NCBI GenBank assembly: GCA_017619835.1
Contig: JAFZRN010000032.1
Coordinates: forward strand, 62,001 to 126,000
DNA from: Eubacterium sp.
Lineage (GTDB): Bacteria; Bacillota; Clostridia; Lachnospirales; Lachnospiraceae
Length of the DNA stretch: 64,000 nt
Direction: 5' to 3'
Part shown: one piece after another, positions 1 to 64,000 of the stretch
Layout of the letters: each line of letters starts with the position of its first letter
Position numbering within the stretch: position 1 is the stretch's first letter
Made by a program: the position numbers and the translations under genes
Notes under the pieces: generated by a model
Told to the model about the DNA's origin: nothing
The model's database searches: none
Seen by the model: only the letters and a program-made list of their open reading frames with translations

Positions 1-91
1 CAAATTCACCCTTTTCGATCTTGACATTTACATCCTTCAGAGCGACAGTGCCTGTGGGGTATTTCATTGTCACATGTTCCATTTTAATCAT
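1..91 (-). CDS. ftsE: Cell-division ABC transporter ATPase FtsE (N-terminal 30 codons only)
   Basis: Only the start of the gene lies in the window; it runs off the left edge. The 30 visible residues begin MIKMEHVTMKYPTGTVALKD and continue into an IEKGEF segment. This is the usual FtsE opening, where a KxYPxGxxAL strand precedes the Walker A motif, which is outside the window. FtsE pairs with membrane protein FtsX and couples division or elongation to activation of peptidoglycan hydrolases at the inner face of the membrane. The start has an AAGGAAA ribosome-binding site about 8 bases upstream. The gene follows the regulator at 126-1217 after 34 bases. Other ABC ATPases cannot be fully excluded from so short a piece, but the YPTGTVAL string favours FtsE. 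Confidence 0.8.
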   Translation of the reverse strand, partial: MIKMEHVTMKYPTGTVALKDVNVKIEKGEF

Positions 92-125
92 AAGTCAGTT
101 TTTCCTTTTTATGACGTTACCCGGT

Positions 126-1217
126 TTAGAAATCCAGGCTCTCCATGTATTTCATGTATTTAACAACCATGAGCGCAATCTTAAATGTTATCGCATCCTC
201 AAATACTCTGAGGTCAAGACCTGTTGACTTCTCGATCTTATCAAGACGGTAAACCAGAGTATTTCTATGGATATAGAGCTGTCTTGAGGTCTCGGAAACA
301 TTAAGGCTGTTCTCGAAGAACTTGTTGATGGTTGTAAGAGTTTCCTCATCAAACTCATCAGGTGACTTTCCGTCAAAGATCTCCTTAATGAACATACGAC
401 AGAGAGGAATAGGAAGCTGATAGATAAGACGTCCGATTCCGAGGTTGCTGTATGCGATGATATTCTTGTCGCTGTAGAAAATCTTGCCTACATCGAGAGC
501 CATCTTAGCTTCCTTGTAGGAACGTGAAACCTCTTTGATCTCATTTACAATAGTACCGAAAGCAACATGAACAGAGATCATCGCCTCGGTATTCAGCATA
601 TCAACTATGATCTCGGCAGTCTTATTAAGCTCCTCATATGTATCGGTAGGCTTAACTTCCTTAACCAGGATGATATTCTTCTCATCAACTGCCGTGATAA
701 AGTCTCTTGTCTTGACAGAGAAGATATTCCTTACTGTCTCAAGCGCATTGCTGTCCTTCTCGGCCTTGGTCTCTATTATGAATACACATCTCTTTACATC
801 CGTATCGATGTGCAGCTTCTTAGCTCTGTTATATATATCAACAAGAAGGAGATTATCAAGAAGGAGGTTCTTGATAAAGTTATCCTTATCCGACCTCTCC
901 TTATAAGCAACGAGCAGGCTCTGAATCTGGTAAGCAGCCATTCTGCCCACCATATAGGTGTTATCCGTATCACCCTTTGCAAGGATTATATACTCTACCT
1001 GCTTATCATCAAAAACCTTGAAGAACTGATAGCCCAGAAGAGACTGGCTCTCAGCTTGTGATTCACTGAATGCAATGACTGCATCCTCATAATCCAGCGG
1101 TCCATCCTCCGCAGTCTTTGCAAGAAGACGACCCTCTGCATCCATCACGATCAGGTCGACCTTTGTGATAACCTTAATGCCCTCAAGTGTTTCCTGTAAG
1201 ATCTGATTTGAAATCAT
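126..1217 (-). CDS. CdaR/PucR-type transcriptional regulator
   Basis: 363-residue DNA-binding regulator. The N-terminus (about 1-110) resembles the ligand-sensing region of CdaR (sugar-diacid) proteins. The middle (about 130-270) looks like the degenerate GGDEF-like region of this family. The C-terminus (about 300-355) is the PucR-type helix-turn-helix, seen in LNVSETSRQLYIHRNTLVYR followed by LDKIEKSTGLDLR. Such proteins activate genes for carbon or purine use, but the ligand cannot be told from sequence. A GGAGAGGAAG ribosome-binding site precedes the ATG. It lies between the sugar-ABC ATPase gene (upstream, beyond a terminator) and ftsE (34 bases downstream). The link to sugar uptake is an inference from position only. 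Confidence 0.85.
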   Translation of the reverse strand: MISNQILQETLEGIKVITKVDLIVMDAEGRLLAKTAEDGPLDYEDAVIAFSESQAESQSLLGYQFFKVFDDKQVEYIILAKGDTDNTYMVGRMAAYQIQSLLVAYKERSDKDNFIKNLLLDNLLLVDIYNRAKKLHIDTDVKRCVFIIETKAEKDSNALETVRNIFSVKTRDFITAVDEKNIILVKEVKPTDTYEELNKTAEIIVDMLNTEAMISVHVAFGTIVNEIKEVSRSYKEAKMALDVGKIFYSDKNIIAYSNLGIGRLIYQLPIPLCRMFIKEIFDGKSPDEFDEETLTTINKFFENSLNVSETSRQLYIHRNTLVYRLDKIEKSTGLDLRVFEDAITFKIALMVVKYMKYMESLDF

Positions 1218-1344
1218 TCTTCCTCTCCTTTTCTGAATCCCCTCATTTTATATACATTAATTTCTATTCACAATACTCCCTCGGTGTATCAAATATGCAT
1301 CCACCGATTCATTAACTAAAATATTATAACAAATTTTAAGAATC

Positions 1345-1382
1345 AAAAAAAGAGGAAATACAGTTTTTCACTGTATTTCCTC
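1345..1382 (-). terminator. Intrinsic terminator of the msmX-type gene
   Basis: Perfect 13-bp inverted repeat (1352-1364 with 1370-1382, 5-base loop), followed on the minus strand by seven T residues (1345-1351). It lies about 30 bases after the stop of the ABC ATPase gene and closes that transcript before the CdaR-type regulator. Confidence 0.9.
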
Positions 1383-1414
1383 AAATAGTTATTATTCAAC
1401 CAGCTTTCGGAAGA

Positions 1415-2527
1415 CTAGTTAACGATGATCTCCTCTGATTCCTTATCGAAGATGTGAATCTTTGAAAGATCAAATGCGAACTGTACTGTATCTCCGGGTC
1501 TTGCTGTTGTACGAGCGTTAACTCTTGCTGTGATATCGAACTGATCAATTGTGAAGTACAGATATACTTCAGCACCGAGCATTTCGTAGATATTGATACG
1601 AGCATCAATAACTGACTCAGGTGAAGACTCGATGAAGAGCTGCTCATCATGGATATCCTCAGGACGGATACCAAGTACAACGTCCTTATCAATGAATCCG
1701 CCGGCGATAAGCTTGTTAGCCTTTGCCTCAGGAACCTTGATTGAGTGAGAACCAAACATAAGAAGTACGTCAGCGCCTGACTTAACAACCTTGCAGTCGA
1801 TGAAGTTCATAGGAGGCATTCCCATGAAACCAGCAACGAACAGGTTGCAAGGATGATCATAGAGGTTCTGAGGTGTATCAACCTGCTGGATGATACCGTC
1901 CTTCATAACTACGATACGTGTACCAAGAGTCATAGCCTCTGTCTGGTCATGTGTAACGTAGATGATTGTTGTCTGAAGTCTCTGATGAAGCTTTGAGATC
2001 TCAACACGCATCTGAACACGAAGCTTAGCATCCAGGTTTGAAAGGGGCTCGTCCATAAGGAATACCTTAGGCTCACGAACGATAGCACGTCCCATGGCAA
2101 CTCTCTGTCTCTGTCCTCCTGAAAGAGCCTTAGGCTTACGATCAAGAAGGTGCTCGATCTCAAGGATCTTAGCTGCCTCATGTACCTGCTTATCAATCTT
2201 CTCCTTCGGAACCTTTCTCAGCTTAAGTCCGAATGCCATGTTGTCGTAAACTGACATATGTGGATACAGAGCGTAGTTCTGGAATACCATGGCGATATCT
2301 CTGTCCTTAGGCTCAACGTCGTTACAGAGCTTGTCTCCTATCCAGAGCTCACCAGAACTGATATCCTCGAGTCCGGCGATCATTCTAAGAGTTGTTGATT
2401 TACCGCATCCTGAAGGACCAACGAAGATAACGAATTCCTTATCATCGATGTCAAGATTGAAATCCTTAACAGCATTAAAGCCGTTGGGGTAAATCTTGTA
2501 GATGTTCTTTAACTGTAATCCTGCCAT
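1415..2527 (-). CDS. msmX: Multi-sugar ABC transporter ATP-binding protein (MsmX/UgpC/MalK family)
   Basis: 370-residue cytoplasmic ATPase. It has Walker A GPSGCGKST, Q-loop FQNYALYPHMSVYDN, signature LSGGQRQRVAMGRAI, Walker B VFLMDEPLSNLDA and an H-loop (YVTHDQTEAMTL). A TOBE/OB-fold regulatory domain follows (about 235-370), as in MalK. Length and motifs are those of the shared ATPase that energises several carbohydrate importers in Firmicutes. No permease or binding-protein gene lies beside it, so it is a stand-alone ATPase here, as B. subtilis msmX is. An AGGAGG ribosome-binding site precedes the ATG by 8 bases. A terminator follows, and an AT-rich 282-base gap precedes it, so it is probably monocistronic. 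Substrates cannot be assigned from sequence. Confidence 0.93.
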   Translation of the reverse strand: MAGLQLKNIYKIYPNGFNAVKDFNLDIDDKEFVIFVGPSGCGKSTTLRMIAGLEDISSGELWIGDKLCNDVEPKDRDIAMVFQNYALYPHMSVYDNMAFGLKLRKVPKEKIDKQVHEAAKILEIEHLLDRKPKALSGGQRQRVAMGRAIVREPKVFLMDEPLSNLDAKLRVQMRVEISKLHQRLQTTIIYVTHDQTEAMTLGTRIVVMKDGIIQQVDTPQNLYDHPCNLFVAGFMGMPPMNFIDCKVVKSGADVLLMFGSHSIKVPEAKANKLIAGGFIDKDVVLGIRPEDIHDEQLFIESSPESVIDARINIYEMLGAEVYLYFTIDQFDITARVNARTTARPGDTVQFAFDLSKIHIFDKESEEIIVN

Positions 2528-2809
2528 TTTTATATCCTCCTAATAGCATAATTGTGTCTGATTTATAACTTTGTCTATGATAATACGTTTTAAGAAAATA
2601 AACTATATATGTCTTGCATAAATAATCGAAAGAACTTTTGTGTATATTGCATATTGACGAAATGCTATTATCAATTTTTAACAAAAAAAGTCGATTTATG
2701 ATAAGATTTTAATGTGTAGTTTTGTGATAGTATCCAAACATATTACAAAAATATTAAGAAAATGTAATGGTTTTTTCTTTATTTTGTAGGGTTTTGGGCA
2801 ATATTTACA
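2528..2809. other. AT-rich intergenic region upstream of msmX-type gene
   Basis: 282 bases between the stop of the LytR_C-domain gene and the msmX-type start, both on the minus strand. It is visibly AT-rich and must hold the msmX promoter, but several TATAAT-like strings compete and none has a clear -35 partner at 16-18 bases. I see no strong hairpin and no credible small ORF. Confidence 0.4.
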
Positions 2810-3385
2810 TTATTGGCTTACAATATCGTCAGATTTTCCTACTATTATAAATGCCTTCGCACCGTCTACGTTGGCGTCGCACTCTATTGAGGACGCTTCC
2901 CCGGTCTCAAGGGTCGCATTAGGCACCAGAGCCTTGAGAGTTTCACCCTTTCCTTCTTCCATAACAACGATCCTGGTAGTATCGAGCTTATTGCCGAAAT
3001 AGTTACCGATCTCGATATTCTCATAACCCGCCTCTTTAAGCTTATCTCTCCATGCAGAAGCAAGTCCCGAAGTTTCGGTGGCATTCAGGACAACGATCTT
3101 CTCATCAGCCTTGATGTCATCTGCTCCCTCATCATTATCAAAAAGAGCGTCCTCGTCGGCTTCTTCATCCACATCCGTATCGGATGCAAAGAATATATCA
3201 TCATCCACATCTACAAGGACATTGTCATCCAGCTCCTGTTCCGAAGCCTTATCCTCTTCCGTCAGGGTATATTTTACAAGATATGCTCCCATAGCAAGTA
3301 TCACAAGGCCGAGTATTATAACTATAGCCTTGAGAAAAAACGAGAAGAATATCCCGACTGTGCTCTTCTTTTTCTTTTTAGCCAT
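2810..3385 (-). CDS. Membrane-anchored LytR_C-domain protein
   Basis: 191 residues. A lysine-rich N-terminus (MAKKKKKS) leads into one membrane helix (about 10-36). A very acidic linker (about 45-95) and a C-terminal domain (about 95-188) follow, starting KIVVLNATETSGLASAWRDK. That pattern (V-L-N-x-T...GLA...L...GY) is the LytR_C/CpsA-type domain found at the end of cell-wall LCP ligases and alone in small envelope proteins. No LCP catalytic domain is present, so enzyme activity is not expected; a role at the cell wall is inferred. It is transcribed divergently from the SDR gene at 3498. AGGAGGT precedes the ATG. Confidence 0.75.
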   Translation of the reverse strand: MAKKKKKSTVGIFFSFFLKAIVIILGLVILAMGAYLVKYTLTEEDKASEQELDDNVLVDVDDDIFFASDTDVDEEADEDALFDNDEGADDIKADEKIVVLNATETSGLASAWRDKLKEAGYENIEIGNYFGNKLDTTRIVVMEEGKGETLKALVPNATLETGEASSIECDANVDGAKAFIIVGKSDDIVSQ

Positions 3386-3461
3386 TACGCTACCTCCTAA
3401 ATCAGCCGCGCTGATATAAGTAAAGCTCTCAAATTACGAGTATATCAGAGAAATAAAGGTA

Positions 3462-3490
3462 TTTCAAGATATCTTTTACTGTGGTAGAAT
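3462..3490 (+). promoter_or_regulatory. Candidate extended -10 promoter with start point at the SDR start codon
   Basis: TAGAAT at 3485-3490 is preceded by TGG (extended -10 pattern TGn). A weak -35 (TTTCAA, 3462-3467) lies 17 bases upstream. Only seven bases separate the -10 box from the ATG at 3498, so transcription should begin at or next to the start codon. No Shine-Dalgarno sequence is present there. Confidence 0.5.
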
Positions 3491-3497
3491 AACATAT

Positions 3498-4241
3498 ATG
3501 AAAAGCATACTTATAACCGGTGCCGCAAGAGGAGTCGGCAGAAGCATCGCTATCGAGGCCGCCCGGTCAGGCCTCTACAACAGAATAATCATAAACTGCC
3601 TTTCGAGAGAGTCCTCCCTTAAGGAGACCGAGAATATGGTAAATGATTCCCTCCGCCAGGTTTTTCAGGATACACCTGCAAGGTGCATCGCATCACTCGG
3701 GGACGTGGGTGATATTAAATATGTAGAAAAACTGCACGAAACCATCGGAGATATCGATGTTCTCGTGAATAACGCAGCCATTTCCATTACAGGACTTCTT
3801 ACGGATATGGAGCCTTCTGAGTGGGATAAGATAATAAAGACCAATATCACCTCGGTTTATAATACGTGCCACACCTTCGCACCCGGCATGATCAGAAAGA
3901 AAGAAGGCAAGATTCTTAATATATCTTCAGTCTGGGGATTAAGAGGCGCCTCCTGCGAGGTTGCCTACAGTGCGACCAAAGGTGCAGTGAACGCATTTAC
4001 CCAGGCATTTGCAAAGGAGCTGGCTCCGAGCAACGTCCAGGTCAATGCGGCAGCCCTCGGTATCGTAGATACGGAAATGAATTCTAACCTCAGTCCCGAA
4101 GATAAGTCATATATAATAGAAGAAATCCCTGCGGGATACATCATGACGGCTGATGAAGCCGCCCGCAGCATCATGTCACTCATCGATATGCCTCCGTATT
4201 TTACGGGCGAAGTTGTTAAGATCGACGGTGGCTGGCAGTAA
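3498..4241 (+). CDS. SDR-family NAD(P)-dependent oxidoreductase (FabG-like)
   Basis: 247-residue Rossmann-fold short-chain dehydrogenase. It has the cofactor loop TGAARGVG (residues 7-14), NNAA, the catalytic Ser in ISSVWG, and YSATK (YxxxK). It ends with the common TGEVVKIDGGWQ segment. Nearest families are 3-oxoacyl-ACP reductase (FabG) and the EF-P 5-aminopentanone reductase (YmfI) group. No fatty-acid synthesis or efp gene is near, so the substrate is open. The N-terminus starts right at the first beta strand, so this ATG must be the start although it has no ribosome-binding site; the mRNA looks leaderless. The CARF-nuclease gene follows after 49 bases on the same strand, so the two are probably co-transcribed. 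Confidence 0.88.
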   Translation: MKSILITGAARGVGRSIAIEAARSGLYNRIIINCLSRESSLKETENMVNDSLRQVFQDTPARCIASLGDVGDIKYVEKLHETIGDIDVLVNNAAISITGLLTDMEPSEWDKIIKTNITSVYNTCHTFAPGMIRKKEGKILNISSVWGLRGASCEVAYSATKGAVNAFTQAFAKELAPSNVQVNAAALGIVDTEMNSNLSPEDKSYIIEEIPAGYIMTADEAARSIMSLIDMPPYFTGEVVKIDGGWQ

Positions 4242-4290
4242 GGTCAGCGGTCATAGAACCGTGAAAGCCCCGGATCCGAAAGGAGAATCT

Positions 4291-5520
4291 ATGAACGAAA
4301 CATTTGTGGAGTTTTTCTCAGACGAAGCATTGGAAAATGTAATGTGCCTTCTTCAGTATAAACCGGCGCATATCGTATATCTGGGCTACAAGGTGACCAT
4401 GGTCACCCGTAAGATAAAGAGTCTTCAGAACTTTGCAAAGATAATCTCTCCCGAAACAGAGCTTGAATTCATCGAGGTCCAGAGAGAGAATCTCGACTGC
4501 TGTGTGGCCGCACTTACCTCGGTAGCCGACAAATATCCCGACGCTTTTTATGAGCTGACCGGCGGCGGCGAAATGCTTCTTATCGCCTTCGGCTTCTTAA
4601 GTGCAACCCGTAATCTCAAAACTCTTCGAATCGATCCCTATACGGGACTCGAGGTCAACATGCTGCCCGGCCAGAGACCGACCCAGCATAAAGACAAGAT
4701 CAATATATCCGTTAAAGAGAATATAATCCTCCACGGCGGACTCCTTACAAGACAGACCGGAAGCTACAGCACCTGGTCCTTCACCACCGAATTCAAGGAA
4801 GATATAAGGACCATCTGGGATGTGGCCAAAAAGCTTGAGCACCGCTGGAACCGCTACTGTGCGATAATAGAGGATGTCATCAAATCCTATCCCTGCGACG
4901 ACTCCGGCTACTTTGTTCTTCCGAAGTCGGCTCTCGGTGAGGCCGGAAATCTTCTTTTCAAGCTGAATGGCAAGGGAATGCTAAAGGATTTTACTCATGA
5001 TACCAAGAGGATACGCTTCAGATTCAAGAACAGCTCGATAAAGCATATCGTGACCAAGACCGGCAATATCCTCGAGCTTCATGTCTATGAAGTTGCTTCC
5101 CGTGCCCCGGAGGTCTTCACTGATAAGATAATCGGTGCCATGATAGACTGGAACGGAGATAAGAGCGAGGAAGAAAAGGCAACCTACGCTTCCGACTATG
5201 AGAGATACATGAATTCCACTTATAATACGATAAATGAGATCGATGTTGTACTTATGCGAAGCACCGCTCCTATCTTCATTTCCTGCAAGAGCGGTAAAGC
5301 CAGCAGCAATTCACTGCATGAGCTTGAGACCGTGACCAGACGCTTCGGCGGAAAGTATGCCAGCAAGGCACTTGCAATGGCACTTCCCCTTGAGTCCTCC
5401 ATGAACGGGAACTCCTTCTTCAGGGAAAGAGCAAAGGAAATGCATATCTGGGTCATCGATAACATTTACCATCTTACGGACGAGGAGCTGCTGAATAAGC
5501 TTATCAAACTCCAGCCGTAA
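4291..5520 (+). CDS. DUF1887 CARF-nuclease-like protein (Card1/Can2 relative), orphan
   Basis: 409 residues from the ATG at 4291, which has AAAGGAG at the right distance; an in-frame ATG at 4153 lies inside the SDR gene and is rejected. Residues 1-140 resemble the CARF domain of DUF1887, with the signature loop TGGGEM (90-95) where relatives usually have TGGTK. Residues about 165-250 look like the winged-helix linker. Residues 255-409 are a PD-(D/E)xK nuclease-like domain: E262 in GNILELHVYE, EID (315-317), then ISCK (330-333). In Card1, as I recall, the site is D294, E308, K310. The same spacing here gives D317, S331, K333, so the middle carboxylate is Ser. Family members cut DNA or RNA when cyclic oligoadenylate binds. 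No CRISPR or cas gene lies in the window. Activity is uncertain. Confidence 0.85.
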   Translation: MNETFVEFFSDEALENVMCLLQYKPAHIVYLGYKVTMVTRKIKSLQNFAKIISPETELEFIEVQRENLDCCVAALTSVADKYPDAFYELTGGGEMLLIAFGFLSATRNLKTLRIDPYTGLEVNMLPGQRPTQHKDKINISVKENIILHGGLLTRQTGSYSTWSFTTEFKEDIRTIWDVAKKLEHRWNRYCAIIEDVIKSYPCDDSGYFVLPKSALGEAGNLLFKLNGKGMLKDFTHDTKRIRFRFKNSSIKHIVTKTGNILELHVYEVASRAPEVFTDKIIGAMIDWNGDKSEEEKATYASDYERYMNSTYNTINEIDVVLMRSTAPIFISCKSGKASSNSLHELETVTRRFGGKYASKALAMALPLESSMNGNSFFRERAKEMHIWVIDNIYHLTDEELLNKLIKLQP

Positions 5521-5523
5521 TGA

Positions 5524-5576
5524 TCACATAAAACCCGATAATCACATAAAACCCGATAATCACATAAAACCGATAA
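5524..5576. repeat. 18-bp tandem repeat, three copies
   Basis: TCACATAAAACCCGATAA occurs at 5524-5541 and 5542-5559, and with one C missing at 5560-5576. The array begins three bases after the stop codon of the DUF1887 gene and ends at the terminator. There are no spacers, so it is not a CRISPR array. Confidence 0.9.
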
Positions 5577-5578
5577 TG

Positions 5579-5608
5579 AAAAAAGGAACTCCGAAGAGTT
5601 CCTTTTTT
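5579..5608. terminator. Bidirectional intrinsic terminator between the CARF gene and dnaB
   Basis: The core stem AAGGAACTC (5583-5591) pairs with GAGTTCCTT (5596-5604) around a CGAA loop. A-rich and T-rich flanks make it work on both strands. It separates the convergent DUF1887 (plus) and dnaB (minus) genes. Confidence 0.9.
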
Positions 5609-5620
5609 TACGTTTCAGCG

Positions 5621-6967
5621 CTACTGCTGAGGTCTTGCCAGATTGGCGAACTTGGTATATTTGCCGATCCATGCAAGCTCTACGGGACCGGTGGCTCCGT
5701 TACGCTGCTTTGCTATTATTATCTCTGCCACACCGGGTTTCTCGGTGGTATCGGGATTATAATACTCATCTCTATATATGAACATTACAACATCGGCATC
5801 CTGCTCGATAGCTCCGGACTCACGAAGGTCCGCTAGCACAGGTCTGTGATCGGTTCTCGAGTCAACGGCTCTGTTAAGCTGTGAAAGAGCAATGACCGGA
5901 ACATTCAGCTCTCTTGCAAGAGCCTTAAGGGATCTAGAAACCTCTGAGATAAACTGCTGTCTTGACTCAACCTTTTCGCTTGAGCTCATCAGCTGCAGGT
6001 AGTCGATTATGATAAGTCCGATATTCTCGGTCTGCTTAAGCTTACGGCACTTTGTCCTAAGCTCCGGCATGGTGATCGATGCATTATCATCTATAAACAG
6101 ACTTACCTTTGAAAGCTCATCGGCACTCTTTATAAGCTTGACCCATCCCTCATCGGATATATCACCCGTCTTAAGACCCTGGGCCTCAACCATGGAATCC
6201 ACGGCCATCATTCTCGTTACAAGCTGCTCGCGGCCCATCTCAAGTGAGAATATAGCTACGGGAACCTGCTCCTTAAGCGCTACATGGTGAGCGATATTAA
6301 GGACAAATGCCGTCTTACCCATGGAAGGTCTCGCTGCGACAAGCAGAAGCTCTCCGCCATGAAGACCGGTAAGCATGTTATCTATATCGGTAAATCCTGT
6401 CCTGAGACCGTTGATCCTGCCCTTATTCTTGGCATTTGCTTCGATCTCGTTGATTACATCCACAATTATACTTCTGATTGGTTGTGAATCTGTCGAACCC
6501 GTTCTCTTCTGCATAAGCGCGAAGATGTCCGACTCTGCCTTTTCCATGATAGTATCCACAGGTTCAGTGCCTTCATAGGCCTTTGCAGTTACACCGTCGG
6601 AAAGCTTTATCATCTTTCTGAGATAAGACTTATCCTTTACGATCTCTGCATATGACTTTGCAAATGCCGCCGTCGGCACATTTGCAAGGATCTCACCTAA
6701 GAATCCCAGACTGCATATCTCCTCGGGAGCTCCTTTTTCACGAAGCTTCTCGCCGAGGATGATCTCGTCGACAGGTTTTCCTTCATTATAAAGGTCAACC
6801 ATTGCATCATATATGATCCCATACTGGGTATTATAGAAGTCTTCCTTCAGAAGAATGGCACTCACCTCTGAGATAGCATCCCTGTCCATCAGCATGGAAC
6901 CGATAACGCTTCTCTCGGCATTTATATCATGGGGCGGTATACGCTTGATTACATTTTCTTCTGCCAT
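5621..6967 (-). CDS. dnaB: Replicative DNA helicase DnaB
   Basis: 448-residue RecA-fold hexameric helicase that unwinds the replication fork. The N-terminal primase-interacting domain (about 10-115) starts with the typical PPHDINAERSVIGSMLMD. The C-terminal ATPase has Walker A ARPSMGKTAF, IFSLEMGREQLVTRMM, Walker B LIIIDYLQLM and the arginine-finger region KQRNGATG. Length is normal and there is no intein. It is the last gene of the valS-gdpP-rplI-dnaB series and starts 10 bases after the rplI stop. A GAGGAGG that could be its ribosome-binding site overlaps the end of rplI but sits about 15 bases from the ATG, so initiation may depend on translation of rplI. A bidirectional terminator follows. 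Confidence 0.97.
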   Translation of the reverse strand: MAEENVIKRIPPHDINAERSVIGSMLMDRDAISEVSAILLKEDFYNTQYGIIYDAMVDLYNEGKPVDEIILGEKLREKGAPEEICSLGFLGEILANVPTAAFAKSYAEIVKDKSYLRKMIKLSDGVTAKAYEGTEPVDTIMEKAESDIFALMQKRTGSTDSQPIRSIIVDVINEIEANAKNKGRINGLRTGFTDIDNMLTGLHGGELLLVAARPSMGKTAFVLNIAHHVALKEQVPVAIFSLEMGREQLVTRMMAVDSMVEAQGLKTGDISDEGWVKLIKSADELSKVSLFIDDNASITMPELRTKCRKLKQTENIGLIIIDYLQLMSSSEKVESRQQFISEVSRSLKALARELNVPVIALSQLNRAVDSRTDHRPVLADLRESGAIEQDADVVMFIYRDEYYNPDTTEKPGVAEIIIAKQRNGATGPVELAWIGKYTKFANLARPQQ

Positions 6968-6977
6968 TACCTAACCA

Positions 6978-7427
6978 CTAAACCTCCTCTGTTACATCAA
7001 GAAGAAGCTCTGCCGTAACCTTCGGATGGAGTTTGATCTTGATGGTGTGACCTCCCAGCTCTCTTACCGGATCCTTAAGTACTATCTTCTTCTTATCTAT
7101 CTCTATTCCAAGCTGCTGCTTGATAAGCTCTGCGATCTCCTTTGAAGAAACCGAGCCGAACGGCTTACCGTTAGCTCCGACCTTCATGGAAGAGGTAATC
7201 TTCTTGGTAGCAAGCTCTTCCTTAAGCTTCTCTGCCTCTGCGAGATTCTCCGCAGCAACCTTTTCATCATTCTGATTCTTAAGCTTGAGGTCATTTAAGT
7301 TCTTCGGGGTAGCCTCAACACCGAGCTTCTTCGGAAGCACGAAGTTACGGGCATAGCCCTGATTGACCTCAACTATCTCACCCTTTTTACCAAGGGACTT
7401 TACATCCTGTAATAAAATGATCTTCAT
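6978..7427 (-). CDS. rplI: Large-subunit ribosomal protein bL9
   Basis: 149 residues, the normal length for bL9. The N-terminal domain begins MKIILLQDVKSLGKKGEIVE and continues NQGYARNFVLP, which binds 23S rRNA. A long lysine/glutamate-rich connecting helix (about 45-75) and the C-terminal domain follow. bL9 reaches out from the L1 stalk base and supports reading-frame fidelity. It lies 17 bases after gdpP and 10 before dnaB, the common order in Firmicutes. Confidence 0.97.
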   Translation of the reverse strand: MKIILLQDVKSLGKKGEIVEVNQGYARNFVLPKKLGVEATPKNLNDLKLKNQNDEKVAAENLAEAEKLKEELATKKITSSMKVGANGKPFGSVSSKEIAELIKQQLGIEIDKKKIVLKDPVRELGGHTIKIKLHPKVTAELLLDVTEEV

Positions 7428-7444
7428 TTAATCTATAGCCTTTC

Positions 7445-9505
7445 TTATATTTCTCCGCTCTCGCTCATCTCGGCAAGAACTTTTTTGAGCTCCTCAAAGA
7501 AATGATCTTTGGTCTCGCCCTTAAGCTGCGCACCCGCAACATTTGCATGGCCGCCGCCGTTGAATTTCTCCATTACTACCTGAACGTTCACATCACCGAT
7601 GGAACGGGCAGATACATAGAGGATTCCGTCATCAGCCTCCGTTACTACAAAAGAAGCTGTTATATTCTCTACATTCAGGAGCTCATTTGCAGTCTTGGCA
7701 ACTGCAACGGTAGGAGCATCTGCCGAATCGGGATCGGGCTTTACATAGGACAGCGCAAAATGATCCATATAGACGGACGCATTGCTGATTCCCTGTGCTC
7801 TCTCCTTCATCTCGAGCATGGTGCTTCTGAACATCTTGCGGACTCTTGTGATATCAGCTCCGCTCTTTCTCAAGTAGGAAGCCGCCTCAAAGGTCCTTAC
7901 ACCTGTCTTGGTAAGGAAATTATCCGTATCGATAAGGATGCCGGCATACATGGCATCGGCCTCCTGAGATTTAAGTCTCGGATTCTTGGAAATGTATTGG
8001 TACATTTCAGCGATCATCTCGCACGCCGAAGAAGCAAAGGGCTCGATATATGAAAGAGTTGCTCCGCTTATGGCTTCGGTGGTCTGTCTGTGGTGATCGA
8101 AAACAACCACTGTCGGAACCAGACTGAGAAGCTCCTCGCACTCGGTCATGCTCGGCCTGTTGACATCGCAGACAACTACGACCGTATTCTGATTAACCTC
8201 GGTAACAGCCTCATTGCTGGTAAGGAAGACTCCGTCATACTGGTTTCCTACCTTAAATGTGCTGTAAAGCGGTTTGATCGCATCAGTTACTTCATTTATA
8301 ACGATATGAGCCTTCTTACCGAGACTCTTAACCATTCGATAGATACCTATGGCTGAACCGAAAGCATCCGCATCCGGTCTTTTATGTGCCATGATAAGAA
8401 CCTTGTCCTTGCTGAGGAGAAGCTCTTCAAAAGCCTGAGCCTTAACTCTGGCCTTAACTCTGGTGGTCTTCTCGGTTCCGGCACTCTTACCGCCGTAGTA
8501 GGTTACCTGGTCGCCGAACTTTACCGCAGCCTGGTCACCGCCACGTCCCATGGCCATACCGATAGCTGTTCTCGCATTATCATAAGCACTCAGGAAGCTG
8601 TTGGCATCGGAATCCGAATCGGAACCTATACCGATACTGAGTGTCATGCTGATCTCATTTCCGACGTTGATGTTCTTTACTTCATCAAGAAGGGAGAACT
8701 TATCATCTCTTAAGGTCTGCATGAACTTCTGTCTGAATACAAAGAAATATTTATCATTCTCCGTATGCTTAACGATAGCGTCTATATTGTTGAGGTACAT
8801 GTTTATCTTACGCTCGATAAGAGCGGTAAGGATAGAATGCTTTACATCCTCAAGCGAATCCATAACCTCATCATAGTTATCAAGATAGATAAGACCTGCA
8901 TAGAGCTTCTGGTCTATAGTCTCCTGCTTATAATGCTTAAGCTCGGTCTCATCAAAGAGATAAACCGCAAGCACGATATCATCATCCTTGGCCTCTTCCT
9001 TGTTTTCATCGAAAACCTTGGAAAGATCCACTCTTCTGATGGCTACCTTATAATGCTTATCCTCATATTCGATACTTGTCTCCACATCATTTCCATCACC
9101 GATAAGTTCGGGAGTCAGCTGAGGAAAATATGAATCGATAGTCTTTCTGATCCTTTTCTCTCTTGCAACACCGACTGTATCGTGAAACGGATTGTTAGCC
9201 CACATGATACGACCGGAAAGGTCGAGGATAGCATAAGGGATCTCCAGCTCCTGCAGAAGCTCCTTCTGGATCTTTCCCTGCTCAAGAGAATAATCCACAA
9301 GTACGCTGCTTATGGCCGGTATCATCCTGAGATAGAGAATGAGCACAACGATTATGTAGATGACAAGCAAGACAATGCTCACCATACCTACCCTGCTGTT
9401 TACTCCGTTCTCATAGATCTCAAAGCCCAGAAGTATCAGAGCCAGAAGAATCGGGATAACTATAATGTATTTAATTCTTCGCTTTAACTGCTTTTCATTG
9501 TTCAT
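7445..9505 (-). CDS. gdpP: Cyclic-di-AMP phosphodiesterase GdpP (DHH/DHHA1)
   Basis: 686-residue membrane enzyme that hydrolyses c-di-AMP, the nucleotide that controls potassium, turgor and cell-wall state. In order: two membrane helices (about 10-65), a PAS-like sensor (about 80-150), a degenerate GGDEF domain (about 170-330, ending GRGGDQAAVKFG), the DHH domain (AHKRPDADAFGSAIG, CDVNRPS, FDHHRQ) and the DHHA1 domain (FNGGGHANVAGAQ). The metal-binding residues appear intact. The ATG overlaps the valS stop (ATGA) and has only a weak ribosome-binding site, so translation is probably coupled to valS. rplI follows after 17 bases. Confidence 0.95.
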   Translation of the reverse strand: MNNEKQLKRRIKYIIVIPILLALILLGFEIYENGVNSRVGMVSIVLLVIYIIVVLILYLRMIPAISSVLVDYSLEQGKIQKELLQELEIPYAILDLSGRIMWANNPFHDTVGVAREKRIRKTIDSYFPQLTPELIGDGNDVETSIEYEDKHYKVAIRRVDLSKVFDENKEEAKDDDIVLAVYLFDETELKHYKQETIDQKLYAGLIYLDNYDEVMDSLEDVKHSILTALIERKINMYLNNIDAIVKHTENDKYFFVFRQKFMQTLRDDKFSLLDEVKNINVGNEISMTLSIGIGSDSDSDANSFLSAYDNARTAIGMAMGRGGDQAAVKFGDQVTYYGGKSAGTEKTTRVKARVKAQAFEELLLSKDKVLIMAHKRPDADAFGSAIGIYRMVKSLGKKAHIVINEVTDAIKPLYSTFKVGNQYDGVFLTSNEAVTEVNQNTVVVVCDVNRPSMTECEELLSLVPTVVVFDHHRQTTEAISGATLSYIEPFASSACEMIAEMYQYISKNPRLKSQEADAMYAGILIDTDNFLTKTGVRTFEAASYLRKSGADITRVRKMFRSTMLEMKERAQGISNASVYMDHFALSYVKPDPDSADAPTVAVAKTANELLNVENITASFVVTEADDGILYVSARSIGDVNVQVVMEKFNGGGHANVAGAQLKGETKDHFFEELKKVLAEMSESGEI

Positions 9506-12168
9506 TTCAGATTACCAATTCGTTCACATACCTGTGCATAGGTTTCCTTATACTTGGCGAGCTTTTCCTTTTCGGCATTAACTTTAGCCTCGGGAGCCTT
9601 GTTTACGAAGTTAGGATTATTCAGCATTCCTTCACCACGCTTTATCTCTCCCTCGAGACGGGCCTTTTCCTTGTTAAGTCTTTCAAGCTCCTTCTCAACA
9701 TCTACAAGCTCGGCAAACGGTATATAGATAACCGCATTGTGGATGACTGCCGATACGGCATCATCCTGAATACCGGTCTTGTCAGACTGTACCTTTACTT
9801 CGGAAGCATATCCAAGGGTGCCGAAGAACGCTGCACTGTCCTCAAATACCCTTCTGATCTCTTCCTTATCTGATACTACATATACTGCAGCCTTTCTTGA
9901 AGGCGGTACATTCATATCTGTTCTTACTGTTCTGATCGCACGAACCGCATCCTTGATGATATCAACATTGGAAGCCTCAACGTCAAAGTCTCTTGCGTCC
10001 TCTGCAACCGGCCATGAATCTATCATTAATGATTCTCTGCCTGTAAGTGTACAGTAGATCTCTTCCGTAACAAATGGCATGTAAGGATGAAGCAGCTTAA
10101 GTCCTATAGACAGAACCTCTCTTAATGTCCAGAGAGCTGCAGCCTTTGTGCCGGCATCTTCAGCCCAGAGTCTTGGCTTAACCATCTCGATATACCAGTC
10201 ACAGAACTCATCCCAGAGGAAGTCATGGATCTTATCAGCTGCTATACCGAGCTCAAACTTCTCCATGTTGTCTGTAACATCACGAACCAGCTGGTTAGCC
10301 TTTGCAACGATCCACTTATCTGCCATTGTAAGGTCATCAAGAGTTACAGCATTGATTGCTTCGTCTGTAATTCCGGCTTCCTTAGCGCTGTCAAAGTTCA
10401 TCATGATGAAACGTGAAGCATTCCAAACCTTATTTGCAAAGTTACGGCTGGCCTCAAGTCTGTCCCAGATAAAACGCATATCATTACCGGGAGCATTTCC
10501 CGTGATGATCATAAATCTAAGAGCATCTGCTCCGTACTTATCTATAACATCGATCGGATCAATACCATTTCCAAGGGACTTACTCATCTTACGGCCCTGC
10601 TCATCACGGATAAGTCCGTGGAAGAGAACTGTATGGAACGGAATACTTCCGGTCTGCTCAAGTGATGAGAATACCATTCTGATAACCCAGAAGAAAATGA
10701 TATCGTAACCTGTTACAAGTACGTCCGTAGGGAAGAAGTACTTATAATCCTCACACTCTGTATCAGGCCAACCCAGTGTTGAGAAAGGCCAGAGTGCAGA
10801 TGAGAACCATGTATCAAGTGTATCTTCATCCTGCTTCAGATTCTTGCTCTGACATTTAGGACACTGACAAGGTGCTTCCATCTCAACGATGGTCTCACCA
10901 CAATCCTGACAGTACCATGCCGGGATTCTGTGTCCCCACCACAGCTGTCTTGATATACACCAGTCACGCATATTATCAATCCAGTTATAGTAGATCTTGT
11001 TCATTCTTTCGGGAACCAGTCTAACCTCGCCGGTTTCAACAACCTTTCGGGCACGAGCTGCCATCTCATCCATCTTAACAAACCACTGCGGCTTGATAAG
11101 CGGCTCAACTGTGGTTCCGCATCTGTCATGAGTTCCTACCTGATGAGTATGAGGAACTACTTTAACCATAAGTCCCTGTGCTTCGAGGTCCTCAAGAACA
11201 GCCTTTCGAGCCTCATATCTGTCCATTCCATGATATCTTGTTTCAGGACAGTTGATTGTAGCATCATCGTTCATTATATTTATCTCTTCAAGGTTATGAC
11301 GCTTACCAACCTCAAAGTCGTTAGGATCATGAGCAGGTGTTATCTTAACACAGCCTGTTCCGAACTCCTTATCTACATATGAATCGGCGATAACCGGAAT
11401 CTCCCTATTAACAAGTGGAAGAAGAAGTGTCTTGCCAACGATATCAGCATATCTCTCATCCTCGGGATTAACCGCAACAGCAGTATCACCAAGAAGAGTT
11501 TCCGGACGGGTTGTAGCGATCTCTACAAATCTTCCTTCTTCACCAACTACAGGATAATTGATATGCCAGAAATGTCCTTCCTGCTCCTCATGCTCAACCT
11601 CGGCATCAGAGATAGTCGTCTGACAAACCGGGCACCAGTTAACGATACGGGAACCCTTATAAATCCAGCCCTTATCATAGAGCTTTTTGAATACTGTATT
11701 TACGGCCTTGTTGTTGCCTTCATCCATTGTGAAGCGCTCTCTGTCCCAGTCAGCAGAAGAACCCATTCTCTTCAGCTGGTTGATGATACGTCCGCCGTAC
11801 TCTTCACGCCAGTCCCATACACGCTTCAGGAAGCCTTCACGTCCCAGGTCATCCTTGCTGATCCCCTCTTCTTTAAGAGACTCGATAACTCTGACCTCTG
11901 TTGCGATTGCTGCATGGTCGGTTCCCGGCTGCCACAGTGCATTATAGCCCTGCATTCTCTTCATACGGATAAGAATATCCTGCATTGTATTATCAAAAGC
12001 ATGTCCCATGTGAAGCTGACCGGTGATATTTGGGGGTGGCATCACGATCGTAAAGGGTTTTTTGCTTCTGTCTACTTCTGCGTGGAAGTAGCCGTTATCT
12101 ACCCACTTTCTGTATAATCTTCCCTCGATCTCCTCGGGGTTATAATTTTTTTCGAGTACCTTACTCAT
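9502..12168 (-). CDS. valS: Valyl-tRNA synthetase
   Basis: 888-residue class I synthetase that charges tRNA-Val and edits misactivated threonine. It shows PPPNITGQLHMGHAF (HIGH motif), the CP1 editing domain with TTRPETLLGDTAVAVNPED, GRKMSKSLGNGIDP (KMSKS motif), the anticodon-binding helical domain and the C-terminal coiled-coil arm (about 820-885). Length is standard. GGAAAGAGAG precedes the ATG. The leader to the previous gene is only about 80 bases and holds a hairpin but no room for a T-box. It overlaps gdpP by four bases; valS attached directly to gdpP-rplI-dnaB is not the usual arrangement. Confidence 0.98.
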   Translation of the reverse strand: MSKVLEKNYNPEEIEGRLYRKWVDNGYFHAEVDRSKKPFTIVMPPPNITGQLHMGHAFDNTMQDILIRMKRMQGYNALWQPGTDHAAIATEVRVIESLKEEGISKDDLGREGFLKRVWDWREEYGGRIINQLKRMGSSADWDRERFTMDEGNNKAVNTVFKKLYDKGWIYKGSRIVNWCPVCQTTISDAEVEHEEQEGHFWHINYPVVGEEGRFVEIATTRPETLLGDTAVAVNPEDERYADIVGKTLLLPLVNREIPVIADSYVDKEFGTGCVKITPAHDPNDFEVGKRHNLEEINIMNDDATINCPETRYHGMDRYEARKAVLEDLEAQGLMVKVVPHTHQVGTHDRCGTTVEPLIKPQWFVKMDEMAARARKVVETGEVRLVPERMNKIYYNWIDNMRDWCISRQLWWGHRIPAWYCQDCGETIVEMEAPCQCPKCQSKNLKQDEDTLDTWFSSALWPFSTLGWPDTECEDYKYFFPTDVLVTGYDIIFFWVIRMVFSSLEQTGSIPFHTVLFHGLIRDEQGRKMSKSLGNGIDPIDVIDKYGADALRFMIITGNAPGNDMRFIWDRLEASRNFANKVWNASRFIMMNFDSAKEAGITDEAINAVTLDDLTMADKWIVAKANQLVRDVTDNMEKFELGIAADKIHDFLWDEFCDWYIEMVKPRLWAEDAGTKAAALWTLREVLSIGLKLLHPYMPFVTEEIYCTLTGRESLMIDSWPVAEDARDFDVEASNVDIIKDAVRAIRTVRTDMNVPPSRKAAVYVVSDKEEIRRVFEDSAAFFGTLGYASEVKVQSDKTGIQDDAVSAVIHNAVIYIPFAELVDVEKELERLNKEKARLEGEIKRGEGMLNNPNFVNKAPEAKVNAEKEKLAKYKETYAQVCERIGNLK

Positions 12169-12221
12169 GTGTTTTATCTCTCTTTCCTCATATTGTTATT
12201 ATGGCTGGTCGCTTCGCTCCG

Positions 12222-12244
12222 CAAGGTCAGCATAGCTGACCTTG
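12222..12244. repeat. Hairpin between the TPR gene and valS
   Basis: A perfect 10-bp inverted repeat, CAAGGTCAGC (12222-12231) and GCTGACCTTG (12235-12244), with a 3-base loop. It lies 4 bases downstream of the TPR gene stop on the minus strand. No T-run follows on either strand, so it is an mRNA-stabilising or repeat element rather than a classic terminator. Confidence 0.6.
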
Positions 12245-12247
12245 ACC

Positions 12248-13084
12248 TTATATAGCCTGCTCACGGAAGTCATCCTTTATCTCACTCAGGATGATATCCA
12301 TACGTTTATCATAATCAGTCATATCTTTATTCATCTTGTTATATGCGGCACGCTGCAGCATAGCAAAGATGGTCATCTCACGGACGTCGTCCTTGGAGTC
12401 ACCAATCTCATGCATGATCTCGTCAAGGTAATCATCGGGAAGTCCCTGATACCTTATCTCGGTCTTAAGTGTCGATGTATCCGATGTAAGTGCGACGATG
12501 TAGAAGTAGCCCTTTAATGACTCGGGGTTCTCATTAAGCTCATAGGCTTTAAGGAAGAACTTCTTGGCATCCTCAAGATCAAGATTGTTGGAAGCCGCAA
12601 CGGCTCTGTTGTGATATATATTACCCACAAAGACGGGATCTCTTGATTCATCCTCGATTTCATCAAGGATATCATCATAGAAGGTAGCCGCCTTGATATA
12701 TCTCCTGTAAGCAAGATAGCCGTCAGCCTTCAGTTTGGAACGCTGTATCTTATCAAGCTTGCGGTACTTTGTCCATGCCTCGGCATAGGTCTTTATCTCC
12801 TCAAGTGTATAATATTCTCCGGCACTGAGGATCTCGATAAGAAAGTCCTGTGCATAGGCAGTCTTATTAAGCATACCCATAAGCTTGTCTGCCAGCTCTT
12901 CCATTCCGAGCTCTGTTCTGATCCAGTTGAAGAGCTTCTCGGAAAGCGCCGACTTACTTATCAGCATGGTGTTATTGTAGATATAGAAGCAGAGCTCCTC
13001 GTAGGTATATATCTCAACCTTTGTATTAAGAAATGTAAAAGGAGTTTCTGCAACCTTGGCAGAGCAAAGAATTATCTTGGACAT
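12248..13084 (-). CDS. TPR-like helical protein of unknown function
   Basis: 278 residues, nearly all helical by composition, no signal peptide or membrane segment. The central part (about 125-205) reads as tandem TPR-like helices (YRRYIKAATFYDDILDEI; then NRAVAASNNLDLEDAKKFFL before KAYELNENPE). I do not recognise a named family. The gene shares one base with the Hsp70-like gene before it (TGATG: stop and start overlap), so the two are translationally coupled. With the large 14352-18320 gene they form a three-gene unit. TPR proteins often dock on Hsp70-type chaperones, so a co-chaperone role is a reasonable inference, not shown. Confidence 0.6.
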   Translation of the reverse strand: MSKIILCSAKVAETPFTFLNTKVEIYTYEELCFYIYNNTMLISKSALSEKLFNWIRTELGMEELADKLMGMLNKTAYAQDFLIEILSAGEYYTLEEIKTYAEAWTKYRKLDKIQRSKLKADGYLAYRRYIKAATFYDDILDEIEDESRDPVFVGNIYHNRAVAASNNLDLEDAKKFFLKAYELNENPESLKGYFYIVALTSDTSTLKTEIRYQGLPDDYLDEIMHEIGDSKDDVREMTIFAMLQRAAYNKMNKDMTDYDKRMDIILSEIKDDFREQAI

Positions 13085-14337
13085 CAGATCTTAAACTCCT
13101 TTCTGTATATTTTGTTGGTGGTCGGAAACATTTTGCCGAATCCCATGTCACGGATGATGACCGCTCCCTCGTTAGGACTTTCAAATTCGACCTCAAGGCT
13201 GAGCTTTGTGGTCTTGTTCGGTCTCTTTGGAAGGCCGTGTATCCTGACAGTCTCTCTCTTCTCATCATCAAACTTGCGGTTCTTATAAACTATCGTGACC
13301 TTATCGGTGTCATCCATGATCACATTTAATTTACCGGTGGTGTTATACCACTGCTTGCCGCCTGTCACGATGGGAACAAATGTATCCTTCTCGTCTCCGA
13401 GCGTAATACCTATATCGGATAATACGTTCTCTTTTGTCTCGACGAAGAAATCTTCATAGAAGGCTCTGTACTCACCGCCCACGGCTCTGTAGCAGGCACC
13501 CTTCGTATAAATGTTCTGTCCGACGAAGACTCGTCTTCCCTGACAGAGAACATTGGTAGATTTCTTCATCCACTTGTTGGAGAAACCGACTCCGGTAAGA
13601 AAGACTGCGGAGATATATGCCTTCTTGCCTTCATACTCGGCAATCTTGGCAAAATCAACGTCCATCTGATAGGTATCATTTCCATATCTCGAAAGAGATA
13701 TCTCACCCGTGTAATCCTCATGGACAACATTGATAGTCTTCGGTTCCTTATTCTTGGAGATATCTATCCTGTAATAATTCAGACCGTCGGTGCTGTAGTC
13801 ATACAGAGCAACGCTGTTGTTCCACAGCTCTGCCGGCTGATTGAATATGTAATAAAGTCCGCTGTCAAGGTGGCTCGTGATCTCGATTATATCCTTCTCG
13901 ACTCCCATCTCCTTATACAGCTCACTGAGGAGGCTGAATATCAGGGGCTCGAAGGTCTCGACCGAAATGACCAGCTTCTTGATCTCGGCAGCTTCGTATC
14001 TGTAGAGAAATGTATCTATATGGAGCTTGACCATCATCATGAAAAGCTTCTTATAGGTATACTCATGACCGGCAACAGTTACCGTGTCTTCACTTCCGAT
14101 GTTCTCGAAGATGCCATCCACCACCGTACCATTTTCATTGAAACGGGCTTCCGAAGCTTCGCCACCCACATACCAGTGCTCGGTATCCGTGCTGTAAAAC
14201 AGGATGTTGGGCATAAGGTAAGTCTCTTTGTTGTTAAGCTGGCTGACTGATTCGGGCTCACGCTTTATATCGTTGTAATATGACAGCTGTGTAAAATCGG
14301 AACACAGGTCCATTCCTATGTAGAATACTTCTGCCAC
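13084..14337 (-). CDS. Divergent Hsp70-like protein (probably DUF5716 family)
   Basis: 417 residues, GTG start with GGAGGAA 7 bases upstream. Every Hsp70 landmark has a counterpart in order. Phosphate-1 is IGMDLCSDFTQLSY (7-20; Hsp70 has GIDLGTT). VISVETF (123-129) and EITSHLDSGLYYIF (152-165) match the Hsp70 VxxVPA and EPTAAALAY segments. Phosphate-2 is VALYDYSTDGLNYYRI (176-191; Hsp70 has FDLGGGTFD). The adenosine motif is FLTGVGF (246-252), with KGACYRA (279-285). Residues 305-400 follow the beta substrate-binding domain, including VRIHGLPKRPN (364-374). Phosphate-loop glycines are replaced (C, S/T), so ATP hydrolysis may be lost. There is no helical lid. The DUF5716 name is from memory. 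Confidence 0.7.
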   Translation of the reverse strand: MAEVFYIGMDLCSDFTQLSYYNDIKREPESVSQLNNKETYLMPNILFYSTDTEHWYVGGEASEARFNENGTVVDGIFENIGSEDTVTVAGHEYTYKKLFMMMVKLHIDTFLYRYEAAEIKKLVISVETFEPLIFSLLSELYKEMGVEKDIIEITSHLDSGLYYIFNQPAELWNNSVALYDYSTDGLNYYRIDISKNKEPKTINVVHEDYTGEISLSRYGNDTYQMDVDFAKIAEYEGKKAYISAVFLTGVGFSNKWMKKSTNVLCQGRRVFVGQNIYTKGACYRAVGGEYRAFYEDFFVETKENVLSDIGITLGDEKDTFVPIVTGGKQWYNTTGKLNVIMDDTDKVTIVYKNRKFDDEKRETVRIHGLPKRPNKTTKLSLEVEFESPNEGAVIIRDMGFGKMFPTTNKIYRKEFKI

Positions 14338-14351
14338 TTTTTATTCCTCCG

Positions 14352-17300
14352 TTACAGTATTCTGAGATTCTCTTCAAAGAGGTGAACGGTGTTGATATAA
14401 ACATCCAGCTCCTCAAGAAGCTCTCTATCCTTACGCATCTCCTGTTTAACGAGCATCGAGTTGATCTGCTCGAAACGGCTCAGGTTCTTATTGGAGAAGG
14501 TTCTCTTCTTAAGAACATCACTTTCTACTATCTTGGCATTTCCATTCGGGTCATCCTCGATGGAATATACAAGTCTCTCGCCGTGGAATACCACGAACTC
14601 AAGCACATATACACCGCTGACGACTTCTTCCATACGGCGTCTCTCGGTCTTCTGCTTCGTCCTCGTTCCGGTATCGAAACTGTACTTCGCATATACCTGT
14701 CTCTCGTTCTCGCTCTTGTATACGAGATAGGTCTTGAGGAAGATATCCTGAGGAAGTCTGATAAACGAATCGAAATTCTTGAAGAACGGCAGGAGCTTTC
14801 CTGCATCCACGAACTTCTCGACATTTTCCTCGATCCAGTTCCTCTGAAGATCCGTATATCTTTCCAGCTTACTGAAGTAAAGCAGAAGTGCCATCGTTGA
14901 TATCTCATCATCGATGTTGCCCTTAAGTACTTCCTGGAACATCGCATCAAAGATGGAGTTCGGAACCTGAGCGTCATTTACCAGATAATTATGTGCCGAA
15001 AGTCTTGTAAAGGCTTTAACCACAAGTCCTCTGCTTCGTCCGCTGTAATATGTATGGAATACATCGTATATATATTCGATATAGGTGTTGGAGAACATCA
15101 TCTGAACAAGTGTGTTCTCTGCAAGCGGTGCTATATCGCCGACCTTATCCTTGGCCAGCTTGAAGAGATCCGCAAGCTCATCCAGACTTCCCTTGAAATT
15201 GGAAACAAGGTAGCCGAGGATGTTGGCATTTACGGTTCCCGTCTTGTAAAGGTTGATACAGATTGACATCAGGTCTTCTATCATGAAGCCGTCCGAATCC
15301 GTAACACCGTAATCGGCAAGTCTGTAAAGCTCGTTTGTATCCAGCTCGTTAAATCCATAGAGCTTAACTGCCTGAAAGGCTTTATCGAACATATTCATAT
15401 CGATGAGATATGTGATGATCGTTCTTGCATTTGCATGAGTCAGATACTCGATATCCAGCTTGCTCAGATATTTGATAAGGACATCCGTATCAAGATTCTC
15501 ATGATAATATTCTATGATATTGAGGCATGCCTGCTGCTTATAATCGTAGGATATCTCATCACACTGGATGATCTCACGTGCAGCGTTTACCTCCTTCGCG
15601 TTCTTATAGGTGAACTGGCCGATGCTCTCATAGTTGAAGAGCAGTACCCTGTAATCTCTCGGGCTGTACTCACGGCAGATAGGCATATAAGCCTTCTCAT
15701 CAACGATCCTCTCAAAATGATACGGAATGGATCCTGCGTATCTGTTTCCGTTCCTGTCCTCGAAGATGATCGATGCATTTTCCGAAAGCACCTCGACGTA
15801 AGCTTCGCCGTTCACAAGCGGAACTCTCTGAACATTCTGGAGCTCCTCATGGCTTACGATAACAGCCACGACATTCTTGTTGGTGCAGACTACCTTACGA
15901 CGGAAAATGATGTTGATAAGCTTTCCTGCATAGACACTGCTTACATTCTCGGGTTCGAGGAACTCATCGTAGATTACCGTCAGGTCGTCATTTACCTTAC
16001 CCTTGACGATCATGTTCTCCATGAAGTCTTCCATGGTCGGAGCATATTCATGATAGATCTTCATGTGCTCTGACTTGTTGAAGATGACATTTGCATAGAG
16101 ATATGCCTGCTCGTCTTCGGTAAGAGTATTTTTATAGTTAAGATACATAAGAACCGAAGTAGGGATCAGGTCGTAGCGTGACTTGTTCATGCTTCGGATG
16201 TAGCACTCATTAAGTCCGATGAACTTAAGGCTTCTCATGACCGCTGCTTTATAGAAACGGTGATATATGTTATCCAGCATATTTGCGGATATGAGCATTG
16301 AGCAGATACTGGAGAGCACCTCAAGGTTCTCACTCTCCTTACGGCTGAGCTTCTCGGCAACATCGGCTCTGACAGCTGCATCAAAACGTGAATCCGTGGA
16401 ATCATCCAGCTCCTGGATGCCCTCTTCCTCTTTTACTGTCTTCTTTTCTTCTTCGATGGCAGCCTTTATTGCTTCTTTTTCTTCTTCCTCAGCCTCTGCC
16501 TCTGCAGCGAGATATCTCTCGACTTTTCTTTCCTCTTCTTCAAGACTTCCAAGCTCCGAATCGGACTTGTTACCGAAGTTGAAGGATATATCTTCAAGAG
16601 ACTCATCATCATATTCATGGATTGCAGAGATCCTGGACTGATCAAGTGTCTCTCTTGCGACGGGCTCATAGAGATAGGTTTCGTCGATTCCTCTCTCGGC
16701 TGCGGCCTTTCTTCTCTCGACTCTCAGCTCGGCCTCGTTCTTATCATAGATCTCTCTTAATACCGCGAAGATCCTCTTATCGAAATCCTTGTTCTTGCCT
16801 GCGAGCTTAACAAACTCAAGCAGAACATCATCGGATACGAATTTATTTCTGAGTCCCCACTTGATGGAAAGAATCTCGTAAGGAGTAAGCTTCTTAAGCA
16901 GCATAGGATTACTGTTGAGAAGGTTACAGAGTTCGAAGTAAAGTATCGGGCTGTTGCTTCCCTCGTTGAACATCTGGGAAAGCTCTCTATAAAGTGCAGC
17001 CTTATCCTCGTTAAGTGTTTCATCAACGAAAAGCAGAAGCCAGAAGTAGAACATCTTCGGCTCTTCGGTCCTGTAATTTCTTCTGATGAGGTTGGCTGTT
17101 CTCTTTGTAGTCTCCTCATCCTTTTCCATCATTGCCTTAAGGTAGTTGTAGTAGCAGAGCTCCTGGGCTCCCATACTGTCCTTATCAACATCAGCCTCAA
17201 TACGCTGGAATTCCTGCTCAACCTTATTGAACTCACCTGCCAGGATGTTCATGTGGATGATGGCAAGTCTGTACATATCGACTTCCGGTTCGATCTCATT

Positions 17301-18320
17301 TAACTTCTTAAGAGCACTGATGTTCTGGCTGATATATTCCTCGAGTGAGATCCTGTCCATACGGAACTTGAGATATGCTCTCATGATATCGGACTGGCAC
17401 TTCTTATATGTTCTTACCTTATAGCGGCTCTCGTGGTTTGCTCTTGCCTGGGTGGGCTTCTGAAGATGAATCTCAACCTCAATCCTCTGATAGATATTCT
17501 CGATTATGAGCTTACCTGTATTCTCGCCATCGGGTACGTGCTCGGGTGAAATATAAACCTTAAGCGAACAGGTATTGCCTGTGAAATCCTTTGCGGAGAT
17601 CGTCTTCTTCGAAGGAATGATGAATTCGGAATCCGTTCTGATCTCCGAGAATGTATAACCCCAGGTATTCTTCTGGATATCTATCGAAACACTCTCTGTC
17701 TCGCGAGGCATAGCGATATCTATCTTAGCCTTGGATACGGAAAGGGTAACGGTTCTTTTCTTGGATACGAGAACAAGGAATTCCTCCATGGCCTGGTTGA
17801 CCGAACGGCTTTCAAGGAGGCTTTCATAGATCTTCTTGATTATGGTTTCCTTGTCAATGAATGTACGCTTAAAATCATCACGAACAAAAAGCCTTGCGGC
17901 ATCGTTCCAGTTTCTCTCGGCAAGAGAGGCAAACTTGAATAAGTCATCGATTTTCTCATCATGGTTCTTGACGCATGGCTGTACTATGCTTATATCGTAG
18001 GGGAGTCTCCATTCACCACCGTCTGTGATGACATTTATATGACCACGGAAATTCTGACCTGCTTCGAGGCAGGTAGCGTCCAAGGAATATTTAACCACAT
18101 AGTTTCTGCTGATAAAACTGTGGTCCTCAAATCTGAGCAGGTATCTGCTGTCATATACCATGCCCTTGATCGGAAATCCATTCAGGCTGTCAATCCTGAA
18201 GGAACCCTCATATATGGTTCCGGCTTCAATGTTGATCTTGAAACTCGTCTCGGATATGCTTATCTCGGGTCTGTCGATGATAAACTGACCCTTTGCGTAT
18301 TGTTCGACTATTGCCTTCAT
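14352..18320 (-). CDS. Giant beta-sandwich/alpha-solenoid protein (probably DUF5717 family)
   Basis: 1322 residues, no signal peptide or membrane helix, so cytoplasmic. The N-terminus (about 1-290) is beta-rich with two Ig-like or ASH-like units (for example GTIYEGSFRIDSLNGFPIKG). Residues about 310-560 are TPR/solenoid-like helices. A highly charged Glu/Lys/Ala segment (about 575-660) looks like a coiled coil. Further beta and long helical-repeat regions fill 670-1250. Function is unknown. The gene starts the unit with the Hsp70-like protein (14 bases downstream) and the TPR protein. GGGGAG lies 12 bases before the ATG. I infer a large scaffold working with the Hsp70-like partner; a surface-assembly, stress or defence role are all possible. 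Confidence 0.6.
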   Translation of the reverse strand: MKAIVEQYAKGQFIIDRPEISISETSFKINIEAGTIYEGSFRIDSLNGFPIKGMVYDSRYLLRFEDHSFISRNYVVKYSLDATCLEAGQNFRGHINVITDGGEWRLPYDISIVQPCVKNHDEKIDDLFKFASLAERNWNDAARLFVRDDFKRTFIDKETIIKKIYESLLESRSVNQAMEEFLVLVSKKRTVTLSVSKAKIDIAMPRETESVSIDIQKNTWGYTFSEIRTDSEFIIPSKKTISAKDFTGNTCSLKVYISPEHVPDGENTGKLIIENIYQRIEVEIHLQKPTQARANHESRYKVRTYKKCQSDIMRAYLKFRMDRISLEEYISQNISALKKLNEIEPEVDMYRLAIIHMNILAGEFNKVEQEFQRIEADVDKDSMGAQELCYYNYLKAMMEKDEETTKRTANLIRRNYRTEEPKMFYFWLLLFVDETLNEDKAALYRELSQMFNEGSNSPILYFELCNLLNSNPMLLKKLTPYEILSIKWGLRNKFVSDDVLLEFVKLAGKNKDFDKRIFAVLREIYDKNEAELRVERRKAAAERGIDETYLYEPVARETLDQSRISAIHEYDDESLEDISFNFGNKSDSELGSLEEEERKVERYLAAEAEAEEEEKEAIKAAIEEEKKTVKEEEGIQELDDSTDSRFDAAVRADVAEKLSRKESENLEVLSSICSMLISANMLDNIYHRFYKAAVMRSLKFIGLNECYIRSMNKSRYDLIPTSVLMYLNYKNTLTEDEQAYLYANVIFNKSEHMKIYHEYAPTMEDFMENMIVKGKVNDDLTVIYDEFLEPENVSSVYAGKLINIIFRRKVVCTNKNVVAVIVSHEELQNVQRVPLVNGEAYVEVLSENASIIFEDRNGNRYAGSIPYHFERIVDEKAYMPICREYSPRDYRVLLFNYESIGQFTYKNAKEVNAAREIIQCDEISYDYKQQACLNIIEYYHENLDTDVLIKYLSKLDIEYLTHANARTIITYLIDMNMFDKAFQAVKLYGFNELDTNELYRLADYGVTDSDGFMIEDLMSICINLYKTGTVNANILGYLVSNFKGSLDELADLFKLAKDKVGDIAPLAENTLVQMMFSNTYIEYIYDVFHTYYSGRSRGLVVKAFTRLSAHNYLVNDAQVPNSIFDAMFQEVLKGNIDDEISTMALLLYFSKLERYTDLQRNWIEENVEKFVDAGKLLPFFKNFDSFIRLPQDIFLKTYLVYKSENERQVYAKYSFDTGTRTKQKTERRRMEEVVSGVYVLEFVVFHGERLVYSIEDDPNGNAKIVESDVLKKRTFSNKNLSRFEQINSMLVKQEMRKDRELLEELDVYINTVHLFEENLRIL

Positions 18321-18361
18321 CCCGTTATTTGTCTCCCCTTCTGGTTATATATCGATTTTAC

Positions 18362-18391
18362 TTGAAAGAGTGTAGTTAACTGTTGTATACT
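18362..18391 (+). promoter_or_regulatory. Sigma-A-type promoter of the HisC-like gene
   Basis: -35 TTGAAA (18362-18367), 18-base spacer, -10 TATACT (18386-18391), 86 bases before the ATG at 18478. It sits in the 157-base divergent region shared with the giant gene; no equally good promoter was found for the minus direction. Confidence 0.55.
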
Positions 18392-18477
18392 TTATATGTT
18401 AGGTTTCTGCCTAAAAAAGTCGAAAGTAAATCAACTTATTATATCAAAAAAATAGTTTTTTTAAAAGGAAAATTATC

Positions 18478-19530
18478 ATGAATGCAACGCCACTAAGAAT
18501 AGAGCAATATGCTACTGTTTTATTCAATGCAAATCTGAACCCGAAAGGAATTCCCAATTCGGTTACAAAAGCCATCAAGGAGAATATCGATACCATATCC
18601 AAATACCCCGATATTTACTACAATAAGCTTAAAAAGGCCGTCGCAGAATATGTCGACGAACCGGAAGATAATATTGTAATGGGCAATGGTTCCACAGATC
18701 TTCTGAAGCTGTTCGGCGCACTTATAATGCCGAAGAAAGCTCTCATCATATCTCCGGGACCAACTGAGTATGAATCTGTTCTGAAGGATTATAATTCGGA
18801 GATCGTTTATTTCGATCTTAAGGAAGAGGATGAGTTTGAGCTGAGTATCGATGCACTTATCGATTCTCTCACAGATGATATGGATCTTATGATCATTTCA
18901 AATCCCAACAATCCTACTTCCAAGAAGGTTGAGCTTGCTGATCTAAGAAAGCTGGCTGAGGCCTGCAAGGAGAAAAACATTTTCCTTCTGATAGATGAGA
19001 TGTATATCGAATTCGTAGATGAATATAAGTCAGTCACAGCCATCCATATGGTAAATGACTTTGACAACTTAGCGGTTTTAAGAGCTGTATCCAAGTTCTT
19101 CGCCGTTCCCGGACTCAGATTCGCATATGCGATAATGAATAATCCCGAGTTCAAGATCATCATCGACAGGATCACGACCAAGAATAACATAGCTTCGCTT
19201 TCCGCAATAGCAATCACTGATATGTTCCAGGATAGAGAATATATCACGGAGTCAACCTCGACCATACATACTGAGAGATCACTTGTATATCTCGCAATGT
19301 CAACGAGCCGCTCCATACATCTCTATAAACCGGATGCAAACTTCATGCTCGTAAAGCTCCTGAAAGATGATATCACGGCTTCGGATGTGGCTGAGCATTG
19401 TAAGCAGCGAGGTGTCATTATCAGAAAGTGCGATGACATCAGAGGACTTTCCGATAAGTTCATCCGCTTCTGCTTCATGAATCCGAAACAGAACGACCTG
19501 ATGGTAAATACCATCCTCGAAATCGTCTAA
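18478..19530 (+). CDS. PLP-dependent aminotransferase, HisC/CobD-like
   Basis: 350-residue class I/II fold type I aminotransferase. It shows NPKGIP near the N-terminus, NGSTDLLKL (cofactor phosphate region), SNPNNPTSK, LLIDEMYIEFVDE (Asp contacting the PLP pyridine) and VSKFFAVPGLRFAYA with the Schiff-base Lys and a substrate Arg. The best fit is histidinol-phosphate aminotransferase or the related CobD threonine-phosphate decarboxylase. No his or cob genes are near, so neither symbol is given. It is a single gene with its own promoter and AAAAGGAAAA ribosome-binding site, followed by a bidirectional hairpin terminator. No truncation is seen. Confidence 0.85.
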   Translation: MNATPLRIEQYATVLFNANLNPKGIPNSVTKAIKENIDTISKYPDIYYNKLKKAVAEYVDEPEDNIVMGNGSTDLLKLFGALIMPKKALIISPGPTEYESVLKDYNSEIVYFDLKEEDEFELSIDALIDSLTDDMDLMIISNPNNPTSKKVELADLRKLAEACKEKNIFLLIDEMYIEFVDEYKSVTAIHMVNDFDNLAVLRAVSKFFAVPGLRFAYAIMNNPEFKIIIDRITTKNNIASLSAIAITDMFQDREYITESTSTIHTERSLVYLAMSTSRSIHLYKPDANFMLVKLLKDDITASDVAEHCKQRGVIIRKCDDIRGLSDKFIRFCFMNPKQNDLMVNTILEIV

Positions 19531-19535
19531 AACTC

Positions 19536-19576
19536 AAAATGTGACAAAACATCCCAGGGATGTTTTGTCACATTTT
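19536..19576. terminator. Palindromic terminator, relative of the TGTGACAAA hairpin family
   Basis: 20-base arms (19536-19555 and 19557-19576) form a near-perfect palindrome that begins AAAATGTGACAAAACATCCC. T or A runs on both sides make it bidirectional between the convergent HisC-like and BspA-like genes. The outer arm TGTGACAAA is shared with three other hairpins at 22033, 23211 and 27896, but the centre differs. Confidence 0.85.
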
Positions 19577-19585
19577 TTGATTTAA

Positions 19586-21883
19586 CTACTTGAGTTTTTT
19601 GATTTTCTGTTTTTTTCCTTTTATGCCTCTTGCCTTAAGGATTTTCTTGTAAGACTTGTATTTCTTCTTCGGCACTGAGACCTTAGCCTTTTTGTGGATC
19701 TTCTTAAATGCGTCGGTGCCAACCTTCTTCTTGGTAAGCTTGGTTGTCTTAATGATCACTGTCTTAAGATTCTTGCATCCGTAAAATGCTTTCTTACCGA
19801 TCTTCTTTACATTCTTTCCGATGATAACCTTAGTCAGTTTCTTGTTATTCTTGAAAGCGTTTGGAGCAATCTCGGTTACCTGATAGGTCTTACCGCCGAG
19901 TATTACTTCATCCGGTATTTCTATATTCTTAGCCTTCTTATTGATAAGGCCTGTAAATGTTACCGTCAGATTTTCCGATACAGAATTCACCTTGTATGAA
20001 CCGTTAGTAGCTTCATCCTTTACGACGTCATTTACCTTATAATCTACAGGCTCTTCGGTCGGAACTGCTGTCGGTGTAGCCTCAGGTGTCGGAGTTACTT
20101 CGGCAGTTGGTGTTACGTCCGGTGTTGGTGTCGTAATCGGAGTTGATGCTGCCGTTGATTCAGGCGTTGGAGTCGGCTCTAATGCCGGAATATCTTCTAC
20201 TTCTTTTGTCTGAGTTTCAAATGCAGTATTTGTAAATGTAGCCGTATATGTAGTTTTTCCCATTACACCTATTTCAGCCGGAGTTGTCACCTCACTTGTT
20301 GTGTTAACTGTCTCAGTTTCAATGTGTGAATTATCAAACTTGCATGTACGAACTGCGGTAACTGTCTTGTTATCATCAGACCAGGAATAAACCGGATCTT
20401 TCCACTCATGCACATGAACCGGTATTCCCTTGATCACATAAGATACCATCATTATTCCGGAGTATGATCCTTTACCTATGATATTTATTACCTTGGTTCC
20501 GACACTTGTACAATCATCCGGATAATTCACTTCATAATCTGTTCCCTCAACCAGAACATTATTCTCTGAATCCTTTAATGTAACTGTCGGTTTATGTTCA
20601 TTTTCATCAAACATATATTCGTAAACATCCAGAGTTGCTATAAGACCATTTATAAATCCGGTTACATCACTGGTAATCCAGAGACTGGAGCCATAATCAC
20701 CTGTAAAATCATATGCAGCCACTTTAAAATAATACAATGATGCTGTACTTATTATATATTCCGAAAAGTCAAAACTTGTTTCATTTGTCGTTTGAGATGT
20801 GACATATACATCATCTTTATATAAAGATACAGAATACTTATTAGCATTTTCTACCGCATCCCATTTTGCTATTTTACCGTCCCATCTTAAATTAGCCGGA
20901 TTTGAAAGACTTGCATTAATGAATCCTTCATAAGTACCGCTCATTGTATTGGATATCCTGAAGCTTTCACCATCCATTGCATATATGGTATATGGATAAT
21001 TTCCTGACGCTAATGCATGCTGTTTGCAAAAGGCTCTTATATCAAAGGATGTGCCCTCAATGGTTTCACCGACAAAACTATGTGGGGATACTTCTATACT
21101 TAATTTATACTTTGTAGCGCCATCATATGCATCCCATGAAAGTGTTCCTGTTGTTATCTTAAGATTTGTAATATCAGCATACGGAAAAGCAACACCTTTA
21201 ATAGTAGGACTATCAGAGCGCCCACTTATTGCATATTGATTTGTATAATCACCTGCGCTAACGCAAAACCAATAATTCTTGGTAGTATTGGTAATTATTT
21301 TTTTACAATCAAATGAAGAACCTTCATAAATACGTCCTGAATATACGTTATAAAACGAACTATAATCATGTTCGGGACCATCAAAAACCGAAAAAGAATA
21401 ATAATTTGCGTTTTCAACAGGATCCCATTTTGCTACAGTGCCATCCCACTTAAGATTTGTTGGATCAGCAAGAGCCGGATGAACATATCCATTATACATA
21501 AGTTCAAACTTATTAGTGATCTGAACACCTGCTGAGTTTTTAGCATAAACCTGCACTTTATAATTGCCGCTTGAAAACCCTCTTGATTTCATCTCTGAAC
21601 ATAAATCAAAAGATGTTCCGGATCCAAGATCAAAAGTATAATACTCATCAGGCAAGGAAGCATAATAAGATGCCGCACCCTCATATGGATCCCATGACAG
21701 AATGCCTTCCGAACTAATAGATACTCCAGTCATATTTCCCAGCGAAGGATCGGCAAGTACAAAAGCAGCCTCTCTGGGGATAGATAAAATCGAAAAGAAC
21801 ACTACAAAGCTGAGTATGTATGCCAGCAGTCTGCTTCTTTTCCGGTTTATTATCATAGTTTTTGTTGTTAATACTTTCAACAT
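19586..21883 (-). CDS. Secreted BspA-like surface protein with leucine-rich C-terminus
   Basis: 765 residues from the ATG at 21883, which has GGAAGGAG directly upstream; an in-frame ATG 42 bases earlier has no such site. A signal peptide (about 1-43, ending near FVLADP) is followed by four or more fibronectin-III-like units with repeated WDGxxAKWDxVENANxYS segments. Then come a beta unit (about 440-500), a TVTA..CKFDNSHIETE segment, a Thr/Pro linker (about 580-625) and a BspA-type LRR block (PNAFKNNKKLTKVIIGKNVK, then IGKKAFYGCKNLKTV). The end is very lysine-rich, with no LPXTG or membrane anchor, so retention may be by charge. Such proteins bind host or plant surfaces. The 20580-21640 part is AT-richer than the housekeeping genes. 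Confidence 0.8.
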   Translation of the reverse strand: MLKVLTTKTMIINRKRSRLLAYILSFVVFFSILSIPREAAFVLADPSLGNMTGVSISSEGILSWDPYEGAASYYASLPDEYYTFDLGSGTSFDLCSEMKSRGFSSGNYKVQVYAKNSAGVQITNKFELMYNGYVHPALADPTNLKWDGTVAKWDPVENANYYSFSVFDGPEHDYSSFYNVYSGRIYEGSSFDCKKIITNTTKNYWFCVSAGDYTNQYAISGRSDSPTIKGVAFPYADITNLKITTGTLSWDAYDGATKYKLSIEVSPHSFVGETIEGTSFDIRAFCKQHALASGNYPYTIYAMDGESFRISNTMSGTYEGFINASLSNPANLRWDGKIAKWDAVENANKYSVSLYKDDVYVTSQTTNETSFDFSEYIISTASLYYFKVAAYDFTGDYGSSLWITSDVTGFINGLIATLDVYEYMFDENEHKPTVTLKDSENNVLVEGTDYEVNYPDDCTSVGTKVINIIGKGSYSGIMMVSYVIKGIPVHVHEWKDPVYSWSDDNKTVTAVRTCKFDNSHIETETVNTTSEVTTPAEIGVMGKTTYTATFTNTAFETQTKEVEDIPALEPTPTPESTAASTPITTPTPDVTPTAEVTPTPEATPTAVPTEEPVDYKVNDVVKDEATNGSYKVNSVSENLTVTFTGLINKKAKNIEIPDEVILGGKTYQVTEIAPNAFKNNKKLTKVIIGKNVKKIGKKAFYGCKNLKTVIIKTTKLTKKKVGTDAFKKIHKKAKVSVPKKKYKSYKKILKARGIKGKKQKIKKLK

Positions 21884-22032
21884 ATCACTCCTTCCAAGAA
21901 AAAAATCACAAATCCAACATAGCATACAATATACTCATATTCAATTAAAAACGATCTCTTGGGGCAAAAGTATCCATTGGATACCAAAGGTCAAAGGTGT
22001 GCTCCCTTCTTAATCGGCGAGTCTGGATTTGA

Positions 22033-22061
22033 GTGACAAACAGTTCAGATCTGTTTGTCAC
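22033..22061. repeat. TGTGACAAA palindrome family, copy 2
   Basis: 11-bp stem (22033-22043 with 22051-22061) containing the 19-base core GTGACAAACAGTTCAGATC on the plus strand. The same core is found at 23211-23245 (inverted) and 27896-27928. It lies between the BspA-like gene and the tRNA region. Confidence 0.85.
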
Positions 22062-22063
22062 AT

Positions 22064-22133
22064 GGATTTGAACCTGCGTCCGAACGGGCGTGGTACACTG
22101 TAAGATCAAAGTGTTCAAATCCTGCCACACCGA
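22064..22133. pseudogene. tRNA-Pro fragments in both orientations
   Basis: 22064-22087 (minus sense) repeats the T-arm and anticodon-arm sequence of the intact tRNA-Pro, with about 9 bases deleted between CTGCG repeats; GGATTTGAACCTGCG is identical. 22114-22133 (plus sense) matches the T-arm/acceptor end (TTCAAATCCTG identical, then CCACACCGA against TCGCACCGA). Neither can fold as a full tRNA: no matching 5' half lies at the right distance. They are remnants of duplicated or rearranged tRNA genes around the shared hairpin. Confidence 0.6.
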
Positions 22134-22180
22134 ATACAAAATGAGGATACCCACTGGGTATCCTCATTTTGTATTCGGTG
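22128..22180. terminator. Large palindrome at the 3' end of tRNA-Pro
   Basis: 26-base arms (22128-22153 and 22155-22180) with a single central base. The inner GGATACCC/GGGTATCC stem followed by TCATTTTG can end tRNA-Pro transcription on the minus strand. The outer arms run into the tRNA acceptor end on the right and the plus-sense tRNA fragment on the left, so the element is symmetrical about two tRNA 3' ends. Confidence 0.75.
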
Positions 22181-22248
22181 CGACAGGATTTGAACCTGCG
22201 ACCTCTGCGTCCCGAACGCAGCGCTCTACCAAACTGAGCCACGCACCG
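22175..22248 (-). tRNA. tRNA-Pro (anticodon CGG)
   Basis: 74-base cloverleaf. The acceptor CGGTGCG pairs with CGCACCG. The D-arm is GGCTCAGTTTGGTAGAGC, the anticodon stem CTGCG/CGCAG has loop TTCGGGA (anticodon CGG, codon CCG), and the T-arm is GCAGGTTCAAATCCTGT. The CCA end is not encoded and must be added. It has its own promoter about 100 bases upstream and a large palindrome directly downstream. Confidence 0.95.
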
Positions 22249-22344
22249 TTATTACACTATTACATTGTTCGAAGCTCAGTTTGCTGAGCGCGGCGCTCTT
22301 CCGCCCTCGGCATAGCCTCGTGGACTAAAACCAGCACGAATCGT

Positions 22345-22373
22345 ATTATATAACAATTGAATTTTTTTTACAA
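22345..22373 (-). promoter_or_regulatory. Promoter of tRNA-Pro
   Basis: On the minus strand, -35 TTGTAA (22368-22373) and a perfect -10 TATAAT (22345-22350) are separated by 17 bases rich in A/T. It lies between the prepilin-peptidase stop and the tRNA, about 96 bases before the mature 5' end. A small GCTCAG/CTGAGC hairpin lies in the leader. Confidence 0.75.
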
Positions 22374-22405
22374 GGAAAACCTACACCTCATACCTGAGGC
22401 ACTTA

Positions 22406-23197
22406 TTAATCACCATAAGTACCAGACATTGAAAGCTTGATAAGATCTATATACCATTCGATCAGCTGACTTCCGAAGAGGCTTGCTGCAACAAGTCCCG
22501 CACAGAGTGAAGGTCCGAACGGCATATGCTCTTTTCCGCCCTTCTTTCTTCTTATGATAAGAACTACTCCGATAGCAGCTCCAAGGAAGAGTCCGAAAAC
22601 GAAAGCCGTGACTATTCCTTTCCAGCCAAGAAGGACTCCGGCCGCTGCCATAAGCTTGATATCTCCGCCTCCGAAAGCTCCTTTTACAAGTAGCGTAAGT
22701 ATCAGCATAAAGCCGCTTATACAGAAAAATCCGATAAGACGCTGAAGCCAGGTGATCTCCGGATTGGTAAAGATGTTAATTATTCCAAGTCCGAGGATTA
22801 TAAAGTTAAGCTCAGGCGGTATCTCCATTGTAGCCAGATCTACAAAGGTGATAATAGTAAGGATGGCAAAGAAGATAAAAAAGATTATCGTATCTATACT
22901 GAATCCGAACTTATATCCGACAAGGCCACCGAGGATCACACCCAGCCCGACCACCAGACCGAACTTAATCCGGCTCTCTTCCAGAACATCCTTTAGGCCT
23001 ATCTTAAGTTTGTTCTTTTCGATTACCTTTTCTTCTTCAGCCGCCTTTTTTTCTTCCTCGGTCATAGTGCCGTCTACATCGGCATCATAATCCTCACGAC
23101 TTCTGACCTTGGCAATGAGGCGGCGTATGATAACATTTATGAAGATATATACTATTCCTCCTAATAATGCAAGGAGTATTATGGGTAGTATGCTCAT
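22406..23197 (-). CDS. Prepilin peptidase (A24 family, TadV/CpaA-like)
   Basis: 263-residue integral membrane aspartic protease that removes leader peptides from type IV/Tad prepilins. One membrane helix (about 3-24) and a charged cytosolic loop (about 30-75, Glu/Lys-rich) precede about six further helices. Both catalytic aspartates are present: DLATMEIPPELN and GGGDIKLMAAAG. HMPFGPSLCAG near the end is also typical. The methyltransferase half of PilD is absent. No pilin, ATPase or Tad gene lies in the window, so its substrates are encoded elsewhere. AGGAAATAAA precedes the ATG, just past a palindrome that separates it from aspS. The gap downstream holds only a weak hairpin (22386-22399). Confidence 0.9.
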   Translation of the reverse strand: MSILPIILLALLGGIVYIFINVIIRRLIAKVRSREDYDADVDGTMTEEEKKAAEEEKVIEKNKLKIGLKDVLEESRIKFGLVVGLGVILGGLVGYKFGFSIDTIIFFIFFAILTIITFVDLATMEIPPELNFIILGLGIINIFTNPEITWLQRLIGFFCISGFMLILTLLVKGAFGGGDIKLMAAAGVLLGWKGIVTAFVFGLFLGAAIGVVLIIRRKKGGKEHMPFGPSLCAGLVAASLFGSQLIEWYIDLIKLSMSGTYGD

Positions 23198-23210
23198 TTT
23201 ATTTCCTCAA

Positions 23211-23245
23211 AATGTGACAAAATGATCTGAACTGTTTGTCACATT
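23211..23245. repeat. TGTGACAAA palindrome family, copy 3 (inverted)
   Basis: 11-bp perfect stem (23211-23221 with 23235-23245). Read on the minus strand it contains the 19-base core GTGACAAACAGTTCAGATC. Its right arm overlaps the aspS stop codon (23244-23246), and its left end is next to the ribosome-binding site of the prepilin peptidase. Confidence 0.9.
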
Positions 23246-25019
23246 ATTTCTCGACGAAGGTGATTCCAAGTTCGTCGAGCTGGCTCTGCTCCACTGCGGA
23301 AGGTGCATCCATCATGATATCCTGTGCATTCTTGTTCATCGGGAATGCGATTATCTCACGGATGGATTCTTCTCCGGCAAGGAGCATTATCATTCTGTCT
23401 ACGCCGGGAGCGATTCCTGCATGTGGAGGTGCACCATAGGAAAATGCATTGTACATTGCAGGGAACTTGGCCTTAACCTCGTCCTCTCCGAGACGCACCA
23501 TTTCAAATGCCTTCACCATAACCTCGGGATCATGATTTCTTACTGCTCCCGAAGAAAGCTCGATACCGTTACATACAAGGTCGTACTGATCAGCCATAAT
23601 GCTGAGTGGATCAACCTCTCCGGCCATAGCCTTCTCAAGAATCTCTGCTCCTCCTATCGGCATGGAGAACGGATTATGACAGAACTCGAGAAGTCCTGAC
23701 TCCTCTCCGATCTCATACATAGGGAAATCTACTATCCAGCAGAATTCATATCTTTCTTTATCCATATGTCCTTCGCACTCGGCACCAAGCATTTTAACTG
23801 CAACACCTGATATCTTCTGAGCGAGGGTTTTCTTGCCTGCGCCTACAACAACAAGAGTATTGGGAGTAAGCCCAAGCTTTGCGGTTATAGCTTCAGCGAT
23901 TGCAGGATCTGCATTTATGAACTTGGCAATTCCACCGGCGATTGCTCCGGTCTCATCGCACTTAAACCAGTATGCTTTTGCACCTGCCTGAACCTCTATA
24001 TCAGCGCAGACCTTATCGATCTGTTTTCTTGTAAGCTTGCAGTCTGAAACTGGAACAGCTTTGATGACATTTCCGGTGAAAGGATCAAAACCGCAGTTTG
24101 CGAGCTCGTCAGTTACATCGGTAACTCTGAGGTCGATACGAAGGTCCGGCTTATCTGTTCCGAACTCATCCATTGCCTGAAGGTAAGGTATCCTCATGAA
24201 CGGAGACTCGGAAGCCACATTATACTTTCCGTATTTTGCGAAGATAGGAGGAAGTACATCCTCAACAACTTCGAATACATCCTCTTTGGATGCAAATGCC
24301 ATCTCCATATCCAGCTGATAGAACTCTCCCGGTGAACGGTCACCTCTTGCATCCTCATCTCTGAAGCATGGAGCTATCTGAAAATATCTGTCAAAGCCTG
24401 CTGTCATCAGAAGCTGCTTAAACTGCTGAGGTGCCTGTGGCAGGGCATAGAATTTGCCCGGATGCTTTCTGGCAGGAACAAGATAATCTCTTGCGCCCTC
24501 CGGTGATGAAGCTGTAAGGATAGGTGTTGTGATCTCCAGGAAACCATGCTCTATCATGGCACTTCTCAGAGCTGCAACGACATTACATCTGAGTATGATA
24601 TTATTCTTAACCTCGGGATTACGAAGGTCAAGATAACGATATTTAAGACGGAAGGTCTCATCAGCTTCTCTTGAGTGATTGATCTCAAACGGAAGCTCTG
24701 CATGATAGTTCTTTCCGAGTACCTCTATAGACTCCGGAAGAACCTCGATCTCGCCTGTGGGGATATTCTTATTAATATTACTTCTTTCACGGACAGTACC
24801 TGTGATCTTAAGTGTTGATTCCTTATTGAGCGGTTTGATCTGAGCCATCATTTCCTCTGTCTCGATAACCACCTGAGTTATACCGTAAAAGTCACGCATT
24901 ATAACAAATGCAAGATTAGCGCCGACTTCTCTGACGTTTTCCATCCAGCCGACGATCGTAACCTTTTCTCCGGCATTTTCCTTTCTGAGCTGTCCGCATG
25001 TATGCGTTCTTGACTGCAT
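23244..25019 (-). CDS. aspS: Aspartyl-tRNA synthetase (bacterial type)
   Basis: 591-residue class IIb synthetase, the usual bacterial length. It has an N-terminal OB-fold for the anticodon (about 1-105; RTHTCGQLRKENAGEKVTIV), motif 2 with FRDEDARGDRSPGEFYQLDM, the GAD insertion (about 300-420), and motif 3 near GAPPHAGIAPGVDRMIMLL. The GAD domain marks the bacterial rather than archaeal form. Because the window lacks gatCAB, I cannot say whether it is discriminating. It follows hisS after 24 bases with GGAGGAAAG before the ATG, the standard hisS-aspS pair. The palindrome at its stop codon probably protects or ends its mRNA. Confidence 0.97.
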   Translation of the reverse strand: MQSRTHTCGQLRKENAGEKVTIVGWMENVREVGANLAFVIMRDFYGITQVVIETEEMMAQIKPLNKESTLKITGTVRERSNINKNIPTGEIEVLPESIEVLGKNYHAELPFEINHSREADETFRLKYRYLDLRNPEVKNNIILRCNVVAALRSAMIEHGFLEITTPILTASSPEGARDYLVPARKHPGKFYALPQAPQQFKQLLMTAGFDRYFQIAPCFRDEDARGDRSPGEFYQLDMEMAFASKEDVFEVVEDVLPPIFAKYGKYNVASESPFMRIPYLQAMDEFGTDKPDLRIDLRVTDVTDELANCGFDPFTGNVIKAVPVSDCKLTRKQIDKVCADIEVQAGAKAYWFKCDETGAIAGGIAKFINADPAIAEAITAKLGLTPNTLVVVGAGKKTLAQKISGVAVKMLGAECEGHMDKERYEFCWIVDFPMYEIGEESGLLEFCHNPFSMPIGGAEILEKAMAGEVDPLSIMADQYDLVCNGIELSSGAVRNHDPEVMVKAFEMVRLGEDEVKAKFPAMYNAFSYGAPPHAGIAPGVDRMIMLLAGEESIREIIAFPMNKNAQDIMMDAPSAVEQSQLDELGITFVEK

Positions 25020-25043
25020 TTATCTTTCCTCCAAATATATAAT

Positions 25044-26303
25044 CTAAAATTCTTTATCCGAGAAGAATTCTACGAAATCGGTATAACCCTCTTCCTGCAT
25101 CTTCTCCTTCTGGAACTTCTTGTTCTTCTTCATTATGGCTATATTTACGATGGTTCCGGCGTCTCTTTCTTCCTTAGCCATCTCAAGTATCTTCTGAAGC
25201 TTATCTGCCGGCATATTCTTTTCTATGAGATATGCTTTCTTCGAGCCGCTTCCGGGAACCTGAAAATCACTCTCAAGTAGAAGCATTATGATCCTCTCGA
25301 ATCCGATCGAGAATCCAACTGCCGGTGTAGCCTGACCGGTGAACTTACCGATCATCTCGTCATAACGTCCGCCGCCTCCGACTGATCCGCCATACTCATC
25401 CATGGATATCTCGAAGATAGGGCCTGTGTAGTAAGACATTCCTCTTACAAGAGTAGGATCGAACTGAACCTTGAAATCAGCAGCCTTTGCAGATTCAACA
25501 CCGGAAATGATTGTCTCAAGATTCTCCGATACCTCGGCATCAAGGAAGTCTCCTACCTCAGCCTGTATCTTTCTTATATCATCTGAACTAACAACTCCGA
25601 GGAACTTATCAACACTTTCCTCTGGGTAGCCTTCCTTAAGAAGCTCTTCCTTAACTCCGTCGAGTCCGATCTTATCCATCTTATCAAGGATGATGAATAC
25701 TGTATCATATTCCTCTTCTGCATATCCGCTGTATGCGGCCATAGCCTTAAGGATCCTTCTATCGTTGATCCTTATCGTAAAGTTTTTAAAATCCAGCTTT
25801 CCGAGAAGAGTGGTCGTTGCAAGTATCAGCTCTATCTCTGCTATTATGCTCTGCTCACCGAGTATATCAATGTCGCACTGCATGAACTGGCGGTAGCGGC
25901 CTCTCTGAGGTCTGTCGGCACGCCAGACATTTCCCATCTGAAGAGCCTTGAAAGGTGAAGGCAGATCATTTGCATTATTCGAATAATATCTTGAAAGCGG
26001 AAGTGTAAGGTCATATCTGAGACCGCTGTCCGTAAGGATGGAAGCATCTCCGTCAGCCCCGATCTTTTCAACAGCAGAAGAAAGCTTGTCTCCTCTTTTA
26101 AGTACCTTGAAGATAAGCTTCTCATTTTCACCGCCCTGATTACTGGTGAGGTTCTCTATATGTTCTACCGCAGGCGTCTCAACCGAGGTGAAACCGAAGG
26201 TCTTATAAGTATCCTTGATAAGGCCTATGGCATAATCCCTGATCGCCATCTCCCTTGGCAGTATATCCTTCATACCTGTAACAGGCTTTTTCTTCATAGC
26301 CAT
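25044..26303 (-). CDS. hisS: Histidyl-tRNA synthetase
   Basis: 419-residue class IIa synthetase. KKPVTGMKDILPREM at the N-terminus, motif 2 RADRPQRGRYRQFMQCDIDI, the histidine-A loop VRGMSYYTGPIFEI and motif 3 GGGGRYDEMIGKF...AVGFSIGFERI are all present. An anticodon-binding alpha/beta domain (about 330-415) ends the protein. AAGGAGACATTCAG precedes ATG-GCT-ATG; the first ATG is taken. The gap to hemZ upstream is 87 bases, too short for a T-box, so expression probably comes from the upstream operon. Confidence 0.96.
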   Translation of the reverse strand: MAMKKKPVTGMKDILPREMAIRDYAIGLIKDTYKTFGFTSVETPAVEHIENLTSNQGGENEKLIFKVLKRGDKLSSAVEKIGADGDASILTDSGLRYDLTLPLSRYYSNNANDLPSPFKALQMGNVWRADRPQRGRYRQFMQCDIDILGEQSIIAEIELILATTTLLGKLDFKNFTIRINDRRILKAMAAYSGYAEEEYDTVFIILDKMDKIGLDGVKEELLKEGYPEESVDKFLGVVSSDDIRKIQAEVGDFLDAEVSENLETIISGVESAKAADFKVQFDPTLVRGMSYYTGPIFEISMDEYGGSVGGGGRYDEMIGKFTGQATPAVGFSIGFERIIMLLLESDFQVPGSGSKKAYLIEKNMPADKLQKILEMAKEERDAGTIVNIAIMKKNKKFQKEKMQEEGYTDFVEFFSDKEF

Positions 26304-26390
26304 CTGAATGTCTCCTTAAAACTTCTCTTTATTCTTTATCTCAACACGTTTCATCATTATAGTACAACTATGCTGACTTCTTCAAGCTTT

Positions 26391-27881
26391 TTAGCACAGT
26401 ATCCTTCCGTCGACACCGAGCTGCTTACGTTCAAGCATCTCATCAAGCCTTCCGATGTATTCATCCACATTCTTTACGTTCTCGACTCTGTCGATCCTTG
26501 TAACCTTGCCATTTTCCATATTCATGAGGCGGGTTACCGCACCCGCTCCCGCAGCGAAGGTATCCAGCTTTTCCTCCATGATGAGAACATTGTAGATACA
26601 TTCCCTTCCCGGAATGGCAAATCCCGTATTCTCGAGATTACCTGCAATATTCTTCTGACGATACAGATAATAAGGCTTCATACCCATATATTCCGCACGC
26701 TTTGTGGCAAGATAGATCATGTTATCGGTCTCCTGATTGATGCTTGCCTTGTAATCATTATATTGTTCCTTCAGCTCGGCCGCCCTCTTTATCGCAAGGG
26801 AATGGACAGTCAGCGACTCGGGCCTCATCTCCTCGATCTCATCAAGCGTATAGCTCATATCCTCGGGAAGCTCACCCGGAAGACCCGCGATTATATCCAT
26901 ATTTATATTCTTGAAGCCGGCCTTTCTCGCTTCCATAAATGCCCTCTTGATATCAGCCGGCGTATGCGCACGCCCGATCGTCCTAAGGGTCTTTTCATTC
27001 ATGGTCTGCGGATTGATGCTTATCCTTGTGCATCCGAAGCTCTTCATCACTTCCAGCTTTTCTCTTGTAATGCTGTCCGGACGTCCGGCCTCAACCGTAT
27101 ATTCTCTTAAGTCACTCAGGTCAAATGATTCCCTGACGCACTTCATCACATCCCCCAGCTGAGAAGCGGAAAGTGCAGTCGGCGTACCGCCACCGATATA
27201 TATCGCAACCAGTCTTCTGTTCCTGTTAAGGTAGGAGATAAATGCCAGCTCCTGCTTCAGCGTATCCACATAGTCTCCGACCTTTGACTCATATTCATTG
27301 ATCGGATATGCCGCAAATGAGCAGTAAAGGCATCTTGTCGGACAGAAAGGAATCCCGATATATAGGCAGTAATCCGATATCGGATCCACCGAATCGATTA
27401 TCCTTTTCTCACTATAGCTTACATCGGTCGCAAGAGCAGCCTTCTCATAGCTCGTATCATAGATAGTCTGGAAATAATCGATTATCTCATCACGGTCCTT
27501 ACCCTTCTCGAGTCCTGCCGTAGCGATCTTGGTAGGTCTCATTCCGGTAAGACTTCCCCAGGGAAGAACTTTGCCGGTATATTCCGAAAGAAGCCTGTAG
27601 CTTGCAAGCTTAAGGCGGTTTCGGAATCTCTTCCTGTCATGAAAGTTTCCATAGGCATAGGCGGAGAACTTGACATAGCCCTTCTCTTCAATCCTGAGTC
27701 TTGAAGAACTCTCATCAAAGAGTGCAGTAAGAACAAACGAAAACTCTCCGAAGATTTCTCTCTTATAATCCGCCACCTCTTCGGGAACCGCCGTCCTTAT
27801 CTTCTCCACGGGAAAGAACGCACTTATCATCGTGCGAAGATCATTTTCATATTCATTATTATTTTGAACAAGCAGAATCAT
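26391..27881 (-). CDS. hemZ: HemZ-type radical SAM coproporphyrinogen dehydrogenase
   Basis: 496-residue radical SAM enzyme. The FeS-cluster motif is IPFCPTRCLYCSFAAYP (CxxxCxxC), followed by the GGGTPTALS SAM-binding loop, VEAGRPDSIT and a HemN-like C-terminal region. HemZ is the Firmicutes relative of oxygen-independent coproporphyrinogen III oxidase. Its position just before hisS is common in Clostridia. An extra N-terminal region of about 170 residues before the cluster is normal for HemZ. No other haem gene is near, so the physiological substrate is not certain. GAGGGATGAGAG precedes the ATG; a palindrome separates it from the YdcF gene. Confidence 0.9.
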   Translation of the reverse strand: MILLVQNNNEYENDLRTMISAFFPVEKIRTAVPEEVADYKREIFGEFSFVLTALFDESSSRLRIEEKGYVKFSAYAYGNFHDRKRFRNRLKLASYRLLSEYTGKVLPWGSLTGMRPTKIATAGLEKGKDRDEIIDYFQTIYDTSYEKAALATDVSYSEKRIIDSVDPISDYCLYIGIPFCPTRCLYCSFAAYPINEYESKVGDYVDTLKQELAFISYLNRNRRLVAIYIGGGTPTALSASQLGDVMKCVRESFDLSDLREYTVEAGRPDSITREKLEVMKSFGCTRISINPQTMNEKTLRTIGRAHTPADIKRAFMEARKAGFKNINMDIIAGLPGELPEDMSYTLDEIEEMRPESLTVHSLAIKRAAELKEQYNDYKASINQETDNMIYLATKRAEYMGMKPYYLYRQKNIAGNLENTGFAIPGRECIYNVLIMEEKLDTFAAGAGAVTRLMNMENGKVTRIDRVENVKNVDEYIGRLDEMLERKQLGVDGRILC

Positions 27882-27895
27882 CTCTCATCCCTCAT

Positions 27896-27928
27896 ATGTG
27901 ACAAACAGTTCAGATCAGTTTATCACAT
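27896..27928. repeat. TGTGACAAA palindrome family, copy 4
   Basis: 11-bp stem (27896-27906 with 27918-27928, one G-U pair) with the exact core GTGACAAACAGTTCAGATC on the plus strand. It lies between the stop of the YdcF-like gene (27931) and the start of hemZ (27881), inside an operon. The run of T residues after it points in the plus direction, against the direction of the genes. Confidence 0.9.
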
Positions 27929-27930
27929 TT

Positions 27931-28695
27931 TTAAATTCCTACAGCTTCGGCGAGGATTCCATACATCTCCCTCATCCAGAAGGTCGGGATCAGCCACCAC
28001 ACTGTCCTCGATGGAACAGATCCGTACTCGAGCCCGTACTTCTCAGCGATCTTTCCGGCTCTGTATTCATGAAAATCACTGGTCGTGATCGCAAGGCTGT
28101 TACCCAGTCCCTCTCTTACCATGATGTCCTTTGAAAAACGGATATTCTCATCAGTATCCGTTGACTTATCTTCTTTATATATCCTATCCTCCGGAACGCC
28201 CTGGCTTATGAGCCACCTCGACATACACTCAGCCTCGGAGATATCCTCGCCCTTGCCCTTGCCTCCGGACACTATACAGATCATATCAGGATGTTCATCA
28301 AGGTATTCCTTTGCGGTAGTTAGTCTTCTGAGAAGAGTAAGGCTCGGCTCCGTACCCTTAACCTGACCGCCGAGAACGATGAGCACCGCTCCCTCGGGAA
28401 CATTTTTCCTTCCGCCCGATATCATTAGCGAAGTCGTGATAATAGCAAGTATGAAAATGACTCCGCCAAATATCAGAATAAGTATCAAAAAGAACTTGCC
28501 CAGCTTCTTTTTCCATATCTTCCCGACCAGCTTATTGAAATCCTTAAATGTGATCGCGTACGTAAGCAGCAGTACTGATATTACTATCCCGGTGTAATTT
28601 CCGATATTATGAACGGCGCGAAACAGCGGATATGTAAACATCACAAAGCTTATTGCACCTATTATGAATATAAGTATCCTTAAAAATGTCTTCAT
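27931..28695 (-). CDS. YdcF/SanA-like DUF218 membrane protein
   Basis: 254 residues: three predicted membrane helices (about 3-22, 33-50, 65-92), then a DUF218 alpha/beta domain. It shows the typical start AVLIVLGGQVKGTEPSLTLL, a central IVSGGKGKGEDISEAECM, STDTDENIRFSKD and ITTSDFHEYRA. DUF218 proteins are envelope-associated and linked to peptidoglycan or vancomycin resistance (SanA), but the reaction is not settled. Its ATG lies three bases after the MBL-hydrolase stop, with no good ribosome-binding site, so it is probably translationally coupled. Confidence 0.85.
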   Translation of the reverse strand: MKTFLRILIFIIGAISFVMFTYPLFRAVHNIGNYTGIVISVLLLTYAITFKDFNKLVGKIWKKKLGKFFLILILIFGGVIFILAIITTSLMISGGRKNVPEGAVLIVLGGQVKGTEPSLTLLRRLTTAKEYLDEHPDMICIVSGGKGKGEDISEAECMSRWLISQGVPEDRIYKEDKSTDTDENIRFSKDIMVREGLGNSLAITTSDFHEYRAGKIAEKYGLEYGSVPSRTVWWLIPTFWMREMYGILAEAVGI

Positions 28696-28698
28696 GCT

Positions 28699-29349
28699 CT
28701 AAAAGTTCGGATTATACTCCTTCTCCCATCCGATAGTGGTCTCGCCCTCGTGACCTGGGAAGACATTTGTCGAATCGGGAAGAGTAAAAAGCTTTTCCTT
28801 TATAGAATTAATCAGTGTATCTTCGTCGCCTGTAGGGAAGTCAGACCTTCCGATGCTGTAATGAAAGAGAGTGTCACCGTCAAAGAGAACTTTCTTCTCT
28901 GAATCACCGAAAGGAAAGCTTTCGATGTAATAGCACATTCCACCTGCAGTATGTCCCGGCACTTCGATACATTTGATCTTAAGACCGATTAGTTCGAGTA
29001 TCTCGCCGTCGGTCACAGTCTTATCAGCCTTAACCGAAACGGGAATTCCCATAAAGGCTAAAGACAGATTAAGAGAAGGGTTCTCCATAAGCGGAGCATC
29101 CTTCTCTCCTATTATCACGGTGACATCGGGAAGCTTTTCTCTCAAGCCCTCCACTCCATCCACGTGATCAAAATGAGCGTGAGTGAGGAGGATCGCAACC
29201 ACCTTTGCTTCGGCTGCTTCAGATGCTCTCAGCAGAGTCTCTGCTCTGCCGGTGGCATCTATAAGAATCGCTTCCTTAGTGTCATCATTTATAACGGTGT
29301 AACAGTTGGTCCCTATCGGTCCCGTTGTAACCCCTGAAAGTTTATACAT
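28699..29349 (-). CDS. MBL-fold metallo-hydrolase (glyoxalase II-like)
   Basis: 216-residue metallo-beta-lactamase-fold hydrolase. Zinc ligands are visible in THAHFDHVDG (HxHxDH), the His of VPGHTAGG, the Asp of LFDGDTLFHYSIGRSDFPTG, and FPGHEGETT near the end. This is the small YcbL/glyoxalase-II-like type found after relA in many Firmicutes; the thioester substrate is not proven. AGGGG precedes the ATG. It lies 3 bases after relA and 3 before the YdcF gene, so it is in the relA operon. Confidence 0.9.
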   Translation of the reverse strand: MYKLSGVTTGPIGTNCYTVINDDTKEAILIDATGRAETLLRASEAAEAKVVAILLTHAHFDHVDGVEGLREKLPDVTVIIGEKDAPLMENPSLNLSLAFMGIPVSVKADKTVTDGEILELIGLKIKCIEVPGHTAGGMCYYIESFPFGDSEKKVLFDGDTLFHYSIGRSDFPTGDEDTLINSIKEKLFTLPDSTNVFPGHEGETTIGWEKEYNPNF

Positions 29350-29352
29350 ATA

Positions 29353-31644
29353 TTACCCCTGTGTTCTCTCAATATCTATTATTCCTTCGATGTTCCTGAT
29401 CTTGGAGGTGAGGGTGTTAAGATCGTCCTTGGACTTGATTCCGAACTGGATATTTACAGTGGATTTGCCCTGCTTGTTGACTCTTCCCTCGATCCTCTTG
29501 ATAGGAATCTCCTCTTCCATGAAGACCTTGGTAAGGTCAAAGATAAGAGCACTTCTGTCCATGGCGTAAACATTTATCTCGGTAGTGAACTCAGCTTCAC
29601 CTGCACCACTCTCGGCAACCCACTCAGCCTCGATGAGACGTTTTCTCTCATCCTCGCTCATACACATGATGTTATCACAATCGGTTCTGTGGATTGTTAT
29701 TCCTCTGCCTCGTGTCACAAATCCGATTATCTCGTCACCCGGAACGGGAGAACAGCACTTGGAGAAACGTACCGCAACGTCATGGATACCTCTTACCTTG
29801 ATGCTGCCCTTCGGGATCACAAATTCACGATGCTGTGAATTGATCTCTCTTACGACATCATCATCGGTAGAGCTCTTCTCCTTCTCACGTCTTACCTCTT
29901 CAAGAAGACGGTTAACGATCTGACCTTCCTTAAGTCCGCCGTGTCCGACTGCAGCCATGAGCGAATCCCAGTCACCGAAGTTATATCTCTTCAGAGTTAC
30001 ACTCATATACTCAGGCTTCATCAGGTCGGAAAGTACAAGTCCCTTGGATTTGCAATACTCCTCCATAAGGCTCTTGCCCTTGACGATATTCTCTTCCTTC
30101 AGCTCCTGACGGAACCACTGGTTGATCTTCGTCTTGGCCTGGGTACTTCTTACAAGCTTCAGCCAGTCCATGCTCGGACCCTTGTTATTCTGTGAAGTTA
30201 TGATCTCGACTCTGTCACCCGAATGAAGCGTAGTCTCAATCGGAACCTGACGTCCGTTGATCCTTGCGCCGACCATTCTGTTTCCGACAGCCGTATGGAT
30301 AGCATAGGCAAAGTCGATAGTATTCGAGCCTCTCGGAAGTGACTTTACATCACCCGCAGGCGTGAAGCAGTAAACCTGATCCTGGAACATATCAAGATCC
30401 GTCTTTACCGCATTGATGAATTCCTTATTATCCTTTGTATCATTCTGCCACTCGAGGATCTCGCGAAGCCAGTTCAGCTTTTCCTCCTCATTTGACACAT
30501 TGGTGCTGCCGCTTTCCTTATATTTCCAGTGAGCGGCGATACCATACTCAGCGGTACGGTGCATGTCATAGGTTCTGATCTGGATCTCGAAAGGTGTTCC
30601 TCCCTGACCGATCAGAGTAGTATGAAGCGACTGATACATGTTAGCCTTCGGCATAGCGATATAGTCCTTGAAACGGCCGGGGATTGGCTTATACTTCTCA
30701 TGGATTATTCCGAGAGCCGCATAGCAGTCTCTTACCGAATTAACCTTTATCCTGAGAGCGAAGACATCATAGATCTGATCCATGGTCTTGCCCTGAGTCT
30801 TCATCTTCTTATATATACTGAATATATGCTTAACTCTGCCCTCTATCTCGGCTTCGATATCAGCTTCCTTGATGTACTGTGTGACCTCATTGATCATGTC
30901 ATTGATGAAGCCCTCTCTTTCGGAGAGACGTTCACCTATGGCAGATCTTATCTCGGCATATACATCGGGATAGAGATACTGCATGCAGAGATCATCCATC
31001 TCAACCTGGATACGAGAGATACCGAGACGGTTTGCGATGGGTGCATAGATATCCATTGTCTCACGGGCCTTCTCGATCTGCTTTGCAGCAGTCTGATACT
31101 GAAGGGTCCTTAAGTTGTGAAGACGGTCGGCAAGCTTGATGATGATAACACGGATATCCTTTGCCATTGCAAGGAACATCTTACGAAGATTCTCTGCCTG
31201 GATCTCAATCTTATCCTGGGAAAGATTGAGCTGTGTCAGCTTGGTAACGCCGTCAACAAGAAGTGCGATCTCGGGAGAGAAGAGCTTGGCCACGTCATCC
31301 TTGGAATACTCCGTATCCTCGATCACATCATGAAGAAGTCCTGCTATGATAGTCTCCTTATCCATCTCAAGTTCGGCAAGGATAATGGCTACACATAGAG
31401 GATGTATGATATATGGCTCGCCTGATTTACGCTTCTGATTCTTATGCGCATCATCAGCTATATGGTAAGCCTTTTCGATAAGCGAAAAATCATCCGATGG
31501 ATGATATGCTTTGATCTTTTCTATCAGGACATTATATATCTCGTCCGGAGATGTGAAATCATCGGGAGTAGCAAGTACGCCCGTTTTTGCAGAGTCGTTG
31601 AATATCTGGTGGATAGGTCCACGTTCGGTTGTTATCTCAGACAT
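29353..31644 (-). CDS. relA: Bifunctional (p)ppGpp synthetase/hydrolase (RSH family)
   Basis: 763-residue Rel enzyme that makes and degrades the stringent-response alarmone (p)ppGpp. The hydrolase HD domain (about 60-200; GLLHDVIEDTEYSKDDV) looks intact, followed by the synthetase domain (about 240-360; YQSLHTTLIGQGGTPFEIQI), TGS (about 400-460; GSNTIDFAYAIHTAVG) and a C-terminal ACT domain (about 690-763). AAAGGAGGACC precedes the ATG. In most Firmicutes apt lies directly upstream. Here two AT-rich genes are placed between apt and relA, ending 20 bases before relA with no terminator, so relA is probably read through from them. Confidence 0.97.
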   Translation of the reverse strand: MSEITTERGPIHQIFNDSAKTGVLATPDDFTSPDEIYNVLIEKIKAYHPSDDFSLIEKAYHIADDAHKNQKRKSGEPYIIHPLCVAIILAELEMDKETIIAGLLHDVIEDTEYSKDDVAKLFSPEIALLVDGVTKLTQLNLSQDKIEIQAENLRKMFLAMAKDIRVIIIKLADRLHNLRTLQYQTAAKQIEKARETMDIYAPIANRLGISRIQVEMDDLCMQYLYPDVYAEIRSAIGERLSEREGFINDMINEVTQYIKEADIEAEIEGRVKHIFSIYKKMKTQGKTMDQIYDVFALRIKVNSVRDCYAALGIIHEKYKPIPGRFKDYIAMPKANMYQSLHTTLIGQGGTPFEIQIRTYDMHRTAEYGIAAHWKYKESGSTNVSNEEEKLNWLREILEWQNDTKDNKEFINAVKTDLDMFQDQVYCFTPAGDVKSLPRGSNTIDFAYAIHTAVGNRMVGARINGRQVPIETTLHSGDRVEIITSQNNKGPSMDWLKLVRSTQAKTKINQWFRQELKEENIVKGKSLMEEYCKSKGLVLSDLMKPEYMSVTLKRYNFGDWDSLMAAVGHGGLKEGQIVNRLLEEVRREKEKSSTDDDVVREINSQHREFVIPKGSIKVRGIHDVAVRFSKCCSPVPGDEIIGFVTRGRGITIHRTDCDNIMCMSEDERKRLIEAEWVAESGAGEAEFTTEINVYAMDRSALIFDLTKVFMEEEIPIKRIEGRVNKQGKSTVNIQFGIKSKDDLNTLTSKIRNIEGIIDIERTQG

Positions 31645-31664
31645 ACCTGGTCCTCCTTTCTCAT

Positions 31665-32195
31665 TTAATGTACGCCACCTTTACTGTCATATTCATAGAA
31701 AATCACAAAATGATTATTATTATCTTTTATTATCCCTCTCCTTGTATCTGATTCCCCTGGATAATAAACATAATACAATAATAGATTATCATTCTGTCGA
31801 TCAATATAATTCTCTAAATATTCTAATTTTTCAGATTTTATAATCTTATCAGTTATCTTTATATTATCTTTATGATATTCATCACTATATTTTTTAAACC
31901 ATTGCTTGTAATTTTTAATCAACTCTTCAGCTTCATTATTATTTTCTATATCAAACGACACGAGTATTATCTCGTCAAAATATCCTCTATAATAATAGTA
32001 TACAATATTATTGGAAGATCCTGGCAACTCATCAGGAAAAAAATCAAATGCTATTTTTCTAAAAGCCTTATATGATTTAAAATCAGTAAAGGTAACAGGT
32101 ATAAGCTTTTTAAAATATGATTCATATGCTAGAAACACAAGAAAAAATATTAAAGCTACTATTGAAAAAACTTGTATGATTTTCTTTATATTCAT
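31665..32195 (-). CDS. Small single-pass membrane protein of unknown function
   Basis: 176 residues from the ATG at 32195. GGGAGAATAAAA lies just upstream and overlaps the end of the 1188-residue gene, two bases away; a longer reading from 32249 lies inside that gene and is rejected. A membrane helix (about 4-26) is followed by a polar domain with many Asn, Lys and Tyr and YYYYRGYFDE near the middle. No known motif is recognised. Codon use is AT-rich like the previous gene and unlike relA. A partner or immunity role to the large surface protein is possible from the tight coupling; this is inference. Confidence 0.65.
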   Translation of the reverse strand: MNIKKIIQVFSIVALIFFLVFLAYESYFKKLIPVTFTDFKSYKAFRKIAFDFFPDELPGSSNNIVYYYYRGYFDEIILVSFDIENNNEAEELIKNYKQWFKKYSDEYHKDNIKITDKIIKSEKLEYLENYIDRQNDNLLLYYVYYPGESDTRRGIIKDNNNHFVIFYEYDSKGGVH

Positions 32196-32197
32196 TT

Positions 32198-35100
32198 TTA
32201 TTCTCCCATATAAGGAAGAGTATAAACTAAATTGCTCCCCTTTTTCCATGCTATAGTATGATAGTAGTATCCATACAATTCATAACCTCTAGCAAATCCC
32301 AACGCATCCTGCTCATTAAGAAAATCAAGAAACTCATAATCATAATAATCAATTATAAAATATTTACAATGCATCATATATGTATCCTCTACATCATTAT
32401 ATGTGCAATGAGCAGTTAATCCTGCATCCGCAGTATTAAATGTGCCAAATGCCGCCATATTATTTGCTATTGTCCATGTATTATTTGCTATAGTAATGGC
32501 ATTAGTAAAATCTGTATTAGAATATCTAACATAATCACATCCACACCATCGAGTTTGAGGAGAAGTAGCAAAATATATCTCGTTATTATTCTTGTCCATA
32601 TAATTCTCTGCGGCAATCATGGCTTTATATATATTATTCTTGTATTCTTTGTGCGCTGAATTACCAAAATTTAATCCATTATTAATATACTTCTCAGCAT
32701 TTATCATATGTCTGGTATATTTTGAATCCCAAGCAACTGAATCTCCACCTTTACAAAGTACAAACCTGTTAAAAACATCTGAGGCTGTCAAATCCTTTGT
32801 AAGACTTACAATTAAATCCATTAATGCAAGATCTCCTGCTATATAACCACTAAGTTGCCCCGGATATTTTTTAAAATCATAAATATCTATCACATCACTA
32901 TATATTCCGTGAATTCCTGCTTTTCCATTAAACTCTTTACTATCAATACCAAATAATTTAACCGACTGCTTTGTTTCGTATTTATCAGTCAAAAAATCTT
33001 TTGATACAGGCAAATAACTCATTTTATCTGTATTAATACTACCATCCTCGTTTGGAGTCCCGTCAGTAAAAATAAACTCTCCTGACAATTTTTTATTTCC
33101 ATTCTTGTCATCTCCATTGGATTCCGGATTTCCCTTTATAGAATTCATGATTTCTTCTGCCAGTTTTTTTGCCTCTTGTTGAGAATTAACTTTTTTATAA
33201 TCACCCCCAGCTTTTTTTGCGACTTTTTTCATATTATCGCTATCAGTATTTCCATAATTAATTAAATATGTTTGTACACCTTGATTCTTTACATCAATAA
33301 TATAGGAATCATAGAGATCGTCATATCCAAATTCATCCCCATCACACATTAGTATAAACAATTTTGCATTACTATTATTATATTTTGGATTATCAAATTC
33401 CATACTAGCATAAACAAAATTAGAAATTGCACTAAATTCACTAGTATCATTCCCCGATCTAAATATACTATTTGCTAAACTGGAAAGATAGTTTGGATCG
33501 TTACTGGGCCTTCCTCCTGTGCCATTATATGCCTTCATTTCCATTAAATCATTTTCTGCGATAAATTTAATTACCTTATCTAAAAATGCTTCAGTTATCC
33601 CAACTTTAGGAGAATCAACAAAACTGCTCAGTCCGGGAGCACGGAAAATAACGTTAACACCATTATAACTGTTAATCTTATTATCCTTTTTAGATTCTGT
33701 AAATTTATTTTTATCAACTAACACATATGTCGAAAAATGATTTGTTATATAGGATACAGTATTATTCTCTTTATCTACAACCGATTCACTTAGCAATACT
33801 AATTCATCATTTACTGTATCATGCCACACTAAAGCTAAATCATCTTCAGAAGTATCACCTAATTCTGATTCGGTATAATAAAAAACAAGTTTGGCTTTAT
33901 CAAATTCCGCATCCACCTTAATATCAACAGGTACACCTATACATCCAACTGTATTTGCTGCAACTATATCAAGATTATACGCATCAATTATCGTGGTCGC
34001 GTTATCAATATATCCATTTATTTCTGTTTCAACTTCAACTTTTGCCAGACCTGGTTTTTTATTATTATCTATGTTTTTTTCAATAGTCTGTTTTACTTTT
34101 TCTTGTCCATCTTTAATACCATCATTATCGGTATCATATTTATTTGGATCAAATCCAAGAAGAATATCCTCATAATCGCTTAATGCATCGCCATCAGAGT
34201 CATATACTAATGGGTTAGTATGGTATTTATCGATTTCCTCACCATCTTTCGCACCATCACAGTCCGAATCATTAACATAAGGATAAGTATCATGTTTTAA
34301 CTCTAAATAATTAGTAAGTTCATCTTCATCAAAATCCTCATCCGAATCAAAAATCCCATTATTATCGGTATCTTTTAATAAAGGGTTCGTTCCTAACAAT
34401 ATATACTCTTCATAGTCCGAAAGCTTATCTCCATCTGTATCACGATCATTACTATCTGTTCCAATTCTTAATTCATAATAATTGCATAATCCATCATTAT
34501 CTGAATCATTCAGATCAACATTAGTCTTTTTCTCCATGTCTTTACTTGTATTAAAAAACCATATGTCTTTAGTAATTGGATTATCATTTTTTATTTTTGC
34601 AGTAATAACTAATTCATTTAAACCAGAAACCAATCCAAATTTATTTATTGCCCATTCTTTCGATATATTTATGTCATCAGATTTAACTACATTGTCATAC
34701 AAATCTTTGATTTCATATGAGAATTCTTCAACTTTATCATATCCAATCAAACCGCCTGTAAGACTATTTATATCCTTATCAACAACATAATAATCAGCAA
34801 CTTCATTATAGAAAAAAGAGTCTGTATCTACAGAAATCTCTATTTCGTTTCCATTCCCTGTGCCTTCTTCCACTGCATCTGTATTCGTTGATTCTGATAC
34901 TTCTTCTTCAGCACCTGGATTTTCTTCTATAGACTCATTATCATCCTGATTATGAGTAATATCTGTATTTTCTTTTTCAGCAGTTGAATCATAATATTTC
35001 AGAATTAAATTTTTAGGAACGTCATTCGAATTGCCACCATTCCCGTTAAACCCAAACATTACAAAGTCATTTTGAGAAATATTACTATTATGTCCCGCAT

Positions 35101-35764
35101 TTTTAATTATATAATGACAATTATCATGGGAAATGATTATCCCATTCCATATTTCAGAAATATCTCTGTTATAATCAAATTCTAATGACCAATCCTCAAT
35201 AGTAGAATTAGAATCATTGAAGATTATAATTGAACTGGTAAAACCATCAGCCCACTCATTTTCAAGCCTATACATAACATTGTAATCATCCTCGTTAGCT
35301 GAAAACTCTTTTCCAACTAATCGAGCTAATGAAGGAAAACCATTAAAGCACCCAGAACCAGTAAATCCCCAAGAAACATTTTGTCCTTTTTTGATGTCTT
35401 GATTCCATTGTACATTTTTAATAATGTACTTTGAATCATCTTTGCTTTTTACGGATGCTCCCCATATATTGGAAATGTTTCCGTTAAACATCATTTCTAA
35501 AGACCAACTATCAATGTCCTTATCACTAGTGTTATCAATAGTTATATCCATATTATAACCATTGTTCCAGTAATCTCTTAAAGTCATTTTTATAATACAA
35601 CTATCATTTGAATAAATGACTTCTCTTGTTTCGCCATCCCATTCGGGAGACCCTAAAACGGCTGATTCTTCTGCATGTACAAATCCATTAATACCAATAG
35701 TATTAATACAAAAAACACACACTAAAACAACAGCCAAAACCCTTTTTGACTTTAGCATTCTCAT
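32198..35764 (-). CDS. Secreted multidomain protein with two CBM2-like modules, calcium-type repeats and a vWA-like domain
   Basis: 1188 residues with a signal peptide (about 1-31). Two CBM2-type cellulose-binding-like modules follow (about 45-150 and 155-262), with the typical WNNGYN...NTSDKDIDSWSLEM...NVQWNQDI pattern. After an acidic linker come thrombospondin-type-3 repeats (about 410-560; DSDNDGLCNYYELRIGTDSN). A beta domain (560-690) is followed by a vWA-like fold (about 700-875) with LFILMCDGDEFG. Its MIDAS start, normally DxSxS, is replaced by RAPGLSS. The C-terminal 300 residues (with WCGCDYVRYSN) are not recognised. There is no sorting signal. Composition is AT-rich: 12 of 60 bases at 33361-33420 are G/C. 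It lies 31 bases after apt with its own GAAGGGGAAAA site. Confidence 0.75.
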   Translation of the reverse strand: MRMLKSKRVLAVVLVCVFCINTIGINGFVHAEESAVLGSPEWDGETREVIYSNDSCIIKMTLRDYWNNGYNMDITIDNTSDKDIDSWSLEMMFNGNISNIWGASVKSKDDSKYIIKNVQWNQDIKKGQNVSWGFTGSGCFNGFPSLARLVGKEFSANEDDYNVMYRLENEWADGFTSSIIIFNDSNSTIEDWSLEFDYNRDISEIWNGIIISHDNCHYIIKNAGHNSNISQNDFVMFGFNGNGGNSNDVPKNLILKYYDSTAEKENTDITHNQDDNESIEENPGAEEEVSESTNTDAVEEGTGNGNEIEISVDTDSFFYNEVADYYVVDKDINSLTGGLIGYDKVEEFSYEIKDLYDNVVKSDDINISKEWAINKFGLVSGLNELVITAKIKNDNPITKDIWFFNTSKDMEKKTNVDLNDSDNDGLCNYYELRIGTDSNDRDTDGDKLSDYEEYILLGTNPLLKDTDNNGIFDSDEDFDEDELTNYLELKHDTYPYVNDSDCDGAKDGEEIDKYHTNPLVYDSDGDALSDYEDILLGFDPNKYDTDNDGIKDGQEKVKQTIEKNIDNNKKPGLAKVEVETEINGYIDNATTIIDAYNLDIVAANTVGCIGVPVDIKVDAEFDKAKLVFYYTESELGDTSEDDLALVWHDTVNDELVLLSESVVDKENNTVSYITNHFSTYVLVDKNKFTESKKDNKINSYNGVNVIFRAPGLSSFVDSPKVGITEAFLDKVIKFIAENDLMEMKAYNGTGGRPSNDPNYLSSLANSIFRSGNDTSEFSAISNFVYASMEFDNPKYNNSNAKLFILMCDGDEFGYDDLYDSYIIDVKNQGVQTYLINYGNTDSDNMKKVAKKAGGDYKKVNSQQEAKKLAEEIMNSIKGNPESNGDDKNGNKKLSGEFIFTDGTPNEDGSINTDKMSYLPVSKDFLTDKYETKQSVKLFGIDSKEFNGKAGIHGIYSDVIDIYDFKKYPGQLSGYIAGDLALMDLIVSLTKDLTASDVFNRFVLCKGGDSVAWDSKYTRHMINAEKYINNGLNFGNSAHKEYKNNIYKAMIAAENYMDKNNNEIYFATSPQTRWCGCDYVRYSNTDFTNAITIANNTWTIANNMAAFGTFNTADAGLTAHCTYNDVEDTYMMHCKYFIIDYYDYEFLDFLNEQDALGFARGYELYGYYYHTIAWKKGSNLVYTLPYMGE

Positions 35765-35795
35765 AAATACTTTTCCCCTTCATAAAAAATATAAC

Positions 35796-36320
35796 TTATT
35801 TCCCTGGATACTTAACCACGGATTCTATATCGTAGCCTTTCAGCTTTTCACGACCATTGAGACCCTCGAGCTCTATCATAAAGATCATCTTGGAAACTTT
35901 GCCCCCTAATTCCTCGACGAGCTTAGCTGCAGCGCCCACGGTTCCGCCTGTTGCGATAAGATCATCAATGATGATAACCTTCTGTCCCGGCTGGATCGAA
36001 TCCTTATGAACCTCGATGGTAGCTGTACCATATTCAAGATCATAGGTCTGCTCTACGGTCTCTCTCGGAAGCTTGCCCTTCTTTCTTATAGGGACAAATT
36101 TCTTCTTTGCTCTATATGCAAGAGGAGTACCAAAGATAAATCCTCTGGATTCAACTCCCGCTATTATATCATAATCAACTCCGTCCAGAAGCTTATAGAG
36201 TTCTTCGATAGCAAGCTGGAAGCCCTCTGCGCTGTCAAGTACACCCGTTACATCTCTGAACATGATTCCGGGCTCCGGAAAATCAGGTATAGTTAAGATA
36301 TAATCCTCTAATTTTTTCAT
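35796..36320 (-). CDS. apt: Adenine phosphoribosyltransferase
   Basis: 174 residues, standard length. It converts adenine and PRPP to AMP (purine salvage). The PRPP-binding motif is VIIIDDLIATGGT, and the N-terminus PDFPEPGIMFRDVTGVL is typical. AAAGGAGAAGAGAA precedes the ATG. It follows recJ after 15 bases. The usual next gene, relA, is displaced by the CBM2/vWA gene pair. Confidence 0.97.
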   Translation of the reverse strand: MKKLEDYILTIPDFPEPGIMFRDVTGVLDSAEGFQLAIEELYKLLDGVDYDIIAGVESRGFIFGTPLAYRAKKKFVPIRKKGKLPRETVEQTYDLEYGTATIEVHKDSIQPGQKVIIIDDLIATGGTVGAAAKLVEELGGKVSKMIFMIELEGLNGREKLKGYDIESVVKYPGK

Positions 36321-36335
36321 TTCTCTTCTCCTTTT

Positions 36336-38072
36336 TTACGCCGGCTCATAGGCCTTCATCTGGAACTGGACGGATCTGGTTCCGTTAAATTCGTTTATAG
36401 AAACTTCATATGCTACGAAAAGTTTCCTCCCCGTAGCAATACCTCTTAACATTTTATCACATTCTTCGGGGGTAAACCACTCATTTATATTCTTTTCAAA
36501 TTCATCGGGTCTGAAGTAGATAACCTCATGAACACTTCCCCGGGTGCTCCTTAGCTTAAGCTTCATCACATTACCGGTTTGTCCGTATATGCGGTAGCCT
36601 AAGATTTCCATATCCTTCTCTGCAAAAAGAGGATATTCATTACCCTTGCCGAAGGGCTCCAGCGAAGCAAGCTGTTCAGCAAGATTCATAGTCACATAGG
36701 ACATGGGCATCGGCACATCTATCATGAGCTTCGGTATCTTATCTGTTTCTGATAGTCCGGCCTCTTCATTCAGAACCCTCCTCAGCTCGTCGAGATTCTC
36801 CTTCTTTAATGAAAGTCCCGCCGCAAGAGGATGTCCGCCGAACTTAACAAGCAGATCCTTGTGGGCATTTATCTTTTCAAACATGTTATAGGCATCGATG
36901 GATCTTCCCGAGCCTTTCAGTATGCTCTTATCTCCTTCGGTATCGGTAAAGACGATGGTTGGACGATAGAATCTTTCCTTTATCCTTCCTGCCACGATCC
37001 CCGCAAGGCTTTCATGCAGGTTCGAAACATATACGACAAGAACATCATCGATAGAGTCGCCCATCTGATTAAGCGCCCTCTCTTCGCCCTCCTCGGTCAT
37101 CAGCTTTCTGCTGTCGTTCAGATCCTTTAGTATCGTTGCTCTTTCCAGAGCCTTCTTCGGATCAGTCTCGGTAAGAAGAGCCAGAGCATTCATCGCATCT
37201 CCGAGACGTCCCGCGGCATTGATACAGGGTCCGAGAACAAAGCCCAGCGTATAACTACTGAAGCTTTTACCCGAAAGACCGGCCGCCTCTATAAGAGCCT
37301 TAAGACCGATATTCTCCGTCTTTTCAAGAGCTTTCAGTCCTTCGCGCACAAATATCCTGTTTTCATTTATCAGAGGCATGACATCACAGACAGTTGCAAG
37401 AGCAACCTCTTCAATATAGGTATCCGGAGCAAACTCAAGCCCCATGGTCTGATATAATAGGGAAATGAATTTGTAAGCCACAACTGCTCCGCAGATATCC
37501 TTATAGGGATAACCGTCTCCCACCTGATGAGGATCGATTATGGCATCTGCCTCGGGCAGCTCCTCCTGAGGCTCATGATGATCGGTCACGACCACAGTGA
37601 TCCCTAAAGAGACTGCCTTATTGATAGCATTTACGGCGGCAATCCCGTTATCGCAGGTGATTATCGTATGTATGCCGTCATTATAAGCTTTATCGATTAT
37701 CCTTTCGTTGATACCGTAACCGTCATTGATCCGATGCGGTATATCAACCGATACATTTGCACCTGCCTTCATAAGACCATCATAAAGAATGTAGGAAGAC
37801 ATTACTCCGTCTACGTCGTAATCCCCTACCACACGGATGTTCTCTCCGTCCTCGATGGAACTCATGATTATATCCACACCCAGCTCCATATCCAGCATAA
37901 GTCCGGGGTCATGAGTAAAATCAAGGGTTCCGAAAAGATAGCTTTCGTAATCCTTGTCAGTCTCGATGTCCCTGTTCCTGATGACCCTTGCCACTACGGG
38001 GTCAATCCCGTAACGGGCGGATAGAGCTTTAAAGTCTGCTGTTTTTGCGTAGATACGCCAGTCCTGGTGCAT
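36336..38072 (-). CDS. recJ: Single-stranded-DNA exonuclease RecJ
   Basis: 578-residue 5'-3' ssDNA exonuclease for recombination and mismatch repair. DHH-family metal motifs are in VVGDYDVDGVMSSYIL, TCDNGIAAV and VTDHHEPQEELP. The DHHA1 part has FGGHPLAAGLSL, and a C-terminal OB-fold-like region ends the protein. Length is normal for the Firmicutes core form. AGAGGG lies 7 bases before the ATG. It is separated from secDF by 73 bases containing a strong hairpin. Confidence 0.96.
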   Translation of the reverse strand: MHQDWRIYAKTADFKALSARYGIDPVVARVIRNRDIETDKDYESYLFGTLDFTHDPGLMLDMELGVDIIMSSIEDGENIRVVGDYDVDGVMSSYILYDGLMKAGANVSVDIPHRINDGYGINERIIDKAYNDGIHTIITCDNGIAAVNAINKAVSLGITVVVTDHHEPQEELPEADAIIDPHQVGDGYPYKDICGAVVAYKFISLLYQTMGLEFAPDTYIEEVALATVCDVMPLINENRIFVREGLKALEKTENIGLKALIEAAGLSGKSFSSYTLGFVLGPCINAAGRLGDAMNALALLTETDPKKALERATILKDLNDSRKLMTEEGEERALNQMGDSIDDVLVVYVSNLHESLAGIVAGRIKERFYRPTIVFTDTEGDKSILKGSGRSIDAYNMFEKINAHKDLLVKFGGHPLAAGLSLKKENLDELRRVLNEEAGLSETDKIPKLMIDVPMPMSYVTMNLAEQLASLEPFGKGNEYPLFAEKDMEILGYRIYGQTGNVMKLKLRSTRGSVHEVIYFRPDEFEKNINEWFTPEECDKMLRGIATGRKLFVAYEVSINEFNGTRSVQFQMKAYEPA

Positions 38073-38093
38073 AACGTAACCCTCTGCTTAAAA

Positions 38094-38116
38094 TCCCCGG
38101 TTCTAAGAACCGGGGA
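38094..38116. repeat. Hairpin between secDF and recJ
   Basis: TCCCCGGTTC (38094-38103) pairs with GAACCGGGGA (38107-38116) around a 3-base loop, 10 bp and GC-rich. Only a TTTT follows on the minus strand, so it could attenuate rather than fully stop secDF transcription before recJ. Confidence 0.75.
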
Positions 38117-38145
38117 CAATACTACTTTTTTGATTATTCAACCGT

Positions 38146-40362
38146 TTATTTCTTCTCTACAGCAGCTTCCTTCTTAACTACGTGCTTTCTCAGCCACAGC
38201 CACAGCGGTCCGGTGATGCAGATAGATGAATATGTACCTGCTACAACGCCGACCATAAGTGTGAAGGTAAATTCCTTAAGTGAAGGAACACCGAGGATGT
38301 TGAGCATGAGTATTGTAATGAATGTAGTCAGGTTAGTGTAGATATTACGTGTGAAGGTCTGTGAGATACTTGTATTCACGATCTCATCGTAACCAACCTT
38401 GTCTACGCTCATAACCTTCAGATTCTCTCTGATACGGTCGAATATGATGATCGATGAGTTGATTGAGTAACCAACTATCGTAAGCATACATGCGATAAAT
38501 GTTCCGCCGACTGTAAGATACAGAGCAGCATATGCGAAGAATACGAACATAACGTCGTGGATAAGCGCAAGCACTGCACTGGCACCGAATCTTACATCGT
38601 TGAATCTTACAGCGATGTAGATGAGCATCAGGATCGAAGCGATAACTACCGCAAGGATAGCATCTCTCTGAGTCTCCTGACTGATAGTGCTGGAAATGTT
38701 TTCGGAGTCGATCTTATCATCAGTGATAGAGAATGTCTCCTTCAATTTATCGGCCAGCTCGGAACGCTTTGATTCATCAAGACTGTTTGTCTTGAATACA
38801 ACCTGGTTTGTATTATCAACAACCTGAATCTGAACCTTGCTTGAGTCGATTCCGACTTCATCAAATACAGGGAGAACCTTCTCCTCTGCCTGCTGAAGAG
38901 TCATAGCCTCGTTAAATGTTACGGAAGTGGATGTACCGCCACTGAACTCAAGTGAGAAGTTAAGAGTATTTCCACGTGTAGCAGTTCCCTTGTTGATGAA
39001 AAGGAATGCAAGAGCAGCTACGATGATAATAGCCGAGAATGTTCCGGCATATCTGAAACCCTTTGTATACTTTGTGATCTTAGGCTGCTTAGCAGCACCA
39101 TAAAGCTTTTTATTAACTAATCCGAGATTAACACATGCATTCAGAAGAAGTCTTGTGATAACAAGTGCCGTGAACATGGAGAGAATGATACCAAGGATAA
39201 GAGTTCTTGCGAAGCCCTTAACTGTACCTGTACCCATGAGAAGAAGTACGACACCGGCAATAATTGTTGTAATGTTACCATCGATGATGGCTGACATAGC
39301 CTTCTCGAAACCTGCCTTAACAGCAGTCTTAACAGTCTTTCCTGCACCTATCTCTTCCTTGATACGGGTGAAAATGATTACGTTAGCATCTACCGCCATA
39401 CCAATGGACAGGATGATACCGGCAAGACCGGGAAGTGTAAGTGTTATATGAAGTGCATTCAGGAAGAAGAGCTCAAGTACTGCATATACAGAAAGAGCTA
39501 CTGCCGAGAGGAATCCCGGGAACCTGAATATAACAATCATAAGAAGGAAGATAAGACAAAGTCCTATCGCACCTGCTATAAGAGATGTTCTGAGTGCATC
39601 GGAACCAAGCTTTGCACCAACGATCTGTGAAGACAGCTCTGAAAGTGTAAGAGGAAGAGCACCGATCTTGATTGTGTTGGCAAGCTCTGAAGCTTCTTCA
39701 TAATCTGCCATACCATCGATCTGTGCGCTGCCGCCTGAGATCTGCTCACGAACTGTAGGAGCACTAACTACGTTTCCGTCATAAACAATATATATAGGAT
39801 TTCCAACATTGGCTCCTGTTACATCAGAGAACTTAACAGCACCTTCGTCATTAAGCTGAAGTGAAACGACATATTCGTCCTCACCTGTGTTCTCCTGATA
39901 ACGTCCACCCTGGGCATTCTTAACATCGGAACCTGTAAGTGCAGCTTCATATTCCTCGCCTGCCGCAAACTTCTCATAGTTTGTGGGATCGATGAACTCA
40001 AGCTTACCGGGACGTCCGAGTGAATCAAGAATCTCATTAGGATCATACTTGCTTGTATCTACCGGGATCTCGGCTACGATACGTCTCTTACCCTGCTGAT
40101 AAACTTCTGCATCGGGGCTGTAGGTATCAACTCTTCGCTGCAGCTTATCAATAGTTGTCTTGATCTCCTCTTCGGTTGCGTCGGTTTCAAGTACTTCGTA
40201 GGTTACACTGACACCACCCTGCAGATCGAGTCCGAGGGGGATATCCTTCGCTCTACCTATGTAGTCCTTTCCAAGTCCCTCCAGAACAGCATATACTGCT
40301 CCGGCTGTCAGCAGTGCGAATATTACCAAGATGAGCACTGCATTTCTTTTTGCCTTCTTCAT
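38146..40362 (-). CDS. secDF: Fused protein-export membrane protein SecDF
   Basis: 738 residues: SecD and SecF joined in one chain, as in Bacillus and many Clostridia. The SecD half (about 1-420) has DIPLGLDLQGGVSVTYEV, the periplasmic-type P1 domain and six membrane helices. The SecF half (about 430-730) has FSLEFSGGTSTSVTF, SIIIFDRIRENL and six more helices. It uses the proton motive force to complete Sec-dependent export. AAGGAGA precedes the ATG. It starts only 18 bases after the NlpC/P60 gene, so secretion factor and secreted wall enzyme may share a transcript. recJ follows after a hairpin. Confidence 0.96.
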   Translation of the reverse strand: MKKAKRNAVLILVIFALLTAGAVYAVLEGLGKDYIGRAKDIPLGLDLQGGVSVTYEVLETDATEEEIKTTIDKLQRRVDTYSPDAEVYQQGKRRIVAEIPVDTSKYDPNEILDSLGRPGKLEFIDPTNYEKFAAGEEYEAALTGSDVKNAQGGRYQENTGEDEYVVSLQLNDEGAVKFSDVTGANVGNPIYIVYDGNVVSAPTVREQISGGSAQIDGMADYEEASELANTIKIGALPLTLSELSSQIVGAKLGSDALRTSLIAGAIGLCLIFLLMIVIFRFPGFLSAVALSVYAVLELFFLNALHITLTLPGLAGIILSIGMAVDANVIIFTRIKEEIGAGKTVKTAVKAGFEKAMSAIIDGNITTIIAGVVLLLMGTGTVKGFARTLILGIILSMFTALVITRLLLNACVNLGLVNKKLYGAAKQPKITKYTKGFRYAGTFSAIIIVAALAFLFINKGTATRGNTLNFSLEFSGGTSTSVTFNEAMTLQQAEEKVLPVFDEVGIDSSKVQIQVVDNTNQVVFKTNSLDESKRSELADKLKETFSITDDKIDSENISSTISQETQRDAILAVVIASILMLIYIAVRFNDVRFGASAVLALIHDVMFVFFAYAALYLTVGGTFIACMLTIVGYSINSSIIIFDRIRENLKVMSVDKVGYDEIVNTSISQTFTRNIYTNLTTFITILMLNILGVPSLKEFTFTLMVGVVAGTYSSICITGPLWLWLRKHVVKKEAAVEKK

Positions 40363-40380
40363 GATGAATCTCCTTAAAAG

Positions 40381-41970
40381 TTATTTGTCGGTACATATAC
40401 CCTTTTTATTAAATGTATATTTAACTCCATCAATTCTGATGGAACCACCTTTCGCATACCAGCCCGATGTATCCTTGTACATCCAGCCGTCATCGGTATT
40501 CTCCCAGAATCCCAGATATCTGTATTCCCATTTTCCTTCTTCCGAGAGATACTTTCCGTCTTTCCACTGCTTCTCAAGCCTTGCTCCGTCAGGTGTAAAG
40601 TAATACCAGTACTTCTTGACTCTGTGCCAGCCATTTGTAAGGGCATAGCCTTCTTTATCGAAGTAGTAGTAATGGCCATCAATCCTGAGCCACTTTTTCT
40701 TGGCTTTCCAGCCCGAGCTGTCGGTAAACATCTTTTTACCGTTATCTGCGGTCTTCCACTGTGCAGAAAGCTTTCTCTTCTGCTTACCCTTGGAATTATA
40801 GTACCATCCGTTGTACCACTCGCTCTTATGCCAGGATTTCTCGATATAAATCTTCTTCTGGACACTGACTCCGTTAGGTGCAGTAGCAGTAATGACTACA
40901 TCACCTGACTTAAGTGCTCTTACCAGACCCTTATCGGTTATGGTAGCAAGCTTCTCATCAGAAGAAGACCAGATGATCGTAACTCCTTCTGATTCGGCCG
41001 GTGTCACATTTGCGGAAAGACTGAGTCTCTGTCCTTCTTCAAGAACATCTATATCCTCATGATCCACGATAACAGAAGTAACGGACATATTCATGATATG
41101 AATCTCCGTCAGTTTAATTACCATAGCCTTACTTGCTTTTCCGTTAGCCTTTTGGCCAATCCTCTTCTGGAAGTCCTTGACAGCCTTCTTTGTAAGAGGA
41201 CCATAAGAACCGTCAACTGAAAGGCCCGCATTATTAACCATATTAAGAGCCTGCTGTAACCACTTAACCGCATCTTTTGATGATTTCGTGGTTATCTTCT
41301 CAGTCTGAAGAGGATATGGATATCCCGGGTTGTTTTTAGCTTCTTCACTTATCGTAGGCTCTGTGGTCGGATCCACAGGAGCATCCTGTGAATTCTTATC
41401 TGCGGGAAGCGTTACCGTACCGGGGCCCACTACATTACTGTATAAGACTCCGTTCAGTACGTTAGGCTTAATGACTGCAGTAATACCCGAAGAATACTTG
41501 GTATAGTAAGATAATGAATCTATCCTAACCTTTTGCCCCGTATTCGGTGCATGGATCATCATCTTATTACCATAAGCATCTATGGCACCGATACCGGCAT
41601 GTCCTCCGCCGTTTGTTATGATGATATATCCCGGCTGGACATCCTTTAAGGTATTACCTACATATACTCCATATTTGGATATATTACTAAGCATATCCGT
41701 AGTTGATCTTACATTGTAGGATTTTATAAGATCAAGACCATGTCTTTTATAAATTGCACAAACGAATCCGGAACAGTCACAGCCTTTTTCCAGGTCGGTT
41801 CCACCATATACGTAAGGCGTTACCGCAGCCCAGCTTGCAGCATCTCTTACGACCTCCCACTGGGTAGCCGCAAAGACTCCTTTTCCCTTGTTAAAACTCA
41901 TGTAAGGAACAGCCGTAACGATAAAAGCCGCTATTAAAATTATCGATATTGTTTTCCTTAATAATCTCAT
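40381..41970 (-). CDS. Secreted NlpC/P60 endopeptidase with peptidoglycan-binding, Ig-like and cell-wall-binding repeats
   Basis: 529 residues. A signal peptide (about 1-35, ending near VFAA) leads to an NlpC/P60 cysteine peptidase (about 38-170) with Cys66 in DCSGFV, His124 in GGGHAGIG and His140, which cuts peptidoglycan stem peptides. A PG_binding_1 unit (about 230-285; AVKWLQQALNMVNNAGLSVD), a Big_2 Ig-like domain (about 295-375) and four or five choline-binding-like Trp/Tyr repeats (about 380-529; GHYYYFDKEGYALTNGW) follow. These repeats attach it to wall glycans. It has a promoter of its own and is followed 18 bases later by secDF. The ribosome-binding site (AAAGAGAT) is weak. Confidence 0.92.
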   Translation of the reverse strand: MRLLRKTISIILIAAFIVTAVPYMSFNKGKGVFAATQWEVVRDAASWAAVTPYVYGGTDLEKGCDCSGFVCAIYKRHGLDLIKSYNVRSTTDMLSNISKYGVYVGNTLKDVQPGYIIITNGGGHAGIGAIDAYGNKMMIHAPNTGQKVRIDSLSYYTKYSSGITAVIKPNVLNGVLYSNVVGPGTVTLPADKNSQDAPVDPTTEPTISEEAKNNPGYPYPLQTEKITTKSSKDAVKWLQQALNMVNNAGLSVDGSYGPLTKKAVKDFQKRIGQKANGKASKAMVIKLTEIHIMNMSVTSVIVDHEDIDVLEEGQRLSLSANVTPAESEGVTIIWSSSDEKLATITDKGLVRALKSGDVVITATAPNGVSVQKKIYIEKSWHKSEWYNGWYYNSKGKQKRKLSAQWKTADNGKKMFTDSSGWKAKKKWLRIDGHYYYFDKEGYALTNGWHRVKKYWYYFTPDGARLEKQWKDGKYLSEEGKWEYRYLGFWENTDDGWMYKDTSGWYAKGGSIRIDGVKYTFNKKGICTDK

Positions 41971-42026
41971 ATATAATCGCTATCTCTTTATTCTTTTTAT
42001 AAAAAGCTTCTAAAACAGCAACCTAC

Positions 42027-42055
42027 ATTGTAACATTTGAGTTTATCTTAGTAAA
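42027..42055 (-). promoter_or_regulatory. Promoter of the NlpC/P60-secDF transcript
   Basis: Minus strand: -35 TTTACT (42050-42055), 17-base spacer, -10 TACAAT (42027-42032) preceded by TGT (extended -10). It lies about 57 bases before the ATG at 41970, between the giant-gene terminator and the NlpC/P60 gene. Confidence 0.65.
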
Positions 42056-42065
42056 GTATTTTTTT

Positions 42066-42098
42066 AAAAAGGAAGGCTTCCCGCCAGGAGAAGCCTTC
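42066..42098 (-). terminator. Terminator of the kinase/FHA/Ig-repeat operon
   Basis: GAAGGCTTC (42072-42080) pairs with GAAGCCTTC (42090-42098), followed on the minus strand by five T residues. It is 29 bases after the stop of the 1976-residue gene. Confidence 0.85.
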
Positions 42099-42126
42099 AC
42101 TGATGATGTATTAGGTTATATTCCCT

Positions 42127-45100
42127 TTAACGTCTATTTCCACGTCTCTTACCGAGCAGGAGTAATAATCCGCCAAGGAGTACAAGTGCTGCGATACCAC
42201 CGATGATCAGCCATAAGAATCTGCGTCCATAACTGAACTTGATCGTAACTTCCGACTTATTGCCGGCTCCGTCACTTGCGGCAGCTACAAGAGTATATCT
42301 GCCACGCTTATCAATCTGAACCTCAGCCTGTCTGTCTGATACTACGAGTGATTCGCCATTGACTGTTACATAGTCAAGGTAATCTTCATCAAGCTCTACC
42401 GAAACATTTACCTTGGTTGCATCCTTAAGTACCGCTCCGTCCTCAGCACCTGTAATAATGATATTCGGTGCGATCGTATCAAGTACAAAGGTAAACTCTC
42501 TTACTGACTTATGTCCCATCTCGTCGGTTGCTTCGATTCTCAGAACATGTGTTCCGTCTGCAAGAGCAGTTCCTCCATCATAGAGAGCTCCGTCCATGTA
42601 AAGCTGAACCTCACAAACCGTAAGATCAGATACAAGATCCTCAAGGTTCTTATCAAGAGTAAACTCTTTAACCCTGGTTCCGTCATACTCCGGAAGATCA
42701 TCAATTACCGGAGGCTTAGTATCGATCGTGAAATGAATTGTCTGGGTGTCGGAATTTCCGGCCTTATCTGTCGAGGTAACCGTTATATCATAAATGCCGT
42801 CTTCCTTAAACATCTGTGTAAGAGTAGCAATCTTCGCACTGGCTGCAGGGAAGTCGTCAAACTTAAGATCGGTCTTATCTCCGGACATATCCGTTCTGGT
42901 TCCTTCGATCTTAACCTTATTGGTAAGGTAGAAGGTCTCATCAACCTGAATTCCGAGCTCAACCTGTTTATCGGTCTTGTCGTAATTCGAAACACCCGAA
43001 AGTGTGATCACCGGCTTGGATCCATCAAGGATGAAGGAGTACTTCTCACTTGCCTGGTTTCCTGCCTTATCAGTTGCACTGAATACGAATCTGTATTCGC
43101 CGTCCTGTGTAAATTTCTCGGTCTTGGTATCATTCGAGCTTCTTGGCATGAAGTTTATGGTTGAATCATGCTTCTCGTTTTCACCATCAACCTTCCTATA
43201 TACTTCAATTTTACTGCTTGAAACATCATTATAGAAGGTTTCCTTGATATTGAAGGATACGTCTACTTCAGTACTTGATGCACCGTTCTGGGCATTACTT
43301 GATATGCTGAGCTGAGGAGCAGTCTTATCTACTCTGAACTTAACAGATGCAGGTGCACTGCTGTTTCCGGCCTTATCAACTGCCGTGTACTGTACCTCAT
43401 AATCAGCTTCATTTGTAAAGCTCTGGGCACCCTCGGTTACCTTGGATGTTCCGCCGCCGCCACCGGTACTCTTTACAACTCTCGTTATATCGTTAGGATC
43501 CTTATTAGCATCGCTTACCGATACATTTACGGTACCCTGAGTATTGGTGGATATCATAGTACCCGAAGAATTCGAGCCATTAACTGTTGCTGTTACAACT
43601 GGCGCTGTCTTATCAATATAGAAATCAAGGATCTTCTTTCCGCCGCTGTATTCTACAACATTACCTGCCTTATCCTCGATTTCCATCGTGATAACATGAT
43701 GTCCTTCATCGGATATGGTAGCGGTACCCTTTCCGAGACCGTTCTTTTCGGTCCAGTCAGGGATGATCTCTTCATCACCATCAGATATCGTAATACTGTC
43801 AACGCTGTAATCGAAGTAGCTGAACTCGATCGTAACGCTCTTGTTGTAGTACTGACCGTAGGTGTAATTCTCCTGATCCTTATATGATTTGAACTTTCCT
43901 ACCTTATTAGTATATGTAGCATTAAATGCACTGAACTTAGGCGGCTTGTCAGACTTGATATACATGTTGCCGACAGGCTTGGTCCTATCGATATAGAGAC
44001 CTACCGTCTTTGTTCTCTCATTTCCTGCAAGATCCACAGCCTTATAAACTATGGTGTACTTGCCCTGCTTCTTTAATGTATAAGGTCCTTTGCCCTTGTA
44101 ATCATCAACTATCTGGTCACCTGTAAAGGTATCACAGGTAATAGTTGCGGTAACATCTGACTTATCCTCGTAATCATCCTTTACTATAACGCTTGTCTTA
44201 ACGTTGGAAGTGAAGTAATCATCCTTGGAATTGTAGTCCTTACCGTTAACCTTAGCTGTAAGCTTAGGCTTTGTTCTATCAATGACAAATGTCCTGGTAT
44301 CACTGGACTCATTTCCGGCCTGATCCTTAACTGCAACCTTTACAACATGCTTCTCTTCCGAAGAGGTTGTGTAGGTAGCTGTAAGCTTACCGTCTTTAGA
44401 AGTCCAGTTGACAGATACAACCTTATCATTATCAGTTACTGTAACATCCTTAGGAAGTACAGTTGAATCGCTTATCTCAAATGAAAGCTCAACTGATGCC
44501 TGGTTATAATAACCATCTCTCTTAAGAGCCTCTGTCACTATCCTGATCTTAGGAATCGGCTTTGACTTATCAACGGTTAAGCCGATAGTCTTTGTCGACT
44601 CATTTCCGGCCTTATCAACAACCTTGAAGGTGATCTCATACTTACCTTCATCATTGAGGCTGTGAGGACCTTTTCCGGTCTTAGTTTCTGTTACTGCATT
44701 TCCGTCAAACGGTGTACGCTTGATAGTTACTGTAACATCGTTATTATCAGGATTATCATCCTCAACCTGAACTGAAGCAGCAACTCCACTGCTGAAGAAG
44801 TCGTTGGACTTGTCATAAACCTTACCATCAACCATAGTTGTAAGATCCGGCTTTGTCTTATCAATAGTAAAGCTTGTGGACCATTTTCCTACGAGACCTG
44901 CATTATCAGTAGCAGTAACCTCAATCTTGTAATTACCTTCTGCACTGAAGGTTAATGATGTTGAGTAACCACCGGTTATATCGCTCCAGTCAGGACTGTA
45001 AACCTTACCACTTACAGTATCGGTAACCTTGATATTAGCCTTCTGCAGATTTGAATCCTTTGCGGTAAGATCAATCTTTACATCCTTATTATATACAGAG

Positions 45101-48057
45101 GAGTAATTAGACTTAACAGCTGTTGTGGTGATATTTCCGGTAACAACAGGCTTTGTATTATCTACTCTGAAGGTTGTAGTTAATACCGTAGCTTCTTTTC
45201 CGGCCTTATCCTTACCTGATAAAGTGATCTTATAATCCACAGTATCGCTGAGAGTATCATTTATGATCTCACTTAAAGTCTTTCCGGAATCTAAAGCATC
45301 TGTCTTTGTGATAGTTGTAGAACCATACTCTATCTTAAGAGTTAATCCATCTGTTGTTGCAAGACCACTTATGGAATCTGTTACTGAATACTCAATCTTA
45401 GGGTCAGAACTAAGAGTCTTACCATTTACTGCTGAAGAACTCTGTCCGCCTACTGTAAGTGATGCTACAGGAGCGGTGTCATCAACGTAGTAGGTCTTTT
45501 CATAATTTGGAGACGTACTGCTGTTACCTGCTTTATCAACTACGGTAAATGAAACTTTTGTTCCAATGCTGTCAGCAGATTCATTAACCTGTGCAGTGAA
45601 TTTTCCGTTTGTATCAAACGAAGTATACTCAGACTGTGATGTTCCGGATGCAGATACTTTTTTAACACCGGAGAGATTATCGCTGACCTTAACAATAAGG
45701 AAAAGCTTCTGATACCATGTACCGTCTCCTTCATCAATTGACTGAGCAGTATCTATCTCGACATTGTCCACAGCGGGATTTGTAAGATCTATACATACAA
45801 CTTTGGTTACTTCATCACTTGAACTTCCGTTATCATTTGTGGCAGTAAACTTTAATGTATAAGTTCCATCAGATACAGAACTGAAATCATACTTATATAC
45901 ATAGAGATTATTAGCAGCATCACTCTTCTCTGTATCAAGTGCGAGCTCTGTAGCAGAACCACCGTCAACGGTATATTCAGCTTTTGCAATAGGAACTTCG
46001 GAAGTAACTTTATAGTAAAGATATGCTTTCTTCTCGCCTTCTCCCCACTTAAAGAGATTAGCTCCATTATGCTCTATCACTTCAGGAGAGAATTCAGTAT
46101 CAATACTTATTTTTTCATTATAGTAGTTTATCGTAGCAGTATATGTTTCCTCATTTCCTGCCAAATCAGTAACTACTACTGTAACTGTATCTTGTCCACC
46201 GCTTTCCATTGATGCATTAGCGGGAAGTGAATAAGTAAATTCGGTATTTGTTGAATCAGTCGCGGTTCCTGCATTATTATTAAATGTAACACTCTTTACT
46301 CCGCTTATCGTATCATCAACCTTTACGGTAAGATCTACAGCCTGTTTTGCTGTAAACTTATCAGTAATCTCACAGCTAGTTGATTCTCCGAATTCTGCAC
46401 TTCCGCTATAACCAAGTGAAGACTGTTCAGCACTGATCTTTGTAGCTACCGGTTTAACGTTATCATAGCAGACTGTTATAATATCAGATACTGACGGTAT
46501 TCCATAATCGCTCTCAACTCTTAACTTATAATACTGGTTACCCGTTTCAGAAGGAGTAAAACCAAATGAAGCAGATCCTGAAGGACTATTATTACTCCTC
46601 AGGTCTTCCACTTTAAATGCTTTATCATCAGAAGCATCTGGGATGGCTCCGGTCGAATCGGTTTTAAATAATTGTATCTTATCTAACTTTGCTCCGGAAG
46701 CAGTATCAATTACTTCAGAACTGGCACCTATCGTTATGTCGGACTTTGTATAAATTGTTCCTCCGGAATAAGGGTTTCCATCTACACTTATACTGGAAAA
46801 CTTGGGCGAACCATCGCCATACTGAATGTTTATTGTTACAGAATCTTCAACATCTCCATCTTTTGCCGTGAAAGTATAATCTTTTTTCTTTCCATTATTA
46901 TCAAGACTTCCGGGTATAGTAAAAGTATTGCCTTCTTTTGTAACATTATCCTTATCACATGATACAGTGGCACTATCTTTATCGGTGTTAATGGTTATGA
47001 CAACCGGTTTCTTTGGATTGTGCACAGTACTGTCTAAGGTACTGTTATCTACCGTACTTCCATCTATAGAAGCAGTATAACCGCTAATAACAAAATAGTT
47101 TCTTTCAATAGTAGCTACATCTTCCTCATTATAAACAACTTCTACGTTATCTGATCCTTTAGGAATTGTAACCTTTTTAGAAATGGTATATGTTCCATCA
47201 CCTGCGGTTCCTGTTGTTTTATCCCCAATAATACCATTAATTGCAGATAAAGAATCAGCACTTACAGCTTCTCCACCTTTTTTAAGACTATATTCTATCG
47301 TACCATAATAACGGGTATCTCCAGAACCGCCACCAACCTTGCCTGAATCATTATCCGCAAATGCCAGGTTTTGAGCATCATTAGTTCCGCTTACACTCGG
47401 ATCAGAAGGCTTATATGACGAAATAGTAATCTGCGCTACCGCTTCAGACCCATTTGTTGAGAATCCATCCATAGGATTAGGATCTTCATTACCTTCGCTA
47501 TCAACCATATAATAATCTACATTTGTGTAAACCTGAATCTTAGCTACCTGATCGGATGCTGCAGAAACAATATAATTATCTTCTGTTTTATTCCCTGTCC
47601 AGGCTGCAGTTCTGACTGTTTTTTTCTTGGCCGGGTACATTATAGCATCATTATTAGCATCTACTTCTAATACATATCCGTCCAGATCATCATCAGCAAT
47701 TTTTTCCAAAGAATACTTATCCGGATTCTCGTTCTTAGTATATCTGTAAAATTTTACATCTTCTTTTTTGGATTCATCAAATATACTTGCATCAGGAAGT
47801 GCAAATTTTACTCCATTTGCAGGAACATTTACAGTAAATTTATTATCTTCAAGATTATTACTTTTACTTATTCCCAAACCATTAAGAAAATCTGTATCAG
47901 TCGCAGTGACACTCGGTGCGCCTTCATCAGCTACAACCCTGTCCTCTTTATGGTTTATATATATAACCGACAGCACCATAACCAAAGCCATAAGAACAGC
48001 GAATAGCTGCTTATATGGCAATCGTGCGGTTTTTGCCTTTCTAAAAATTTTTTTCAT
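42127..48057 (-). CDS. Giant Ig-repeat surface protein with C-terminal membrane anchor
   Basis: 1976 residues. A long N-terminal signal/anchor helix (about 17-36) is followed by about 600 residues of distinct beta-rich sequence. From about residue 640 there are roughly a dozen Ig-like repeats of about 90-110 residues, each with a DKAGNxS turn and a VDKTKPxxxxxVNG linker. A last membrane helix (about 1944-1966, WLIIGGIAALVLLGGLLLL) ends in GKRRGNRR, so the repeats are outside and the tail inside. It resembles adhesins built of bacterial Ig-like (Big_3-type) domains. No enzyme motif is seen. GGGAGGGAG precedes the ATG, 12 bases after the TxxL-tail gene; it is the last gene of the kinase/FHA operon. 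Confidence 0.85.
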   Translation of the reverse strand: MKKIFRKAKTARLPYKQLFAVLMALVMVLSVIYINHKEDRVVADEGAPSVTATDTDFLNGLGISKSNNLEDNKFTVNVPANGVKFALPDASIFDESKKEDVKFYRYTKNENPDKYSLEKIADDDLDGYVLEVDANNDAIMYPAKKKTVRTAAWTGNKTEDNYIVSAASDQVAKIQVYTNVDYYMVDSEGNEDPNPMDGFSTNGSEAVAQITISSYKPSDPSVSGTNDAQNLAFADNDSGKVGGGSGDTRYYGTIEYSLKKGGEAVSADSLSAINGIIGDKTTGTAGDGTYTISKKVTIPKGSDNVEVVYNEEDVATIERNYFVISGYTASIDGSTVDNSTLDSTVHNPKKPVVITINTDKDSATVSCDKDNVTKEGNTFTIPGSLDNNGKKKDYTFTAKDGDVEDSVTINIQYGDGSPKFSSISVDGNPYSGGTIYTKSDITIGASSEVIDTASGAKLDKIQLFKTDSTGAIPDASDDKAFKVEDLRSNNSPSGSASFGFTPSETGNQYYKLRVESDYGIPSVSDIITVCYDNVKPVATKISAEQSSLGYSGSAEFGESTSCEITDKFTAKQAVDLTVKVDDTISGVKSVTFNNNAGTATDSTNTEFTYSLPANASMESGGQDTVTVVVTDLAGNEETYTATINYYNEKISIDTEFSPEVIEHNGANLFKWGEGEKKAYLYYKVTSEVPIAKAEYTVDGGSATELALDTEKSDAANNLYVYKYDFSSVSDGTYTLKFTATNDNGSSSDEVTKVVCIDLTNPAVDNVEIDTAQSIDEGDGTWYQKLFLIVKVSDNLSGVKKVSASGTSQSEYTSFDTNGKFTAQVNESADSIGTKVSFTVVDKAGNSSTSPNYEKTYYVDDTAPVASLTVGGQSSSAVNGKTLSSDPKIEYSVTDSISGLATTDGLTLKIEYGSTTITKTDALDSGKTLSEIINDTLSDTVDYKITLSGKDKAGKEATVLTTTFRVDNTKPVVTGNITTTAVKSNYSSVYNKDVKIDLTAKDSNLQKANIKVTDTVSGKVYSPDWSDITGGYSTSLTFSAEGNYKIEVTATDNAGLVGKWSTSFTIDKTKPDLTTMVDGKVYDKSNDFFSSGVAASVQVEDDNPDNNDVTVTIKRTPFDGNAVTETKTGKGPHSLNDEGKYEITFKVVDKAGNESTKTIGLTVDKSKPIPKIRIVTEALKRDGYYNQASVELSFEISDSTVLPKDVTVTDNDKVVSVNWTSKDGKLTATYTTSSEEKHVVKVAVKDQAGNESSDTRTFVIDRTKPKLTAKVNGKDYNSKDDYFTSNVKTSVIVKDDYEDKSDVTATITCDTFTGDQIVDDYKGKGPYTLKKQGKYTIVYKAVDLAGNERTKTVGLYIDRTKPVGNMYIKSDKPPKFSAFNATYTNKVGKFKSYKDQENYTYGQYYNKSVTIEFSYFDYSVDSITISDGDEEIIPDWTEKNGLGKGTATISDEGHHVITMEIEDKAGNVVEYSGGKKILDFYIDKTAPVVTATVNGSNSSGTMISTNTQGTVNVSVSDANKDPNDITRVVKSTGGGGGTSKVTEGAQSFTNEADYEVQYTAVDKAGNSSAPASVKFRVDKTAPQLSISSNAQNGASSTEVDVSFNIKETFYNDVSSSKIEVYRKVDGENEKHDSTINFMPRSSNDTKTEKFTQDGEYRFVFSATDKAGNQASEKYSFILDGSKPVITLSGVSNYDKTDKQVELGIQVDETFYLTNKVKIEGTRTDMSGDKTDLKFDDFPAASAKIATLTQMFKEDGIYDITVTSTDKAGNSDTQTIHFTIDTKPPVIDDLPEYDGTRVKEFTLDKNLEDLVSDLTVCEVQLYMDGALYDGGTALADGTHVLRIEATDEMGHKSVREFTFVLDTIAPNIIITGAEDGAVLKDATKVNVSVELDEDYLDYVTVNGESLVVSDRQAEVQIDKRGRYTLVAAASDGAGNKSEVTIKFSYGRRFLWLIIGGIAALVLLGGLLLLLGKRRGNRR

Positions 48058-48069
48058 GTACTCCCTCCC

Positions 48070-48966
48070 TTACAGACTCTCATTGGTATGAACTATGGTC
48101 TCGCTGTAAAGTACTTTAATACCATCGAGATTGATATTTGATCTGTTGGCTCTAATGGAATCTTCTCCGGGTGCCATATCTGATCTAAGCACCGCGGTCA
48201 TCTCCGGATTGTAAACTCCGTATATCTCATTTTCAGAAAGTGTGCTGCCCATGTCAGAGGTAAGCACAGCTGTCTTGGATTCTTCCTCTTCAGAAGCTAT
48301 AATGTCAGCGGATACTGCCATGGTTCTCAGAACATCGGTAACATCCTCTTCCTCGTTATAGTCACTGTTCTTAGCTTTTTCAAGAACGTCTGTTGAGTCT
48401 TCGTCATCTTCTTCCTTTGACATTCTCTGTCCGACAGTCTTGATCTCTTCTGCTTCTTCTTCATCGGAAAGAACATCTGTAGGCTTTTCTTCTTCGAGAA
48501 CGTCAGTTGCTTCCTCACCGGTAGCATTTTTCTTTTTCTTCTTGGTCTCGCTGTATTTAAGAAGCTCTGTATCGTCTTCTTCTCTAGCCTTGGCAGCTTT
48601 TTCTTCAGCTTCCTTTGCCTGCTGCTGGGCCTTGTTCTTTGCATCCTCGATAGCCTTTTCGGCAAGCTTTTCAGATGCATCTGAACTTCTCTTATCCGTA
48701 CGGCTTCCTTTGAAGATGGAACCGGATCTGTCGAGGACCTTGCCTCCTACATCTCTTGCAAGGATTGCACTGCCCTTGGTTCTGCTTCTTCTTCCGGTAG
48801 GAATAACCGTTCCGGATTTGATCTCTTCTATTGCCTTCTTCTGAGTTTTGCCTGTTACAACTCCGAAAGCCTTAGGTATCTTCATTACGAAGAATATAAC
48901 TACTGTTGCTATAAGAAAGAGGATGAACAGGACGAGTCCTCCGTAAAACATTATGTTATACAACAT
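48070..48966 (-). CDS. Membrane protein with seven T-x-[VL]-L phosphothreonine-type motifs
   Basis: 298 residues, no known family. A membrane helix (about 7-29) is followed by KIPK, which places the rest in the cytosol. A basic part (40-110) and a Lys/Glu/Ala helix (100-130) lead to an acidic disordered tail. The tail carries TELL (133), TDVL (154, 163, 192, 210) and TAVL (232, 257). Thr with Leu at +3 is the preferred FHA-domain ligand once phosphorylated. TAVLRSDM (257-264) closely resembles the TSVFRADF site of mycobacterial GarA, a kinase substrate. The ATG lies 6 bases after the kinase stop, and its GGAAGGAG site is inside the kinase gene. Substrate and scaffold roles are inferred from motifs and position. 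Confidence 0.75.
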   Translation of the reverse strand: MLYNIMFYGGLVLFILFLIATVVIFFVMKIPKAFGVVTGKTQKKAIEEIKSGTVIPTGRRSRTKGSAILARDVGGKVLDRSGSIFKGSRTDKRSSDASEKLAEKAIEDAKNKAQQQAKEAEEKAAKAREEDDTELLKYSETKKKKKNATGEEATDVLEEEKPTDVLSDEEEAEEIKTVGQRMSKEEDDEDSTDVLEKAKNSDYNEEEDVTDVLRTMAVSADIIASEEEESKTAVLTSDMGSTLSENEIYGVYNPEMTAVLRSDMAPGEDSIRANRSNINLDGIKVLYSETIVHTNESL

Positions 48967-48972
48967 ATCTCA

Positions 48973-51036
48973 TCACTCTCCTTCCTTCAGGCTGCTCATT
49001 GTCGAGGAACGCTTGATCCAGTTAGGATTGCTGTCGATTCCGCTTACACCGTTACCAGCGTCGTAAACAGCGATTATTTCCTTCTTCTCGGCTGAGGACC
49101 ACTTTGTAGGATCCTGCTCGCTTTCCTCAAAGAGCGTATAGAGATAATTCAGATGCTCGGAATAAACCTTGATGGAATTCTCATTGGTCTCTCCAAGCTC
49201 TTTCTCTGCCTTCTTATAGGTTTCTACTGCCGAATCCTTATCGCCGAGCTTTCCGTAGATCTCAGCCATTCGGCACATCATGTTTACATAGCTCTGGATA
49301 TAACCCTTTGCCGTGTCATTTTCCGGAGCCTCACCAACCTTAACCATACCCTGGATCTGGTCGATCACTTCCTGGGAATATTTAAGCGCCAGCTTGTAAT
49401 CTGCTTCTTCACCGCTCTTCTCGGCAAGTGAGTAGTAGATTTCAGCCAGGTTATTACTAAACTTGTAATAGTATGCTGCCTGCTCTTCACCGCTGTAGCC
49501 CTCGAGATCCTTGATGGCCTGACTCATAACTGTCTCAGCCTGCTCGGGAACTCCTTCGGTTGAAAGATAAGTAACATATATCTTTCCGAGAGTTTCATAA
49601 TTCTCGAACTTCTGCTTGTTATCATTGGAAATGCTTTGCATGTTGTAGGATGCGAATCCGTTAACCTTGCCTACGAGATCTCCAACATTAACATTTGTAC
49701 TGGACATGATAAGTGCGATACTTCCATAGTAATCGGAGAGCTCACCATAGGTGTCGTCCTTCTCGTCTACCATACCGAAGTATTTGTTTGCTACTCCATA
49801 GTCACCAATCTCAGTGAAGTAGGTAAGTCCCATCTTGTAGAGAACTTCGTTGTTCTTATCAACGTCCGAATAACCGTTCTTGATACGGTTTGCGACTACG
49901 TTAAGACCGTCGCTTAGGTTAAGCTCTTCCTTGGATTCTGCATCCTTGGAAGCATCTATATAAAGGTCTATATACTTAACATATGCGTCTGCATCATCGC
50001 CCGAAAGTTCAAATGCGTTCCTGTATTCACGGGCTGCCTGTGTATATTTACCTTCAGCTTTGAAGTCATTTCCGGTCTCAATATAAGCTACATAGTTCTC
50101 GGCATTGGCCTTGTTCATTCCGGCTTTTCCGGCTATAGCAACAAGACCGAAGAAAAGGGTGAGTCCTGCACTGATTGCAAAGAGTCTGACCTTATTCTTG
50201 TTGGCCTGCTTGTAGCTCTCATCAAGCTCGGTATAATGTTCCAGAGCATAGATAAGCTCTGAACATGTCTGATATCTGTCCTCGGGATTGGGCTTCGTAC
50301 ACTTAAGGATGATCTCCTCAAGTCCTGTAGAAAGCATAGGGTTAACCTGTCTTATCGGAACCATCTCATAAGGAGGCTCCTGAGGGTTCTTACCTGTTAC
50401 CATGTGGTAAAGGGTAGCACCCAGGTTATATATATCTGTTCTGGCATCTGTCTTGTAGATACCACGTCCCTGAGCATCACCAAACTGCTCCGGTGCCGCA
50501 TATCCTCTGGTACCAAGAGCGGTAGTGTCCGCATTGTTCTCGATATCGTAGGTCTTGGCCGTACCGAAGTCGATAAGCTTAACGCCGCCATCCGGCTTAA
50601 GCATTACATTTGAAGGTTTCATATCACGATAAATGATAGGAGGATTCATGGAATGGAGATACTCGAGAGCCGAAGCCAGCTCGAGACCCCAGTCGATTAC
50701 CTCATCCTGAGAGAAGCTTCCAACTTCCTTAAGCTTATCTGCAAGGTTTTCTCCTTCTATGAAGTCCATAACAACGCAGATAGTGTCGTTATACTTAACG
50801 ATATCGATGATACGGGGAATAACGGGATGGTCCACATCCTTAAGGATGTTAGCCTCTCGTTCAAGACCCTTCAAAAGTATATCGGTGCTTTTGGATCCGT
50901 CATTTTTAATTTCCTTGACGGCAAGCTGCATGTTCATTCTGTTGTTACGAGCAAGATAAACGATGGACATTCCGCCCTCGCCGATCTGTTTCAGTATCTC
51001 GTATTTGTCGTCAATTACTGTGCCTTCTTTTAACAT
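48973..51036 (-). CDS. Hanks-type Ser/Thr protein kinase with TPR ectodomain
   Basis: 687 residues. The kinase domain (12-270) is complete: glycine loop IGEGGMSIVYLA, Lys41 (AVKEIK), Glu61, catalytic YRDMKPSN (Asp138, Asn143), DFG (156-158), activation loop TTALGTRGYAAPEQ with Thr171/172. A membrane helix (about 284-308) leads to an outside domain of TPR-like helices (about 315-670; KFEAEGKYTQAAREYRNAFE type). Firmicutes PrkC/PknB kinases usually carry PASTA repeats instead, so this is not the housekeeping wall-sensing kinase. The PP2C gene ends 21 bases upstream; the TxxL-tail gene starts 6 bases downstream. Expected role: phosphorylates threonines in operon partners in response to an outside cue. 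Confidence 0.92.
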   Translation of the reverse strand: MLKEGTVIDDKYEILKQIGEGGMSIVYLARNNRMNMQLAVKEIKNDGSKSTDILLKGLEREANILKDVDHPVIPRIIDIVKYNDTICVVMDFIEGENLADKLKEVGSFSQDEVIDWGLELASALEYLHSMNPPIIYRDMKPSNVMLKPDGGVKLIDFGTAKTYDIENNADTTALGTRGYAAPEQFGDAQGRGIYKTDARTDIYNLGATLYHMVTGKNPQEPPYEMVPIRQVNPMLSTGLEEIILKCTKPNPEDRYQTCSELIYALEHYTELDESYKQANKNKVRLFAISAGLTLFFGLVAIAGKAGMNKANAENYVAYIETGNDFKAEGKYTQAAREYRNAFELSGDDADAYVKYIDLYIDASKDAESKEELNLSDGLNVVANRIKNGYSDVDKNNEVLYKMGLTYFTEIGDYGVANKYFGMVDEKDDTYGELSDYYGSIALIMSSTNVNVGDLVGKVNGFASYNMQSISNDNKQKFENYETLGKIYVTYLSTEGVPEQAETVMSQAIKDLEGYSGEEQAAYYYKFSNNLAEIYYSLAEKSGEEADYKLALKYSQEVIDQIQGMVKVGEAPENDTAKGYIQSYVNMMCRMAEIYGKLGDKDSAVETYKKAEKELGETNENSIKVYSEHLNYLYTLFEESEQDPTKWSSAEKKEIIAVYDAGNGVSGIDSNPNWIKRSSTMSSLKEGE

Positions 51037-51057
51037 TTATACAACCCCATTAAATAT

Positions 51058-51828
51058 TTATTTAACAGATATTACTGCGATAGTTATATTGTCTGTTTCT
51101 TTACGGTTCTTGTCGAGCTCTGTGAGATAGACACAACCGTACTTAAGCTCATCCAGTGTTCTTCCTACTGTAGGACTGAGCTTTTCCATGATTTCTTCTT
51201 CGGATATCTGGTGTCTGAAACCATCAGAGCAGATCAGATATACACAGTTCTCCAGAACCTTTCCTTTAAGGAAGTCAGGCGTAACAGTAGCGGATGCGCC
51301 GACGCACTGAAGAAGAACGCTTCTTCTCGGATCGAGCTTTGCTTCTTCGGGAGTCATTCTTCCCGCAGCAACCTCTCTTGCTACAAATGTCTGATCCTTG
51401 GTAAGTATCCTTGCGGTATCCGTAAGCTCATAAACACGGCTGTCGCCTACATGAACTATATAGAACTCGCCCTTATACATAAGGATTGCGGAAACTGTTG
51501 TTCCGAGCATGATATTATTATCAGAACCGTATATTCCAAGAAGTCTGTTCTCTGTCTGGATTATGCTGTTCCAGTCATCCCTCAGTCTTGTTGCACTGAA
51601 GGAGCCTTCAACTACCTGACAGACAAACTCTTCATCAAACCATCTACAGAATGCAGATATAACTTCCTTGGATGCAAGCTCGCCCTTGGCGAGACCTCCC
51701 ATTCCATCACATACTATTGCAAAAGCAACCTGACCGTCGGGAGTATCTATGATTCTGAGTGCAAGGGAATCCTGATTTGTACTCTTGCGTATTCCTATGT
51801 CAGTATTATATGTCGCTTCAAACTCCAT
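51058..51828 (-). CDS. PP2C-family Ser/Thr protein phosphatase
   Basis: 256-residue metal-dependent phosphatase, soluble. N-terminal NQD (18-20), VCDGMGGLAKGELAS (39-53) with the metal Asp41, HVGDSRVYEL, LTKDQTFV, CSDGFRHQI and a C-terminal DNITI are the canonical PP2C blocks. It would reverse phosphorylation by the kinase encoded 21 bases downstream. The ATG is two bases after the FHA protein stop with AAGGATGATGAGG upstream, so the FHA, phosphatase and kinase genes form one translation-linked series. Confidence 0.94.
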   Translation of the reverse strand: MEFEATYNTDIGIRKSTNQDSLALRIIDTPDGQVAFAIVCDGMGGLAKGELASKEVISAFCRWFDEEFVCQVVEGSFSATRLRDDWNSIIQTENRLLGIYGSDNNIMLGTTVSAILMYKGEFYIVHVGDSRVYELTDTARILTKDQTFVAREVAAGRMTPEEAKLDPRRSVLLQCVGASATVTPDFLKGKVLENCVYLICSDGFRHQISEEEIMEKLSPTVGRTLDELKYGCVYLTELDKNRKETDNITIAVISVK

Positions 51829-51830
51829 CT

Positions 51831-53678
51831 TTATACCTCATCATCCTTCAAACGATACATAAAGCCTTCATCACCGAGTATTATATGAGTGTTGGCCTTG
51901 AGAAGCATTTCTCTTCCCGGCTCAAGTCTCGTGCCATTTACAAATGTTCCGTTTGTAGAATTGTTGTCTTCCACATAGCAAACTCCGTTTCTGCGGATGA
52001 TAACTATATGGACTCTGCTTATAGCACCATTATTTTCTATCGGATAATCGGCATGAACCTTTGACTTGCCGATCTTAAATTCGTCTTTTGTTATATAGAT
52101 CTTCTCGCCGGTCTTCTCTCTTACGAGATGAGGACGAGGTTCAAAGTTATCAAATGCATCCAGACTCAGCTCTTCAACAGGTGCTGCGGGTGCCGCAGGT
52201 GCCTCGGGCTTCTTGTTGGTTTCAATGATGTTACCGATTGCCTCAGGTGTAAGCGGCTCAGTCATTCCTGTCTTAGGTATGTAATCCAGATCAAGTGGAA
52301 GATTCGGATCAATCTGAGGAGCCTGTGGTGCCTGTGGCTTCAGCGGCTCGGGGATTGATGCTGTCATAAATGACTCAGGCATCTGGGCGGGCTGCTGAGG
52401 ATGTGCCGGCTGCATCGGTCCCGGTTCCGGTATCGGCTGTGGCTGAGGAGCAGGCTGTGGAATAGTCTGCTGCATCGGCTGCTGTACAGGCTGCGGTATC
52501 GGCTGCGGTATCGACTGCTGCATTGGCTGTGGTACCGGCTGCGGTATCGGCTGTGGTATTGTCTGCTGCACTGGCTGTGGTACCGGCTGCGGTATCGGCT
52601 GTGGTATTGTCTGCTGCACTGGCTGTGGTACCGGCTGCGGTATCGGCTGCGGTGTTGTCTGCTGTACCGGCTGCGGTATCGGCTGCTGTACAGGCTGCGG
52701 TATCGGCTGTGGTGCCGGTGCAGGCTGTGGTATCGGAGCAGGCTGCGGTATCGGCTGTGGTGCCGGTGCAGGCTGCGGTATCGGAGCAGGCTGCGGTATC
52801 GGCTGTGGTGCCGGTGCAGGCTGCGGTATTGGATCGGGTATTGTATCGGCCGCGGGGTCGAGAATCGAATCGAGTGTAGCCTCATCTACGGGAGCAAGTG
52901 CAGGTTCTTCTGCAGGTGCTGCCTTCTCTTCAGCGGGAGCTGCCTCCTCTGCGGGTGCTTCTTCTGCTACCGGAGCTTCTGGTGCAGGCTCTTCTGCGGG
53001 CTCCTCTTCTGCAGGTGTCTCTTCTGCTGCAGGTGCTTCCTCTGCGGGTGCCTCTTCTGCTGCGGGCTCCTCTGCAGGTGCCTCTTCTGCTGCGGGCTCC
53101 TCTGCAGGTGCTTCTTCTGCTGCAGGCTCCTCTGTTGCGGGCTCTTCTGCAGGTGCCTCTTCTGCTGCAGGTGCTTCCTCTGCGGGTGCCTCTTCTGCTG
53201 CGGGCTCCTCTGCAGATGCTGCTTCTTCAGCAGGTGCTTCCTCTGCAGGTGCCTCTTCTGCTGCGGGCTCCTCTGTTGCGGGCTCTTCTGCTGCAGGTGC
53301 TTCCTCTGCAGGTGCCTCTTCTGTTGCGGGCTCTTCTGCAGGTGCTGCTTCTGCTGCAGGTGCTTCCTCTGCGGGTGCCTCTTCCTCTGCTACCGGCTCC
53401 TCTGCGGGTGCTTCAGGGGTAGGTGTTGCCTCTGCTTCAGGTGCGGGCTCTTCTGCAGGTGCAGGCTGCGGTATCGGCTGCGGTGCCGGCTGTGGCGCTG
53501 CCTTTGGAGCATTAGCTGCGGGCTTAAGAGTGATAACTGTTCCGGGGAACAGTCTGTCATTCAGATCCCTTACAAGAGCTATCGCATCGTTTCGCGACAA
53601 CGTATTGATCAGATAATCCGGGAGAGAAACTCCCTCGGGAATGTTCAGTGTCCATTGATTGTTAGGTGTGTTCTGCAT
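51831..53678 (-). CDS. FHA-domain protein with long Ala/Glu/Pro and Pro/Gln repeats
   Basis: 615 residues, cytosolic. A short N-terminal unit (about 1-52, ending GTVITLK) is followed by a Glu/Ala/Pro repeat tract (about 60-270, units such as [10 protein letters not shown]) and a Pro/Gln/Ile tract (about 285-430, [13 protein letters not shown]). A C-terminal FHA domain (about 518-610) has [11 protein letters not shown], the phosphothreonine-binding SRVH, and [10 protein letters not shown]. All key FHA residues are present. It should bind phosphothreonine peptides made by the operon kinase. The repeats are also tandem at DNA level, so length may vary. GGGGAGGT precedes the ATG. The 133-base gap upstream holds a 7-bp hairpin (53784-53802) and a TACAAT string but no convincing promoter. 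Confidence 0.88.
52430..53500 (-). repeat. Tandem coding repeats in the second FHA gene
   Basis: Two tracts: 52430-52840 (near-repeats of a CGGTATCGGCTG motif, coding Pro/Gln/Ile) and 52880-53500 (near-repeats of GCTTCTTCTGC/GGCTCCTCTGC, coding Ala/Glu/Pro). Units are multiples of three, so gains or losses keep the frame and change spacer length between the N-terminal unit and the FHA domain. Confidence 0.85.
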
Positions 53679-53811
53679 TTTGTTACCTCCCCATTGTAAC
53701 CCTCAAATTCCCCAAAATAAGGGTAGTTCTAATAAACACGGAAAGTTCAGAGCAGTTTTTTACCCTGAACCGGTTCCGGACGCACCGCAAGTTTGTTGCG
53801 GTACAGATATA

Positions 53812-55221
53812 TTAACTAATCTTGAATGTGAAGTCCTCGTCACCAAGTGTAATGGTGCAATTGTTCTTTAACTGAACTTCTTCCTCACCTTCTACCATCT
53901 TATGATCAACATAGGTATGGTTGGTTGACTTGTTATCCTTGATATAATAGTTCTCACCCTTATGAAGGATGATAGCGTGCTGACGGCTGATCGCACCGTT
54001 TCCGCTTATATGGAAATCAACACCACGGCTTGCCTTTCCGATCTTGAATACAGGCTTGTTGATCATGATCTTTTCATCTGTATTTATACGGATCAGATAA
54101 GGATTAATCTTAATTGCTCCTGTTCTGCCGAGGATAGTGTTATCAACAACTTCTGTCTTGCCCTTCTTTCCGGCATCCTTCTTATCCTCGTCCTTAGCGT
54201 CGTCCTTATCCTCTTCCTTCTTTTCGGCTTCTTCAGCTGCCTTCTTTTCTTCTTCGGCTGCTGCTTCCTCGGCCGCTTTCTTGTCTTCCTCTTCAAGTTC
54301 CTTAGCTGCAGCCTTGAGCATTTCTGCTCTGCTTACTCTTACAGACTTCGGAGCCTCATTTTCGGAAAGTGCTGCTTTTTCTTCCTTAGCAGTTTCTTCC
54401 TTAGGCATGCTGCCTGCAAGATTAGCTGCTGCTTCTTCGATACGAGCCTTGATATCTTCAACAGATTCTGCGACAGGCGGTTCGGGAACCTCCTCCTCGT
54501 CATCATCACCAATCTCCGGAAGCTTCTCATCTGCAGATCCGAGATCATTCATGAAGTCCATAGCGCTCTTCTCTTCCTGAACCTCTTCAAGAGGAGCATC
54601 GCTTACAACCTCTGTTCCGTCATCCGTGGATATTCCTTCCTCGGCCTCATATCCGATTCCGGCATCCTGCATCAGGGCTTCGCAAAGTCCGATGAGACCT
54701 CTCAGATTGAAGTTATTGCCGTTAATGTATGTAAGGAGCTGTCCTACATAAGTAAGATTCTCATCTACGTTATAGATAAATCCGGCTACGAGCTGTCTTA
54801 CAAAGCTCTTGAATTCCGAAGAAAGTGCCGAATCTCCCTCAACGGGAAGATATAAGAACTTAATGCTTAAAGTATCGGGGTCGATATACATAAATTCTTT
54901 ATTGAGAATGATATATGAAAGCGGAATGGCATGCTCGTTGATGCTTATCATGCCAAGAGCAATATTTCTAAGAAGCTTAAGTACCTTCTCTCTGTTCATA
55001 GTGCCCTGTGAGTAACCATCTACTGTCATCTTGCCTGTTACATCATAAGTAAGATAATCAAAGTCATCATCCTCTTCATAGATGATGCCGACTATCTCAG
55101 GCAGTTCATTTTCCTCACAGTAATCCAGGACATCTTCGTCAACTTCCATTCCTTCTCCCATAACATATGTGAGATAACGTTCCTGTCCCAAATTCTTAGC
55201 TGTAAATCTAAAATATCTCAT
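53812..55221 (-). CDS. FHA-domain protein with DUF6382-like N-terminus
   Basis: 469 residues from the ATG at 55221, which has GGAGGAG about 10 bases upstream; a longer reading from 55314 overlaps mltG and is rejected. The N-terminus (about 1-190) fits the DUF6382 pattern of Lachnospiraceae FHA proteins (YLTYVMGEG...VTGKMTVDGYSQ...FMYIDPDTLSIKFLYLPVEG). A highly charged Lys/Glu/Ala region (about 200-370) follows, then the FHA domain (about 385-465) with GKASRGVDFHI, SRQH and NKSTNHTYV. The Gly of the usual NGT motif is His. It should read phosphothreonine marks; DUF6382 itself has no known activity. mltG ends 34 bases upstream. The family name is from memory. Confidence 0.88.
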   Translation of the reverse strand: MRYFRFTAKNLGQERYLTYVMGEGMEVDEDVLDYCEENELPEIVGIIYEEDDDFDYLTYDVTGKMTVDGYSQGTMNREKVLKLLRNIALGMISINEHAIPLSYIILNKEFMYIDPDTLSIKFLYLPVEGDSALSSEFKSFVRQLVAGFIYNVDENLTYVGQLLTYINGNNFNLRGLIGLCEALMQDAGIGYEAEEGISTDDGTEVVSDAPLEEVQEEKSAMDFMNDLGSADEKLPEIGDDDEEEVPEPPVAESVEDIKARIEEAAANLAGSMPKEETAKEEKAALSENEAPKSVRVSRAEMLKAAAKELEEEDKKAAEEAAAEEEKKAAEEAEKKEEDKDDAKDEDKKDAGKKGKTEVVDNTILGRTGAIKINPYLIRINTDEKIMINKPVFKIGKASRGVDFHISGNGAISRQHAIILHKGENYYIKDNKSTNHTYVDHKMVEGEEEVQLKNNCTITLGDEDFTFKIS

Positions 55222-55255
55222 GTTGACTCTTGCTCCTCCTATATCTTCTCTCTCT

Positions 55256-56314
55256 TTAATCTTCAGACTGAGTAGCTTCGTGCTCTTCATAAGTTTCCGT
55301 GAATATGTGTTCACCTTTTTCTTCGTCGATTATATGGTAGTACATATAATTCGTATCGGCGGGTTCAAGCGCCGCTTTAATACAGGCAAGGCCCGGGTTG
55401 CATATAGGCCCTACCGGAAGACCGCTTGATACATATGTATTATAAGGCGAACTGTATGTCAGATCGTCTGATGACAGCGCCGGCATGTCATACATACCTT
55501 CGGTCAACGGATAAAGAATTGTTGAATCTATCTGAAGCTGAGTATTTGCATCAAGTCTGTTATAGATTACGGATGCGATCTTCGGACGTTCTTCGTCGAT
55601 CTTCGCTTCTCTTTCTATCATTGATGCTACATTCAGAACTTCAAATGACGTCATTCCTCTTTCCAATGCAACCGACTTAAGCTCATCTGTGTAATAGAGC
55701 TGGAAAGCATTTAACATCATATTTACAAGATCTATAGCCTTGGTGTTCTTGGTGATGTCATAGGTTGCAGGGAAGAGATATCCCTCAAGCTTATATCTTA
55801 CATTTGCACCGGACGGCACATCTTCCAGATATTCAAAATCACTGGAAGTAATTGACTTGACTGCATTTATAAAATCACTTCTTGAACAGATGCCTTCTTC
55901 CTGACACTTTGCAGCAATCATGTCCACCGTAAAGCCTTCGGGGATGACCAGCTGTTTTATGACCTTGGAGCCTTCATCCTCTTTGGCCATCACTTCCATC
56001 ATTTCGAGTGTGTTCATTCCCTTGTAGAGTGTGAAGGTTCCGGCCTGGAGCTTTCCCTTAAAATCGGAATCCTGAAGTCTCTTTACAAAGGCTCTCTCAA
56101 ATCTGATTAGTCCTTTCTTGTGAAGTATCTTCGCTATATCCTTTACCGACGATTCTGTCGGTATCACAACCTCTACCGCTTCGGTGGGATTGGAATATGT
56201 ACTTGTTAATTCATCTTCGTATGCATTTTTATAGTCTCTGATGTAGTCAGAAACAATAAAGAACAGCATAAGAGCGGCCACGAGGCCGATCATAAACTTT
56301 ACTGCTTTAACCAT
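55256..56314 (-). CDS. mltG: Endolytic murein transglycosylase MltG
   Basis: 352 residues, YceG/MltG family: a membrane helix (about 5-24), a LysM-like unit (about 45-120), and the catalytic domain with LVIPEGFTVDMIAAKCQEEG, ASMIEREAKIDEERPKIASV (catalytic Glu in IERE) and YNRLDANTQLQIDSTILYPL. The enzyme cuts nascent glycan strands outside the membrane and sets their length. AAGGAAG precedes the ATG. It is 34 bases upstream of the DUF6382-FHA gene, so the phospho-signalling series may be expressed with a wall enzyme. Confidence 0.93.
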   Translation of the reverse strand: MVKAVKFMIGLVAALMLFFIVSDYIRDYKNAYEDELTSTYSNPTEAVEVVIPTESSVKDIAKILHKKGLIRFERAFVKRLQDSDFKGKLQAGTFTLYKGMNTLEMMEVMAKEDEGSKVIKQLVIPEGFTVDMIAAKCQEEGICSRSDFINAVKSITSSDFEYLEDVPSGANVRYKLEGYLFPATYDITKNTKAIDLVNMMLNAFQLYYTDELKSVALERGMTSFEVLNVASMIEREAKIDEERPKIASVIYNRLDANTQLQIDSTILYPLTEGMYDMPALSSDDLTYSSPYNTYVSSGLPVGPICNPGLACIKAALEPADTNYMYYHIIDEEKGEHIFTETYEEHEATQSED

Positions 56315-56361
56315 GGATGTCTTCCTTTATTTTGTCAGATAGGTGCAATTACCCACTTTTA

Positions 56362-56389
56362 CAGATATAGTCTATCATTTTTCTGTCAA
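56362..56389 (-). promoter_or_regulatory. Candidate promoter for mltG and the FHA/kinase series
   Basis: Minus strand: a perfect -35 TTGACA (56384-56389, inside the last codons of the epimerase gene), a 16-base spacer and a weak -10 TATCTG (56362-56367). It lies about 50 bases before the mltG ATG. The 60-base gap has no terminator, so read-through from upstream is also possible. Confidence 0.35.
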
Positions 56390-57454
56390 AATCGCAACTG
56401 CCCTTTTAATTCCTACGAAAATATTCACATTTGCCTTCCAGCCCAGATTCTGCAGTCTGTCGCTGTTCATGATCTCGGGTGTCTGCTTCGAGTAATCAAT
56501 CTCCGGCTCTTTCTCATCTTCGGGGTTTGCGAAGCTGAGTGTGAGGTTCTTTTCGGGGAATGCTTCCACGGCTGTTTTAGCAAAATCTCTGATGGTTATA
56601 TTGCCGCCTTCGCTTGCTATATTGTAAGGGAAGAGCGGTTCGCCCTTAAGGAGTACGAGAAGGATTGCGATCGCAGTATCCGTCACGTAGCAGAAGGATC
56701 TGTATGGAGCACCGTTACTCTTCAGCAAAATGTTTTCGCCACGGACAACATTTGCAATGAACTGGGCCCATACTCTGTCATCATCCAGGCTTGCTGCTCC
56801 ATAGATGTAGCTGGGGCGGACAAGCTTTATATTCATGCCATACTGCTTTGCATAGCTTGCGGCAAGGGTTTCCGATGCACGCTTGCCCATAGCGTAGCAG
56901 TTCTTATAGGAATCGGGATCGACATAGCCCTGGGTTTCTTCCATGAGCTCATGGGATCCGTCGGTTACTTTTCCGTAGGTCTTGAGACTTGATACGATAA
57001 GTGTTGTGGAGTTGTTCTGTCTTGCAAACTCCAATGCATTATCCGTTCCCGTAAGGTTGGCTCTTATTGTTCCAACCGGGTCATTTTCAAAATGCCAGTT
57101 GGAAGCCTGAGATGCTGCGTGGATCACAAAATCCGCATGAGGGACCTTGTCGAACTTATCGCATACATCCTGTTCGATAAGTGTGAAGTCGTCTCTCTCG
57201 ATAAGGCTGCCGTATTTCTTTGCGGCCCTTTCTGCGCTTCTCACCATTCCTATCACATGAATGTTGGCGTTGGCCTCGTCATTTTTCAGAAGCATGGCGA
57301 GTATAAGGTGGGAGCTGATGAATCCGGATGCGCCAGTTATAAGGATGCTTTTGCCGGAGAGCTGATCCCATTCTATGTCGCAGTTTGCGACCTCCTCTAT
57401 ATCGGCCAGGAACTGACCCTTAATGTTTGATCTTACGAGTAAGCTGTTATCCAT
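56375..57454 (-). CDS. NAD-dependent epimerase/dehydratase (nucleotide-sugar SDR)
   Basis: 359 residues from the ATG at 57454, which has GGAGAAG just upstream; a start at 57502 would fall in a repeat palindrome and is rejected. Extended-SDR features: ILITGASGFISSHLI (NAD loop), VIHAASQASNW, catalytic Ser in VSSLKTYG, CYAMGKRASE (YxxxK) and VRPSYIYG. The family makes UDP- or dTDP-sugars for surface polysaccharides, but the sugar cannot be assigned. The gene stands alone between alaA and mltG. Confidence 0.88.
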   Translation of the reverse strand: MDNSLLVRSNIKGQFLADIEEVANCDIEWDQLSGKSILITGASGFISSHLILAMLLKNDEANANIHVIGMVRSAERAAKKYGSLIERDDFTLIEQDVCDKFDKVPHADFVIHAASQASNWHFENDPVGTIRANLTGTDNALEFARQNNSTTLIVSSLKTYGKVTDGSHELMEETQGYVDPDSYKNCYAMGKRASETLAASYAKQYGMNIKLVRPSYIYGAASLDDDRVWAQFIANVVRGENILLKSNGAPYRSFCYVTDTAIAILLVLLKGEPLFPYNIASEGGNITIRDFAKTAVEAFPEKNLTLSFANPEDEKEPEIDYSKQTPEIMNSDRLQNLGWKANVNIFVGIKRAVAILTEK

Positions 57455-57487
57455 ATTTCTTCTCCAAATTGTGTCCGAATTGTGTCC

Positions 57488-57500
57488 GGGGTCTGACCCC
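57488..57500. repeat. GGGGTCTGACCCC palindrome
   Basis: Perfect short palindrome in the 65-base gap between the alaA stop and the epimerase start, flanked by two direct TTGTGTCCG copies (57471-57479 and 57480-57488). No T-run is present. It resembles the widespread TCAGACCCC-type intergenic repeats. Confidence 0.7.
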
Positions 57501-57519
57501 ATTCACAGAATTTTCACAT

Positions 57520-58740
57520 TTAGTCTAGCTGGCGGTAGTCGGCGAGGAAATCGGCAAGTTTATGGCCGGCTTCCTCGAGGACGGATATCTCGGGAAGATA
57601 AACTATCCTGAAATGATCCGGCGTCTCATAGTGGAATCCACCGCCGTGTGTAAAGAGTATCTTCTTCTTTCTCAGAACATCCAGTGCGAATCTCTCGTCG
57701 TCATGGATGTTGAACTTTTCAATGTCCAGCTTAGGGAAGCAGTAGAATGCGGCTTCCGGCTTAACAACGCTTACACCGGGAATGTCTTTTAACAGATTGA
57801 CTATGCATTCTCTCTGCTCGTAAACTCTTCCGCCGGGTGCCACGAGCTTCTCGGTTTCCTCGAGCATATCAAGGGCGGGAGCGATCAGTGACTGGGCCGG
57901 AACATTTGAACAGAGTCTCATGGATGAAAGAAGCTTGATGCCCTCGATGTAACCGGAGGCATTTGACTTATCACCGGATATACTCATCCAGCCGACACGG
58001 TATCCTGCGATAAGGTGTGACTTTGAAAGTCCGTTAAAGGTTATGCACACAAGGTCGGGTGCAAGGCTTGCGATCGAGGTATGCTTCTTGCCGTCCATTA
58101 CTAGTCTGTCGTAGATCTCATCTGCAAAGATGATGAGGTCATGAAGTCTTGCAAGCTTTACGATCTCCTCGAGGATATCTGTCGGATAAAGTGCTCCGGT
58201 GGGATTGTTCGGATTGATGACTACGATACCCTTTGTCCTCGGAGTGATCTTTCTCTCAATATCCTTTACATCGGGATACCAGCCTGCCTGCTCATCACAG
58301 ATATAGTGGACTGCTGTTCCGCCGGCAAGCGTTACCGATGCTGTCCATAAAGGATAATCGGGTGAGGGAACTAAGATCTCGTCACCATAATCGAGAAGAC
58401 CCTGCATGGAAAGTGTGATCAGCTCGCTGACACCATTTCCGGTATAAATGTCATCTATCGAAACATTCGGTATATTCTTCTTTTCATCGTATTTTTTAAT
58501 TGCTTCTCTTGCTGTAATTATACCCTTCGAATCCGAGTAGCCTTCGGTCTTGGGAAGGTTGTTCTGCATAATGTTTAAGAGTTCATCCGGTGCCTTGAAG
58601 CCGAAGGGTGCGGGGTTACCGATATTAAGCTTTAATATCTCTTCGCCTCTGGCTATCATGCGGTTAGCCTCGTCCATAACGGGGCCACGGATGTCGTAGC
58701 ATACGTTATTTAGTTTGACTGATTTTTCGAATTTTCTCAT
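57520..58740 (-). CDS. alaA: Alanine-synthesising aminotransferase AlaA
   Basis: 406-residue PLP aminotransferase. From memory it is strikingly close to E. coli AlaA (YfbQ): VCYDIRGPVMDEANRM, LKLNIGNPAPFGF, GYSDSKGI, IYTGNGVSELI, INPNNPTGALY, IFADEIYDRL, TFNGLSKSHLIAGYRVGWM (Schiff-base Lys in GLSKS) and a C-terminal DHFRIVYLP. It transfers the amino group from glutamate to pyruvate to form alanine. CCGGAGACATAAATC precedes the ATG. It lies between the NagZ-like gene and the epimerase with palindromes on both sides, so it is probably a separate transcript. Confidence 0.92.
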   Translation of the reverse strand: MRKFEKSVKLNNVCYDIRGPVMDEANRMIARGEEILKLNIGNPAPFGFKAPDELLNIMQNNLPKTEGYSDSKGIITAREAIKKYDEKKNIPNVSIDDIYTGNGVSELITLSMQGLLDYGDEILVPSPDYPLWTASVTLAGGTAVHYICDEQAGWYPDVKDIERKITPRTKGIVVINPNNPTGALYPTDILEEIVKLARLHDLIIFADEIYDRLVMDGKKHTSIASLAPDLVCITFNGLSKSHLIAGYRVGWMSISGDKSNASGYIEGIKLLSSMRLCSNVPAQSLIAPALDMLEETEKLVAPGGRVYEQRECIVNLLKDIPGVSVVKPEAAFYCFPKLDIEKFNIHDDERFALDVLRKKKILFTHGGGFHYETPDHFRIVYLPEISVLEEAGHKLADFLADYRQLD

Positions 58741-58781
58741 GATTTATGTCTCCGGATTATAATGTTATATATACGTCATTG

Positions 58782-58805
58782 GGGGACATACCACGGTATG
58801 TCCCC
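58782..58805. repeat. Hairpin between nagZ-like gene and alaA
   Basis: GGGGACATAC (58782-58791) pairs with GTATGTCCCC (58796-58805), loop of 4. It lies 14 bases after the hexosaminidase stop on the minus strand. There is no T-run, so it acts as a processing or stabilising hairpin or a weak terminator. Confidence 0.7.
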
Positions 58806-58819
58806 TCGGATTAAAGGCT

Positions 58820-60160
58820 TTATTCTATTTCCTGTTTTACTTTTAGTATACGTGCAACGGACTGGTTGATCCGCTCCTCGGATATCTCGCCCGATCGGAC
58901 AGCATCCAGAACTCCGTTATAGGCAAGATGGAAATCCTCCGGCATGAGGATTATATCCACTCCGGCTTTTATCGCAAGGCAGGCAGCTTCATCGGATGTG
59001 TATTTCTTCGAGATGGCGCCCATTTCCATGGCGTCGGTTATTACAATTCCGTCGTAGCCCATCCTGCTTCTTAAGATGTCATTTACCAGGATCTCCGAAA
59101 GAGATGCAGGTGTATCGTGTCCGGTAATTCCGGGTGCGGATATATGAGAAACCATGATGAAGTTTGCTCCGTCATTTATCGCATCCTGGAAAGGAACCAG
59201 CTCCGACATGCTCAGCTCGTCAGCGGTCTTGTCGGTAAATGCCGCTCCGAGATGCGTGTCTCCGGCGGTAGCACCATGTCCCGGGAAATGTTTATATACT
59301 GCTTCAAGTCCTTCTTCCTTAAGTCCGTCGGCCATGGCGATCGACATATCCGATACCTTGTCCGAGTCGCTTCCGAAGGAACGTGTCTTAACGATTGAAT
59401 TATCGGGATTAGTGAGAACGTCTGCAACCGGCGCAAAATCGACATTAAAACCAAGCTCAGAAAGATATGAGCCAATGGTCTCTCCTGCTTCCTTAGCGTC
59501 CTGGACCGAACCCTGCGCACCTATATCGGACATATTTCCGACATTCTTAACGTCGAATCTTCCGCTTCCGGCAACTCTTGCAACACTTCCTCCCTCCTCG
59601 TCAACGCAGAGGAACATGGGAAGTCCCACTCTTTCCTCGCTGTAACGATTAGTGTTCGAAAGCATTTCCTGAACCTGAGTCTTGGCCTGAAGGTTATCAC
59701 CCATGTAAATGATTCCGCCAACGGGAGTCTCATCAATGGCTGCCTTTGTCTGTTCGCCGGCCATTGTAACCCCATCGCTGTCGGTTAATGCTTCGGGAGT
59801 TATGATGAACATCTGCGCAACCTTTTCCTCAAGAGTCATGGTATCAAGGATGTCCGGCTCTGTATATTCTTCCACCTCTTCGGTTGCTGCCTCGCGGATT
59901 TCGGCCGTGCTAAGTTCAGCCAGCTCCGCGTCGGTAAGAGTCGCCGAGCTGTCGAGGCCCAGATCCACATCTCCGTAGATCATATCTCCGTCAGACTCAA
60001 TCACACCCTCGGCAGTTTCGATGCCGGCGGCGTTAGCCTTAGTCGGGAGCTTCTCGCTCTTATTAACCTCATACGCCTTGCCGTTTCCTATCGTGGCACT
60101 GAAAATTACCATGATAACGGCTGCAGCAATAAGCAGATTTTTTCTGAATTTGTTCTTCAA
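58820..60160 (-). CDS. Glycoside hydrolase family 3 beta-N-acetylhexosaminidase (NagZ-like), exported
   Basis: 446 residues with a TTG start (GGAGAAAATCA upstream). An N-terminal membrane/signal segment (about 8-25) and a spacer (about 30-105) precede the GH3 domain, which shows MFLCVDEEGGSVAR, KHFPGHGATAGDTHLG (the NagZ His/Asp dyad loop) and the nucleophile Asp in VITDAMEMGAI. It removes N-acetylglucosamine from wall fragments. Unlike E. coli NagZ it is outside the membrane, as in B. subtilis, so it serves wall turnover. It is divergent from the DUF4153 gene across 294 bases. Confidence 0.92.
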   Translation of the reverse strand: MKNKFRKNLLIAAAVIMVIFSATIGNGKAYEVNKSEKLPTKANAAGIETAEGVIESDGDMIYGDVDLGLDSSATLTDAELAELSTAEIREAATEEVEEYTEPDILDTMTLEEKVAQMFIITPEALTDSDGVTMAGEQTKAAIDETPVGGIIYMGDNLQAKTQVQEMLSNTNRYSEERVGLPMFLCVDEEGGSVARVAGSGRFDVKNVGNMSDIGAQGSVQDAKEAGETIGSYLSELGFNVDFAPVADVLTNPDNSIVKTRSFGSDSDKVSDMSIAMADGLKEEGLEAVYKHFPGHGATAGDTHLGAAFTDKTADELSMSELVPFQDAINDGANFIMVSHISAPGITGHDTPASLSEILVNDILRSRMGYDGIVITDAMEMGAISKKYTSDEAACLAIKAGVDIILMPEDFHLAYNGVLDAVRSGEISEERINQSVARILKVKQEIE

Positions 60161-60454
60161 TGATTTTCTCCGTAATAATCAGACAATTGGTTTACAGAAC
60201 ATAATCGGAATTATTGTAACATTAAAATCAAGAAAAATCCACAAGATTTTGTGCATTTTCGTATAAATTTCTATATTTTTACACAAATATAGACTATAAT
60301 ATTGCTATAAAAAGCAGAATTTTGTCAAATTATGTAAACTGTGGACGTGATGACGCTTGTATGTTACACTCTGATATCATGACCACACTTATAAAATTGT
60401 TACTGTTTGGAACAAGTATGAAAGAGGGGAATCCAGAAAAAAAGGAGAAACCAT
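60161..60454. other. Divergent intergenic region
   Basis: 294 AT-rich bases between the NagZ-like gene (minus) and the DUF4153 gene (plus); promoters for both must be here. TATAAT occurs at about 60293 and TATAAA near 60306 on the plus strand, but neither has a good -35 at the right distance. No hairpin or small gene is seen. Confidence 0.4.
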
Positions 60455-62254
60455 ATGTACGAAAATAATAACTATCAGCAGGGTCAGGGAAATCCTTATC
60501 CCGGTTATCAGCAGGAACAGTACTATAACAATTCCTACTGGAAAAAAACGGAAACTGCGGAGCAGCAGGCTGAAAGAGCCTCCATCGCAGGCCTTCTCGG
60601 AAAAGCTGCACTTATATATGCGGTTATCGTGACCTTCTGTCTGTATAAGAACTTTTCCGGAATCACAATGCCTGTCTTTGCCGTGGCAACGGCCATCTTC
60701 ATGTGTTACATTCTTAAGTCCTATAATGTAAAGCTGAAAAAAGCAAGCTGGTTCTATATTGCTATCATAGTGCTTCTTTCAATATCGAACTTCCTGACCG
60801 GAAATTCATTTTATATCTTCTTTAATACGGTCGGGATACTTCTTATGATCTTTGTATTCCTGCTTCATAATGTTTACGATGATTCAAGATGGAACTTTTC
60901 GAAAACGTTCTTCGCGGTATTTGAAGCTTTCTTCGGTTCTTTCGGATGTCTCGATGACTATTCCAAGGATATGAAGGCAATGAAAAGTCGGTCCAATCTG
61001 CAGAATGCCGTCAAGAATGAAGCTTCCGATGGAGCTGCAGAAAAAGCTGCAGAAGGAACTTCAGAAAAAACTGCAGATGGTTCTGCCGAAAATGTTTCCG
61101 TACCAGAAGCACCCAAAAAGGGAGTGTTCGGTTCGGTTCTGCTTGGCCTGATCATTTCCATACCTGTTGTTGGTATTATCCTTACACTCCTCACTCATGC
61201 GGACGTAGTATTTAAGACAATGATCGAAGATTACCTGAATATCGATTTTCATTTCGGAACTATCTTTGGCATTGCAGTTACGTTTGTTATCAGCTTTCTC
61301 GCTTCCTACTGCATCATGAGGTTCTTCTCCAAAAAGAGGATTGCCGAGGAAGTGAAGATTCATAAGAACTGGGAGCCCGTGGTTGCGATCACTGTGCTGA
61401 CGCTGATATCCGTTATCTATCTTGCATTTTCCATGATCCAGATACTTTATCTGTTCTGGGGCGGAATGGAGCTGCCGGAGGATTATACTTATGCAGAGTA
61501 TGCGCGCGAAGGTTTCTTCCAGCTTCTCGTTGTCTGCATACTGAATGTGCTCATCGTGCTTTTCGTGCAGAAGTTTTTTAAAGACAGCAAAGTACTTAAG
61601 CTTCTTATGACAGTGATCTCTCTTTGCACCTACATAATGATCGCATCCAGCGCAATGCGAATGATACTTTACATCGAAGCTTATCATCTTTCGTTCCTGA
61701 GGATACTTGTTCTCTGGACACTGGCTGTGCTTTCGCTGCTGCTGGTTGGCGTAATCATTTCCATTTTTAAAGAAACCTTCCCGCTGTTTAAGTACGGCGT
61801 CGTGATAATGAGTGTGATGTATCTTGTGCTCAGCTTTTCGCATACGGATTATATAATCGCAAGATATAATCTTTCGGTTATCAAGGATGATTATCTTGAG
61901 AGCTCGGTGGATGACGACGACAGATACTATGATGATTACGATGACTATGACGACGATGATTATTATAACGACTATGATGATCACGACGATAATTATATCG
62001 ATGATCCCGAGCTCAGGCATAAGGATGACCGCAATGGATCATATCAGGATTCAAACGGAATGTACGGCCTCATCGATTATGATTATCTGACAACTCTTTC
62101 AACCGATGCCGCTCCCGCGATCGCCGAGCGCTGCCCGGAAAGAGTCAGGGAGCAGTATTTCGATAACAATAAAAGGGCGTATAAAGATAAGAGCATCAGG
62201 CACTTCAACGTATCAAGATATATCGCAAGAAACCTCAGTAAGGAAGTAGAATAA
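60455..62254 (+). CDS. DUF4153/DUF4173-type polytopic membrane protein
   Basis: 599 residues. The Tyr/Gln/Asn-rich N-terminus (1-30) is cytosolic and about 11 membrane helices lie between 45 and 470. A charged Ala/Glu loop (about 185-220) follows the first group of helices. The segment SMIQILYLFWGGMELPEDYT is typical of DUF4173. After the last helix there is an Asp/Tyr-rich tract (about 484-518, DDDDRYYDDYDDYDDDDYYN type) and a soluble C-terminus (about 530-599). The family function is unknown. AAGGAG is well placed before the ATG. Its TAA shares a base with the galK ATG (TAATG), so the two are translationally coupled; why a DUF4173 protein precedes galK is not clear. Confidence 0.8.
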   Translation: MYENNNYQQGQGNPYPGYQQEQYYNNSYWKKTETAEQQAERASIAGLLGKAALIYAVIVTFCLYKNFSGITMPVFAVATAIFMCYILKSYNVKLKKASWFYIAIIVLLSISNFLTGNSFYIFFNTVGILLMIFVFLLHNVYDDSRWNFSKTFFAVFEAFFGSFGCLDDYSKDMKAMKSRSNLQNAVKNEASDGAAEKAAEGTSEKTADGSAENVSVPEAPKKGVFGSVLLGLIISIPVVGIILTLLTHADVVFKTMIEDYLNIDFHFGTIFGIAVTFVISFLASYCIMRFFSKKRIAEEVKIHKNWEPVVAITVLTLISVIYLAFSMIQILYLFWGGMELPEDYTYAEYAREGFFQLLVVCILNVLIVLFVQKFFKDSKVLKLLMTVISLCTYIMIASSAMRMILYIEAYHLSFLRILVLWTLAVLSLLLVGVIISIFKETFPLFKYGVVIMSVMYLVLSFSHTDYIIARYNLSVIKDDYLESSVDDDDRYYDDYDDYDDDDYYNDYDDHDDNYIDDPELRHKDDRNGSYQDSNGMYGLIDYDYLTTLSTDAAPAIAERCPERVREQYFDNNKRAYKDKSIRHFNVSRYIARNLSKEVE

Positions 62255-63534
62255 TGAGAACTACTGATTTAAAGAAATATATATTGGATGGACAGCTGTC
62301 TGATAGGCTGCTTGACATCTATCTCGATTCTGAAAAGATCGAATATCAGACTGAAAGATACATAAGCGCGGTTAAAGCTTTCGAAGAATTATTCGGCGAG
62401 GGCGACGTCTGTATCGTAAGCGCTCCCGGCCGTACCGAGGTGGGCGGAAATCATACCGACCACCAGCACGGCAAGGTTCTCGCAGCTTCGATAAATGACG
62501 ACGCCATCGCAGTTGTCTCGGCAAATGATTCCAACATAATAAGAATCAAGTCCGAAGGCTACGATATGATCACTGTTTCTCTCAGCGAACTTGAGAAAAA
62601 GCCCGAGGAGGAAGGCACCACTGCCGCACTCATAAAGGGTGTTATCGCAAGGTCCGAAGAGCTGGGATATAAGGTCGGAAGCTTCGATGCTTATATAACA
62701 AGCGACGTGCTCGGAGGTTCGGGACTTTCGTCCTCGGCGGCATTTGAAACCGTGATCGGAAATATCCTTTCAACGCTCTATAACGACATGTCGATCGACG
62801 CCGTGACGATCGCGAAGATTGGCCAGTACGCCGAGAATATCTACTTCGGAAAACCCTGCGGACTGATGGACCAGATGGCCTGCTCGGTCGGAAGCCTCTG
62901 CTATATAGATTTTGCGGACCCTTCAGATCCCGTTATCGAAAGAATCGGGCTTGATCTTGATGCTGTGGGCTATTCTCTTTGCATCACCGATACCAAGGGA
63001 AGCCACGCAGACCTTACACCCGACTACGCCGCGGTACCTGCGGAAATGAAATCCGTTGCAGAGCACTTCGGGAAGGCAGTACTGAATGAAGTTTCAGAGG
63101 ATGAGATTATCAGTAACATTCCTCTTCTTCGCGAAAAGCTGGGAGACAGGGCAGTCCTTCGTGCGATACATTTTTATGAAGAATGTAAGAGAGTTGATGC
63201 CGAAGCTTCCGCACTTAAAGCAGGCGACTTTAAGACCTTTCTTGAAAATGTCACGGCCTCGGGAAACTCTTCATACAAATACCTGCAGAACGTATATACA
63301 TCCAAGGACGTTGAGCACCAGAACGTTTCCCTCGCACTTCTTATAAGCGAGAAGGTTCTCGGAAAAGACGGCGGCGCATCAAGAGTTCACGGAGGTGGTT
63401 TCGCCGGCACGATCCAGGCCTTCGTCAGAAATGAAATTATAGCCGAATATAAATCAGCTCTCGACAAAATATATGGGGACGGCGCCTGCCAGGTCCTCAA
63501 AATCCGCAAGTACGGCGGAATGAAAGTAATGTAA
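62254..63534 (+). CDS. galK: Galactokinase
   Basis: 426-residue GHMP kinase that phosphorylates galactose to galactose-1-phosphate, first step of the Leloir pathway. Motifs: substrate site SAPGRTEVGGNHTDHQHGKV, ATP loop GGSGLSSSAAFETV, catalytic-Asp region PCGLMDQMACSVG and C-terminal HGGGFAGTIQAFV. Longer than E. coli GalK (382) mainly at the N-terminus (about 45 residues before the galactose loop), as in other Clostridia. GGAAG lies upstream inside the previous gene. galT begins 14 bases downstream. Confidence 0.96.
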   Translation: MRTTDLKKYILDGQLSDRLLDIYLDSEKIEYQTERYISAVKAFEELFGEGDVCIVSAPGRTEVGGNHTDHQHGKVLAASINDDAIAVVSANDSNIIRIKSEGYDMITVSLSELEKKPEEEGTTAALIKGVIARSEELGYKVGSFDAYITSDVLGGSGLSSSAAFETVIGNILSTLYNDMSIDAVTIAKIGQYAENIYFGKPCGLMDQMACSVGSLCYIDFADPSDPVIERIGLDLDAVGYSLCITDTKGSHADLTPDYAAVPAEMKSVAEHFGKAVLNEVSEDEIISNIPLLREKLGDRAVLRAIHFYEECKRVDAEASALKAGDFKTFLENVTASGNSSYKYLQNVYTSKDVEHQNVSLALLISEKVLGKDGGASRVHGGGFAGTIQAFVRNEIIAEYKSALDKIYGDGACQVLKIRKYGGMKVM

Positions 63535-63548
63535 TAAGGAAAAAGGAA

Positions 63549-64000
63549 TGAATGATATTAATTTGTTGATAAATGAATTAATTGAATACGGAAAACGAAG
63601 CGGGCTTATTGAAGAAGCTGATGTGGTTTATACAACAAATAAACTTCTTGAGCTGTTTAATGTTGACGAATACACCCTGACACCGGACACACCGGACTCT
63701 CCGGCCGTATCTCCGGCCGCATCTCCGCGCCCCCTTAGCGATATCCTCGATGACATGACCGACTACGCCATAGCAAACAAAATGCTCGAGGGTGACACCA
63801 TAACCTACCGCGACCTTTTCGATACGAAGGTAATGGGGATTATCACTCCCCCGCCTTCTGTGGTTAGAGCTAAGTTCGAAAAGCTCTACGCCGAGTCGCC
63901 TAAAATAGCAACCGACTATTACTACAAATTCAGCAAAGCAACAAACTATATCCGCACCGACCGGATCGCGAAGGACGAGAAATGGGTAACTGCCACCGAG
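63549..64000 (+). CDS. galT: UDP-glucose--hexose-1-phosphate uridylyltransferase, type 2 (5' part)
   Basis: 150 codons visible; the gene leaves the right edge. It starts MNDINLLINELIEYGKRSGL then IEEADVVYTTNKLLELF, the opening of Firmicutes-type GalT, and continues with PPPSVVRAKFEKLYAESPKI. It swaps galactose-1-phosphate for glucose-1-phosphate on UDP. GGAAAAAGGA lies directly before the ATG, 14 bases after galK. Odd: residues about 46-57 are a Pro/Ser/Thr stretch (TPDTPDSPAVSPAASPRP) coded by near-repeats of CTCCGGCCG, where relatives have a short acidic linker. Confidence 0.93.

Follow-up and report, generated by a model that had tools for sequence, protein, structure and literature searches.

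What is a row of seven short threonine motifs for, when it fills the tail of a small membrane protein whose gene lies immediately behind a protein kinase gene and in one unit with two FHA genes? We address this question for a locus within a 64,000-nucleotide stretch of a Eubacterium sp. contig (the window). A reading made from the sequence alone had taken the motifs for a docking array for FHA domains.

The array protein and its operon

The protein, which we call the array protein (TMP), is encoded at 48070..48966 on the minus strand, as are all features of the window given below unless called antisense. Its 298 residues comprise an N-terminal TM helix, a short conserved juxtamembrane region, an acidic, disordered tail and a conserved C-terminus. 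The TM helix is predicted at residues 2-27 (48886..48963), where AlphaFold2 models a helix (block pLDDT 85-97), and pLDDT falls below 50 at residues 146-233 and 235-241. The confident N-terminal helix and these low-pLDDT stretches support the earlier description of a membrane protein with a disordered tail. A second long helix is modelled at residues 95-134, with T133 at its end, and T257 falls in low-confidence sequence (block mean 53). The tail is presumably cytosolic, judging by the positive charges that follow the TM helix. The array protein matched no Pfam family, and neither the window copy nor six relatives tried matched an NCBIfam family; on these searches, membership of a named family is rejected.

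Re-translation of seven DNA stretches returned T-x-[VL]-L motifs exactly where they had been reported, at residues 133, 154, 163, 192, 210, 232 and 257. Motif 1 is TELL (residues 133-136, 48559..48570), its T kept in 52 of 55 aligned genus relatives. Motifs 2 to 5 are all TDVL, at residues 154-157 (48496..48507; T in 43 of the 44 genus relatives ungapped there), 163-166 (48469..48480; T 54/54 and L 54/54), 192-195 (48382..48393; T in 52/54) and 210-213 (48328..48339; T in 49/51). Motif 6, TAVL followed by TSDM (residues 232-235, 48262..48273), keeps its T in 46 of 50 genus relatives. Motif 7, TAVL followed by RSDM (residues 257-260, 48187..48198), is among the best-kept sites (T 53/54, L 54/54) and has an [RK][SA] extension in most genus relatives. 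The protein ends in a conserved element, IKVLYSETIVHTNESL (I.V.Y.ET.VHT.ES.L; residues 283-298, 48073..48120), in which I283, T290 and E296 are invariant in alignment A1. Its H-T pair occurred 87 times against 22.7 expected in a residue-pair scan, and many relatives from beyond the genus share its HT.E part.

By Pfam, the transcription order of the locus is MltG-like, DUF6382 plus FHA, low-complexity plus FHA, PP2C, kinase plus TPR, the array ORF, a 1976-aa Ig-like protein and an NlpC/P60 protein. The MltG-like (YceG) gene (55256..56314, PF02618) belongs to the conserved neighbourhood, the order being alike in many genus loci. Both FHA genes lie upstream of the array gene on the same strand, in agreement with their earlier assignment to its unit. 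fhaB (53812..55314) combines DUF6382 (PF19909) with an FHA domain (PF00498), and its true start probably lies inside the listed ORF, which overlaps mltG. fhaA (51831..53678) is a Pro/Ala/Glu-rich low-complexity protein with a C-terminal FHA domain (PF00498 at residues 535-602); in the modelled FHA region (51834..52166) the phosphopeptide residues are largely kept (GK, SRxH, STNGT). Long (P)AEE and QPIPQP repeats run through fhaA, and an antisense 432-aa ORF at 52401-53699 is probably a by-product.

The presumed eraser is a PP2C-type phosphatase (51058..51828, PF13672), which is Stp1-like but below the NCBIfam cut-off. The presumed writer is a PknB-like Hanks-type Ser/Thr kinase with a C-terminal TPR region (48973..51036; PF00069, 164 bits), separated from the array ORF by the 6 bases that the sequence-only reading had counted. 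Its activation loop, DTTALGTRGYAAPE, is present in 53 of 55 orthologue ORFs, the other two being without a pattern match. Pfam gave TPR matches and no PASTA match for the window kinase, and NF033483, with a cut-off of 450, scored 201.5 bits. A PASTA-type kinase (PknB/PrkC) is ruled out, extracellular PASTA repeats being absent from the Pfam matches. Downstream, the gene for the Ig-like surface protein (42127..48057; PF19077 and others; hydrophobic C-terminal segment) begins 12 bases past the array gene. It is followed by a terminator-like hairpin (42072..42098; 11 pairs, 6 GC), which is weak evidence, as terminator-like sites overall number 14 against 11.2 expected.

Enrichment, conservation and spread of the motif

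In the window tail (shuffled from residue 61 onward), the seven T-x-[VIL]-L motifs compare with a shuffle mean of 0.18 and a maximum of 3, and none of 20,000 shuffles reached 7. Five are T-[DE]-[VIL]-L, against 0.04 in shuffles. For comparison within the same genome we used 282 longest-ORF proteins (128,708 aa, array protein included) drawn from the window and 17 other stretches, about 0.4 of the 2.75 Mb genome. Every other protein in this sample had at most two T-[DEASTN]-[VIL]-L motifs within 130 residues; with any residue allowed at +1, one 900-aa protein had four T-x-[VIL]-L over its whole length.

Array-protein matches were found in 57 of 61 genomes of the genus, the window's own counted. 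The genus set comprised 56 sequences (the window and 55 others), a few of them cut at one end; one further sequence, 66 residues at a contig end (L046), was dropped. T-x-[VIL]-L occurred 373 times in this set against 12.5 expected from composition-matched shuffles, and S-x-[VIL]-L was near chance (20 against 12.5). With an acidic residue at +1 the numbers were 268 against 3.1 for Thr and 2 against 2.9 for Ser. Other acceptors in that setting were Ala 0, Asn 0 and acidic residues 9 (8.2 expected), so that Thr is seldom replaced by Ser, Ala, Asn or an acidic residue. At +3, Val, Ile, Met, Phe, Asp and Glu were not enriched in the 56 sequences. The expectation of Leu, Ile or Asp at this position therefore stands for Leu, fails for Ile and Asp, and is too broad for the array, as only Leu is enriched there. 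Lys or Arg follows at +4 in 108 of the 373 motifs.

Site number was 5-9 in 55 of the 56 genus sequences and 2 in the remaining one. The mean frequency of the top residue was 0.89 in motif columns and 0.40 in 166 other tail columns, although the motif itself may bias the alignment. It had been suggested that homologues be aligned to see whether T-x-x-L is kept while its flanks drift, and these frequencies strongly bear that pattern out. Within residues 72-282 of alignment A1 (28 sequences), nine columns were invariant or nearly so, and eight of these belong to motifs. When residue pairs at gaps 1-7 were scanned without presupposing a motif, T..L at gap 3 ranked first (z 50). The Thr codons of the motifs are mixed (ACA 199, ACC 65, ACG 64, ACT 45), as are the Leu codons.

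To look beyond the genus, 397 genomes of the family were searched with a profile; 51 had a match to the array family, two of these genomes belonging to the window's genus. Among 48 of the 49 other relatives (G186 was left out), T-x-[VIL]-L occurred 129 times against 6.0 expected and S-x-[VIL]-L 3 times against 5.3, with 60 T-[DE] forms and no S-[DE] form. At least one site was present in 39 of these relatives, at least two in 28, at least four in 13 and none in nine; two of the sequences (L248 and L252) are near-alike and not independent in these counts. A kinase gene lay on the same strand in 46 of the 48 in the retrieved DNA. In wider samples, matches were found in 23 of 295 genomes at the level of the order, 12 of 391 for the class and 5 of 398 for the phylum. 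Most were from the window's family; motif-bearing relatives also came from other families and orders, two of them from outside the class. Among weak matches, one (G740) had no motif and another (G1090) had one. The array is thus real, conserved and spread across genera, families and classes.

The set of FHA, PP2C, kinase, array and Ig-like proteins is often repeated at related loci. We labelled genes by similarity in 35 wide non-genus stretches and counted the 34 loci with an array gene, excluding L316, a flank without the gene. Kinase was found in 34, PP2C in 31, Ig-like protein in 27 and FHA in 25, and all five components in 19. The array protein itself was labelled in 32 of the 34 and in the other two was seen beneath overlapping ORFs.

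FHA domains and the reading of the motif

Most FHA domains largely keep the sequence of the phosphothreonine pocket. Among full FHA domains, 78 of 79 from the genus and 27 of 29 from elsewhere retain SRxH and [STA]xNx[TS], leaving a damaged pocket in 3 of 108. The GK, S, R, T and N of the window FHA domain align to R61, S75, R76, T96 and N97 of DgcB, four being identical and the canonical FHA Arg being Lys in the window. The modelled fold is closest to DgcB, tied with EmbR (VIA-align). Pocket state and site number were compared at single loci for signs of joint loss, and the cases point both ways. L054, with the lowest genus array (2 sites), has a broken fhaA pocket and an intact fhaB, and L226 has lost STNxT and has 0 sites. 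Conversely, SRxH is changed to GRVH in L305, yet it has 8 sites, and L050 has no fhaA in its locus, yet has 7 sites and FHA matches elsewhere in its genome. ATNGT is present in the FHA domains of L219 and L312.

The motif also recurs within FHA proteins. Outside the genus, 26 loci have a full FHA domain, and in 20 of them T-x-V-L immediately precedes it; in the window, neither fhaA nor fhaB has a T-x-[VIL]-L at this place. The motif was not enriched in the fhaA linker across the genus (3 against 3.1 expected); in the fhaB linker the Thr version was enriched (13 against 1.7), and so was the Ser version (7 against 1.9). FHA matches were found in 34 of 35 searched genomes with an array-protein relative, some of these relatives being motif-free. 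The other genome, G1413, is 98% complete and fragmented and gave no FHA match; its relative, beside a kinase gene, has three motifs (L306). Of 200 family genomes, 172 had FHA matches. Where the array gene was present, 33 of 33 had at least one and 32 of 33 at least two, against 139 and 56 of the 167 without an array match, a class defined by the lack of a match to profile A1; this profile misses some relatives, among them G200, which profile A4 picked up. The excess of genomes with at least two FHA matches is partly trivial because of the shared operon.

Several explanations of the motifs compete. That the T-x-V-L repeats are an artefact of low complexity or repeated DNA deserves almost no credence, even though an acidic tail and, in some relatives such as L115, tandem-like repeats speak for it. 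Shuffles of the same composition fell far below the genus count, the motif columns are kept while their flanks drift, and no other sampled protein of the genome approaches seven motifs in so short a stretch. The mixed Thr codons indicate that the array is not copied DNA, and shuffles and codons together rule out chance in low-complexity sequence. The repeats could also be a short linear motif that works without phosphorylation and serves another partner, such as DUF6382, a coiled coil or the kinase lobe. The V-L pair, being hydrophobic, could dock alone; the near absence of Ser, Ala, Asn and acidic residues in place of Thr makes this quite improbable, an acceptor Thr near a kinase and a phosphatase being the simplest cause of such constancy.

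The main rival is that the array serves the kinase next to it as a multisite substrate, acting as a charge switch, a phosphate buffer or a kinase docking site, and that the FHA proteins are not its readers. It keeps this place because PknA-dependent phosphosites of M. tuberculosis have similar flanks: as described in the accessible text of PMC7164672, they have acidic residues before Thr, Leu or Val at +3 and Lys or Arg at +4. Such a preference is much like the array motif, including its basic residues at +4, and could alone explain the acidic-T-x-x-L-basic pattern. The kinase is moreover the most constant neighbour, both on the same strand and in the wide loci (34/34 against 25/34 for FHA), and the motifs of G1413 occur in a genome that gave no FHA match. 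Weighing against this account, the use of Thr and not Ser with Leu alone at +3 looks stricter than the kinase logo in the account given there (PMC7164672), and the motif recurs beside FHA domains. Nearly all searched genomes with an array relative have FHA matches, though most family genomes do anyway. On balance we consider a kinase-only array unlikely.

We favour a multisite phosphothreonine strip that the kinase writes, FHA proteins read and PP2C erases, with a probability of roughly two in three. Gene context gives good support to a candidate phospho-Thr array beside its own kinase, phosphatase and FHA genes, and this array likely docks FHA domains. Conservation, Thr specificity and gene context partly support the proposed FHA docking array; that FHA domains, rather than the kinase alone, select the motif is the part that we infer. 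The array ORF would encode a scaffold that crosses the membrane once and in whose disordered tail, on the cytosolic side, lie phospho-acceptor Thr in (acidic)-T-[DEAS]-[VIL]-L, and the adjacent membrane kinase would phosphorylate these threonines. The FHA domains of fhaA, fhaB and, where present, an FHA-bearing EssC would then bind phosphothreonine, their specificity pocket taking up Leu +3. With several sites on each tail, FHA proteins, themselves with long flexible parts, may gather into a membrane-attached cluster that PP2C would reverse. Such phosphorylation, FHA binding and clustering would probably control an envelope machine or a surface protein.

Secretion loci and known FHA systems

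Some relatives of the array gene lie near genes of envelope machines, a relation absent from the sequence-only reading. A24, TadE or DUF5702 genes, the only matches by which Tad was judged, occur in 9 of the 34 wide loci and are similar to Pfam-identified genes of L226 and L231. A 'tadC' label in the wide loci was discarded; by Pfam it matches a WG-repeat protein. EssC was the best label of an ORF in four loci (L215, L305, L311 and L313), and only best-label loci were counted, since the EssC2 query contains an FHA domain and also matches FHA proteins. A fifth EssC gene, named by NCBIfam, directly follows the array gene in L294. The order in L311 is EssC-like, small ORFs, FHA, PP2C, kinase, array protein, a protein with several TM segments and Ig-like protein. 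By eye, L214, L216, L308, L311 and L312 have a multi-TM-like frame of about 150-185 aa between the array and Ig-like genes. One genome (G213; L230 and L294) has two array loci, one near LXG/Tox-GHH and the other directly before EssC and a WXG100-like gene. In another genome of the window's genus (G006), L288-L289 hold an FHA-bearing EssC and, farther along, two genes each of the PP2C-like, FHA and kinase-like kinds, with no array protein labelled there.

The window itself has a kinase, a PPM phosphatase, a DUF6382-FHA protein and an Ig-like, TseI-type protein, by domain content only. Pfam identified no EssC-type ATPase, WXG100 or YukD-like protein among the eight window genes scanned. The window genome (assembly 93.4% complete) gave no YukD match, and its WXG100 match was below the cut-off. 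No EssC was identified in it either: of four FtsK-family matches, only the 1528-aa one was examined and is VirB4-like, and the other three lie in frames of 604-964 aa. The window locus is ruled out as a complete T7SS, the core genes not having been found. The VirB4-like conjugation ATPase (L290, C24 of the same genome) lies among same-strand ORFs, which suggests an integrative element.

In a wider and more tentative proposal, kinase, phosphatase, FHA proteins and T-x-V-L scaffold might form a portable cassette that applies the MDC1 principle in bacteria and is conserved in Lachnospiraceae and in scattered relatives across the phylum. Phosphorylation could control the assembly of FHA clusters at the membrane, and the cassette would be coupled in some loci to type VII secretion, in others to Tad pili or to an Ig-like surface protein on its own; the number of sites (0 to 10) could set the strength or threshold of recruitment. 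FHA gating by Thr phosphorylation is known for the T6SS and has been suggested for newer T7SS subtypes (PMC11217815), with no ligand named in the accessible text of that account. The conserved, countable motif offers a direct candidate ligand for DUF6382-FHA proteins and FHA-bearing EssC ATPases. One signalling cassette would thereby link Tad-pilus, T7SS and surface-protein loci, and the range of 0 to 10 sites would provide a natural series for multivalent phospho-docking in bacteria. We found no description of a T-x-V-L array in the accessible text of the papers searched.

Among known systems, T7SSe and T7SSj, as described in the available part of PMC11217815, have like parts: TseD (kinase), TseF (PPM phosphatase), TseJ (DUF6382 plus FHA), TseH/TseK (single-TM proteins) and TseI (Ig-like). 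The T7SSe Ig-like protein is large, with a signal peptide and a C-terminal TM segment, and resembles that of the window set. TseH and TseK of T7SSe have one TM segment each and a cytosolic part that is short and unstructured (PMC11217815); we liken them to the array protein on topology and on position in L311, both of which agree. Besides L311, loci L294, L305 and L313 pair the array protein with an EssC or EssC-like gene. The accessible T7SSe account makes no mention of a repeated Thr motif (PMC11217815).

In GarA, OdhI and DgcB, a phospho-Thr self-ligand lies N-terminal to the FHA domain (PMC6733907, as available), the same place as T-x-V-L before the FHA domain in those 20 non-genus loci. 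The window differs in having its array in a separate, seven-site membrane protein; this has no FHA match by Pfam and is not a single protein of the GarA/OdhI type. The sequence-only reading had likened the TAVL sites to that of GarA. GarA has TTSVFR (PMC4322841, accessible text), and the array family has TTVL and TSVL motifs, with TSVLRADM in the genus relatives L078 and L079.

Three further systems resemble the array locus in function. In the T6SS PpkA-PppA-Fha pathway, including A. tumefaciens TssL-Fha (PMC3953482) and A. citrulli TssW-PpkA-Fha (PMC12607579), a membrane kinase, a phosphatase and an FHA protein govern an envelope machine; Fha binds a phosphothreonine of a membrane protein, and PpkA condensates are reported (PMC3953482, PMC12607579; available text of each). 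Unlike there, Pfam identified no T6SS gene among the window locus genes scanned, and the accessible part of PMC12607579 describes no multisite array. In mycobacterial Rv1747-PknF-PstP, the kinase promotes and the phosphatase reverses condensation of a membrane protein's FHA domains and disordered linker, which, unlike in the array system, lie within one transporter (PMC9312465, as available). The TQXF repeats of MDC1 are phosphorylated by ATM and bound by the FHA domains of RNF8 and Pellino, with the +3 residue in a pocket (PMC11884936, accessible text), and MDC1 is like the array in having several T-x-x-hydrophobic sites in one adaptor. The array family likewise has conserved T-x-x-hydrophobic repeats in a disordered region, with Thr and not Ser as acceptor. 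MDC1 is not known to be homologous to the array protein and is likened to the array by function only, being a eukaryotic DNA-damage adaptor with Phe at +3 and Gln at +1 (PMC11884936). By analogy, the simplest account of the array is a mechanism comparable to MDC1, PpkA-Fha and the PknF-driven clustering of Rv1747.
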